A stretch of DNA of 40,030 nt from Myxococcales bacterium. Its GTDB lineage: Bacteria; Myxococcota_A; Polyangia; Polyangiales; Polyangiaceae. The notes beneath the pieces are model-generated. The model was given only the letters and a program-made list of their open reading frames with translations. It searched no databases and had not been told where the DNA came from. Below are positions 1-40,030 of this stretch, piece after piece (positions within the stretch are counted from its first letter, which is position 1; each line of letters begins with the position of its first letter). The DNA lies in assembly GCA_012514535.1 (NCBI GenBank), contig JAAZAA010000403.1, forward strand, positions 1-40,030. Direction: 5' to 3'. A program made the translations under genes and the position numbers.

Positions 1-1709
1 GACGGCGCGCTGCCGGACGACGCGGTGGAGGACGGCGTCGTGGAGGACGGCGTGGATGCGCTGCTCTCGGGCTCCTCGAAGGTGGTGGCGATGGGCGGCA
101 GCAGCAGGAAGTCGTCGTCGAGCTCCACGAGCTCTCCCGGCGCGTGCACCGGGCCCGAGTCCTTGGCGTAGAGCTCGAAGCGGGCCGCTCGCCCCACCGT
201 CAAGGTGAGCCCGCGCTCCACCCGGTGCCGCTGCCCCTCCTTGGCGCCGCGGGGCACGATGCACAGGGCGCGGCGCGTCTCGCCCCCCTCCTGCTCCGCC
301 ACGCCGATGTAGTAGCCATGGGCGGCGCCGCTCGCGATCGACGGCAGCAAGCCGTGCACGGCGCGCCCGAAGGCGACGGCGCCGCGCGCCACCGCGAGAT
401 CCGGATCCGGTTGGTGCAGCTCCACCAAGCGGTGGCCGAGGGCAGCCTCGAGCACGCCGTGCAGGTGACGGCGCAGGCGCTCGGAGCGGAACGGCCCGCC
501 ATTGTAGAGGACCGCCTGCGGGCGCGGCGCGGCGGCGCCGAGGTGTCGCCGTAGGAACTGCACGATGTGGCGCGTGATGGCCGGATCGCGCTCGTAGGGG
601 AGCCCGAAGGCGACCAGCGCGGCGGTGCTGCGGGGGGCCGCGGGTTCGTCGAAGGACACCGCGGGCAAGAACCCGCCCAGCACCAGGTCTTCCACCTCCT
701 GGCGCGTCACCTCGACGGTCTGCGTCTGTCCGACCAGAGCGGAGCCGGCGCCCGCGACGCTGAGGCGCACGCTCTCGGGCGCCTCGGGCCCCAGCAGCGT
801 CTCCTTGGCGCTCCGGGCCTGCTGCACGAGCTGCAGGAAGCGGGCGGGATCGAGCTTGCCGCCCTCGGGGGCCAGCCGTCGCTCGAGCTGGTGGGCGAGG
901 GCGAGATCGAAGTTGTCGCCGCCGAGCAGCAGGTGTTTGCCGACTGCGACACGCTCCAGGTCGACGCCCTGCTCACCGCGGGTGACGCGGATCAGGGAGA
1001 GATCCGTGGTGCCGCCGCCCACGTCGCAGACGAGCACGTGCACGGGCTCGCTCTCGGAGCCGGTGGGCTCCGTCGAACTGCCCGGGGTCTGCTTCGTCGA
1101 CGCGTCGTCGAACAGGGCCGCCAGCGGTCGGTCGCCCTCCCGCTGGAGAAAGTCGTAGAAGGCCGCCTGGGGCTCCTCGAGCAGGCGGACGCGCAGGCCA
1201 GCCTCCTCCGCGGCGCGCACGGTCAGCTCCCGGGCGACCTCGTCGAAGCTCGCCGGCACCGTGAGCACGATCTCCTGGCGCGCCAGGGGCTCGCGGGGGT
1301 GGGCGGCGTCCCAGGTCGTCACCAGGTGACGCAGCAGCCGCGCGCTGGCCTCGACGGGGGAGATGCGGGGCACGTCGCTGGCCTCGGAGCCCCAGGGCAG
1401 GATGTCGGCGGTGCGATCCACGCCCGTGTGGGAGAGCCAGCTCTTGGCGGAGGTGATGACACGCCCAGGGGTCTCCCGTCCCCGCGCCCGCGCCCACTCA
1501 CCGATCACCCACGGTGCGTCACCGAAGGGATCGGAGGGCAGCGGAGTCGGGGGATGGAACAGGAAGGACGGCAGCAGCGGGCGCGCCTGGTGGGCTCCGG
1601 CGGACACCCACTGGTCCACGGTGAAGACGTCCGGGGCGGCGGTGTCGTGGCCGCCGCTGGCCAGGGCGGTGTGGGTGGTGCCGAGATCGATGCCGACGAT
1701 GCGGGTCAC
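1..1709 (-). CDS. Hsp70 family protein (DnaK-like), 3' end outside the window
   Basis: An ATP-dependent chaperone-like protein of the Hsp70/actin-fold superfamily. The N-terminus shows the phosphate-1 motif VGIDLGTTHTALA, then ISPVEASA, LTVPASFDEVARELT, a phosphate-2 motif DVGGGTTDLSLI and the adenosine motif LYNGGPFRSERL. The C-terminal part is shorter and less typical than the DnaK substrate-binding domain, as in the divergent Hsp70 proteins found beside DUF2760. The start is a GTG at 1709, chosen because AAGGAG lies upstream and the phosphate-1 motif begins at residue 4. It lies 47 bp downstream of a second Hsp70 gene and is probably cotranscribed with it. The reading frame is open to base 1, so the last residues and the stop are not seen. 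The client and any J-domain partner are unknown; no dnaJ or grpE gene is nearby. Confidence 0.9.
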   Translation of the reverse strand, partial: MTRIVGIDLGTTHTALASGGHDTAAPDVFTVDQWVSAGAHQARPLLPSFLFHPPTPLPSDPFGDAPWVIGEWARARGRETPGRVITSAKSWLSHTGVDRTADILPWGSEASDVPRISPVEASARLLRHLVTTWDAAHPREPLARQEIVLTVPASFDEVARELTVRAAEEAGLRVRLLEEPQAAFYDFLQREGDRPLAALFDDASTKQTPGSSTEPTGSESEPVHVLVCDVGGGTTDLSLIRVTRGEQGVDLERVAVGKHLLLGGDNFDLALAHQLERRLAPEGGKLDPARFLQLVQQARSAKETLLGPEAPESVRLSVAGAGSALVGQTQTVEVTRQEVEDLVLGGFLPAVSFDEPAAPRSTAALVAFGLPYERDPAITRHIVQFLRRHLGAAAPRPQAVLYNGGPFRSERLRRHLHGVLEAALGHRLVELHQPDPDLAVARGAVAFGRAVHGLLPSIASGAAHGYYIGVAEQEGGETRRALCIVPRGAKEGQRHRVERGLTLTVGRAARFELYAKDSGPVHAPGELVELDDDFLLLPPIATTFEEPESSASTPSSTTPSSTASSGSAP

Positions 1710-1756
1710 GGGGGGGCGGCTCCTTCACGCGAGGCGCGGCTCGCGCTCGGCCTCGG

Positions 1757-3607
1757 TCAGCTGCTGCGTACGCTCAGCTCGACCGCGAAGGCCTCGTCAG
1801 GGGTCTGCGGGGTGCGGGGGACGGCCTCGAGCTTCAGGGTGCCGATGGCGGTCACGTGGGATCGCAGCTGCACGGGGACGACGTCGCCGGGGGTCCGGCC
1901 CTCGGCGGGGAAGGTGATCTCGATGGGCGCGACCTCGACCACGTTGCGGTCCTGTTCGACGTCCGTCAGCAGGGTGCCGACCTGATCCGTCCGCCGCACC
2001 GAGGAGACGAAGAACCGGAACGTCACCGGCTCTCCCACGACCACGCCGAGCTCGTGCTCGAGCAGCGCGGGCGGGCTGCCCTCTTCCATGCCGAGAGGCG
2101 CCACGCACAGGGCGTCGAGGGGCGGCTCCATGCCGGGCACCGCGGGCATGGGGCTCTCGATGCCCACGTAGTAGGCCTGCGCCGTCCCGCCGCGCACGCG
2201 GATCCCGCGGCCCTGCTGCACCCGCCCGAAATGGGCGGCGCCGCGGGCGACGGCCAGGTCCGGGTCCGCTCCCTCGAGCACCCGCAGCGGCGGGGCGCCC
2301 GCGGCCTGGAGCCAACCATTGAGCACGCTCACGAGCCGCTCACGGATGGCTGGTGCCTTCGAGACGCCGCCGTTGAAGAGCAGCGCCGTGGGGCGCAGCA
2401 TGCCGCCGCTGGTCGGGACCTCGACGTTCTGGGTGTCCGCGCCGGGGGCGTCGCGGGTGGCGTCCCGCTGGCGTCCCAGGAAGGCCGCCAGGTGACGGGT
2501 GATGGCGGGATCCGCCGCGTAGGGCAGGCCGAGCTGGGTGAGGGCGGCGCGGGCCCGGGTCGCCGGGCGCTGATCGGGGGACACCAGGGGGAAGAAGCCG
2601 TCCACCAGGGTGCGGGCGACCTCATCACGGGTCAGCTCCGTGCGCAGGGTGCCACCGACGAGGGCCGAGCCGCGGCTGGCCACGACGACCGGCACGCTCT
2701 CGGGCGGATCGTTGGACAGGAGCTGCTCCTTGGCGCTGCGACAGCCGTGGCCGAGGGCCATGAGCTGCCAGCGATCGAGCTCGTGGCCCTCGTTGCGGAG
2801 CTTGGTGGCCGTCACGTGGGCGAGGGCCAGGTCCATGTTGTCTCCGCCCAGCAGGATGTGATCGCCGACGGCGACGCGGGTCAGGGTGAGCTGACCATCC
2901 TCCTCGCCGACGGCGATGGCGGAGAAGTCGGTGGTGCCGCCGCCGATGTCGACCACGAGCACGACGTCGCCGACCTCGAGCTGCTTGGTGAACTGGCTCC
3001 CCTGGGACTCGAGCCAGGCATAGACCGCCGCCTGGGGCTCTTCGAGGAGGGTCACGTCCTCCATCCCGGCGCAGTAAGCGGCCTCCACCGTGAGCTCGCG
3101 GGCGGCCGCATCGAAGGACGCGGGCACCGTGAGCACGATGTGTTGCTCCGTGAGGGGAGGCACGTCGCCCGCCGCGTGGGCGTGGGCCCACGCCTCGGCG
3201 AGGTGATCGAGGTAACGGAAGGAGGCCTCGACCGGGGAGATCTTCTCGATGTCCTCCGGGGCGCCCACCGGGAGCAGCCCCGCCCGTCGATCCACCCCCG
3301 TGTGGGAGAGCCAGCTCTTGGCGCTCGACACGACGCGGGTCGGCGCCTCGGCGGCCCGCTGACGGGCGAACTCACCCACCGCGAAGGTGCGTCGCTCGTC
3401 CCAGGGCAGGGGCAGCGTGCCCTCGTCCGGGGTGGGCAGGTACAGGAACGAGGGCAGCAGGGGGCGGCTCTCGCTGGCGCTGCGGGTGACGAGCTGCGGC
3501 AGGGGCAGCACGCGGCTCGCCGCAGGATCCTCGGGATCGTGGGGAGCGATGGCGAGGGCACAGTGGGTCGTGCCGAGATCGATGCCGACGCAATACCGGG
3601 GGCTCAT
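1757..3607 (-). CDS. Hsp70 family protein (DnaK-like), complete
   Basis: A 616-residue Hsp70-family ATPase. It begins MSPRYCVGIDLGTTHCALA and carries LTVPASFDAAARELTVEAA, the phosphate-2 motif DIGGGTTDFSAIA, and FNGGVSKAPAIRERL near residue 400. Its ATPase half closely resembles that of the downstream Hsp70 (shared HTGVDRR/T, ISPVEAS and PRAI-type motifs), which suggests an old tandem duplication. The C-terminal 150 residues form a beta-rich substrate-binding-like region, without the long helical lid and acidic EEVD-type tail of DnaK. The ATG at 3607 overlaps the stop of the DUF2760 gene in an ATGA arrangement, so translation is probably coupled. It is likely a specialised chaperone, not the housekeeping DnaK. 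Confidence 0.92.
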   Translation of the reverse strand: MSPRYCVGIDLGTTHCALAIAPHDPEDPAASRVLPLPQLVTRSASESRPLLPSFLYLPTPDEGTLPLPWDERRTFAVGEFARQRAAEAPTRVVSSAKSWLSHTGVDRRAGLLPVGAPEDIEKISPVEASFRYLDHLAEAWAHAHAAGDVPPLTEQHIVLTVPASFDAAARELTVEAAYCAGMEDVTLLEEPQAAVYAWLESQGSQFTKQLEVGDVVLVVDIGGGTTDFSAIAVGEEDGQLTLTRVAVGDHILLGGDNMDLALAHVTATKLRNEGHELDRWQLMALGHGCRSAKEQLLSNDPPESVPVVVASRGSALVGGTLRTELTRDEVARTLVDGFFPLVSPDQRPATRARAALTQLGLPYAADPAITRHLAAFLGRQRDATRDAPGADTQNVEVPTSGGMLRPTALLFNGGVSKAPAIRERLVSVLNGWLQAAGAPPLRVLEGADPDLAVARGAAHFGRVQQGRGIRVRGGTAQAYYVGIESPMPAVPGMEPPLDALCVAPLGMEEGSPPALLEHELGVVVGEPVTFRFFVSSVRRTDQVGTLLTDVEQDRNVVEVAPIEITFPAEGRTPGDVVPVQLRSHVTAIGTLKLEAVPRTPQTPDEAFAVELSVRSS

Positions 3608-4257
3608 TGGACCTCTACCTCCGCAGGCATGAGCACGTCGGGAGCCGCGCCTGCTACGGTCTCGGGGAGCGAAAGGGAGCGGACGCGCCAGCCCTTGTGG
3701 CGGAGCACGCCGGTGTAGGGAGCGCTGCCGGCGACGTTCCCCGTCAGCTTGTAAGCGGCGGGGTCGTAGCCGGGCTCCACGCGCACGGCGCTGCCCTCCG
3801 TTTGCTCCAGGACGGGCTCGACGGGCACGTGCTCCTGGAGGGCCTTGCGGCAGCCCGCGTGGACCAACCGCGCGGCGGCGCCGATGTCGGCGTCGGAGAA
3901 GGCGGCGATGTCCTGCTGCACGAAGTCCACGAAGCGCCCTTCCCGCTGGAGGATGCCGAGGAGCACCAGGACCGCTTCCCGGCGGGCCTCGGCGCGGATT
4001 TCCGCCTGGGCCGACGCGGCCACGTCGACGGACGGCTCCGTCGGAGGAGGCGCGCTCGGAGGCAGGGAGGGGCGCTCGGGCGCGCCGGGCAGGGCGCGGC
4101 CTTCGAGTCGATCGTAGTCCAGCTGCGCTCCACGGAGGCGCGCCGCGAGACGTCCGTCGAACAAGCCGCGGAAGAACCACGCCCAGACGAACAGGAGCCG
4201 CTGGCCGAAGGAGAGGGGCTCTGGCTCGACGGAAGGCTGATTTTCCGAGGTCTGCAT
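3604..4257 (-). CDS. DUF2760 family protein
   Basis: A 217-residue protein. After a short hydrophilic N-terminus there is one hydrophobic/amphipathic stretch (LLFVWAWFFRGLF, about residues 22-34), a Pro-rich linker, and then a conserved C-terminal domain with LLGILQREGRFVDFVQQDI, GAAARLVHAGCRKAL and KLTGNVAGSAPYTGVLRHKGWR. These are hallmarks of DUF2760, which in proteobacteria is usually encoded directly upstream of divergent Hsp70 genes, as here. The function is unknown; the linkage suggests a partner or client of the two Hsp70 proteins. The ATG at 4257 was preferred over an in-frame GTG at 4335 because the extra 26 residues are Pro/Ala-rich and lack a Shine-Dalgarno site. Neither start has a strong one. 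Confidence 0.8.
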   Translation of the reverse strand: MQTSENQPSVEPEPLSFGQRLLFVWAWFFRGLFDGRLAARLRGAQLDYDRLEGRALPGAPERPSLPPSAPPPTEPSVDVAASAQAEIRAEARREAVLVLLGILQREGRFVDFVQQDIAAFSDADIGAAARLVHAGCRKALQEHVPVEPVLEQTEGSAVRVEPGYDPAAYKLTGNVAGSAPYTGVLRHKGWRVRSLSLPETVAGAAPDVLMPAEVEVQ

Positions 4258-4427
4258 GGTGAGGCCGAGGAGGAGCGCCGGAGGAGCTCGGAGAGGCGCC
4301 ACGGGGGCCGGAGGAGAGGGAACGACCCGGGGCACTGGCGCGTAATGTCGCCCCGCTTCCCCCGTGGATCGTGACCCTGGCGGGGGAAGTCAAGGGGGGG
4401 CCGAACGATCGTGGTAGCGTCGCACCC

Positions 4428-5231
4428 ATGTCGCTCACTTCGAAGGTCGTGCTCGCGGAGCTGGAGGCGATGGCGCCCCTGCGACTCGCGGAGAGCTGGG
4501 ACAACGTCGGACTCCTGGTCGACCCCCACGAGGGAGAGGTCCCGTGCGAGCGTCTCCTGCTCACGGTGGATCTGACCTGGCCCGTGTTCGAGGAGGCCGT
4601 GCGCCAGCGGAGCGATCTGATCGTGGCCTACCACCCGGTGATCTTCCGGGGCGTCCAGCGCCTGCGGGCCCAGGCGCCGGCGGAGCGGGTGATCGTCGCG
4701 GCCCTGCGTCGGGGCGTGATCGTGTACTCGCCCCACACGGCCCTCGACGCGGTGTCCGGTGGCATGACCGACTGGCTGGCCGCGGCCCTGGGCGAGGGAG
4801 CGACGCGCCCCATCGTGCCCACCCTGGAAGATCCGGCGGCCGGGCAGGGGCGGCTGGTCGAGCTCGCGGACCCCCTCCCGCTGGACGCGGCGGTGTCTTC
4901 GATCAAGGCCCACCTCGGCTTGCCGCACCTGCGCCTCGCGTCCGCGTCGCGGCACGTGGAGGGCGCGCCGATCCGCACCCTGGCCGTCTGTCCAGGCGCG
5001 GGCGGCAGCGTGTTCGAGAAGGTCGGCGACGTGGATCTCCTCCTCACGGGAGAGATGCGGCACCACGACGTGCTCGCCCGGGCGGCGCGGGGCACCTCCG
5101 TCGTGCTCTGCGACCACACGAACACCGAGCGCGGGTTCTTGCCGATCTTCGCGGAGCGTCTGCGGCAGAGGCTCCCGGGGCTGGAAGTGCTCGTGTCCTC
5201 GGCGGACAGGGATCCCTTGGAGGTCGCGTAG
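4428..5231 (+). CDS. Nif3-like dinuclear metal-centre protein
   Basis: A 267-residue member of the NIF3/YbgI family, which forms toroidal hexamers with a di-metal site. Metal-binding motifs are visible: AYHPVIF (about residue 68), SPHTALD (about residue 105) and a late DHTNTERGF segment that supplies the last ligands. N-terminal LRLAESWDNVGLLV is typical. The biochemical role is unsettled; nucleotide- or GTP-cyclohydrolase-like activity has been proposed for relatives. The ATG at 4428 is the start that gives the usual N-terminus; an in-frame ATG at 4371 would add 19 non-conserved residues. It is transcribed divergently from the DUF2760-Hsp70 operon and convergently with the serine acetyltransferase, with only 22 bp between the two stops. 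Confidence 0.88.
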   Translation: MSLTSKVVLAELEAMAPLRLAESWDNVGLLVDPHEGEVPCERLLLTVDLTWPVFEEAVRQRSDLIVAYHPVIFRGVQRLRAQAPAERVIVAALRRGVIVYSPHTALDAVSGGMTDWLAAALGEGATRPIVPTLEDPAAGQGRLVELADPLPLDAAVSSIKAHLGLPHLRLASASRHVEGAPIRTLAVCPGAGGSVFEKVGDVDLLLTGEMRHHDVLARAARGTSVVLCDHTNTERGFLPIFAERLRQRLPGLEVLVSSADRDPLEVA

Positions 5232-5253
5232 CGAGGGGTGGGAGGGCAGCGGC

Positions 5254-6147
5254 TCACTCCCGCGCCCGGCCGAAGATCTTCGATCCGGGGGGCACGGAGC
5301 GAGTGAGCCAGACGTTGCCGCCGATGACCGAGTCGGCGCCGATCACAGTCTCACCGCCGAGGATCGTGGCGCCCGCGTACAGAGTGACGCGATCCTCGAT
5401 GGTGGGGTGGCGCTTGACCAGGTTCCCGGCGTTGTCGCAGGGGGCGCGGGTCGTGCTCAGGGCGCCGAGGGTCACGCCCTGATAGATCTTCACGTCGTCT
5501 CCGATCACGGAGGTCTCACCGATCACCACGCCCGTCCCGTGATCGATGAAGAAGCGCTCCCCGATGCTCGCCCCCGGGTTGATGTCGATGCCGGTGCGGC
5601 TGTGGGCGTACTCGGAGATGATGCGCGGGATGATCGGGACGCCCATCAGGTAGAGCTCATGGGCGATGCGGTGGGCGGTGATGGCTTCCATCGCGGGATA
5701 GCTGAACACCACCTCCTCCACGCTGCGCGCCGCCGGGTCGTTCTGGTAGGCGGCGACGGCGTCCTGGTTGAGCAGCCTCCGGAGCCGCGGGAGATCGTTG
5801 AGGAGGCCCAGCGCCGCCTCGTGGGCAAAGTTGGGGCCCCGGCCCGGGCAGCGCCCCGCGCGCTGCTCGTAGGTGACGGCGCGGCCGATCTGCAGGGAGA
5901 GGTACTCGTAGGCGGGGTAGAGCTGCTCGCTCAAGGCGTAACGCAGGTTGCAGCGGTTGAGGGAGCGCTTGGAGTAGTAGCCGAGGTAGATGGCCGGCTT
6001 CAGGTGGTTGAAGGCGTCGATCACGGCGCGCTTGTTGGGCATGGCCGCGCTCTCGAGGTTGTTGATCTCCTCGGGTCCATCGTAGCTCGCGGTGACCGCG
6101 TCGATGGCGCGCTCCAAATCTCCTGTCGTGTCGCTCTTGCGGGGCAT
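5254..6147 (-). CDS. cysE: Serine O-acetyltransferase (EpsC/CysE type)
   Basis: Transfers acetyl from acetyl-CoA to L-serine, giving O-acetylserine, the first committed step of cysteine synthesis in the cytoplasm. The 297-residue protein has an alpha-helical N-terminal domain (to about residue 180) followed by a left-handed beta-helix of hexapeptide repeats. The key histidines are visible in AHSRTGIDI (H182) and FIDHGTGVVIGE (H203), followed by KIYQGVTLGAL and ending in VPPGSKIFGR. The long N-terminus fits the EpsC/SAT subtype better than E. coli CysE. The start has a GAGG Shine-Dalgarno located in the 3' end of the preceding lipoprotein gene, only 6 bp away, so the two are probably one operon. 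No O-acetylserine sulfhydrylase gene is in the window. Confidence 0.93.
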   Translation of the reverse strand: MPRKSDTTGDLERAIDAVTASYDGPEEINNLESAAMPNKRAVIDAFNHLKPAIYLGYYSKRSLNRCNLRYALSEQLYPAYEYLSLQIGRAVTYEQRAGRCPGRGPNFAHEAALGLLNDLPRLRRLLNQDAVAAYQNDPAARSVEEVVFSYPAMEAITAHRIAHELYLMGVPIIPRIISEYAHSRTGIDINPGASIGERFFIDHGTGVVIGETSVIGDDVKIYQGVTLGALSTTRAPCDNAGNLVKRHPTIEDRVTLYAGATILGGETVIGADSVIGGNVWLTRSVPPGSKIFGRARE

Positions 6148-6153
6148 GGGTCC

Positions 6154-7938
6154 TCAAGGGGAAGAGGTCGGGCTCGGGTGTACCATGAGTTTTTCGAGCT
6201 CGGAGCGCACGTTCGGGTGCGTCATCGGATCGCGCGCGGCCTCCAGCACGACCGCGCGGCCCTCTTCTCCTCCGAGGAGCCACAGCGTTTGCGCCGTGAG
6301 GACCACCGCCTGGGCCAGCTCCGGTTCACTGGCGGCGGTTCGATAGAGGGTGAAGTAGGCGCTGAGCTCGGGGACCTGCTCGGGCCCCGCGAGGTGCCGC
6401 AGCACGCGCGCGAGCATCAGCTGATCGATCATCGACGTGCGCGGATCGATGAGGTGCTGCGCGAGCGCCGGAGCGCCTTCTTTGGCGTTCACGGCGAAGA
6501 GGGCCGAGGCGATGGCGGCGATCGGGGCGGGGCGCTTGGTCACTTCGAAGTCGGCGCCGTCCTCGAGGGCCGCGATCAGGTGCTCGACGCCGGTCCGTCG
6601 CATGGCGATGCGGCGCGCCGTCTGATCGGCGAGATCCGCCGAGGCCCGCGGGCTCCGGGCGATCTCCAACAACAAACGGGTCACCTCGGGCGCCGGGTTC
6701 GCCGCCAGCTCGTCCAGGAGCAGGTGGTGCACCGGGGCCATGTCGGGGCCCGTGTCCGTCAAGGTCGTGGCGACCTGCTCGGCGAGGGGAACCGGACGAG
6801 CCACCGTGATGGGCCGCGGATCCGGGCTCACGACGCAGGCGCGCAGGCGCGCGCCCAGGGTGCCGGAGCTGGCGCGGGAGCCGTCCGCCCAGGCGAGGCG
6901 CCAGAGGGAGCCGTCTTCGAGGCAGAGGGTCATGCCCTCGCTGCTGCTCGCCGCCCCGAGCACGTCCCGCAAGAAGTGAGTGGCCCAGCGCAGCTCGCCG
7001 CCGCGGGCGCCGAAGCCGAGCACCACCCGGTAATAGATCGCTCCGAAGGCGTCCTGAGCGAAGCGGAGGCGATCGCCGTCGATCCGCGGGAACGCGTGGA
7101 TGGCCACGGGGAAGGCGCGCGGCGCGAGCGCCACCGTGCCGTCCGTGGGCCACCGGGGCGCGCCGGGGAGGTTCTTCGGTGGGAGCTCCAAGGGATGCGG
7201 ACGCGGCGCGGACAGGACATCCTCCGAGAGGCGCAGCACGCCTCGCCCGAGCAGCAGCACGCCCTGGAGGTCCGCCACGGCGGTCGTCGTGGAGTTCTCC
7301 ACCAGGAACTGCGCCAGCGGCTCTCCCTGGGCGAGATCGATCACGGTGACGTAGCGACCGCTCCAGGGGACGAGGCCCAGGCCGCCGACGGTGGTCGGTT
7401 GCCCCAGGGCGGGCTCGGAGCGCGTGCGGTGCCGCACGACGCCCTCCTGATCCACGATCAGGACCAGCTGCAGTCGGCTGTCGTGGGGATCCGTCAGCAC
7501 GAGCAGCGCGTGTTGGCCGTCGTGGGCCATGGCGGAGAGCTGGCGCCCTTCGCTGTCGATGCTCCACTGGAGCTTGCCGTCGCGCAGGTGATGGAGGCGC
7601 ACGTGACCACCGCCGGAGACGGCGACGAACTCGCCGTCCAGGGCGGGCAGGGTCTCGACGGGCCCCACCTGCTCCCAGCGCTCCCCGTCGGGCAGCGCGC
7701 GGCCGACGAGGCCACGTCCGGTGACACCCACGGCGCCAGCGATGGCGGGTTGCCGCTTCTCCGCGTCGATCCGCTCGAGCAGGGGGCGCGCCGCGGCACC
7801 TCGCAGGGGCGACCGGGGCGTGAACGCCTCTTCCAGGCCCGATGCGCCGCCGCAGCCCCCCAGCAGGGCCGCCATGGTACAAAGCGCGGCCAACGAGGTA
7901 ACCTGATTCCCGGCCGCCCTCCCCTTGCCCATGACCAT
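6154..7938 (-). CDS. Lipoprotein with beta-propeller and HEAT-like repeats
   Basis: A predicted outer-membrane or periplasmic lipoprotein of about 594 residues. A hydrophobic signal ends in the lipobox ALLGGC (Cys near residue 29). Residues about 60-370 contain repeated short strands of the PQQ/WD-like type (for example DGEFVAVSGGGHVRLHHLRDGK and TVIDLAQGEPLAQFL), suggesting a beta-propeller. The C-terminal 200 residues are helical with HEAT-like repeats (VTRLLLEIARSPRASADL and similar). It may be a scaffold or surface protein; no enzyme motif was seen. Two starts are possible, ATG at 7938 (GGGAG upstream) and ATG at 7932. Both overlap the start of the divergent Nudix gene. It lies immediately upstream of cysE, possibly cotranscribed. 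I do not recognise a named family. Confidence 0.75.
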   Translation of the reverse strand: MVMGKGRAAGNQVTSLAALCTMAALLGGCGGASGLEEAFTPRSPLRGAAARPLLERIDAEKRQPAIAGAVGVTGRGLVGRALPDGERWEQVGPVETLPALDGEFVAVSGGGHVRLHHLRDGKLQWSIDSEGRQLSAMAHDGQHALLVLTDPHDSRLQLVLIVDQEGVVRHRTRSEPALGQPTTVGGLGLVPWSGRYVTVIDLAQGEPLAQFLVENSTTTAVADLQGVLLLGRGVLRLSEDVLSAPRPHPLELPPKNLPGAPRWPTDGTVALAPRAFPVAIHAFPRIDGDRLRFAQDAFGAIYYRVVLGFGARGGELRWATHFLRDVLGAASSSEGMTLCLEDGSLWRLAWADGSRASSGTLGARLRACVVSPDPRPITVARPVPLAEQVATTLTDTGPDMAPVHHLLLDELAANPAPEVTRLLLEIARSPRASADLADQTARRIAMRRTGVEHLIAALEDGADFEVTKRPAPIAAIASALFAVNAKEGAPALAQHLIDPRTSMIDQLMLARVLRHLAGPEQVPELSAYFTLYRTAASEPELAQAVVLTAQTLWLLGGEEGRAVVLEAARDPMTHPNVRSELEKLMVHPSPTSSP

Positions 7939-8626
7939 CCGTTCGGTGCTCCCTGATTTGCCTGAGGTTCGCCTCGAAGTGCTCGAGGATCTCTCGCCGC
8001 CGAGCCAAGGGTTCCTGCGGCTGACTCGACGACGCTACCGGGCGCGCCACGGGGAGGAAACCGTGAGCGCCCCCTTCGTCTACGACGAAGTGGACCGGGA
8101 CGCCCTCGACGCCGTCGTGATCGTGCCCCATTTCTTGGGGCCCGCGCCCGAAGGGGGCAAGGGCGCGGAGCGCTACGTCTACCTGCGGAGCGCGGTGCGT
8201 CCGCCCGTGGAGATGCGCGACGCGGCGCGCTCGGCGGTGCCAGAGCCGGAGATTCGTGCCCTGTGGGAGGCGCCGGCGGGCCTCGTGGAGCCGGACGAGG
8301 AGACCCCCGAGGGGATCGTGCGCTGCGCCCGGCGCGAGCTCGCCGAGGAGGTGGGCTTCGACCTGCCGACGGGCGCCTTCCGCCTCCTCGGACCGTCGAC
8401 GTTTCCCTGTCCCGGCGTCATCGCCGAGCGGCACCACTACTTCCACGTGGAGGTCGACCCGGCGCAGCGGGGCGAGCCGAGCTTGGATGGTTCGCCCCTC
8501 GAGGCGGCCGGGATCGTGGTCGCGGTGCCCCTGCGGGAGGCCCTCCGGGCCTGCCGGGACGGTGATTTGGCAGACGCCAAGACGGAGCTGGCGCTCCGGC
8601 GCCTCGCGGAGGTCCTCCTCGGATGA
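7931..8626 (+). CDS. Nudix hydrolase (ADP-ribose pyrophosphatase-like)
   Basis: A 231-residue Nudix-fold protein. The catalytic helix is clear: GLVEPDEE followed by RRELAEEVGF, the metal-binding REUXEE core. The spacing between the Gly-Glu part and the Arg-Glu core is four residues longer than the textbook 23-residue Nudix box, because of an extra GIVR-like turn. The upstream PEIRALWEAPAG and downstream CPGVIAERHHYFHVEV resemble ADP-sugar/ADP-ribose pyrophosphatases. Substrate is inferred, not proved. It overlaps the NAD kinase gene by an ATGA junction (8623-8626), which links it to NAD(P) metabolism. The start ATG at 7931 overlaps the divergent lipoprotein start. An in-frame GTG at 7946 is an alternative. 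Neither has a good Shine-Dalgarno. Confidence 0.82.
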   Translation: MTIRSVLPDLPEVRLEVLEDLSPPSQGFLRLTRRRYRARHGEETVSAPFVYDEVDRDALDAVVIVPHFLGPAPEGGKGAERYVYLRSAVRPPVEMRDAARSAVPEPEIRALWEAPAGLVEPDEETPEGIVRCARRELAEEVGFDLPTGAFRLLGPSTFPCPGVIAERHHYFHVEVDPAQRGEPSLDGSPLEAAGIVVAVPLREALRACRDGDLADAKTELALRRLAEVLLG

Positions 8627-9507
8627 CCGAGAGAGTCATCGTGGTGGCCAAGCGCTCGAGCTACTCGAGGCTGACGACCGGCGACGTGGACCAACGGGCG
8701 AAGGTGCTGTTGCGGCGCGGCGACCCGGCCGTGCGGAAATGGAAGCCGGCCCATGAGGCCCACGTGCGCACCCTCGAGAAGGTGCGCGAGGCCCTGGACT
8801 CGCTCGGCGTGGAGGCGCTCGTCCTGCATGGCTCCCACGCGTCCTTCGAGCCCCGGGGCGTCTCTCTGGTCGTGACCGTCGGGGGCGACGGCACGCTGCT
8901 CGCGGCCTCCCACAGCGTGCACGACGTGCCGATCCTCGGCGTGAACAGCGCGCCTCGTTACAGCGTCGGGTTTTTCTGCGCTGCTCGCGCCCAGGGCATC
9001 CGCAAGACGCTCGCCGACGCCCTCGAGGGGCGCCTCCCCGAGACCCGCTTCAGCCGCATGGCGGTGAGTGTGAACGGTCAGGTGCGTTCGGAGCGCGTGC
9101 TGAACGAGGCGCTCTTCTGTCACGCCGTGCCTGCGGCCACCTCGAACTACATCCTGCAGGTGGGGCGCATGAAGGAAGAGCAGCGGTCGAGCGGGTTCTG
9201 GATCGGCCCCGCCGCGGGCTCCACCGCCGCGCAACGCTCCGCGGGCGGGCGCGTGCTGCCCCCGACGTCCAAGAAGCTCCAGCTGGTGGTGCGCGAGCCC
9301 TACTCCGTCGAGGGGCACCGGTACCGGCTCATCCGTGTGGAGATCCCCGACGGTGAGCGCGCCCTCGTGAAGAGCAAGATGCACCGGGCGTGCCTGTTTC
9401 TCGACGGCCCGTACCTGGCGATCCAGGTGCGGCTCGGGGACGAGGTGACCTTCCAGCGCTCGCCCCAGAGCTTGCGCGTCCTTGGCCTCCAGCGACGCCC
9501 GCGCTGA
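8623..9507 (+). CDS. nadK: NAD(+)/NADH kinase
   Basis: Phosphorylates NAD(H) to NADP(H) in the cytoplasm. The 294-residue protein has the signature GGDGT motif at residues 87-91 in a context typical of the family (VVTVGGDGTLLAASH). It also has an LNEALFCHAV segment (the family NE/D nucleotide-binding motif) and the Gly-rich GSTAAQRSAGG loop near residue 200. The N-terminal third is longer and more basic than in E. coli NadK. Its ATG overlaps the stop of the Nudix gene (ATGA), so the two are translationally coupled. A Nudix enzyme that breaks ADP-ribose or NAD-type compounds together with NAD kinase is a sensible functional pair. Its downstream neighbours on the same strand are nicotinamide salvage genes. 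Confidence 0.9.
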   Translation: MTERVIVVAKRSSYSRLTTGDVDQRAKVLLRRGDPAVRKWKPAHEAHVRTLEKVREALDSLGVEALVLHGSHASFEPRGVSLVVTVGGDGTLLAASHSVHDVPILGVNSAPRYSVGFFCAARAQGIRKTLADALEGRLPETRFSRMAVSVNGQVRSERVLNEALFCHAVPAATSNYILQVGRMKEEQRSSGFWIGPAAGSTAAQRSAGGRVLPPTSKKLQLVVREPYSVEGHRYRLIRVEIPDGERALVKSKMHRACLFLDGPYLAIQVRLGDEVTFQRSPQSLRVLGLQRRPR

Positions 9508-9849
9508 GGGGGAGCGAAGACTTCGAGTTGGGAGGCAGGGGCCAGCGCCGTGGGCGCGTGGTCGATTTCCAGCGGAGTGGGTCGACGTGGTCGACGTCGA
9601 GTTGGCCTGCCTTCCACCCCCGGCGGGTGCCAGAGGCACGCGAGCTCCAGCGGAACCGGCAGGGAGGCCGGGTTTCGTAGGAGGGCCTGCATGGCGCGCC
9701 CTGGCTACGTCGGTGGGCTCAACGCCCTCACGTCGACCGGGGAAAAAGGTCAATAACAACCAGCGGTTGTGACCGGATCTGCGCGGGCCTCGATGCGGGA
9801 GGGCTCCTTTCGTTTGACTTAGTGTGCGTGTGACACTTAGAGTTAGTGT
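9508..9849 (+). other. 342-bp intergenic region upstream of the NAMPT gene
   Basis: No convincing gene. The first 230 bases are GC-rich and featureless apart from short GTCGACGTGGTCGACGTCGA-like direct repeats near 9583-9601. From about 9740 the composition becomes AT-richer. The region then holds an inverted repeat at 9756-9770 (ACAACC-agc-GGTTGT) and the candidate NrtR operator at 9818-9850, so this is the regulatory region for nicotinamide phosphoribosyltransferase. Confidence 0.6.
9756..9770. promoter_or_regulatory. Inverted repeat ACAACC-agc-GGTTGT
   Basis: A perfect 6-bp inverted repeat with a 3-base centre, flanked by an outer GGTC/GACC pair with a small bulge. It sits about 80-95 bp upstream of the NAMPT start. 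It could be a regulator site or the end of the NAD kinase transcript; no T-run follows, so a terminator is less likely. Confidence 0.35.
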
Positions 9850-9850
9850 G
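9818..9850. promoter_or_regulatory. Candidate NrtR-type operator upstream of NAMPT
   Basis: An imperfect inverted repeat CTTAGTGT-N7-ACACTTAG spans 9818-9840. A further direct copy of its half-site, TTAGTGTG, lies at 9843-9850 and runs into the GTG start codon of the NAMPT gene. The three half-sites together can hold a dimeric repressor over the transcription start. An NrtR-type Nudix regulator is encoded at 11649-12332, two positions downstream, and NrtR proteins normally control NAD-salvage genes beside them. That this is its binding site is an inference from position and symmetry. Confidence 0.6.
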
Positions 9851-11301
9851 TGAACAACACGAACCACGGGATCGCCCGGAAGCAGGACCTTCGGTACAGC
9901 CTCGTGGCCGACACGGACTCGTACAAGTTCAGCCACTGGAACCAGTACCCGCCCGGGACCAGCCGGATGATGAGCTACTTCGAGGCGCGCGGGGGAGAGT
10001 TCGCCGAGTGCACGCTCTTCGGTCTCCAGTACCTGCTGCACCAATATTTGGCGCGGACCATCACTCGGCAGGACGTCGCCGAGCAGAAGGCTTTCGCCGA
10101 AGCCCACGGCGAACCCTTCAACGAGGCAGGCTGGCTCCACATCGTGAATCGCTACGGCGGGCGCCTCCCGGTGCGGATTCGCTCCATCCCCGAAGGTACC
10201 GTGGTGCCCGTGTCCAACGCGCTCTTGACCATCGAGAGCGTGGACGACCCCCAATGCGCCTGGATCGTCAGCTGGCTCGAGACGATGCTGGTGCGGCTCT
10301 GGTACCCGAGCACGATCGCGACGACGAGCCGCGAGTCGAAGAAGGTGCTGCGGGAGTTCCTCGAACTCACCGCGGACGACCCCGCGGCAGAGCTTGGCTT
10401 CAAGCTCCACGACTTTGGGGCGCGGGGGGTGTCCTGCCTGGAGCAGAGCCGGCTCGGCGGCGCCGCCCACCTGCTGAACTTCTTCGGATCGGACACCGTG
10501 GAGGGGATTCGCCTCGCCAACCACTTCTACGGGGCCGACATGGCCGGCTTCTCCATCCCCGCGACCGAGCACTCGACCATGACGATGTGGGGCGAGGACG
10601 GCGAGCAGGACGCTTTCGAGAGCTACGTCCGCCACTACCTGCTCGAGCGGCAGGTGCCGCCTGGCATGCCCAAGCTCGCCGCGTGTGTCTCGGACAGCTA
10701 CGACATCTTCCGAGCCGTCGAGCAGTACTGGTGCGGCGAGCGCATCTTACCGCTGCTGAAGGCTTCGGGGGGCACGCTGGTGATCCGGCCCGATTCCGGC
10801 GACCCGCTCGAAGTATTGCCACGCATCTTCGAGATCCTCGAGTCGCGCGTGGGCATGACCGTGAACAGCAAGGGCTTCAAGGTGTTGCCTCCGTACTTCC
10901 GGGTGATCCAGGGCGACGGCATCGATCGCGCCTCGATGCGCGCGATCCTCGAGCGCCTCGCCGACCTGAAGATCAGCGCGTCGAACATCGCCTTCGGGTC
11001 GGGCGGCGGCCTGCTCCAGAAAGTGAACCGCGACACTCAGAAGTGGGCCTTCAAGTGCTGCAACGCCGTGGTGAACGGTCGCGCCGTGGACGTCCGAAAA
11101 ATGCCGGTGACCGACGTCGGGAAGCGCAGCAAGTGCGGACGGCTCGACCTGATCCGGACCGATCGCGGGTTCGAAACGGTGGCCCTCCCCGAGGGGCAGG
11201 AAGCGCACCCGGACACCGCCATGGTCACGGTGTTCGAGCATGGAATCATCACCCACGACACGACCTTCGCCGAGTGCCGCGCACGCATGGAGCTGCCATG
11301 A
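9850..11301 (+). CDS. nadV: Nicotinamide phosphoribosyltransferase (NAMPT)
   Basis: Makes NMN from nicotinamide and PRPP, the one-step entry of nicotinamide into NAD salvage. The 483-residue length matches the NAMPT family. Motifs in order: DTDSYKFSHWNQYPPGT (N-terminus), HDFGARGVS near residue 190, the catalytic-His segment IPATEHSTM near residue 237, IRPDSGDP near residue 315, and AFGSGGGLLQKVNRDT near residue 380. All expected catalytic regions are present. The start is GTG at 9850, with no good Shine-Dalgarno and a candidate operator touching the start codon, so the transcript may have a very short leader. Its stop overlaps the start of the broken gene at 11298 (ATGA), which shows that an intact downstream gene was once translationally coupled to it. 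Confidence 0.94.
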   Translation: MNNTNHGIARKQDLRYSLVADTDSYKFSHWNQYPPGTSRMMSYFEARGGEFAECTLFGLQYLLHQYLARTITRQDVAEQKAFAEAHGEPFNEAGWLHIVNRYGGRLPVRIRSIPEGTVVPVSNALLTIESVDDPQCAWIVSWLETMLVRLWYPSTIATTSRESKKVLREFLELTADDPAAELGFKLHDFGARGVSCLEQSRLGGAAHLLNFFGSDTVEGIRLANHFYGADMAGFSIPATEHSTMTMWGEDGEQDAFESYVRHYLLERQVPPGMPKLAACVSDSYDIFRAVEQYWCGERILPLLKASGGTLVIRPDSGDPLEVLPRIFEILESRVGMTVNSKGFKVLPPYFRVIQGDGIDRASMRAILERLADLKISASNIAFGSGGGLLQKVNRDTQKWAFKCCNAVVNGRAVDVRKMPVTDVGKRSKCGRLDLIRTDRGFETVALPEGQEAHPDTAMVTVFEHGIITHDTTFAECRARMELP

Positions 11302-11641
11302 CCTTGCACGAACTACTTCTCGAGTCAGGGGCCCTTCTGCACGTGTCCTGCACCGGGGCGGGTGCGTCGACAAGGCACGCCAGCGCCCTGGCAGCACCTT
11401 CGTGATCGGCGCCGACACCATGGCGCGCATGTTGGATCCTCGTTGGGGGCCCAGCCGAGACGAGGTCCTCACCGAACTCCGGAACCACCGCGCCACTTTC
11501 CTGGTGATGGGACGCGAGGTAGACGGGCGTTGGATGACCTGCCGCGACATCCCGGTCCCCTTCCCGTTCGGCCTGCTGTTCCGTCCCCTGGAGGGCCGCT
11601 TCGACATCAGCTCCACCGAGCTCCGCCACGCCACCGCCTGA
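11298..11641 (+). pseudogene. Remnant of CinA-like/NMN-adenylyltransferase fusion, internal deletion and frameshift
   Basis: Two pieces of one larger protein are left in different frames. The first, from the ATG at 11298, reads MTLHELLLESGALLHVSCTG and then stops at 11405. It looks like the beginning of a CinA-like domain. The second, in another frame from about 11362 to the stop at 11641, reads RPGSTFVIGADTMARMLDP, then FLVMGREVDGRWM and [23 protein letters not shown] and FVIGADT are nucleotidyltransferase motifs of NMN/NaMN adenylyltransferase-like proteins. The whole middle, including the HxGH nucleotide-binding site, is missing. In the fusion family I recall, a CinA-like half precedes the adenylyltransferase half, which fits both ends. 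It lies between NAMPT and the NrtR-type regulator, exactly where an NMN adenylyltransferase would be expected. Family recognition is from memory and needs a search. Confidence 0.7.
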
Positions 11642-11648
11642 GCCCCCG

Positions 11649-12332
11649 ATGCCCTACACCTACGAGTATCCCCGCCCAGCCCTGACCGTTGATTGCGTCG
11701 TCTTCGGTGCGGCCGACGATGGTCTCAAGCTCTTGCTCATCGAGCGGGCGGTGGAGCCTTTCAAGGGCCGCTACGCCTTGCCGGGCGGCTTCGTCGACAT
11801 GGACGAGACCACCGAGGAGGCGGCCCGGCGCGAGCTCGAGGAGGAGACGGGGCTCAAGGCTTCCTTCCTGGAGCAGCTCTACACGTTCTCCCGAGTGGAC
11901 CGAGATCCGCGCGAACGGGTGGTGTCGGTCGCCTACTTCGCCCTCGTACGCCCGTCGGCAGTCGTCGGCGGCGACGACGCAGCGAGCGCCCAGTGGGTAG
12001 ACGCCGACGAGTTACCTCCTCTCGCTTTCGACCACGACGAGATTGTCCGGGTCGCGCTCGAGCGGCTCCGGGCGAAGATTCGGTATCAACCGATCGGCTT
12101 CGAGCTCCTGCCGCCGAAGTTCACTCTCGGACAGCTCCAGCGGCTCTACGAGGACATCCTCGGGCGAGCCCTCGACAAGCGAAATTTCCGCAAGGCGATC
12201 CTGCGCATGGGGGTCCTTGATGAGCTGGACGAGGTCGAGGAGGGCGTCTCCCACCGACCTCCGCGCCTCTATCGGTTCAACAAGGCAGCCTACAAGCGGC
12301 TCGCCAAGCAGGGGTTCAACTTCGAGATCTAG
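11649..12332 (+). CDS. nrtR: NrtR-type Nudix transcriptional regulator
   Basis: A 227-residue protein with an N-terminal Nudix domain and a C-terminal winged-helix DNA-binding domain, the layout of NrtR, the repressor of NAD biosynthesis and salvage that senses ADP-ribose. The Nudix box is textbook and complete (residues 47-69: GGFVDMDE, then [10 protein letters not shown]), so catalytic activity is possible although many NrtR proteins have lost it. The C-terminal part, [20 protein letters not shown] and [11 protein letters not shown], is the winged helix that marks the NrtR family. The ATG at 11649 is 7 bp after the stop of the broken adenylyltransferase gene, with a weak Shine-Dalgarno. Position behind NAMPT supports the role. 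A general Nudix-HTH regulator of sugar metabolism is the alternative. Confidence 0.82.
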
Positions 12333-12924
12333 CGCGCAAACCTCGCCAGAGGCGGCGGGAAGGAATATCGGACAGAGCGACGCCTGGATTCGGGGAGAAT
12401 ACGAGCAGGCGGTTTCTGGTCTCATATCCGACAATCGTTCGCTGGGCCGCCGTGCGCATCGCGGGCGAAGAGCGTCTTACGGTTCAAACTGCTCAATCGC
12501 TGAGGCTCCTCGGCGAAAGCCTTGGCGTCGAAATGGATCGACCGTCGACACCTTCGACGCACGGGTGAGGCGTCCGTTGCGTTGGGTCGGTGCGTTTCGA
12601 TGACGACGACCACGGGCAACGACCACGTTGCGCACGAACGCAATGACATCGATCAGGCGGGCCGACATGGACGAACGGCCACATCGAGCGTGTCTGTAGA
12701 GCCAGCGCGAAACGTTCACAGGACGGTCACTTTCGCCGAAACGGGAGACATGGGGCCGGTCGGCGAGGCGCTCTGTCTCACCGTCGTCACGCTCACGAAA
12801 TCATTGCAGTCGACGTTCGGCCGAAGGGACGGAGTCCTTGCGAGGGAGGGATCGCACGAGTACCCTCCAGCAGACCAAATCGCTGTGGCCGCGCGGATGG
12901 ACTCCTCGCGGCGGAGGCACGAGC
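12333..12924. other. 592-bp gap between nrtR and pdhA without a recognisable gene
   Basis: The stretch is less GC-rich than its surroundings, and its open frames on either strand (the longest on the minus strand about 12477-12719) show neither a recognisable motif nor the usual third-position GC bias. It begins with no clear terminator hairpin. It could hold the pdh promoter and the decayed remains of a former gene, but I cannot identify one. No tRNA or insertion-sequence end was seen. Confidence 0.5.
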
Positions 12925-13896
12925 GTGGACCAGACTGGAGAGCTCGAGAAATTCTATCGAAGCATGCTGCTGATTCGGCGCTTCGAAGAAGAGGCGGCGC
13001 GAGCGTATGCGCGCGGGAAGATCGGCGGGTTCCTGCACCTGTACATCGGGCAGGAGGCGATCGCCGTCGGCGCTGCGGCCGCCATTCGGATCGGATACGA
13101 CTACGTCTTTCAGACGTATCGAGATCACGGCACCGCGTTGGCCCTCGGTATGGACCCGAAGGCGGGCATGGCGGAGCTCTACGGCAAGGACACCGGGTGC
13201 GCGCGGGGGCTGGGCGGCTCCATGCACTTCTTCGACGTGGAGCACGGCTTTCTGGGGGGCTGGGCGGTGGTCGGTGGACACATCCCCGTCGCCGTGGGCG
13301 CGGCGTTCAAGGCCCGCTACGCGGAGGAGGATCGGGTCACCCTGTGCTTCTTCGGGGAGGGAGCCACGAACATCGGCGGCTTTCACGAAGGGCTCTCCCT
13401 GGCAGGGCTCTGGAAGCTCCCGGTGGTGTTCATCTGTGAGAACAACGAGTACGCCATGGGCACACCCCTGAAGCGGACCAGCCCGGTGACGGACATCGCG
13501 GTGAAGGCGGACGGGTACGGCATGCCGGGCGAGGTGCTGCACGGACACGACGTGCAGGAGGTGCGAAGTCGCGTCGCGGCAGCCGTCGAGCGGGCGCGGA
13601 GCGGTGGTGGGCCCAGTCTGCTCGAGATCAAGACGTATCGGTTCCGGGGGCACTCCATGTCCGACCCGGGCAAGTACCGGACGCCGGAGGAGCTGGAGGA
13701 GCGCAAGAAGCGGGATCCCCTGCTCGTGACGCGTCAGACGCTGCTGTCCGGCGGAGTCGACGAGGCCCGCCTCGAGCGCATCGCCGAAGAGGTCGAGGCC
13801 GTCATCGCGGAGGCCATCACCTTCGCGGAGGAGAGCGAGCCGGCCAAAGAGGAATCCATGCACCGCTTCGTCTACGCTGCGGGCGAGGGAGGTTGA
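12925..13896 (+). CDS. pdhA: Pyruvate dehydrogenase E1 component, alpha subunit
   Basis: Thiamine-diphosphate-dependent decarboxylase subunit of the pyruvate dehydrogenase complex, 323 residues. It contains the start-of-domain LLIRRFEEEAARAYARGKIGGFLHLYIGQEA-type region, YRDHGTALALG, RGLGGSMHFF, and the TPP/Mg motif GEGATNIGGFHEGL...CENN near residues 140-170, with RFRGHSMSDP near residue 235. The GTG at 12925 was chosen because a GGAGG site lies 8 bases upstream and the family N-terminus begins there; a longer in-frame ATG at 12838 would add 29 unconserved residues. It is directly followed by the beta subunit, with stop and start codons adjacent. A branched-chain 2-oxoacid or acetoin E1 is the main alternative; the sequence type favours pyruvate. 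Confidence 0.93.
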   Translation: MDQTGELEKFYRSMLLIRRFEEEAARAYARGKIGGFLHLYIGQEAIAVGAAAAIRIGYDYVFQTYRDHGTALALGMDPKAGMAELYGKDTGCARGLGGSMHFFDVEHGFLGGWAVVGGHIPVAVGAAFKARYAEEDRVTLCFFGEGATNIGGFHEGLSLAGLWKLPVVFICENNEYAMGTPLKRTSPVTDIAVKADGYGMPGEVLHGHDVQEVRSRVAAAVERARSGGGPSLLEIKTYRFRGHSMSDPGKYRTPEELEERKKRDPLLVTRQTLLSGGVDEARLERIAEEVEAVIAEAITFAEESEPAKEESMHRFVYAAGEGG

Positions 13897-14880
13897 ATGC
13901 GAACTCTGCGTTATCGCGAGGCGCTCCGAGAGGCGATGTTCGAGGAGATGCGGCGGGACGAGACCGTGTTCCTCATGGGCGAAGAGGTCGGCTTCTACCA
14001 GGGCGCTTACAAGGTGTCGGAGGGCTTGCTCGACGCCTTCGGTCAGCGTCGTGTCATCGACACCCCGATCGCCGAGAACGGCTTCGCGGGCGTCGGCATC
14101 GGCGCGGCGATGGTGGGGCTGCGGCCCGTGATCGAGTTCATGACGTGGAACTTCTCCTTCGTCGCCTTCGATCAGATCATCAGCAACGCCGCGAAGGTCT
14201 ATCAGATGAGCGGCGGCAAGATTCCGCTGCCCATCGTCTTCCGCGGACCGACCGGGGCGGCGAAGCAGGTGGCATCGCAGCATAGCCACTCGGTGGATCC
14301 GTTCTACACGAACATTCCCGGGCTCTGGGTGGGCTTCCCCTCCACGCCGCGGGACGCCAAGGGGATGCTCAAGACGGCGATCCGCACGGACGACCCGGTG
14401 ATCTTCCTGGAGGGGGAGACCATCTACAACGTGAAGGGTGAGGTGCCCGACGAAGAGGAGCTCATCCCCCTCGGTAAGGCGCGGGTCGCGCGGGAGGGGA
14501 AGGACTGCACGGTCGTGGCCTGGGGGCGCCCCTACTACACGGCGCTGTCCGCTGCCGAGCTCCTCGAGAAGGAGGGCATCGAGTGCGAGGTGATCGACCC
14601 GCGCTGGCTGCGGCCCCTCGACATGAACACCATCATCGACAGCGTGAGCAAGACCAACCGCTGCGTGGTCGTGCACGAGCACTGGGCGTACGGCGGACCC
14701 GGCGCCGAGATCGCCGACCGGGTGCAGCGAGACGGGTTCGATCACCTGGACGCGCCGATCCTGAGGGTGAGCAACCTCGACATGCCGATGCCCTACGCTT
14801 CGCACCTCGAGGAGCTGTGCCTCCCCACGGTGGAGCGGATCGCCCGGGCCGTTCGCCAGGTGTGTTACCGGGAGGGCTGA
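13897..14880 (+). CDS. pdhB: Pyruvate dehydrogenase E1 component, beta subunit
   Basis: Second subunit of the E1 heterotetramer, 327 residues, the usual length. Visible features: YREALREAMFEEMRRDE, the catalytic GEEVGFYQGAYKVSEGLL, DTPIAENGFAGVGIGAAM, RPVIEFMTWNFSFVAFDQI, and QHSHSVDPFY carrying the active-site His pair. The C-terminal transketolase domain has EVIDPRWLRPLD and VVVHEHWAYGGPGAEIA. The GEGETIYN stretch and the RGP(T/N)G motif are typical of pyruvate-specific E1beta. Its ATG directly follows the TGA of pdhA and its own stop is 2 bp before the E2 ATG, so the three genes form one tightly packed operon. Confidence 0.94.
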   Translation: MRTLRYREALREAMFEEMRRDETVFLMGEEVGFYQGAYKVSEGLLDAFGQRRVIDTPIAENGFAGVGIGAAMVGLRPVIEFMTWNFSFVAFDQIISNAAKVYQMSGGKIPLPIVFRGPTGAAKQVASQHSHSVDPFYTNIPGLWVGFPSTPRDAKGMLKTAIRTDDPVIFLEGETIYNVKGEVPDEEELIPLGKARVAREGKDCTVVAWGRPYYTALSAAELLEKEGIECEVIDPRWLRPLDMNTIIDSVSKTNRCVVVHEHWAYGGPGAEIADRVQRDGFDHLDAPILRVSNLDMPMPYASHLEELCLPTVERIARAVRQVCYREG

Positions 14881-14882
14881 AG

Positions 14883-16196
14883 ATGGCGAAGATCATCGGA
14901 CTTCCGAAGTTGTCGCCCACGATGGAAGAGGGCACGCTCGTCCGCTGGGCAAAGGCGGAAGGGGAGGCTGTGGAGGTGGACGATCTCCTCGCAGAGGTCG
15001 AGACCGACAAGGCCATCATGGAGTTTCGCTCCTTCGATCGGGGCGTGCTCTTGAAGATCCTCGTGGAGGAGGGGACGGCCCTCGAAGCGGACGCGCCCGT
15101 CGCGATCATCGGCAAAGAGGGGGAGGACGTCTCGGCGCTCGTGGCCGAGGCCCAGGCGGGTCGGGCGAGCCCGGAGGCGGCTCGTCCGACGGCCGAGGCG
15201 GAGAAGCAGGCGGCGGCCGCGGCGGTCGAGCCCCGCGAGATCCCCTCCGAGGAGCCGGTGGCAGAGCCGACGCCTGCACGGGGACGCAGCGCCGGAGAAG
15301 AACGTGGCAGCGCCGTGAGCGCTCCTGCGCGGAGCTCGGGGCTGGCGTCGCCGGTGGTGCGGCGCCTGGCGCGGGAGCAGAACGTCGATCTCCGTCAGGT
15401 GCCGGGCAGCGGTCCTGGTGGACGCATCATCAAGCGCGATCTGGAGGCGTTCCTCCAGGATCGGGCCGCGCGCCCCGAGGCCCCGCGAGCGCCTTCCCGT
15501 CCCAGCCCCGAGACGCGCGTCGAGAAGGCGAGCGCCACACGCCGCACGATCGCCCGGCGGCTGGTGGAGTCGAAGCAGGAGGTCCCGCACTTCTACCTCA
15601 CCATCGACGTCGACGCCGAGCCCCTGCTCGCCGCCCGTGCGGAGCTCAACGCGGAGCTGGCGGAGAGCGGCGAGAAGATCTCCGTCAACGATTTCATCAT
15701 CAAGGCGAGCGCGGTCGCCCTGCGCAGGTTCCCCGCCGCGAACGCGTCCTGGATCGACGGAGAGATCCACTTCCACGGCCGCGTGGACATCTCGATGGCG
15801 GTGGCCATCCCCGACGGCCTCATCACGCCCGTCATCCGCGACGCCGATCAGAAGGGCCTCGCCGAGATCGCTCGAGAAGCGAAGCAGCTGGCGCGCCGCG
15901 CCCGTGACCGCGAGCTCCGCCCGGAGGAGTTCACCGGGGGCACCTTCTCCATCTCGAACCTCGGCATGTACGGCGTCGAGGATTTTGCGGCGGTGATCAA
16001 TCCCCCGGAGGGGGCGATCCTCGCCGTGGGCGCCGTCCGCGAGGAGCCGGTGGTCAAGGGCGGGCAGATCGTCCCCGGCAAGCGCATGCGCATGACGCTG
16101 AGCTGCGATCACCGGGTCGTCGATGGCGCCGTCGGTGCCCAGTGGCTGCAGGTGCTCCGGGCGATGCTGGAGTCGCCGGCGAAGATGCTCCTGTGA
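14883..16196 (+). CDS. pdhC: Pyruvate dehydrogenase E2, dihydrolipoamide acetyltransferase
   Basis: Core enzyme of the complex, moving the acetyl group from lipoate to CoA. The 437-residue protein has one N-terminal lipoyl domain (lipoylated Lys43 in VETDKAIMEF), an Ala/Glu/Pro-rich mobile linker, a peripheral-subunit-binding domain at about residues 155-190 (ASPVVRRLAREQNVDL... GGRIIKRDLEAFL), a second linker, and the catalytic domain ending in CDHRVVDGAVGAQWL with His410 and Asp414. The architecture is that of the single-lipoyl alphaproteobacterial/mitochondrial type, not the three-lipoyl E. coli type. No E3 (lipoamide dehydrogenase) gene follows, so E3 must be encoded elsewhere. It ends 108 bp before the convergent OsmC-like gene. 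Confidence 0.94.
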   Translation: MAKIIGLPKLSPTMEEGTLVRWAKAEGEAVEVDDLLAEVETDKAIMEFRSFDRGVLLKILVEEGTALEADAPVAIIGKEGEDVSALVAEAQAGRASPEAARPTAEAEKQAAAAAVEPREIPSEEPVAEPTPARGRSAGEERGSAVSAPARSSGLASPVVRRLAREQNVDLRQVPGSGPGGRIIKRDLEAFLQDRAARPEAPRAPSRPSPETRVEKASATRRTIARRLVESKQEVPHFYLTIDVDAEPLLAARAELNAELAESGEKISVNDFIIKASAVALRRFPAANASWIDGEIHFHGRVDISMAVAIPDGLITPVIRDADQKGLAEIAREAKQLARRARDRELRPEEFTGGTFSISNLGMYGVEDFAAVINPPEGAILAVGAVREEPVVKGGQIVPGKRMRMTLSCDHRVVDGAVGAQWLQVLRAMLESPAKMLL

Positions 16197-16304
16197 TCGG
16201 CGAGCGCTCGGCGCCGTGAGGGCGGACGAGGCGGGACGGAGCGTCGGAAGCCGAGCGCCCTGCGTCACGCCAGCGCCTCGGTGTGCGCCGGCACAGACCC
16301 GCCG

Positions 16305-16901
16305 TCAGGCGTGTCCCGTGAGGGTCGGTGACGACCCGGTCGTGGTGGCCTTCTCCAGGGGCATCCGCTCGATGTCCAGGGCGACGTCGACGCCGTCCAG
16401 CAGTGTGTTGAACACGGGCGAGAAGCGGGCGAGCTCCTGGAGCCGTTCGGGAGGCGCGTCGGACCGCACCCGGAATTTCGCGCGCAGCTGCTGGTAGCCC
16501 TTCGGGACGTCGTCGGCGAGCCCGAAGAAGCCGCGGAGATCGATGTCTCCCTCCACCTGGGACTCGAGCTCCTGGATGTCGATGCCCCGCACCGCCGCGT
16601 GGGCGACGATGCTCGTCGTCAGGCAGGAGGCCAGCGCCATCAAGAGGTGCTCCACGGGGTTCGGCGCAGTGTCCCCGCCCGCCAGGAGGGGCGGCTCGTC
16701 CGCACCCATTTCGAAGGTCTGCGCGTGCTCGTGGTCTTGTTTGGCTGCGTAAAACGAGCCCACTCTGCCGAGATTGCGTGTGCCCCCCTGCCAGCGATTC
16801 GTGGCCTGGAAGCGGCAGCGGGCGAGCTCCGGATCCTGCTGCACCGCGCCGATGGTCTGCTTCAGTACGTCGAGTTCGATTCCGTTGACCTGTGTGGGCA
16901 T
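16305..16901 (-). CDS. OsmC family protein
   Basis: A 198-residue member of the OsmC/Ohr superfamily, thiol-dependent peroxidase-like proteins. The fold motifs are seen: GADEPPLLAGGDTAPNPVEHLLMALASCLTTSIVAHAA, with the first catalytic cysteine at C93, and a beta-rich C-terminus. The second redox Cys of Ohr/OsmC is replaced here: the matching segment reads FSPVFNTLLDG. This places it in the one-Cys subgroup, where peroxidase action is uncertain. The start ATG at 16901 has a strong GGAGGGG Shine-Dalgarno; a longer open frame upstream is not supported. It converges with the pdh operon. The C-terminus is Thr/Ser-rich (TTTGSSPTLTGHA). Confidence 0.87.
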   Translation of the reverse strand: MPTQVNGIELDVLKQTIGAVQQDPELARCRFQATNRWQGGTRNLGRVGSFYAAKQDHEHAQTFEMGADEPPLLAGGDTAPNPVEHLLMALASCLTTSIVAHAAVRGIDIQELESQVEGDIDLRGFFGLADDVPKGYQQLRAKFRVRSDAPPERLQELARFSPVFNTLLDGVDVALDIERMPLEKATTTGSSPTLTGHA

Positions 16902-17015
16902 GTCCCCTCCTCGTCGGTGTCGGGCCCGCGCGGGCCCTCGATTTGGACGTCCCACAATCCGGCAAGGATGCAACGCTGCGCGAACTCTGCCCTCCGGCGA
17001 ACCCCGGCGCCCGGT

Positions 17016-18071
17016 TTACGGCGCGGTGGGCGCGGGCGGCGCTTCGGTGGGCGCGGGGCGCTCGAGCGGCGCTTCGGTGGGCGCGGGGCGCTCGGGCGGC
17101 GCTTCGGTGGGCGCCGTGGGCTCGGGTGGCGGCTGGGCGGCCGCGGCGGAGATCTCGAGGTACCGAGTGATGAGCTCGGCGAGGGTCTGGAACTCGTGGT
17201 TCATGAGGTCCACCTCGGTCTCGATGTGATCGAGCATCGTCTCGCGCAGCTGGAGGGCGTGCAGGTCGTAACGTCCCCCGTCACCGAACAGGAGCAGCTC
17301 GAGCTCTCGCCGTCGCTCCGCGGTCTCGCCGTCGAGCAGGGCCTCCCAGCGCCTCTTCAGGGCCGTCCGCGGCGCTTCCCCCGACGACGGGCGCGGAGCG
17401 AGGAGCAGCCGCCACACGAAAGGAGTGAGCCCGCCGCTGTCCTCACCCGTCCAGACCGAGCGCAGCACGTTGACCTCGTGGTCGAGCCACACGGTGGGGA
17501 CGGGCCACAGGAACGCCGCCGCGCCGAGGACCGCCGCCGCGACACCTCCCGTGATCCCCAGGATGGGGGCGGCCGGTGCGTCCGGCTCGCTCACCTCGAG
17601 GATGCCTTGCGCCGTGGCGGAGGCGGCACCGACGCCGATGGAGCCCAGGGTGAGGTAGAGTTCGTTCTGGTTGCTCCGGTCGAGGAGCTCCCGGTGCACG
17701 GCTTCGATGGAGTCGTCGAGGCAGTCGATGTAGGCGCCACCCGCGGCCAGCTCACTCCTGAGCACCACGAGCCGCGTCAGGATCCCGACGGCCTCTTCGG
17801 GGGTGGGCTGGCGATCCATCGGCAGGGCGAGGCGAGACGCGAAGAACACGCGCGCCACGTCCGGCGGCGTCTCCGCGAGCTTGGGGGGCAGCTCCGAGGG
17901 GGGCGTCGGAGGCACCGGATCGTCCGGGGCGCAGCGTTGGAAGCGGTGCAGCGTGCGCTGGTAAGCCTCCGGAGCGGCCACGGGGCGACCACAGGCCAGC
18001 GCGAGCCCCGCGCTCAGCAGGGCTGCGCAGGTGCCGGGGGCGAACCTCTTGGATCGGCGTCGAGCAGCCAT
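17016..18071 (-). CDS. Hypothetical lipoprotein with membrane segments and Pro-rich tail
   Basis: A 351-residue protein that I do not recognise. It starts with a basic signal MAARRRSKRFAPGTCAALL and a lipobox ending LALACG (Cys about residue 27). A Pro-rich stretch (PDDPVPPTPPSELPP) follows. Around residues 140-195 are two hydrophobic segments (LTLGSIGVGAASATAQGIL; ILGITGGVAAAVLGAAAFLW) that could be a membrane hairpin. The C-terminal half is helical and acidic. The last 35 residues are three copies of a PTEAPPERPA decapeptide, encoded by a 30-bp tandem repeat at 17041-17130. The start was set at 18071 so that the signal begins normally; an ATG at 18188 would add a long Arg-rich stretch. Role unknown, probably in the envelope. 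Confidence 0.65.
   Translation of the reverse strand: MAARRRSKRFAPGTCAALLSAGLALACGRPVAAPEAYQRTLHRFQRCAPDDPVPPTPPSELPPKLAETPPDVARVFFASRLALPMDRQPTPEEAVGILTRLVVLRSELAAGGAYIDCLDDSIEAVHRELLDRSNQNELYLTLGSIGVGAASATAQGILEVSEPDAPAAPILGITGGVAAAVLGAAAFLWPVPTVWLDHEVNVLRSVWTGEDSGGLTPFVWRLLLAPRPSSGEAPRTALKRRWEALLDGETAERRRELELLLFGDGGRYDLHALQLRETMLDHIETEVDLMNHEFQTLAELITRYLEISAAAAQPPPEPTAPTEAPPERPAPTEAPLERPAPTEAPPAPTAP
17041..17130. repeat. 30-bp tandem repeat, 3 copies, inside the lipoprotein 3' end
   Basis: The segment beginning GCTTCGGTGGGCGC recurs at 17041, 17071 and 17101, exactly 30 bp apart, with the third copy diverging in its second half. It encodes the PTEAPPERPA decapeptide repeats on the minus strand. 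The period is a multiple of three, so copy-number change would keep the frame. Confidence 0.85.
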
Positions 18072-18275
18072 CTTGCGCAGACGTCGATCTCGTAGTCGCC
18101 CCCTCGAAGCTGGTCCACCCTCCGAGCGGCGCCGCGGCGCTCCTTGCGGAGACGAGCGCGAGGACGACGGCGCGATCGATTCACCCATCGCCTCACGGGC
18201 GTGCGCGAGCCTTCGGCTTCTCGAGGACCGATCCGGTCGACGGCCCCGGCGTCCCTCGTCGGGACGAGGGAACGG

Positions 18276-19562
18276 TCAAGGGGACGGAGAACCCGCGGGT
18301 GGGGTCATCAAGCGGGTGGCGAGCGCCGTGAGGTCGCCGTGCTCCGCGTCGTCGGTGAGGGCGAGGACGAGCACGTCGCCGGACCGAGTGAGCCCCGGGC
18401 AGCCGCCCCGGCAGGTGCGACCGAAGCCGAAGACCGTCATGGTGTCGTAGGTCCAGTAGGTGTCGGCGACGTCGTCGCCCGTCGGGTGGAGGACGAGCAG
18501 GGCCCGACCGAGATTCGCGTCGAGGACGTAGACCCACTCGGGATCGGGCAGGTCGCCGAGGAAGTCCGCTTCGGCGAGGGGCACGAGACGTCCGTCGGCG
18601 AAGCCGAGGTGGTCTTCGGGACCGACGGCGCCGCCGGGGGTGCCCTCGTAGAGGAGGTAATAGGAGCTCGGCGCGCGGGTGACGGTCAGGCGCGCGTGAT
18701 CGGGGAAGAAGTCCCAGCGGAGCTCCCACGCGTCGTCGTCCGCCCGGGAGCGCAGTGCCACGTGGTCGTCGTCTTCCGCGAGGACGCTGGTGTGAGCGCC
18801 GGTGTAGCCGGGATGGCAACAGGGCCCCATGTTCGGGATGCCGCGGAAGTCCCCGCGATGCCCCGAGGCGCGCGACCAGCTCACCCAGTCGTTCCCCGAG
18901 ACGTCCACGAGGGACGCGAGGCCGGCCCCCGCCTTGTCGTAGTAGTAGTCGGCGGTCTCCGTGCGGACGAGGACGCACTCGACGCCCGCGTGCATGACCC
19001 CGTCGATGAGCTCGACGCGGCGCGGATCGCCACCGACTCCTCCGCCGCTGCCTCCATTCCCGACCGCCCCGCCCGAAGGGACGTCTCCGCCGCCTCCTCC
19101 GCCGGTCTGGCCGCCGCTCCCTCCGCCGCCGCTTCGTCCGCCGCCGCCGCTTCGTCCGCCGCTGGCGTCGGCGCCTCCTCCGCCGCTTCGTCCGCCGCTG
19201 GCGTTGCCGCCGCCGCCGCTCTGACCTCCCGTGGCGTCCTGGCCTCCCGTAGCGTCCTGGCCGCCTCCTCCGCTGCTCCGTCCACCGCTGGCGTCGGCGC
19301 CCCCGCTGGCTCGTCCCCCGGAGCCCCCCGACGACCTTCCCCCGCTCGCCAGGACGCCGCCCGTCGCCGTCTCACCGCCGGTGGACGGATCGTCGGGGCC
19401 GTCGACGTCGTCGGCCCCGCTGTCCGCTCCGCAGCCGATGGCGCAGGCGATGGCGGTCCCCAGGAGGCTCGCCAGGTGCCGTCGGGAGCGCCGTTGCCGC
19501 GCGGAGGTCCGCCCATGGACTCGGGGGGAGAGCGTCATGCGTCCATCGAGAGCGGACGGCAT
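18276..19562 (-). CDS. Lipoprotein with very long Gly/Ser/Arg-rich linker and beta-rich C-terminal domain
   Basis: A 428-residue predicted surface lipoprotein. A signal ends in IACAIGCG (Cys about residue 44), followed by about 130 residues built from GG, SGGR, TGG and ADASGG units, a low-complexity linker common in myxobacterial surface proteins. The C-terminal 240 residues form a beta-rich domain with conserved-looking words [53 protein letters not shown] and [12 protein letters not shown] have an impression of similar domains in planctomycete and Bacteroidetes secreted proteins, but cannot name a family or activity. ATG at 19562 has a good GGAG site; ATG at 19538 is the alternative. It is divergent from asnS, only 57 bp apart. 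Confidence 0.7.
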
Positions 19563-19619
19563 CGCCCACTCCAGAGCTGCCGTCCCGGAGTGAGTCCCCC
19601 CCTGCTAGACTGGCGCCGC

Positions 19620-21011
19620 ATGATTCGACCTGGTCAATACGTTCGCGATCTCCTGCAGGGCTCTCCGGGCACCTCCGTCACCGCCCACGGCTGGGTGCGC
19701 ACGCGGCGCGACAGCAAGGGCGTGCACTTCGTCCAGCTGAGCGACGGCTCGAGCTTCCAGGATCTCCAGGTGGTCATCGCGGAGGGCGCCATCGAGCCCG
19801 AGCTCCTGCGGCGAGTGACGACGGGGGCGTGCGTGCGGGTCGAGGGGGAGCTCGTGGACTCGCCCGCGCGGGGGCAGAAGGTCGAGCTGAAGGCCCGGGC
19901 CGTGCACGTGTTCGGGGCGGCGGATCCCGCGAGCTACCCCCTGCAGAAGAAGGGGCACTCCTTCGAGTACCTGCGGGAGATCGCGCACCTGCGCCCGCGC
20001 TCGACGACCTTCGGGGCGGTGTTCCGGGTGCGCCACGCCCTGTCCTTCGCCATCCACCGCTTCTTCGAGGAGCGCGGCTTCATGTACGTGCACACGCCCA
20101 TCATCACGGCTTCGGACTGTGAAGGGGCAGGCGCCCTGTTCGGGGTGACGACGCTCGACCTGGCGAACCTGCCGCGTACGCCCGAGGGGGCCGTCGACTA
20201 CGGAGAGGATTTCTTCGGCAAGCGCGCCTACCTGACGGTCAGCGGACAGCTCGAGGGAGAGATCTTCGCCTCGGCGTTCACGAACGTCTACACGTTCGGT
20301 CCGACCTTCCGCGCCGAGAACTCGAACACGCCGCGGCACCTGGCGGAGTTCTGGATGGTGGAGCCGGAGATGTCCTTCTGCGATCTCGAGGGGGACATGG
20401 ACCTCGCCGAGGAGTTCCTCAAGTACATCCTCCAGTACGTGCTCGATCACTGCCGCGCGGACCTCGAGTTCTTCGACAAGCGCATCGACCCCGGCGTGCT
20501 CGGGACGCTGGAGCTCGTCGCCGATAGCAGCTTCGAGCGCATCACCTACACGGAGGCGGTGCGGCTCCTGGAGCGAGCGAACCGCTCCTGGGAGTTCCCC
20601 GTGCGCTGGGGCGCGGATCTCCAGAGCGAACACGAGCGCTACCTGACGGAGGAGACGTTCGGCAAGCCCGTCATCGTCACGGACTACCCCAAGGAGATCA
20701 AAGCCTTCTACATGCGCGCCAACGACGACGGCCGGACCGTGCGCGCCATGGACGTCCTCGCGCCGCGCATCGGTGAGATCATCGGCGGCAGCCAGCGGGA
20801 GGAGCGTCACGACGTGCTCACCGCGCGCATCCAGGAGCAGGGCCTGCCCCTCGACGCCTACTGGTGGTACCTGGAGCTGCGGAAGTTCGGCTCCGCCCCC
20901 CACGCCGGGTTCGGTCTCGGCCTCGAGCGGATGCTCATGTACGTCACCGGCATGAAGAACATCCGCGACGTCATCCCCTTCGCGCGCACGCCCGGCCACG
21001 CCGAGTTCTGA
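19620..21011 (+). CDS. asnS: Asparaginyl-tRNA synthetase
   Basis: Class IIb aminoacyl-tRNA synthetase charging tRNA-Asn. The 463-residue protein has an N-terminal OB-fold anticodon-binding domain ([25 protein letters not shown]), and then the catalytic core: motif 2 [21 protein letters not shown] near residue 235 and motif 3 [25 protein letters not shown] near the C-terminus. The [11 protein letters not shown] sequence and the ending distinguish it from AspS. The length matches bacterial AsnS. The ATG at 19620 starts the OB fold directly; the TGCTAGACT upstream at about 19601 is a possible extended -10. A GC-rich hairpin follows the stop. A bacterium with AsnS charges Asn directly instead of, or in addition to, transamidation. 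Confidence 0.95.
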
Positions 21012-21043
21012 GCGCGCGCCCCGAGGGGGCCCCCGGCGCGCGC
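21012..21043 (+). terminator. GC-rich hairpin just after asnS
   Basis: A perfect 9-bp inverted repeat GCGCGCGCC / GGCGCGCGC begins one base after the asnS stop, with a 14-base C/G-rich loop that can extend the stem. Only a short ATTT follows. In GC-rich genomes such hairpins often end transcripts, but the weak T-run keeps the call tentative. Confidence 0.5.
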
Positions 21044-21096
21044 GATTTCGACGCCACTGTCTCCTCGAAGGATCGCGCCGGGGGAGAGCTCCCGGG

Positions 21097-21124
21097 GCCC
21101 CGCTCCCGGAGGGAGGAGCGGGGC
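21097..21124. terminator. Second hairpin, 10-bp perfect stem
   Basis: GCCCCGCTCC pairs perfectly with GGAGCGGGGC around an 8-base loop, followed by GTGTTCC. It lies 54 bp after the first hairpin and about 145 bp before the next gene. It may back up the asnS terminator or be a leader structure of the DUF4388 gene. Confidence 0.4.
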
Positions 21125-21268
21125 GTGTTCCGCAAGTGCTTCGATAGGAGCGGATCGGGAGGGCCCCGATTCGACGAGCTCGCCGGTTCCGTTGTCGGGT
21201 GCCGGAGACTAAGCTCTGCCCTTGGACCTGCCTCGGCGGGAAGGTCGAGGGGATCATCGGAGGTTGGT

Positions 21269-22510
21269 TTGGCCCCGCTTCGCTCACTCAATTCGCTTCG
21301 GCGCTACGTTGGTACGGCGGACGACTGGCGCCAGGCCGTCTGGAACCGTTGGTTGATCTCGTACTTGATGCCCCGCGACGAGGGCGACGAGGCAGCGAGC
21401 GCCCGCGGGGCGGGGGCTCCCCGGGACCGAGCGCCTGCGGGCGCGGACGGGCCGCGCGCAGCGACGGAGACGATGCCGTCCGAGGAGCCCAAGAGCGCAG
21501 AGCGACTCCGCGCCGGCGAGCGCCCCGAGGAGGCGGCGCGCGGAGCCGACGAGGTCGCGTCCGACCCGGTGTCGTCGTTCCGGGACGTGCGGGAGTCGTT
21601 GCGGGCTGCGTCGCCGCTCGGTGCGTCGTCGCAGCATCCTTCGTCGCAGGAGGCGCTGCCGCTCGGTGCGTCGTCGCAGCATCCTTCGTCGCAGGAGGCG
21701 CTGCCGCTCGGTGCGTCGTCGCAGCATCCGGCGTCTCCGGGCGGCGTGGGGACCTGCGGCGCGGGGCGGCTCCCGGACGAGGTCGGCGCGGTGGAGCGGC
21801 GTCAGCTCGCGGCCCGCGCGCGTCTGGAGGCCCTGAGCGAGCAGATGTTCTCCGTCGAGGAGGGCCTCGACGCCCTGGGGCAACGGCTGCAAATCCGTGA
21901 GGTGACGGAGCGGCGCTCCACGCAGCGCATGATGGAGCTCATCGAGCGCGTCGTGGAGGCGGCGGAGCGGCAGTCCGAGGCGCTGGAGCGATCCATCGCC
22001 ACCTTGGAGCGGGTGGAGCGACGGCTCGCCCGCCTCGATCGCTGGGTGCGTCCCTCGGGTGTCGAGAGCGTGCCTCCGCCCCCCGTCCCGTCGACGGTCA
22101 CGCCGATGAACGGTCATGGGGGCCATCCCGAGGTGCGCGTGGCGCTCGGCGACGAGCCGCCCCCGGTGGCGCCCCGCGTGCCCTCCATGAACGGCAGCCT
22201 CAGCGACATGTCCGTGGCCACGCTGCTCAGCATGTTCGAGCTGGAGCGCCGCACGGGCTGGCTGATCGTCGAGGGCGAGCGGGAGCGCGTGCGCTTCGAG
22301 CTGCTGGACGGCGCCGTGGTCCGGGGGCGCATCGGAGATCGGGCCGAGGACCCGCTCGAGGTGCTGCGCGCGGCCATCGGGTGGCGCGTGGGGACGTTCT
22401 CTTTCTGCCCCGTCGCCGTCGTCGCTGGCCCGTACCCCGCCCGCAGCGTCGGAGCGATGCTCCTGGAAGCCTCCCACCAGAACGACGAAGCCGTCCGCAT
22501 CGTGGGCTGA
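21269..22510 (+). CDS. DUF4388 (PATAN-type) domain protein with coiled coil
   Basis: About 413 residues. The N-terminal third is low complexity and includes 2.5 exact copies of a 15-residue unit (GASSQHPSSQEALPL). Residues about 180-265 form a long amphipathic helix rich in Glu/Arg/Leu (LEALSEQMFSVEEGLDAL...RRLARLDRWV), a likely coiled coil. The C-terminal 110 residues are a DUF4388 domain: GSLSDMSVATLLSMFELERRTGWLIVEGERERVRFELLDGAVVRGRI. This domain is common in delta-proteobacterial and myxobacterial signalling and motility proteins and is thought to mediate protein contacts. The start is uncertain: TTG at 21269 has GGAGG five bases upstream, while the first ATG is at 21368 without such a site. 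Coding bias begins between them. Likely a cytoplasmic regulatory or scaffold protein. Confidence 0.78.
   Translation: MAPLRSLNSLRRYVGTADDWRQAVWNRWLISYLMPRDEGDEAASARGAGAPRDRAPAGADGPRAATETMPSEEPKSAERLRAGERPEEAARGADEVASDPVSSFRDVRESLRAASPLGASSQHPSSQEALPLGASSQHPSSQEALPLGASSQHPASPGGVGTCGAGRLPDEVGAVERRQLAARARLEALSEQMFSVEEGLDALGQRLQIREVTERRSTQRMMELIERVVEAAERQSEALERSIATLERVERRLARLDRWVRPSGVESVPPPPVPSTVTPMNGHGGHPEVRVALGDEPPPVAPRVPSMNGSLSDMSVATLLSMFELERRTGWLIVEGERERVRFELLDGAVVRGRIGDRAEDPLEVLRAAIGWRVGTFSFCPVAVVAGPYPARSVGAMLLEASHQNDEAVRIVG
21616..21729. repeat. 45-bp exact tandem repeat, about 2.5 copies, in the DUF4388 gene
   Basis: Copies start at 21616, 21661 and 21706, and the first two are identical over all 45 bases; the third runs for 24 bases before diverging. 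Exactness at the DNA level points to recent expansion. It adds 15 residues per copy without a frameshift. Confidence 0.93.
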
Positions 22511-22598
22511 GCAGGTTGACCCCGTGCGCGATGGCGCGAGCCGTGCGCATCGCGGAGACCGAGCGCTTCGACTCCGTCGAGGCGCGTTGGCGCGGCGC

Positions 22599-23183
22599 TC
22601 AGCGGTTCGAGCCGCCCGCGCGCTCGTAACCCAACCAGACGACGCCGCTCGAGAAGACCTCGTGGTGACGGAGGAAGAACGCCTCCGGTCGGAAGCCGCC
22701 GCGCAGCAGGGGGATACCGTCGCCGGCCAGCACGGGGTTCACCTTCACGACGAGCTCATCGATCTCGTCGGCGAGCTGGCTCGCCAGATCCGCGCCGCCG
22801 CACAGCCAGATGTCCCGACCGGCGCGCCCCTTGAGCTCCTGCACGACCCGACGTGGATCGGCGGCCGTGATGCGCAGGTTGCCCTCGCTGCGCTCCGGGA
22901 GCGTGCGCGAGAACACGATCGTCTCCAGGGGCGCGTAGGGATGGGTGATGCCGGCGGAGAGCGCCGGCTGATAGGTGCCGCGCCCCATCACGACGGTGTC
23001 GAAGCGCGCCTGCCGCTCGGGGACGTCGAGCGCCTCGCGGACGTGGCGAGGCAGCGTCTCCGGCAGCTGCTGCACCTGCGCCGCGATGTGCGCGCCGGCC
23101 ATCGGAAAGAAATCGGTTTGGCCCCCGGGCCCCGCGATGCGGCCATCGATGGTCGTCGCGACGAAATAGATCAGCTTGCGCAT
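22599..23183 (-). CDS. Dihydrofolate reductase-like (RibD C-terminal domain) protein
   Basis: A 194-residue protein of the RibD C-terminal/DHFR-like superfamily, NADPH-dependent reductases of mostly unknown substrate (YwjB/YyaP-like). Seen: MRKLIYFVATTIDGRIAGPGG at the N-terminus, DTVVMGRGTYQPAL near residue 75, and DIWLCGGADLASQLADEIDELVVKVNPVLAGDGIPLL near residue 130, the nucleotide-binding and C-terminal signature. A true folA function is unlikely because DHFR catalytic motifs are absent. The ATG at 23183 has AGGA upstream. The promoter region carries two perfect palindromes within 75 bp of the start and a third further up, so the gene is probably tightly repressed. It converges with the DUF4388 gene. 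Confidence 0.86.
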   Translation of the reverse strand: MRKLIYFVATTIDGRIAGPGGQTDFFPMAGAHIAAQVQQLPETLPRHVREALDVPERQARFDTVVMGRGTYQPALSAGITHPYAPLETIVFSRTLPERSEGNLRITAADPRRVVQELKGRAGRDIWLCGGADLASQLADEIDELVVKVNPVLAGDGIPLLRGGFRPEAFFLRHHEVFSSGVVWLGYERAGGSNR

Positions 23184-23196
23184 GAGGACGATCCTG

Positions 23197-23214
23197 CCAC
23201 TACATCCGTAGTGG
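23197..23214. promoter_or_regulatory. Operator palindrome 1, CCACTAC-N4-GTAGTGG
   Basis: A perfect 7-bp inverted repeat with a 4-base centre (ATCC), 14 bp upstream of the reductase start codon. It resembles the TACTACA/TGTAGTA-type sites of BlaI/MecI/CopY family repressors. Assignment to that family is inference. Confidence 0.7.
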
Positions 23215-23237
23215 TTCAACGATGAACCGTCTCCAAT

Positions 23238-23255
23238 CCACTACAACCGTAGTGG
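23238..23255. promoter_or_regulatory. Operator palindrome 2, CCACTAC-N4-GTAGTGG
   Basis: Same 7-bp inverted repeat with centre AACC. Its middle is 41 bp from that of palindrome 1, about four helical turns, so repressor dimers would lie on the same DNA face. Confidence 0.7.
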
Positions 23256-23324
23256 TTGATCGTCGACAATCCCCGCCTCCCGGCGGTTTCCCTCGGCCAC
23301 CCCACCCCGAGAGCGCCTCTGTTT

Positions 23325-23340
23325 CACTACAGGTGTAGTG
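23325..23340. promoter_or_regulatory. Operator palindrome 3, CACTAC-N4-GTAGTG
   Basis: A third copy with centre AGGT, which also makes the exact TACA-N2-TGTA core of CopY/BlaI sites. Its middle is 86 bp from palindrome 2, about eight turns. It lies just past the stop of the lipoprotein gene (23377), so it most likely serves the reductase promoter at long range. Confidence 0.65.
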
Positions 23341-23376
23341 GTTGCGCTCCCGCTCCCCCCGTCGTGCCCGCGGCGC

Positions 23377-24000
23377 TCACGTCTGGCGCGTGCGCTCGGG
23401 AGGCGCGCCCCAGTCGCCGTTGCGCACGAGCGGAGCCAACACCGCCTCCGCCTCCACGAGGAAGGGCCGCCCCACACAGGTGATCCTGGTGATGAGGTAA
23501 CAGCACGTGCCCTCGCTGTTCGGCTCGTGGTCGTCGCGTCGCGCGTAGGGCCCCCGGTCTTCGTCGCCGCATTCACAGCTTCCGGTGTCGTCGAGCGCTG
23601 GCAGGTCGTCCCAAGTCAGCTTGGTGGCGGGCGGGCAGATCCCGTTCGCCGGCGAGAAGCACTCGGCGGTCGTGCAACACTGCCCCGCATAGTACGGGTG
23701 GTTGTCTGGATAGAACTCACCGGTGCACACCAGCTCCTCGAGGGGATACGGCTCGAGCTCCGCGCTCGGCACCCCGTCGAAATCCGACTTACCGCCCGCT
23801 TCGCCGCCGGTGTTCGCCGTGCCTCCGGCGCCGACCCCGCCGGTGTTGGGCCCTCCAGCGCTGGCTCCGCCCGTATTGGCAGCGCCGCCGTCCCCGCTCG
23901 CGGGCGTGTTCCCGTCCTCCACGATGCCGCAGGCCGCGCTGGCAGCCGCCAAGACCACGCCCTGTCCGAGCGCTCTTCTGATCTGAAACAAGGAAGCCAT
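23377..24000 (-). CDS. Cys-rich lipoprotein with Gly-rich linker (ferritin-pair family)
   Basis: A 207-residue predicted lipoprotein. It starts MASLFQIRRALGQGVVL and has the lipobox AAASAACG (Cys about residue 24), then a linker of TGGxxxGG units to about residue 65. The mature domain contains many Cys residues (ELVCTG, GQCCTTAECF, GICPP, GSCECG, GTCCYLITRITC), suggesting disulphides or metal binding outside the cytoplasm. It ends LVRNGDWGAPPERTRQT. The same beginning and the same RRGDWGA-type ending occur fused in the short remnant at 28351-28452, directly before a ferritin-like gene. This suggests a family in which such lipoproteins are paired with ferritin-like proteins. Here no ferritin-like gene follows. 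Function unknown. The ATG at 24000 gives a standard signal. Confidence 0.78.
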   Translation of the reverse strand: MASLFQIRRALGQGVVLAAASAACGIVEDGNTPASGDGGAANTGGASAGGPNTGGVGAGGTANTGGEAGGKSDFDGVPSAELEPYPLEELVCTGEFYPDNHPYYAGQCCTTAECFSPANGICPPATKLTWDDLPALDDTGSCECGDEDRGPYARRDDHEPNSEGTCCYLITRITCVGRPFLVEAEAVLAPLVRNGDWGAPPERTRQT

Positions 24001-24121
24001 TCGTTTTCCCCCAATAGGTGAACGCTCCTGCATAGCACGCGAGCCCGCGGTCGGTGACGTCCCGACGACAACCCCAGGTCCTCGTTCGAGTTTTTCTTTC
24101 AGCCTGGTCCTAGCCAGGTCC

Positions 24122-24164
24122 TTCTCTCGACCGAGTTTTCTCTCGACCGAGTTTTCTCTCGACC
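24122..24164. repeat. 16-bp tandem repeat, 2.7 copies
   Basis: TTCTCTCGACCGAGTT is repeated at 24122, 24138 and (partly) 24154 in the divergent gap between the Cys-rich lipoprotein and the next membrane protein. It is AT-richer than its surroundings and about 120 bp upstream of the lipoprotein start and 100 bp upstream of the membrane-protein start. It could be a binding array or simple slippage. Confidence 0.75.
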
Positions 24165-24263
24165 CTGCGCTCCCCGCGCGGCCGCTCCCGCGGGCCAGCA
24201 CCTGACGACTGGCATCTCCGGGAGTGACGATGGGGGTTCATCGTGAGAGGATGCACGACCGTC

Positions 24264-24755
24264 ATGTCGGTCAATCCCTACGCGCCTCCCACGACCACCA
24301 CGCCGAGCGCGACACCGACCGATGGGTCGGCAACCGAGGAGGTGGTCTGGTTCTCCCCGAAACAGGTGGGCATCGGGACGTTCTTCGGGGGGCCCTTGGC
24401 CGCAGGCCTGCTGCTTCGCGAGAACGCTCGCGCCGTCCGGGACGAGAGCGGCGCCCAGAACGCCCTGTGGGGAGGCATCGGCGGGACGGCGCTCCTCCTC
24501 GTCCTGGCCCTGTTCGTCCTGCCGGACAACGTCCCCGGGACGGTGATCGGCGGGGCGACCGCGCTCGCGGCGCACTCCATGACCAAGCAGCAGTGGGCGC
24601 GGCGCACCGCGAGCCACCCGACGCCGCGGACGGCGGAGAACGGTCGCGTGGTGAAGATCAGCCTGTTGGCGATGGGCGTCCTCCTGATCGTCATCCTCCT
24701 GGTGGTCGGCGTCGGCGTCGGGCTCTATCCCGACGCGGAGCTGTGGCAGGAGTGA
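24264..24755 (+). CDS. Small membrane protein with NPYAPP N-terminus
   Basis: A 163-residue protein. It begins MSVNPYAPPTTTTPS, an N-terminal pattern seen in many short membrane proteins of myxobacteria and planctomycetes. Hydrophobic segments: GIGTFFGGPLAAGLLL (residues about 40-55), ALWGGIGGTALLLVLALFVLP (about 70-92) and ISLLAMGVLLIVILLVVGVGVGLYP (about 135-158). The region between TM2 and TM3 is basic. No enzyme motif is seen and the function is unknown. The ATG at 24264 was chosen to match the NPYAPP pattern; an in-frame GTG at 24243 is possible and closer to a GAGAGG site. Its stop overlaps the GTG start of the next gene. Confidence 0.72.
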   Translation: MSVNPYAPPTTTTPSATPTDGSATEEVVWFSPKQVGIGTFFGGPLAAGLLLRENARAVRDESGAQNALWGGIGGTALLLVLALFVLPDNVPGTVIGGATALAAHSMTKQQWARRTASHPTPRTAENGRVVKISLLAMGVLLIVILLVVGVGVGLYPDAELWQE

Positions 24756-25336
24756 CCGCCCGGCGCTATCTGGGAGTCCCGCTGCTCCTCGCTGGGTTGG
24801 CCGGCGTGGGCTGCAAGAAGGACGACGGAGTGGCCGAGGCGATGAACGGGGCCAGGTTGCTCACCGAGGCCTATCGGGATGCTCTGCAAGGCAAGCTCAC
24901 GAGCGCCTTGAACGACGAAGGACCCGCGGCGGCCATCCGCGTCTGCAACGTCGAGGCGCCGGCGATCGGCGCGAAGGTGCTCGGCGGTCAGAGGGAGGGC
25001 TGGATGATCCAGCGCACCGCCTTGCGCGTGCGCAACCCCGCCAACGCGCCGAACGAGTGGCAGCGGCGCGGCCTGGAGGCGTTGCAGGAGCGCATCGAAC
25101 GAGGGACCGCGCCCGCGGCCGCCGAGTGGCACGAAGTCGAGGAGGGAGCGCTGCGCTACATGCGCGCCATCCCCCTGGGCGGGATGTGCACCCTGTGTCA
25201 CGGCGATCCAGAGAGCATCCCCCAGGAGGTCAAGGACGAGCTCGCGAGGCTGTACCCCGAGGATCGAGCGGTCGGCTTCTCCGAGGGCGAGCTGCGGGGA
25301 GCCTTCGTGGTCACGGTGCCCCTGGGGACGCGCTGA
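24752..25336 (+). CDS. DUF3365 haem-binding lipoprotein (Tll0287-like)
   Basis: A 194-residue exported protein. The signal MTARRYLGVPLLLAGLAG is followed by a lipobox-type GVGC (Cys about residue 20). The remainder matches the DUF3365/Tll0287-like sensor fold: AIRVCNVEAPAIGAKV, RTALRVRNPANAPNEWQRRGL, and one c-type haem motif CTLCH (C146, C149, H150) followed by GDPESIPQEVKDELARLYPEDRAVGFSEGELRGAFVVTVP. In other proteins this domain precedes histidine kinase or methyl-accepting domains and senses redox state or ligands; here it stands alone on a lipid anchor. GTG at 24752 overlaps the previous stop by 3 bases, so coupling with the membrane protein is likely. An electron carrier or redox sensor is the best guess. 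Confidence 0.84.
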   Translation: MTARRYLGVPLLLAGLAGVGCKKDDGVAEAMNGARLLTEAYRDALQGKLTSALNDEGPAAAIRVCNVEAPAIGAKVLGGQREGWMIQRTALRVRNPANAPNEWQRRGLEALQERIERGTAPAAAEWHEVEEGALRYMRAIPLGGMCTLCHGDPESIPQEVKDELARLYPEDRAVGFSEGELRGAFVVTVPLGTR

Positions 25337-25355
25337 GCAGCCGCGCTGAGCCGCG

Positions 25356-25373
25356 CTGAGCCGTCGCGCTCAG
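25356..25373. terminator. Small hairpin between convergent genes
   Basis: CTGAGC and GCTCAG form a 6-bp stem with a 6-base loop in the 33-bp gap between the DUF3365 stop and the stop of the convergent outer-membrane protein. CCGCGCTGAG is directly repeated just before it. It may serve both transcripts, but it is short and lacks a T-run. Confidence 0.35.
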
Positions 25374-27559
25374 AAGACGACTCGTCGCACGCCTGCCCCG
25401 AAGACGGGCACGACCGTCGAGCGAGACTCCACGCCCCGCAACCAGAACAGGTCGACGCCGCCGCTCAGGGCCGGCACGAAGCCGCCGAAGCGCAGCGCCT
25501 CGAGGTCCAGGAAACCCCGCGTGACGATCTCCGTCTGCGTGTGGGCGGCGGCGGAGTGTGCGACGACGAAGTCTCCGGCCGTGAGGGCCACCCCCAAGGA
25601 GTCGCGGGTGATGCCATAGCGCTTCACGTCCGCGCGGGCGCGGAGCACCAGCAGGCGCTCGATCAGCGCGAGCTGCGCCCGGAGTCGAGCCTCCAAGAGC
25701 AGGGTCGTCGTGGTCGTGTGGTCGAGGGTCGCGAAGTTGCCCCCGAGGGCGTCCGAGCTGACGGAGCCGTAGTCCTCCACCTGGAGACCCGCGCCGATCC
25801 AGGCGCCCCAGGCGGCGGTCGGGCTCCGCTCGTCGCGCAGCCCCGCGAGGAGCGCGCTGCGGAACATCCCCGAGTCCTCGGTGTCGAGGGCGCCGAGGCC
25901 GCGGCCGGCGTAATCGACCCGCGACGTCCCGAAGGTCGCGAAGGCGGCGCTCACACGCCCCTCGACGCGCAGCGGTCCCTTTGCGGCGTACCAGAGGTCC
26001 AGCTCGCCGGAGATCCGCTCCGTCTCGCTGAGGAGGGTGTCGGACTGGTAGTCGTAGGCGCTCAGCGCGCCCAGGAACGCGACGCCCCAGGAAGAACCCT
26101 GATAGCCGAGTGTGAGATCCCCCGCGAACCTGGAGCGGTCCGCGCGGGTGAGCGAGAGCGCGCCCAGGTTGACGTCGAAGAGAACGCCTTCGCTCCAGGG
26201 GCCCAGAGGCGACACCAGCCGTCGCAGGATACGGCGCACCTCCGCCTCGTCCCTGGCGTGGGCGGCTCGCCGAATCGCCTGGACGGCTCGCTCGATCGCG
26301 GCCCGTGTCTCCGGGGTGGAGCTCGTCAGGGAGAGCGCCGCGTGCAGGGCTGCGTCGAGCTCGCCAGCGGCGAAGGCCGCCAGGGCGGCCTCGACGTCGG
26401 GAGGGAGGGGAGGGGGCGTGCCCCAGATCGCGCGGTAGGCGTGCAGGAGGGCGCGCCCCTCTGCCTCCGCCAGCGCACGCAGCGCCGCGCGATCCCCTGG
26501 GGTGAGGTGCATCCGGAGTCGATGCGCTTCGAGCACCGCTCGGAGCAGCGCGCGGGTCACCTCGAGGTCTTCCGGCGACGGGATGTGGTCCGCGGCGCGC
26601 AGCTGCGCCTCCCGCAACGCCCGCGCGGTGACGCGCTCGCCGTGGGCACCGTCATCGCGGGCGAGGTGAGCCGCCTCGAGGCTCAGGCGGTGGAGCACGT
26701 GGGCGACGACGGACAGAGGCCGTCCGGGCTCCGGAGTGGGGCAGGCGCCGGCGCCGTCGGGAGCGCCGGCGGGGCGCGCGAGGAGGGCGGGTGCGCCGTC
26801 GGAGCGCGCGAGGAGGGCGAGCGCGCGGGAGACGTCGACCAGATCTCCGCCCGAGCGCGCGGCGGTGAGGAGCGCTCGGGCGAGGAGCAGCGCCTGGCGG
26901 CGCTCTGGCTCGACGCGCTGGAGCGCTTCGCTCGTCGCGGCGCCGAACAGGTCGAGGGCGTCGCGGAGGAGCGCGCCCTCGAGGGCAGGGAGCGCGGGGC
27001 GGTCGAGGGGCGTCGCCGCGCAGGTGTGGGGCAGGTGCGCGGCGAGGGCGGGGGAGCAGATCGCGTCGCGGAGCTCCGCCGTGAGGAGATCGAGCGCCAA
27101 GCCCCCTTGCCAGGGGCGCGCCGGACCGAGCTGCCGGAGGAGCAGGTCCTCCAGGGTGTCGCGGCGCGGGAGCGGGCCAGGGGCGGGCGGACCGGGGAGG
27201 GGGACGCCGCCTGCGCGGGCCACGCTGGCGATCCGTGCGAGGCGTTCCCGGGGCGCTTCGGCGGCCAGCGCGGGGGCCGAGCCGTCGGGACTGGTGGCGC
27301 AGTGGGCCGCGAGCTGGTCCGCGGCGGCTGCGATCGCGGGTGTCGTCGAGGTCTGGGCGCGGGCGATCGCCTCGGGCTGGTCACACAGGGCGTCGAGCTG
27401 GGTCCAGAACAGGTCGACGTCCGCGCGATCGGCGCAGGACGCCGGAGGTGTCGAGGAGGCCGTGGGCGCGGCGCGCGCCGCGGACGCGCAGTTGAAGACG
27501 CAGGTGAACACGCAGCTGAACGCCATGAGGAAGACGTAGGGGCTGCTGTGTCCACGCAT
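25370..27559 (-). CDS. Large exported protein with helical domain and C-terminal outer-membrane barrel
   Basis: A 729-residue protein, family not recognised. The N-terminus MRGHSSPYVFLMAFSCVFTC is a signal peptide. Residues about 35-470 are Ala/Leu/Arg-rich and helical with several Cys, perhaps a repeat-type solenoid (ALRALAEAEGRALLHAYRAI, AAIERAVQAIRRAAHARDEAEVRRILRRL). From about residue 475 to the end the pattern changes to alternating strands (NLGALSLTRADRSRFAGDLTLGYQG, RVEGRVSAAFATFGTSRVDYAG, LEARLRAQLALIERLLVLRARADVKRYG), ending GVRRVVF with a terminal Phe, as expected of an outer-membrane beta-barrel. The start at 27559 is the only one that gives a signal. It is divergent from the TetR regulator with a 94-bp shared promoter region, so TetR control is plausible. 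Confidence 0.72.
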   Translation of the reverse strand: MRGHSSPYVFLMAFSCVFTCVFNCASAARAAPTASSTPPASCADRADVDLFWTQLDALCDQPEAIARAQTSTTPAIAAAADQLAAHCATSPDGSAPALAAEAPRERLARIASVARAGGVPLPGPPAPGPLPRRDTLEDLLLRQLGPARPWQGGLALDLLTAELRDAICSPALAAHLPHTCAATPLDRPALPALEGALLRDALDLFGAATSEALQRVEPERRQALLLARALLTAARSGGDLVDVSRALALLARSDGAPALLARPAGAPDGAGACPTPEPGRPLSVVAHVLHRLSLEAAHLARDDGAHGERVTARALREAQLRAADHIPSPEDLEVTRALLRAVLEAHRLRMHLTPGDRAALRALAEAEGRALLHAYRAIWGTPPPLPPDVEAALAAFAAGELDAALHAALSLTSSTPETRAAIERAVQAIRRAAHARDEAEVRRILRRLVSPLGPWSEGVLFDVNLGALSLTRADRSRFAGDLTLGYQGSSWGVAFLGALSAYDYQSDTLLSETERISGELDLWYAAKGPLRVEGRVSAAFATFGTSRVDYAGRGLGALDTEDSGMFRSALLAGLRDERSPTAAWGAWIGAGLQVEDYGSVSSDALGGNFATLDHTTTTTLLLEARLRAQLALIERLLVLRARADVKRYGITRDSLGVALTAGDFVVAHSAAAHTQTEIVTRGFLDLEALRFGGFVPALSGGVDLFWLRGVESRSTVVPVFGAGVRRVVF

Positions 27560-27653
27560 CGGCGACGTCACCCACGAGAGGGTCGTTCTTCGCACAATCG
27601 TGGGAGAGCGCCCAGGCGTAAAGGCCCCCCGGGTTTCCGCTATGCTGCGCCCC

Positions 27654-28337
27654 ATGGCGGCGAACCCCGAGCGGCGAGCGGCGCTGGCGGACGCGGGGCT
27701 CCGCGTCCTGGCGCGCATGGGGCCCCGAGGGCTGACCCATCGCGCGGTCGACGAGGAGGCGGAGGTCCCGCGAGGCACGACCTCCAACTACTTCCGTTCC
27801 CGGGACGCCCTGCTCGGCGCCCTCGGAGAGCGGATCTTCGAGCGGCTGGGACCGCCGGCGGAGGTGCTCGCTCGCCCGCGCGCGCTGCCGCCCTCCCGGC
27901 GCAGCTTGCGCCACTACGTCCACGAGATCGTGCGGCGCACGACCTCCGCGCCGGAGATCACCACCGCCCTCTTCGAGCTCCGCCTGGAGGCGACCCGCAA
28001 CCCGGCGCTGGCGGAGCGCCTCGGCGCCACCCTCGCTCGAGGCTTCGAAGCGGACGTCCGCTTCCACGCGAGCGCGCGGCTCCCTGGGGGAGCCCTCGAG
28101 ATCGCCCTGCTGCACTACGCCATCGATGGCTTGCTGCTCGACCGGTTGGGCCCCAGCATCGGCTCGGGGGAGAGCCTCGAGCGGGCTGTGGACCTCCTGG
28201 TGGATCGCCTCGTGCCGGCGAAGCGCGCGCCGCGTCGGCGCCCGGAGCCGCCCCGACCGCCGAAGCCTCGGCGCGAGGCCGGTGCGGCGGGCGGGGGGAA
28301 GGCGAAGACGAGCCGATCCCGCCGAAGCGGGACGTGA
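27654..28337 (+). CDS. TetR family transcriptional regulator
   Basis: A 227-residue one-component repressor. The N-terminal helix-turn-helix is clear: RRAALADAGLRVLARMGPRGLTHRAVDEEAEVPRGTTSNYFRSRDALLGAL, with recognition helix around RGTTSNYF. The middle is the variable ligand-binding helical domain (LRHYVHEIVRRTTSAPEITTALFELRLEA). The C-terminus is an unusually long basic, Pro-rich tail (RAPRRRPEPPRPPKPRREAG... KTSRSRRSGT). ATG at 27654 and ATG at 27642 are both in frame; TATGCT at 27641 resembles a -10 element, which would favour the later start. It is divergent from the outer-membrane protein and 13 bp upstream of the mini-ORF/ferritin-like pair, so either or both could be targets. Confidence 0.88.
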   Translation: MAANPERRAALADAGLRVLARMGPRGLTHRAVDEEAEVPRGTTSNYFRSRDALLGALGERIFERLGPPAEVLARPRALPPSRRSLRHYVHEIVRRTTSAPEITTALFELRLEATRNPALAERLGATLARGFEADVRFHASARLPGGALEIALLHYAIDGLLLDRLGPSIGSGESLERAVDLLVDRLVPAKRAPRRRPEPPRPPKPRREAGAAGGGKAKTSRSRRSGT

Positions 28338-28350
28338 TATCGTCGCACGA

Positions 28351-28452
28351 ATGACGACCCTCGCGTCGATTCGACGGGCGCTCGATCCGGGCGTGGTGCT
28401 TGCGGCGGCCGCTCGTCGGGGAGACTGGGGTGCTGCCGGGCGGCACGGCTGA
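28351..28452 (+). pseudogene. 33-codon remnant of a Cys-rich lipoprotein gene (large internal deletion)
   Basis: The reading frame begins MTTLASIRRALDPGVVLAAA and ends RRGDWGAAGRHG. The first part matches the signal region of the intact lipoprotein at 23377-24000 (MASLFQIRRALGQGVVLAAA), and the last part matches its C-terminus (RNGDWGAPPERTRQT). About 170 residues in between, including lipobox Cys, Gly-rich linker and the Cys-rich domain, are missing. The simplest explanation is an in-frame internal deletion of a paralogue. It lies 13 bp after the TetR gene and 7 bp before the ferritin-like start. It may still be translated as a coupling leader for that gene. Confidence 0.72.
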
Positions 28453-28459
28453 GGAGCTG

Positions 28460-29173
28460 ATGAGCGCCGAGGACTTCTGGGGGCTGCTGCCCACCCTCTC
28501 CGAGACGGCGGTGCCGCCGGAGCTCGCGCAACCCCTCGCCCAGAGCTGGGGGGAAGCGGCGCTGGCGGAGCACGCGTCCATCGCCTCGTTCGGCCGGTTC
28601 TCGTTGCAGCTGCTCGCTGTGGGCGCACCGCCCGCGTTGCTCGTCGACACCCACCGAGCGGCCCTAGACGAGGTAGAACATGCCCGCATGTGCTTCGCCA
28701 TCGCCGGCATCTTCGCGGGAGAGCCGCTCGGACCAGGTCCCCTGGCGGTCGAGCCCCACGCCCTGGGTTCCCTCGAGCTGCCGGCCGTGGCCGCCGCGAC
28801 CGCCGTCGAAGGGTGCCTCGGCGAGACCTTGGGGGTGCACGAGGCAGAAGAGGCGGCGCGGCTCAGCGAGTCGCCCGCCATCCGCGCGGCGCTCACGACG
28901 ATCGCTCGCGACGAATCCAGGCACGCGGAGCTGGCCTGGCGCTTCTTGGGGTGGGCGATCGCGACGGGCGGATCCGCGACCCGCGCGGCCGTGCGCGAGG
29001 CGGTGGCCGCGGCCTTGGCCCAGGGGGAGCAGGGAGGACCGAACGCCCGCGCCATCGACGAGCAGCTCGTGCCCTATGGGCGGCTGAGCGCGGCGCGGCG
29101 GCGACGGCTGCGGCGCGAAGTGCTCGAGCGAGTGATCGGTCCGGCCTTCGACGAGCTGTGGGCGGAGGGCTGA
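28460..29173 (+). CDS. Ferritin-like diiron domain protein
   Basis: A 237-residue helical protein with the pattern of a ferritin-like four-helix bundle and a complete set of potential iron ligands: E37 in ALAEHASIASFGRFSLQLL, E71 and H74 in DEVEHAR, E117 in TAVEGCLGE, and E152 and H155 in RDESRHAELAWRFL. Members of this group occur in myxobacteria next to Cys-rich lipoproteins, consistent with the remnant just upstream. Oxygenase/oxidase or iron-storage roles are both possible. ATG at 28460 has GAGGAG three bases before it; an in-frame TTG at 28400 would overlap the remnant. The last 25 codons (RRLRREVLERVIGPAFDELWAEG) are repeated twice more downstream in a tandem duplication. Confidence 0.83.
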   Translation: MSAEDFWGLLPTLSETAVPPELAQPLAQSWGEAALAEHASIASFGRFSLQLLAVGAPPALLVDTHRAALDEVEHARMCFAIAGIFAGEPLGPGPLAVEPHALGSLELPAVAAATAVEGCLGETLGVHEAEEAARLSESPAIRAALTTIARDESRHAELAWRFLGWAIATGGSATRAAVREAVAAALAQGEQGGPNARAIDEQLVPYGRLSAARRRRLRREVLERVIGPAFDELWAEG

Positions 29174-29392
29174 GGGCGGCGCAGCTCCGTGGCGGAGGGC
29201 AGGGCGCAGCGGCGACGGCTGCGGCGCGAAGCGCTCGAGCGAGTGATCGGTCCGGCCTTCGACGAGCTGTGGGCGGAGGGCTGAGGGCGGCGCAGCTCCG
29301 TGGCGGAGGGCAGGGCGCGGCGGCGACGGCTGCGGCGCGAAGTGCTCGAGCGAGTGATCGGCCCGGCCTTCGACGAGCTGTGGGCGGAGGGC
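29096..29392. repeat. 111-bp tandem duplication of the ferritin-like gene 3' end, 2.7 copies
   Basis: The segment GCGACGGCTGCGGCGCGAAG recurs at 29101, 29212 and 29323, always 111 bp apart. The copies differ by only a few bases (for example GAAGTG/GAAGCG/GAAGTG and GGTCCGG/GGCCCGG). The first copy holds the true gene end and stop. The second carries its own stop. The third ends after GTGGGCGGAGGGC. The near-identity implies recent duplication. It occupies nearly the whole space between the gene stop and mscL. Confidence 0.92.
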
Positions 29393-29458
29393 GGGGGACG
29401 ACGTCGGCGAGGGCTGCGCGCGGGCCGCTCCGTGGCCCTCGCGCAGCCTCGGCTCGCC

Positions 29459-29863
29459 TCAGCGGGACTTGAGGGCGTCGCGGATCTCCGTGAGGAGCTT
29501 CACCTCGTCGCTCGGCTCCGGAGGTGCCGCGGGCGCCTCCTCCTCCTTCTTGCGCTGCAGGGCCTTCATGCCGCGCATCGCGAGGAAGATGACGAAGGCG
29601 ACGATGATGAAGTCCACCACCGACTGGATGAACATGCCGTACTTGAGGAGTACGGCTTCCTTCTCGCCGTCGGCTTCGCGCAGCACGATCGCCAGGTTCG
29701 AGAAGTCCATCCCGCTCACGGCGACGCCGGTGACGGGCATCACGACCCCCTCCACGAGGGCGGTGACGATGCGACCGAAGGCGCCGCCGATGACCACCGC
29801 CACGGCGAGGTCGAAGACGTTGCCGCGCATCGCGAAGTCGCGGAACTCACGCAGGAAGCTCAT
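29459..29863 (-). CDS. mscL: Large-conductance mechanosensitive channel MscL
   Basis: Homopentameric inner-membrane channel that opens under high membrane tension and releases solutes on osmotic downshock. The 134-residue length is typical. N-terminus [43 protein letters not shown] contains the S1 helix and the conserved TM1 pore lining. The periplasmic loop follows (about residues 45-75). TM2 is [19 protein letters not shown], followed by the cytoplasmic helical bundle with [26 protein letters not shown] strong GGAGGAGG site precedes the ATG at 29863, which overlaps the stop of the upstream TSP3 gene, so the two are translationally coupled. Confidence 0.96.
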
Positions 29864-30984
29864 GGAGCCTCCTCCCCTTCGCCAGCGGTCCAGCCCGGGT
29901 CGCTTTCCGGGTCGCCCGCGGGCGACCCGTCACCGGCATCTTCCTCGGTGCTCTCTTCGGCGGGCGCCGGACAGCCGTCCAGGGTGCGGGCCGGTTCGTC
30001 GGGGCAGCGATCGAACTCGTCCGTGAGCCCGTCCCCGTCGGAGTCCTTGACCGGGCACAGCTTCTCGGGGCAGCCGCCAGGGCCGGTCCCGGCGTGGTTC
30101 GGGCAGAGATCGTCCCGATCGAGGATGCCGTCTCCGTCGCTGTCCGGGCACCCGCTCGGGGCGACGCCGGGCACGTCGACGCACTCGTCCGTCTCGTCGT
30201 CGATGCCGTCCCCATCCGTGTCCGGCGCCGGGCAGCCGGCGTAGGCGCCCGCGGTGTCGGGGCAGGGGTCGCGATAGTCGAGCACGCCGTCGCCGTCGCG
30301 ATCGGGGCTCTTGCGGGAGGGGACGAAGGCGACGCCGAAGAGGATCTCCGGGGAGTGGGCGAGGGCGGTCGTGTCCGTGCCGACCTTGCGGCTCATCGTG
30401 TCGCGCAGGTCGATGCGCACGAGCAGGTGCTCTCCGATCGCGGCCTTGGCGCCAGCGCCGAAGTGGAAGGCGGCGTCCACGTCGCTGCCCATCGCGTCGC
30501 TGCCCGCGCCCAGGGCGCCGCCGCCCGCGAGGAGGAACGGCGTGATGCTGCCGATCGGGAGCTGCCCGATGAGGTGGCCGCGCGTCGTCCACAGGCCGGC
30601 GGAGCTGCCGTCCTCTGCCTTGCTCGGCATGGCCGCCGCTTCGAGCTCTCCTCCGAGGAACGCGAGGGGGTAGTAGGCGAAGCGCACGCCGATCTCACCA
30701 GCGGGCTCGAAGGGCTGCTGGACGGCGGAGGTGAGCGCCGGGTCGTACAGCTGGTGGGAGCTGGACGGGAACATCATGCCGCCGAACAAACCGAGCTCCC
30801 AGAGGTTCGCCTCGGGGACGTACCTCCGTTGGTACGGCACCGCGAGGGGACCGGAGCGGGGGGACGACGACGCCACCTCGGCGTCGGGGGGCGACGGGGG
30901 AGCGTCGGGGGTCTGGGCTCCAGCGCTGCCGGCGAGCAGCGCGGCGCCGAGGCCAGCGGCAACGGTCGAGGAAAGGTACTTCAT
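29860..30984 (-). CDS. Outer-membrane protein with thrombospondin type 3 repeats
   Basis: A 374-residue exported protein. Signal [23 protein letters not shown] is cleaved near AGA/QT. Residues about 45-240 form a small outer-membrane barrel ([90 protein letters not shown]), as in OmpA N-terminal domains. Residues about 250-355 are four calcium-binding type 3 repeats ([64 protein letters not shown]). The usual OmpA peptidoglycan-binding domain is absent; the protein ends in a Glu/Asp-rich tail. The start at 30984 gives the signal. It lies 28 bp after the DUF481 gene and overlaps mscL. Confidence 0.85.
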
Positions 30985-31012
30985 CGTCGATGTCTCTCTC
31001 GCGCAGGGTCTC

Positions 31013-31903
31013 TCAGAGCATCGTGTAGACGAGGCTGACCGCGGTGATCGTGTCGAGCTTCTCGACACCGGGGAGGGGGTTGTTGTCGTACCGGAGCGTG
31101 AACGTCGTCGCGAAGGAGAACGACTTCGAGAAGGCCGACGTGACGCCGGACACCCAGTTCAAGCGGAAGTTGTTCGTGTCCTCGAAGGCCTGGATGTACT
31201 CGAGGCCCGTGTCGAAGGTGACGGCGTCGTTCAGGTTGTTGTCGTAGCCGAGGAAGGCGCGCGCGGCGTGGCGCACCTCGGTCTTGCCGACCGGGGTTCC
31301 GTCCGCGAGGGCCGCGGCGATGGCAGCGTCCGAGCGCAGGTCGTACTGGAGGTCGTAGCCGCCCTCGAGCCACAGGTGCTGCTTCGGTTCGATGACGAAG
31401 TAGTAGGCGACGCCGGGATCGAAGTTGAGCCGCAGATCCAAACCCTGGAAGCGGTCGTGACGGCCGGACTCGGAGATGAACAAGGCCCACCGCTCCGACA
31501 AGAAGCGATCGTAGCGGATGCGGGCCTGGTAGTTCTCGACGGTCTTCTCGAGGGGCACCAGGGGGGTCGCGGCGGCGCGCGCGAAGTTGCCCGCCACGTC
31601 CGCGGAGTACTGGTTGTCCCCGCGGCGGATCCGGGTCTGCCCGGCGCCCGTCACCGCCATCGAGCGGGCGTTGCCGGTGGAGAGGAAGCCGCCCGCGGAC
31701 AGCTTGATGACGGTGGTGTCGGAGGCGGTCTCGTCGTCGACGGCGACGGTCTGGAAGCCCTCGGCGGCGACCTCCGTGCTCCCGGCCGAGGCCTGTTTGT
31801 CGGCGACGAGCGATGCCTGCGCGCTGGCGTTCGATGCGACCACGAAGGCCGCGAGGGCTGCGCCGTAGGCTGCGCCCTGGGCGAGGGAAGTTCGACTCTT
31901 CAT
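31013..31903 (-). CDS. DUF481 family outer-membrane protein
   Basis: A 296-residue predicted outer-membrane barrel. Signal MKSRTSLAQGAAYGAALAAFVVASNASAQA. The DUF481 features are KLSAGGFLSTGNARSMAVTGAGQTRIRRGDNQYSADVAGNFARA, then ENYQARIRYDRFLSERWALFISESGRHDRFQGLDLRLNFDPGVAYYF, ending VSLVYTML. DUF481 proteins are salt-inducible outer-membrane proteins related to YdiY, function unclear. The start ATG at 31903 is preceded by GAAGTGAG. It is the first gene of a likely operon with the TSP3 protein and MscL, and is divergent from the LacI regulator. The shared osmotic theme (salt-inducible OMP, MscL) makes osmoregulation the natural hypothesis. Confidence 0.85.
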   Translation of the reverse strand: MKSRTSLAQGAAYGAALAAFVVASNASAQASLVADKQASAGSTEVAAEGFQTVAVDDETASDTTVIKLSAGGFLSTGNARSMAVTGAGQTRIRRGDNQYSADVAGNFARAAATPLVPLEKTVENYQARIRYDRFLSERWALFISESGRHDRFQGLDLRLNFDPGVAYYFVIEPKQHLWLEGGYDLQYDLRSDAAIAAALADGTPVGKTEVRHAARAFLGYDNNLNDAVTFDTGLEYIQAFEDTNNFRLNWVSGVTSAFSKSFSFATTFTLRYDNNPLPGVEKLDTITAVSLVYTML

Positions 31904-32124
31904 CCTGAAACTCACTTCTGCGAGCGCGGGGGGTGCGCGATCCCCCGCATGCCCGGGGCTCTCCCATCCGTCAACGCGAAGCACGCTACGCGCTCCAAAG
32001 CCTGGAATTTGCAGCGCCCGAGCTCGCCGCCGTGGGCGAGGCGCCGTGAGGAGTCAAGGAGCGGACGAGATGGGGCCTGTCGAGGACCGACGCGAACGGG
32101 CTACCGCCAAATCGCCGGGGGTCC

Positions 32125-32153
32125 TTGACCGGGTTTGGAAACGTTTCCAGAAT
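32125..32153 (+). promoter_or_regulatory. Sigma-70-type promoter of the lacI-xylanase operon
   Basis: TTGACC (32125-32130) and CAGAAT (32148-32153) are 17 bp apart, matching five and four of the six consensus -35 and -10 bases. Transcription would start around 32160, within two or three bases of the GTG start at 32162, so the mRNA may be leaderless or nearly so. Confidence 0.7.
32136..32149. promoter_or_regulatory. LacI-family operator TGGAAACGTTTCCA
   Basis: A perfect 14-bp palindrome with the central CG typical of LacI/GalR-family operators. It lies between, and partly overlaps, the -10 of the promoter, so bound repressor would block RNA polymerase. The regulator encoded immediately downstream is the obvious binder, which makes the operon autoregulated. 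Confidence 0.88.
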
Positions 32154-32161
32154 GCGCCGCC

Positions 32162-33199
32162 GTGAACGTCCGGACGATCCCCACCATGCAGAGCGTGGCC
32201 GACGCTGCGGGGGTCGCCGTCAGCACGGTGTCGCGGGTGCTCAACGGGGGCTCCGCGAGCGCGCGGGCACGTCAGAAGGTGGAGGAGGCGATCGCCCGGC
32301 TCGGCTACGCGCCGTCCGCCACCGCGCGCAACCTGAAGCTGGGCCGGTCGGGCATCATCGGCATGGCCGGGGCCTCGAGCACCGCGCCGTGGTTCACGGC
32401 GTTGCTCGGTGGGATGGAACGGGTCCTGTCGCGTCACGGGGCGAGCCTCGCCATCGCGAGCTTGGTGCGTGAGGACGAGTACGATTCCTCCGCCGTGCAG
32501 GCGTGGATCCAGGCCCGGCGCGTGGACGCCCTCGCCCTCGTGCGCCCCGGGAAGCGTGAGCGCCCGCTGGTGAACGCGGCGCGGCGCGCGGCGCTCCCGG
32601 TGGCCTTCGTGGTGCCGGATCTGGAGGTGGACTGGGGGCTGGTCGTCAAGGCGAACAACCTGCAAGGGGGTCGCCTGGCGGCGGAGCACCTGCTCGACCT
32701 GGGGCATCGGGAGATCGCGTTCTTCGGAGGACCGGCGGACAGCGTCGACACCCGGGAGCGCCTCGCGGGGCTGCGCGCGGGCCTGCGCGCGGCGGGCGTG
32801 AGGTTGCCCGACAGCCGCGTGCGCTTCGGGCGCGACTACGCGACGGAGCAAGGGGCGGAGGCGGCGAAGCTCTGGGCGTCTCGCCCGGCTCTGCGTCGCG
32901 CCACGGCCGTCGTGCTCGGCAACGACGCCATGGCCCTCGGCTTTCTGCGGGAGGTGAGGAGCCAGGGCTTGTCCGTGCCCGAGGACGTCTCCGTCGTCGG
33001 CTTCGACGGCATCGTCGAGGGCGCCCTCTCCGTGCCGAGCCTCACCACCGTAGCGCAGCCCATCCCGACGATGGGCGCGGACGTGGCCACTTTCCTCCTG
33101 GATGGATCGCTGCAGATCAGCGCTCCTGCCGTTCATCGCGAGTACGACCTCGAGCTGCTCTGTCGCGAGAGCACCCAACCCCCCCGGACCCGACCATGA
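32162..33199 (+). CDS. LacI family transcriptional regulator
   Basis: A 345-residue repressor. The N-terminal LacI helix-turn-helix is TMQSVADAAGVAVSTVSRVLNGG (residues 8-29), followed by the hinge region ATARNLKLGRSGIIGM. The C-terminal periplasmic-binding-like domain shows GIIGMAGASSTAPWF, NLQGGRLAAEHLLDLGHREIAFFGG, TAVVLGNDAMALGFLREVRSQGLSVPEDVSVVGFDG and LTTVAQP, all typical. GTG at 32162 is preferred; ATG at 32186 would trim the first 8 residues and is too close to the helix-turn-helix. The stop overlaps the xylanase start (ATGA). It likely senses a xylan-derived sugar and represses the operon through the palindrome in its own promoter. Confidence 0.93.
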   Translation: MNVRTIPTMQSVADAAGVAVSTVSRVLNGGSASARARQKVEEAIARLGYAPSATARNLKLGRSGIIGMAGASSTAPWFTALLGGMERVLSRHGASLAIASLVREDEYDSSAVQAWIQARRVDALALVRPGKRERPLVNAARRAALPVAFVVPDLEVDWGLVVKANNLQGGRLAAEHLLDLGHREIAFFGGPADSVDTRERLAGLRAGLRAAGVRLPDSRVRFGRDYATEQGAEAAKLWASRPALRRATAVVLGNDAMALGFLREVRSQGLSVPEDVSVVGFDGIVEGALSVPSLTTVAQPIPTMGADVATFLLDGSLQISAPAVHREYDLELLCRESTQPPRTRP

Positions 33200-34392
33200 C
33201 ACCTTCTCTTCTTCGTCGTTCGATCCTCGTCACCGCACTGACCTGCCTTGGCGCCGCCGCCTGCGGGTCTTCCTCCGCGAACAGCAACCCGGGCGGCTCC
33301 ACGGGGGGCTCGGCAGGGGACTCCGGAGGCGGCGGCCTCGGCGGAGATACCGGCGGGGTCGTCGTGGACGGCCGCCTCGCCGAGAAATACTCGGAGTTCT
33401 TCCCGGTCGGCGCGGCGGTGAGCGCCTGGCACCTCGAGAACACCGCCTCGATCCTCGAGGAGCACTTCAACCACCTCGCGGCGGAGAACGCCATGAAGGC
33501 CGGACTCGTGCACCCGGCGGAGGACACCTTCAACTGGGACGAGGCGGACGCGATCGCGGACTTCGCCCGGGAGCGCGGCATGACCATGACCGGGCACACG
33601 TTGCTGTGGCACCGGCAGCAGCCGTCGTGGATGTTCCAGGGGCTCACCGCGGAGGATCCGGACAGCATCGAGATCCTCAAGGAGCGCCTGAAGAGCCACA
33701 TCGAGGCGATGGTGGAGCGCTACGGGGACGTCGTGACCAACTGGGACGTCGTGAACGAGGCGATCTCCGACGACGGCTCGAAGGTCTACCGGGACGAGGG
33801 CTCCGACTGGTATCGGATCTTCGGCAGCCACGAGTACATCTACTGGGCGTTCCACTACGCCAAGGAGGCGCTCGAGGCGCAGGAGCCCGGCAGCTCCGCC
33901 GGCAAGCTGTATTACAACGACTACAACATCACCCTGAAGGTCGATCAGATCCTCGAGATGTTGGCGTGGCTCGAGGAGGAGAAAGGCCTGAAGATCGACG
34001 GGGTCGGCGATCAGGCGCACTACCGCATCGACTGGCCGCCGACCTCCGAGATCAGCCGGGCCTACGACAAGATCCTCGCCGCCGGCTACAAGCTCAAGGT
34101 GAGTGAGCTCGACGTGAGCCTCTACAACGACTACCCGTCGGGCAGCTTCGAACCGGCGCCCGAGGTCGAGTTCACGCCGGCCCTCGAGGCGCAGCAGGCC
34201 GCGCGCTACGGCGCGCTGTTCGAGCTCTTCCGGAGCTACGCGCCGGACCTCACCAGCGTGACCGTGTGGGGTATCACCGACGATCGCACCTGGCTCGACA
34301 ACGAGCCCGTCTCCGGGCGCAACGATCACCCGCTGCTCTGGAACGATGACAAACAGCCCAAGGAGGCGCTCCGGGCCATCCTCGACTTCTGA
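33196..34392 (+). CDS. Lipoprotein endo-beta-1,4-xylanase, GH10
   Basis: Cleaves the xylan backbone outside the cell. The 398-residue protein has a signal with lipobox LGAAACG (Cys about residue 23), a short Gly/Ser linker (GGSTGGSAGDSGGGGLGG) and one GH10 TIM barrel. The catalytic acid/base is E188 in WDVVNEA and the nucleophile E304 in KVSELDVS. Other signatures: AENAMKAGLVHP, TGHTLLWHRQQPSW, YYNDYNI, DGVGDQAHY and SVTVWGITDDRTWL. No carbohydrate-binding module is attached. Lipid anchoring suggests that the enzyme stays on the cell surface. The ATG overlaps the stop of the LacI-type repressor gene and a strong hairpin follows the stop, so this is a two-gene operon. Confidence 0.95.
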   Translation: MTPSLLRRSILVTALTCLGAAACGSSSANSNPGGSTGGSAGDSGGGGLGGDTGGVVVDGRLAEKYSEFFPVGAAVSAWHLENTASILEEHFNHLAAENAMKAGLVHPAEDTFNWDEADAIADFARERGMTMTGHTLLWHRQQPSWMFQGLTAEDPDSIEILKERLKSHIEAMVERYGDVVTNWDVVNEAISDDGSKVYRDEGSDWYRIFGSHEYIYWAFHYAKEALEAQEPGSSAGKLYYNDYNITLKVDQILEMLAWLEEEKGLKIDGVGDQAHYRIDWPPTSEISRAYDKILAAGYKLKVSELDVSLYNDYPSGSFEPAPEVEFTPALEAQQAARYGALFELFRSYAPDLTSVTVWGITDDRTWLDNEPVSGRNDHPLLWNDDKQPKEALRAILDF

Positions 34393-34413
34393 GGCGTCGG
34401 GGCCCGCTCCGTC

Positions 34414-34448
34414 GCGTCGCGCGCCGCACGTCCCGCGGCGCGCGACGC
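34414..34448 (+). terminator. Strong hairpin after the xylanase gene
   Basis: GCGTCGCGCGCCGC and GCGGCGCGCGACGC pair over 14 bp without mismatch around a 7-base loop, 22 bp after the stop codon. CGTCTT follows; there is no long T-run, as is common in very GC-rich genomes. Confidence 0.65.
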
Positions 34449-34478
34449 CGTCTTGGGGTGGCCCGTCCGCAGGCGCCC

Positions 34479-34521
34479 GCCCGCCCGCACTGGCCCGCCC
34501 GCACTGGCCCGCCCGCACTGG
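34479..34521. repeat. 14-bp tandem repeat, 3 copies
   Basis: GCACTGGCCCGCCC is repeated with starts at 34487, 34501 and 34515 (last copy incomplete) in the gap after the xylanase gene. No obvious function. Confidence 0.7.
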
Positions 34522-34646
34522 CCCCGCCGCTCTCGCTCGGCTCTCCACCGCGTCCGCTCGCTCCGCTCTCGCACTGGGTCCGCCTCGCTCTGCGCCGCCG
34601 CGACGAAAATTTGGCCCGCGCCTCCGGCTTCCGTCAGCGTGCGGGG

Positions 34647-34943
34647 ATGGTCCAGCGTTGCGAGGTCTGTGCGAGCTTCGAACCCGGGGGGCTGGTCGTG
34701 AAGCCGAAGCTCGTGGCGATGCACTTCCCGGCACGGACCGTGCTGCTCTGCCACCGGCACGCGCGGATCGCCGAGAACGCGCGGGTGATGAGCTTCGAGG
34801 GGCTCCAGAGCCTGTTCCGCTCGGGCCGACGATCCTTCATCCCGCGCCGCGATCCGCGCTCGGTGGCGCCGCCGGGGGAGCACCGTCGGGGGGCCGGGCG
34901 CAGAGCGTCGGATCGCCTCCCGACCGCCAGCGGCGAAGAGTGA
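34647..34943 (+). CDS. Small Cys/His protein, hypothetical
   Basis: A 98-residue basic protein. CEVC near the N-terminus and LLCHRHARIAEN at about residues 33-45 give two CxxC/CxxH pairs, the usual arrangement of a small zinc-ribbon or zinc-binding site. The C-terminal half is Arg-rich and low complexity (RRSFIPRRDPRS, GEHRRGAGRRAS) and may be disordered. I do not recognise a family. The ATG at 34647 follows GCGGGG; open frame continues further upstream but only into repeats. The window has no close neighbour in the same operon. Function unknown; binding to nucleic acid is possible but not shown. Confidence 0.55.
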   Translation: MVQRCEVCASFEPGGLVVKPKLVAMHFPARTVLLCHRHARIAENARVMSFEGLQSLFRSGRRSFIPRRDPRSVAPPGEHRRGAGRRASDRLPTASGEE

Positions 34944-35010
34944 GCCCGAGGGGGGAGGCGGCCGGTCGGGGAGAGCCGCCGCAAGGCGCCGAGTGGATCG
35001 CCGCGGGGCG

Positions 35011-35064
35011 CTGAAGGGACCGCCCGCGCAGCGCTGAAGGGACCGCCCGCGCCGCTGAAGGGAA
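35011..35064. repeat. Degenerate tandem repeat with CTGAAGGGAC units
   Basis: CTGAAGGGA(C/A)C recurs at 35011, 35034 and 35055, 23 and 21 bp apart, separated by CGCCCGCGC-type spacers. It lies 30-80 bp upstream of the membrane-protein start. It may be promoter-linked or slippage-derived. Confidence 0.6.
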
Positions 35065-35091
35065 CGACGGAGCGCGCCGCATTGCTGGGCG

Positions 35092-36186
35092 ATGGCCGAG
35101 GCAACGTCCAGCGGGCTCCCTCGGGTGCGCTTGTTCGGGAGCGCCGCGGGGACCGGCCCCGTGCCCCGGCTGCTGTTGTGGCTCCTCAGCTGGGTGCCGC
35201 TGGTCGCGCTGACCGCCCACTCGTCGCCGGCGGCGATGTCGACGTTCTTGATGGACGCCGAGGCCCTCGCCCGCCTCCTGATCGGGATGCCCGCCCTGCT
35301 GCTCGGCGGCTCCTTCGTCGATCGGTACCTCACCCGGGGCGTCCACGATTTCTACGAGTCCGAGCTGCTCCCGCGGTCCGCCTGCGATCCCGTCGCGCGG
35401 CAGCTCGCGCGTTGGGGCTCGGGGTGGGGGCTCCGAGCGATCATCCTGGGCATCGTCGCGGCCTCCCTCTCGATGACGGCTCTCGAGGACAGCTCCTTCG
35501 CCCTCCGCGGCTGGCGTCAGGAAGGCGACGGCTACTCCCCGGCGGGCGCCTGGTACCGCTGGATCGCGACGCCCGCCTATCGCTATCTGTGGTTGCGGCT
35601 GGCGTGGGGGCTGATCGTGTGGCTCGGCGTCGTCGGGCTGGTGGCGCGGCTCCTCGAGCCCTGCTTGCTGCACCCCGATCGACAGGGCGGCTTGGGGCGC
35701 TTCGTCTCGGTGCACGCCGCCTTCGCCCCGCTGGCCTTCGGGATGTCGAGCTCGGCCGCGGGGAGTCTGGCGAACCAGCTGATCCATCGGGGGCGCTCCC
35801 TGGAAGACGTGCAGCTGTTGCTCATCGGGTTCATCGTGATGATCCAGCTGCCCATCCTCGCGACCCTGTTGCCCCTCGTCGTCCCCCTGTACCGCGAGAA
35901 GAAGAAGACCCTCGAGCGCCTGAGCACGGTGACCGTGTCCTGGTCCCGGCTGGTCGCCCCCCACCTCGTCGAGCGGCGCCCGCCCCCCTCACCGAACACT
36001 CACGATCTCGCGGCCCACGCCGACCTGATCGCCACCTATACGGTGGTCGACCAAACCTCGGTGCTCCCCTGGCGGAAGAGCGTCGTCCTCACCCTCGGGT
36101 TCTTCACGACGCTGCCGATGCTCCCGGTGCTCCTGATCGGGGTTCCGCTCCAGGAGATCCTCTCCCGGGTGACGAAGCTGCTGTGA
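35092..36186 (+). CDS. Hypothetical multi-spanning membrane protein
   Basis: A 364-residue integral membrane protein. Hydrophobic stretches suggest six transmembrane segments: LLLWLLSWVPLVALTA (about residue 27), LLIGMPALLLGGSFV (62), LRAIILGIVAASLSMTAL (113), LAWGLIVWLGVVGLVARLL (168), LLLIGFIVMIQLPILATLLPLVV (244) and VVLTLGFFTTLPMLPVLLIG (335). Short polar loops include VDRYLTRGVHDFYESELL and LYREKKKTLERL. No transporter or enzyme motif was recognised; the family is unknown to me. The ATG at 35092 begins MAEATSSGLPRV, with no strong Shine-Dalgarno. It stands between repeat-rich gaps, apparently as a single-gene unit. Confidence 0.75.
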   Translation: MAEATSSGLPRVRLFGSAAGTGPVPRLLLWLLSWVPLVALTAHSSPAAMSTFLMDAEALARLLIGMPALLLGGSFVDRYLTRGVHDFYESELLPRSACDPVARQLARWGSGWGLRAIILGIVAASLSMTALEDSSFALRGWRQEGDGYSPAGAWYRWIATPAYRYLWLRLAWGLIVWLGVVGLVARLLEPCLLHPDRQGGLGRFVSVHAAFAPLAFGMSSSAAGSLANQLIHRGRSLEDVQLLLIGFIVMIQLPILATLLPLVVPLYREKKKTLERLSTVTVSWSRLVAPHLVERRPPPSPNTHDLAAHADLIATYTVVDQTSVLPWRKSVVLTLGFFTTLPMLPVLLIGVPLQEILSRVTKLL

Positions 36187-36440
36187 GCGCGCTTCGCTCG
36201 CGGGCAGTCGTGATCGTGGACGCGGGCGTCGTCCTCCCGCACAGCCGCCGTCTTCCGGCGGAGTCGTCTTCCCGCGCGTCGTCCGACGCGGTCATCGTGT
36301 TCCTGCGGAGTCGTGGTCTTCCTGCGGGTCGTCCGACGCAGTGGCGTGTCCCCGCGGAGCCGTAGTCTTCCCGCGGTCTTCCCTTCGTGGGTTGGGTGCG
36401 GCGCGGAGACGAGTCCGTCCAAATCCGGGCGCGTGGGGTG

Positions 36441-36476
36441 CCTCCGTCGGTTGGAGCACCTCCGTCGGTTGGAGCG
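36441..36476. repeat. 18-bp direct repeat, two copies
   Basis: CCTCCGTCGGTTGGAGC is present at 36441 and again at 36459, differing only at the last base. Each unit itself has short internal symmetry (CTCC/GGAG). Confidence 0.75.
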
Positions 36477-36496
36477 CTGGGGTGCAGACACCGATT

Positions 36497-36547
36497 GAGG
36501 ACAGATCCTGTCCTCAGTCCCGCATGTCGAGGACCGATCCTGTCCGC
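36497..36547. promoter_or_regulatory. Pair of related palindromes upstream of the GFA gene
   Basis: GAGGACAGATCCTGTCCTC at 36497-36515 is a 7-bp inverted repeat with a 5-base centre. A second, less perfect copy, GAGGACCGATCCTGTCCGC, is at 36529-36547. The two start points are 32 bp apart, three helical turns, and both lie 40-90 bp before the GFA start, so they may be operators of an unknown regulator. Confidence 0.6.
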
Positions 36548-36585
36548 AATCCCTCGTAGGCTCCGTCCGACAGGAGCAAATACCA

Positions 36586-36993
36586 ATGAAGAAGACCTAT
36601 CGAGGGAGCTGTCACTGCGGTCGCGTCGTCTTCGAGGCCGACCTCGATCTCGCGAAGGGCACGACGAAGTGCAACTGCACCTTCTGCTGGAAGCGGCGCT
36701 GGTGGGGGATGCACGTCGGCTTGGACGACTTCCGCGCGATCAGCGGCGAGGAGGAGCTCGTCCCTTATCCCGCTTCTTCCTCTGCGTCGGGGCCCAGCGG
36801 GTTCTGCAAGCACTGCGGCATCGCGCCCTACGCCCGGGGCGACGCGGCGGAGTGGAACGAGGGCCCCTACGTCTCCATCAATCTCGCCTGCCTCGACGAC
36901 CTGACCCCCGCCGAGCTCCTCACGGCGCCCGTCGAATACCTCGACGGCCGCGCGGACACCTGGGAGACCCCGGCGGAGACGCGGCACCTCTGA
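36586..36993 (+). CDS. GFA family protein (glutathione-dependent formaldehyde-activating enzyme fold)
   Basis: A 135-residue zinc protein of the GFA/CENP-V family. The Cys ligands are all visible: SCHCGRVVFEADL (CxCG) at the N-terminus, KCNCTFCWKRRWW, and FCKHCGIAPYARG. A typical GFA fold follows, with VSINLACLDDL and EYLDGRADTW. The name comes from the Gfa enzyme that condenses formaldehyde with glutathione, but most members have no tested activity. The ATG at 36586 has a GGAG site about ten bases upstream. The gene stands alone, preceded by the palindrome pair at 36497-36547 that may control it. Confidence 0.88.
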   Translation: MKKTYRGSCHCGRVVFEADLDLAKGTTKCNCTFCWKRRWWGMHVGLDDFRAISGEEELVPYPASSSASGPSGFCKHCGIAPYARGDAAEWNEGPYVSINLACLDDLTPAELLTAPVEYLDGRADTWETPAETRHL

Positions 36994-37214
36994 GCTCGCC
37001 GCGGCATTCGTCGCAGCACCCGCTGTCGCAGCGCCCGCCGCAACGGAGCCGTCTCGGATCCGTCGACGCCCTCCGGGTGCGCGTCGCTGGCCGAGATCGG
37101 TCGGCGGCAGAGGTTCGTTGCGGGTCCGGCCCCGCGTGATAGTCCTCTCTCGGGGGCCGACCGCCGCGGACAGAGCGCCGCGGACGGGACGGCACCGAGC
37201 TCGGAGAGGACCCT

Positions 37215-38649
37215 ATGGCGCTGGGGATGCGCGTGGCTCGGGCGGGGAGCGAGAGACACGCGGTGGCCTCTCGAGCTACGCCGTCCTGCAGGGCGGTCCC
37301 GGCCAGCCCGGCACGGCAGCCAACCCGAGCGGAGCCGTTCCAGGGAGCCGAGCGCTCCCGTAGCGCGAAGCCCCGCAGCGAAGAGCCCCGTAGCGCGAAG
37401 CGACCCGATCCGGGTGAAGCAACGACGCCACCCGGATCGCCAAGGGGATGGCGCCACCGCGCTGGTCGTCTCCTGAGCGTCGCCGTGGTTCTCGTCGGCT
37501 CGCTCCTCGTCGCTTGCGGTGGTGCGGGGCCGAGCGCGTACGGGCGAGACGTCCGCGTGGGCGCGGTGAGCGGAGAGGGGGGCGCGATCGTGACCCAGGC
37601 AGAGCTCAACCAGGATGTCGAGCGCTTCGTCAGCGAGTTCATGTTCGACGTGGCGCAGGCGATGCAGGCCATCGAGGAGGCGCCCGAACCCCGTGTGCGA
37701 GCGCTCGGTCAGCGTCGCACGCTCGTCTACTACGCCACGGCCCTCGACATCGCGTCGGGCCCCCTATCCCGAGCTGAACGTCGTGGACATGCTCGTCTTC
37801 GTGATGCTGGCTCGCGGTGCCCTCGAGGAGTACTGGATACCGACGGAGCTCGGCGCGCGGGGCCAGCCCTTGCTCGACGCCTTCACGCGGGCCGAGGAGC
37901 GCACGCGGCATCTGTCCGCGAAGATCTTGAGCGTCGAGCAGCAGGAAGCGGTGCGGGAGCTCGTCGCGGATTGGCGGCGCCGCCATCCCGGGGTCTTCGT
38001 CGTCGAGGGGGTGCGCTTCGAGCAGTTCGCTTACCGGGTGGGGGAGGTCGCCGAGGAGCGGGCGAGGCGTGCGCGCGGGTTGTTCGGGCAGATCCGTTCG
38101 GCGACGCGGACGGCGGACGAGGCGCTCCTCCTCGGGGAGCGGGCCCTGTTCCTCTCCCATCGGCTCCCGTTCTTGCTGCGCCTGCAGGCGCGGGTGGGCA
38201 CCCAGGAGATCCTGCTGGACAGCCTCGGCAACGTTCAGGACGTGCTGCGACGGGTCCCCGAGCTGCGGCCGCTCCTGGAGGAGCTCACGGTGCTCACCAA
38301 GAACGCCGGATCCGCCGCCCACGAGGCACGTCTGCTCGCGGAGGCCAGCGTCCCGTTGCTCGACCGCCTCGTCGGTCCCTCCGTGGCCCTCGCGCCGGGC
38401 GCGGCCCAGAACGGGGGCGAGGCGGCCGCGTCCGCGGACGTGCTCGGCCGCCTCGACGCCATCACGCGACGCTCCGAGACCCTGCTGCGGGAGCTGCGGG
38501 TCCTCTTGCCGGCGGATCCGGAAGCGGCGGCCCGCGCCGTGGAGGACCGCGTGGAGAGCCTGGCGCGGCGCATCGCCATGTACTGCCTGATCGTCGGCCT
38601 CGGCTGGGCGATCTTCTTCTGGACCGGCTACTACCTGGTCAAGCGTTAG
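37215..38649 (+). pseudogene. Frameshifted lipoprotein gene with C-terminal membrane anchor
   Basis: One gene is split by a frame change. The first part starts at ATG 37215 (GGAGAGGA site 5 bases upstream), runs through a hydrophilic N-terminus and a lipoprotein-like signal LLSVAVVLVGSLLVACGG, then QAELNQDVERFVSEFMFDVAQAMQAIE. The second part, in another frame from about 37765, reads YPELNVVDMLVFVMLARGALEEYWIP, followed by a long helical region, and ends LARRIAMYCLIVGLGWAIFFWTGYYLVKR, a membrane helix. The switch falls in a run of five C at 37760-37764; removing one C joins the frames as SGPYPELNVV. This could be a real mutation or a sequencing error. Family not recognised; an inner-membrane-linked helical protein of about 475 residues when repaired. 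Confidence 0.75.
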
Positions 38650-38707
38650 CCCGCGGCCCGATCCCGCAGCAGCCCGGAGGAGGACCAGGGCTGCAACCAG
38701 GGCTGCT

Positions 38708-38807
38708 CAGTGCAGCTCAGGGCAGGCCAGTGCAGCTCGAGGCAAGCCAGTGCAGCTCGAGGCAGGTCAGTGCAGCTCGAGGCAGGTCAGTGCAGCTCAG
38801 GGCAGGT
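38708..38807. repeat. 20-bp tandem repeat, 5 copies, overlapping the hydrolase stop
   Basis: CAGTGCAGCTC(GA/AG)GGCAGG(T/C) repeats start at 38708, 38728, 38748, 38768 and 38788, each 20 bp long, with single-base differences. The last copy contains the stop codon of the minus-strand hydrolase gene (38797-38799). No unique spacers are present. Because the unit is not a multiple of three, added copies inside the gene would change its frame, but the expansion lies beyond the stop. Confidence 0.9.
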
Positions 38808-39855
38808 TGGCCGACTGGATCTGCCAGGTGGGGTCGCTGCAGTAGGAGCAGCTGCCGCCGACGAGCAGGCCCTTGCCCGTCGCCGACTCGTCTCCCTTGA
38901 GCCACCAGTTGAGCCAGGCGAGGTGGATCTTGGTGAAGTGGCCGCCGTTGGGCGCCCACAGATCGCCCCCATGATCCGCGCCGACCTTGGCGAACATCAT
39001 GACGGGGATGTCGTCACGCTGCGAGATGTTGTCGAAGTCCCGCTGGCCGTTCTCGTGCGCCCCGAGGCTGTCCGCCGTCCCGGTGACGATGAGGACGGGA
39101 GTGTGGATCGACGCGTAGAACGCGGGATCCACCGCGAAGGAGCCGCTGCTCATGTGGCCCCAGGTGGTCATCTTCGGGTCGGCGGCGGTGCCGGCCGCCA
39201 TGAGGCCGCCGCAGGAGAAGCCGTTCGCCGCGACCTTCGTCGCGTCCAGGCTCTGATGGTAGGGGCTGCAGGGCTTGTCGTTCTCTTCGATGAGCCAGTC
39301 GACGTAGGCGAGGAGCACCTCGCCGCCGCCGCCCAGGGGACGATTCGGCTCGGTTCCGCCGGGCGTGCCGTCGGCCACGACGACGTACCCGTGGGAGGCG
39401 AGCTCCGCCATGGCGGCCTCGTTGGACAGGCCGTCCCGCGAGCACGCGCCGTTGCCCCACACGACGATCGGGTAGTCCTTGCCCGGCCCCAGATCCGCGG
39501 GGCGGAAGATGGTGCCCTCCGAGATCCCGGGGTCCGGGTTCGTCTCGACGACGACCTCGTGAGGGCCGCTGCCCGACACGTTGCGCGGGACGGACTCGGA
39601 CGGGGTGCACGTCCCCATGAAGCCGCCGGTGCCCATCGTGTCGCCCCCGGTGGCGGAACCGCCGGCCCCTCCGGGACCAGCGCCGCCGGTGGTCGCGCCG
39701 CCGCTCGCGGGGTCCCCGGGATCCGCGCCCCCGGTGCCCACCGCGTCCCCGCCCGTGCCACCCGGCTCCGCGCCGCCGGCGGCGTCACTGCCGCAACCAC
39801 TCGCGAGCGCCCACATCATGATCCCGGCGAGAACGGGCCACACACGGTGCTTCAT
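38797..39855 (-). CDS. Lipoprotein alpha/beta hydrolase (cutinase/dienelactone hydrolase-like)
   Basis: A 352-residue predicted surface lipoprotein. Signal MKHRVWPVLAGIMMWALAS with lipobox ASGCG (Cys about residue 21), then a Gly/Thr/Pro-rich linker of GGTGG and TGGAG units to about residue 85. The hydrolase domain has IFRPADLGPGKDYPIVVWGNG, GYVVVADGTPGG, the nucleophile Ser214 in NGFSCGG (a GxSxG elbow), an Asp near VTGTADSLG and a His in GADHGGDLW, giving a catalytic triad. Several Cys pairs suggest disulphides. It resembles secreted polyester or acetyl-ester hydrolases; the substrate cannot be read from the sequence. The ATG at 39855 has AAGGAG upstream, and 11-bp direct repeats lie further up. 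Confidence 0.85.
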   Translation of the reverse strand: MKHRVWPVLAGIMMWALASGCGSDAAGGAEPGGTGGDAVGTGGADPGDPASGGATTGGAGPGGAGGSATGGDTMGTGGFMGTCTPSESVPRNVSGSGPHEVVVETNPDPGISEGTIFRPADLGPGKDYPIVVWGNGACSRDGLSNEAAMAELASHGYVVVADGTPGGTEPNRPLGGGGEVLLAYVDWLIEENDKPCSPYHQSLDATKVAANGFSCGGLMAAGTAADPKMTTWGHMSSGSFAVDPAFYASIHTPVLIVTGTADSLGAHENGQRDFDNISQRDDIPVMMFAKVGADHGGDLWAPNGGHFTKIHLAWLNWWLKGDESATGKGLLVGGSCSYCSDPTWQIQSANLP

Positions 39856-39889
39856 CGACTCCTTACTTAGTTCACGCTCCCAGAGCGGA

Positions 39890-39911
39890 CCAGGGGTACG
39901 CCAGGGGTACG
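39890..39911. promoter_or_regulatory. Two 11-bp direct repeats upstream of the hydrolase
   Basis: CCAGGGGTACG occurs at 39890-39900 and again at 39901-39911, so the copies follow each other at one helical turn. This is the geometry of OmpR/PhoB-type response-regulator sites. They lie 35-56 bp upstream of the hydrolase start codon. No regulator gene is in the window. Confidence 0.4.
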
Positions 39912-40030
39912 CCTCGACCCTTGGGCGGTGAAAAAGTTCGAGGAAAGCGGAGCGGGGGCTCCGTCGGCGCCCTGCCGCGGTCCTGTCCCGTGACGGTCGG
40001 AGCGTGCGGCGGGGCAGGGGCGATGGGCGA

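Follow-up and report, generated by a model that had tools for sequence, protein, structure and literature searches.

We consider it likely that the 40,030-nucleotide stretch of DNA analysed here (the window) carries a self-regulated NAD-salvage operon of the form nadV-[NMN adenylyltransferase]-nrtR, in which the middle gene has become a deletion pseudogene. Three features are tightly packed on the + strand, namely nadV (9850-11301), a broken gene (11298-11641) and an NrtR-type gene (11649-12332), and this content, which had been proposed from the letters alone in the initial annotation as a nadV gene, a coding remnant and a Nudix-winged-helix gene, is confirmed by profile matches and by alignments of the remnants. 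The proposal is built on that gene content, on the two remnants, on a relative in which an intact gene occupies the same position, and on operators that are unique in the genome and conserved outside it; from these we infer repression and its effector, the enzyme activity and the way in which NAD is now reached. The source genome is a 5.77-Mb assembly in 442 contigs and is 98.8% complete.

The nadV gene is complete, with a GTG start at 9850, 483 codons' worth of protein (483 aa) and both NAMPT_N and NAPRTase domains in a Pfam search. Its product matches the curated family NF006629 (PRK09198) at 551 bits (cut-off 405, E = 1.7e-165); that family carries the title nicotinate phosphoribosyltransferase, yet we assign the product as a nicotinamide phosphoribosyltransferase (NAMPT). 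It is full-length with respect to this family of enzymes, and human and bacterial NAMPT structures match it at E values from 1e-123 to 1e-145 (closest solved structure 7yqo, E = 5.5e-145), which bears out the earlier description of a complete nadV-like gene. The window NAMPT is 51-52% identical to copies from bacteria of the same order and 65% identical to a NAMPT encoded on two viral contigs (L035 and L036:2769-5449), where a NadM-Nudix gene lies beside it. Near the window organism nadV is rare, being found in 4 of the 59 genomes searched with the window's own counted in, and it is absent from both same-genus genomes searched, so that no close strain shows an intact middle gene. This rarity suggests that the cassette arrived in the genome horizontally.

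The middle gene begins with an ATG at 11298 that overlaps the nadV stop codon (ATGA), and it survives as two pieces in different frames, one from 11298 to about 11366 and the other from about 11363 to 11641. The 5' remnant (11298-11405, + strand; MTLHELLLESGALLHVSCTGAGA) holds 22 native residues, MTLHELLLESGALLHVSCTGAG, after which it runs out of frame to a stop at 11403-11405, for a total of 35 aa. The 3' remnant (11363-11641, + strand; VDKARQRPGSTFVIGADT..., with 12 further protein letters omitted) ends at 11641, retains the GADT and ISSTELR motifs and represents the C-terminal part of a NadD-like adenylyltransferase domain. An HxGH motif is missing from both remnants in the translations of 11298-11641, and the remnant alone has no match in Pfam or NCBIfam. 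Its parentage is given by an intact relative: a Verrucomicrobiia contig (L010, genome G403) carries a 360-aa CinA-like/NadD-like fusion gene (6474-7556) with an NPPHNGH motif, directly after a nadV that is 64% identical to the window's, which is the intact gene that the initial annotation had suggested looking for at this locus in relatives. The 22 native residues are 50% identical to residues 1-22 of the L010 protein and 57% identical to residues 19-39 of a second intact copy, L011, and in a shuffle control 0 of 500 sequences reached either score. The 92 residues that start at about 11363 match L010 residues 267-333 (E = 4e-15) and are 55% identical to L011 residues 295-381 (E = 3e-30). The earlier reading of a FVIGADT/ISSTELR coding remnant without HxGH is thus upheld, with both of its ends aligning to the two ends of the intact L010 protein.

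Aligning both remnants with L010 and L011 places the deletion junction approximately at 11361-11367. The missing stretch, about 244-255 codons long, corresponds to L010 residues 23-266 or L011 residues 40-294 and contains the CinA-like domain and the catalytic HxGH. Because this motif is absent here and present in the fusion proteins of L010, L011, L012, L013 and L034, the window copy is, on sequence grounds, a pseudogene with an internal frame-changing deletion, known from one MAG assembly. That a single assembly, and one in so many contigs, lies behind the deletion also fits an assembly error in which about 0.75 kb dropped out of the MAG contig and the middle gene is whole in the living genome; the remnants show no further stop or frame damage apart from the junction, as expected for an intact gene or for a very recent loss. 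No repeat explains such a collapse, however, since neither a second copy of the C-terminal part nor a CinA-type domain besides the housekeeping one was found in the genome, and GC content does not shift at the junction, so we regard an assembly error as unlikely. The frame of the 3' remnant is open and its conserved motifs remain, as they would if it still gave rise to a small functional protein that might, for instance, regulate NadD. Against this, a characterised enzyme (PMC13036487) needs the histidines of its H/TxGH motif to act as an NMNAT, and with HxGH gone, enzymatic activity of the remnant is very improbable; there is also no evident start of its own just past the junction, and a stand-alone version was not found in the relatives searched. 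We give a working small protein the least weight of the alternatives considered and retain the reading of a deletion pseudogene. The cyanobacterial NMNAT-C of the same study (PMC13036487) was considered as the parent family and rejected, as its motif lies at His16/His19 near the N-terminus, unlike that of the fusion.

Besides L010, intact fusion genes were found in L011, L012 and L013, which belong to the window's phylum, and in L034, a 485-kb uncultured phage; a comparison of the intact fusion with plasmids found none. The phage gene (L034:5875-7026, LR745208.1, and L039:2950-4101) has an HKGH motif, and the surrounding 13 kb showed no nadV. When five intact fusion proteins were combined into a profile, it matched NadD structures (1kam, E = 1.3e-7) and, weakly, CinA (E = 0.012). 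Active NMN deamidases have a PncC YxNxxK block that is absent from this family, in which the catalytic Ser is mostly missing too, so the N-terminal domain is probably not a deamidase. A structure prediction for the L010 fusion from a two-row alignment reached a pLDDT of 46.6, too poor for fold comparison. Judging by its similarity to the NadD fold and its position beside nadV, the fusion most likely converted NMN to NAD.

Upstream of nadV, the initial annotation had described three half-sites forming one palindrome; an operator is present there, but it consists of two tandem full operators. These predicted NrtR sites are 21-bp palindromes with GTGT-N7-ACAC cores, TTAGTGT-N7-ACACTTA at 9819-9839 (spacer GCGTGTG, one mismatch to the palindrome) and TTAGTGT-N7-ACACGAA at 9843-9863 (spacer GTGAACA), lying 3 bp apart, and the second spans the nadV GTG start at 9850. 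When all 5.77 Mb were scanned with the pattern TTAGTGT-N7-ACACTAA, allowing up to three mismatches, only these two sites fell within one mismatch and two others had three mismatches; a reversed control pattern gave 11 matches per strand in the same genome. Under a first-order model with the window's composition, about 0.004 sites with at most one mismatch are expected in 5.77 Mb, and for tandem core pairs within 10 bp the genome-wide expectation is 0.001. Outside the window, a perfect copy of the palindrome stands just before the nadV start in L010, and at the nrtR locus of the same Verrucomicrobiia genome (L040) two GTGT-N7-ACAC sites lie in tandem over the start of nrtR, with 2 bp between them. 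A member of the window's own family (G003, L007) has an nrtR-nadV pair with tandem GTGT-N7-ACAC sites, again 2 bp apart, at the nrtR start. The palindrome is therefore found at a NAD gene or at the regulator's own gene and is conserved in relatives, and since site and regulator occur jointly in three genomes, each with its own gene order, they appear to travel together. Uniqueness across the genome and conservation before nadV or nrtR in two other genomes strongly support the predicted assignment of these operators to the local NrtR, as had been supposed. In genome G366, the intact fusion gene is preceded at a distance of about 100 bp by a further GTGT-N7-ACAC core (L011:2747-2767), which has four mismatches to the full 7+7 palindrome and may mark another regulon member.

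The regulator gene (11649-12332, + strand) encodes a Nudix-like domain (NUDIX, 83.7 bits) followed by the NrtR winged helix (NrtR_WHD, PF21906, 96.8 bits, cut-off 27), both above Pfam gathering scores. Its score against the NCBI equivalog NF050029 is 169 bits with a cut-off of 400, and we therefore file it as NrtR-type and not as that equivalog. The window genome holds one copy of the NrtR winged helix; the protein is 59% identical to the L007 NrtR of G003 and 61% identical to the one NrtR of the L010 genome (L040). The earlier description as an NrtR-type regulator stands for the Nudix and winged-helix domains but needs correction in that the DNA-reading helix is AraR-like: the recognition helix DKRNFRK is identical to residues 178-184 of Bacteroides AraR, which read GTGT in a crystal operator of the form GTGT-N7-ACAC, and most Bacteroides have two tandem AraR sites 3 bp apart (PMC4666351).

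AraR (5bs6, 188 bits) is also the closest solved relative, ahead of Shewanella NrtR (SoNrtR, 3gz5, 106 bits), and together with the shared helix and operator geometry this would suit a sugar-type, AraR-like sensor in place of one for NAD metabolites. The ligand domain points the other way. Its Nudix signature GX5EX7REUXEEXGU is complete and its Arg88 aligns with SoNrtR Arg98, an ADP-ribose contact, both features being lost in AraR, which has Gly at the latter position; the AraR pocket is not reproduced, with Val for Phe36, Arg for Gly89 and the Nudix glutamates retained, while the positions of AraR Arg34, Arg86 and His131 are kept in the window regulator and mostly kept in SoNrtR too. The genomic context also speaks against a sugar sensor, in that the regulator adjoins nadV here and in G003, G403 has the site ahead of nadV and a sirtuin-like frame after nrtR, and no sugar genes adjoin the regulator within the stretch read. 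We therefore consider sugar sensing highly improbable. Given the complete Nudix box, Arg88 and the nadV context, our best guess at the ligand is a derivative of NAD such as ADP-ribose, for which the pocket residues are suggestive. The G403 frame (about 1760-2575, after nrtR at L040:1048-1734) resembles a SIR2-type sirtuin, a NAD consumer that releases nicotinamide, and is possibly under the same tandem operator.

In the operon that we propose, NadV would make NMN from nicotinamide, and the middle gene would formerly have encoded a CinA-like N-domain and a NadD-like adenylyltransferase, most likely taking NMN to NAD, until the catalytic core was lost in an internal deletion of about 0.73-0.77 kb that also changed the frame. 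An NrtR dimer bound to the paired 21-bp GTGT-N7-ACAC operators at the nadV start would repress nadV and its own gene, and a NAD-turnover signal, most likely ADP-ribose, would free it from DNA, both steps being modelled on characterised NrtR proteins (PMC6800001). Because the genome encodes NadD (122 bits) and a CinA/PncC protein elsewhere, NMN plausibly still reaches NAD, probably through the chromosomal NadD directly or through NaMN after PncC deamidation. The upstream Nudix gene and divergent NAD kinase (7925-9507), which overlap with an ATG at 8623 inside the Nudix end, had been counted into one dense NAD block with the cassette, a claim that our analysis does not sustain: a 342-bp gap separates them from the operon, there is no operator at the pair and no link to the operon was found, so we reject them as part of it and regard them as probably a chance neighbour. 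Relatives repeatedly show NAD-kinase matches at places apart from nadV; in G003 the best such match lies on a different contig from nadV, which is weak evidence given how short the contigs are.

More broadly, and with slightly less than even confidence, we suggest that a mobile NAD-salvage module may have spread across phyla, combining nadV, the CinA-like/NadD-like fusion in the role of NMN adenylyltransferase, and regulators from a separate branch of NrtR; these would read AraR-type tandem GTGT-N7-ACAC operators, sense a NAD-derived ligand and possibly hydrolyse it with their complete Nudix box. The window would offer a natural case in which the second enzyme was lost and the first step and its switch were retained.

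Among known systems, the window operon closely resembles the NrtR regulons of NAD metabolism as summarised for Rodionov 2008 in PMC4666351 and for MsNrtR in PMC6800001, sharing the Nudix and winged-helix architecture, adjoining NAD genes, a 21-23-bp palindrome with an N7 spacer and (here predicted) autoregulation; it differs from the regulons described there in its GTGT-core half-site, its complete Nudix signature and nadV as its predicted target. With Bacteroides AraR (BT0354, PDB 5bs6) it has in common the DKRNFRK helix, the GTGT-N7-ACAC site and the arrangement of two tandem sites 3 bp apart, whereas AraR binds L-arabinose, controls arabinose genes, lacks the Nudix glutamates and has Gly89 where the window regulator has Arg. 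The same DNA-reading helix and operator layout would thus be used by a sensor of arabinose in Bacteroides and by what appears to be a sensor of NAD metabolites in the window, so the ligand domain of the NrtR family appears to have changed while its DNA code was kept. The fusion protein resembles NadD in its C-domain and CinA weakly in its N-domain, and differs from PncC/CinA enzymes in the missing YxNxxK block and, usually, catalytic Ser; by its position after nadV it may represent an additional type of NMN adenylyltransferase. Also comparable are the phage NAD-salvage pairs of NadV with NadM or NadR (PMC9503650), in which a NAMPT likewise stands beside an NMN adenylyltransferase; those pairs use NadM-Nudix or NadR, whereas the putative partner in the window is a CinA-like/NadD-like fusion with a repressor attached.
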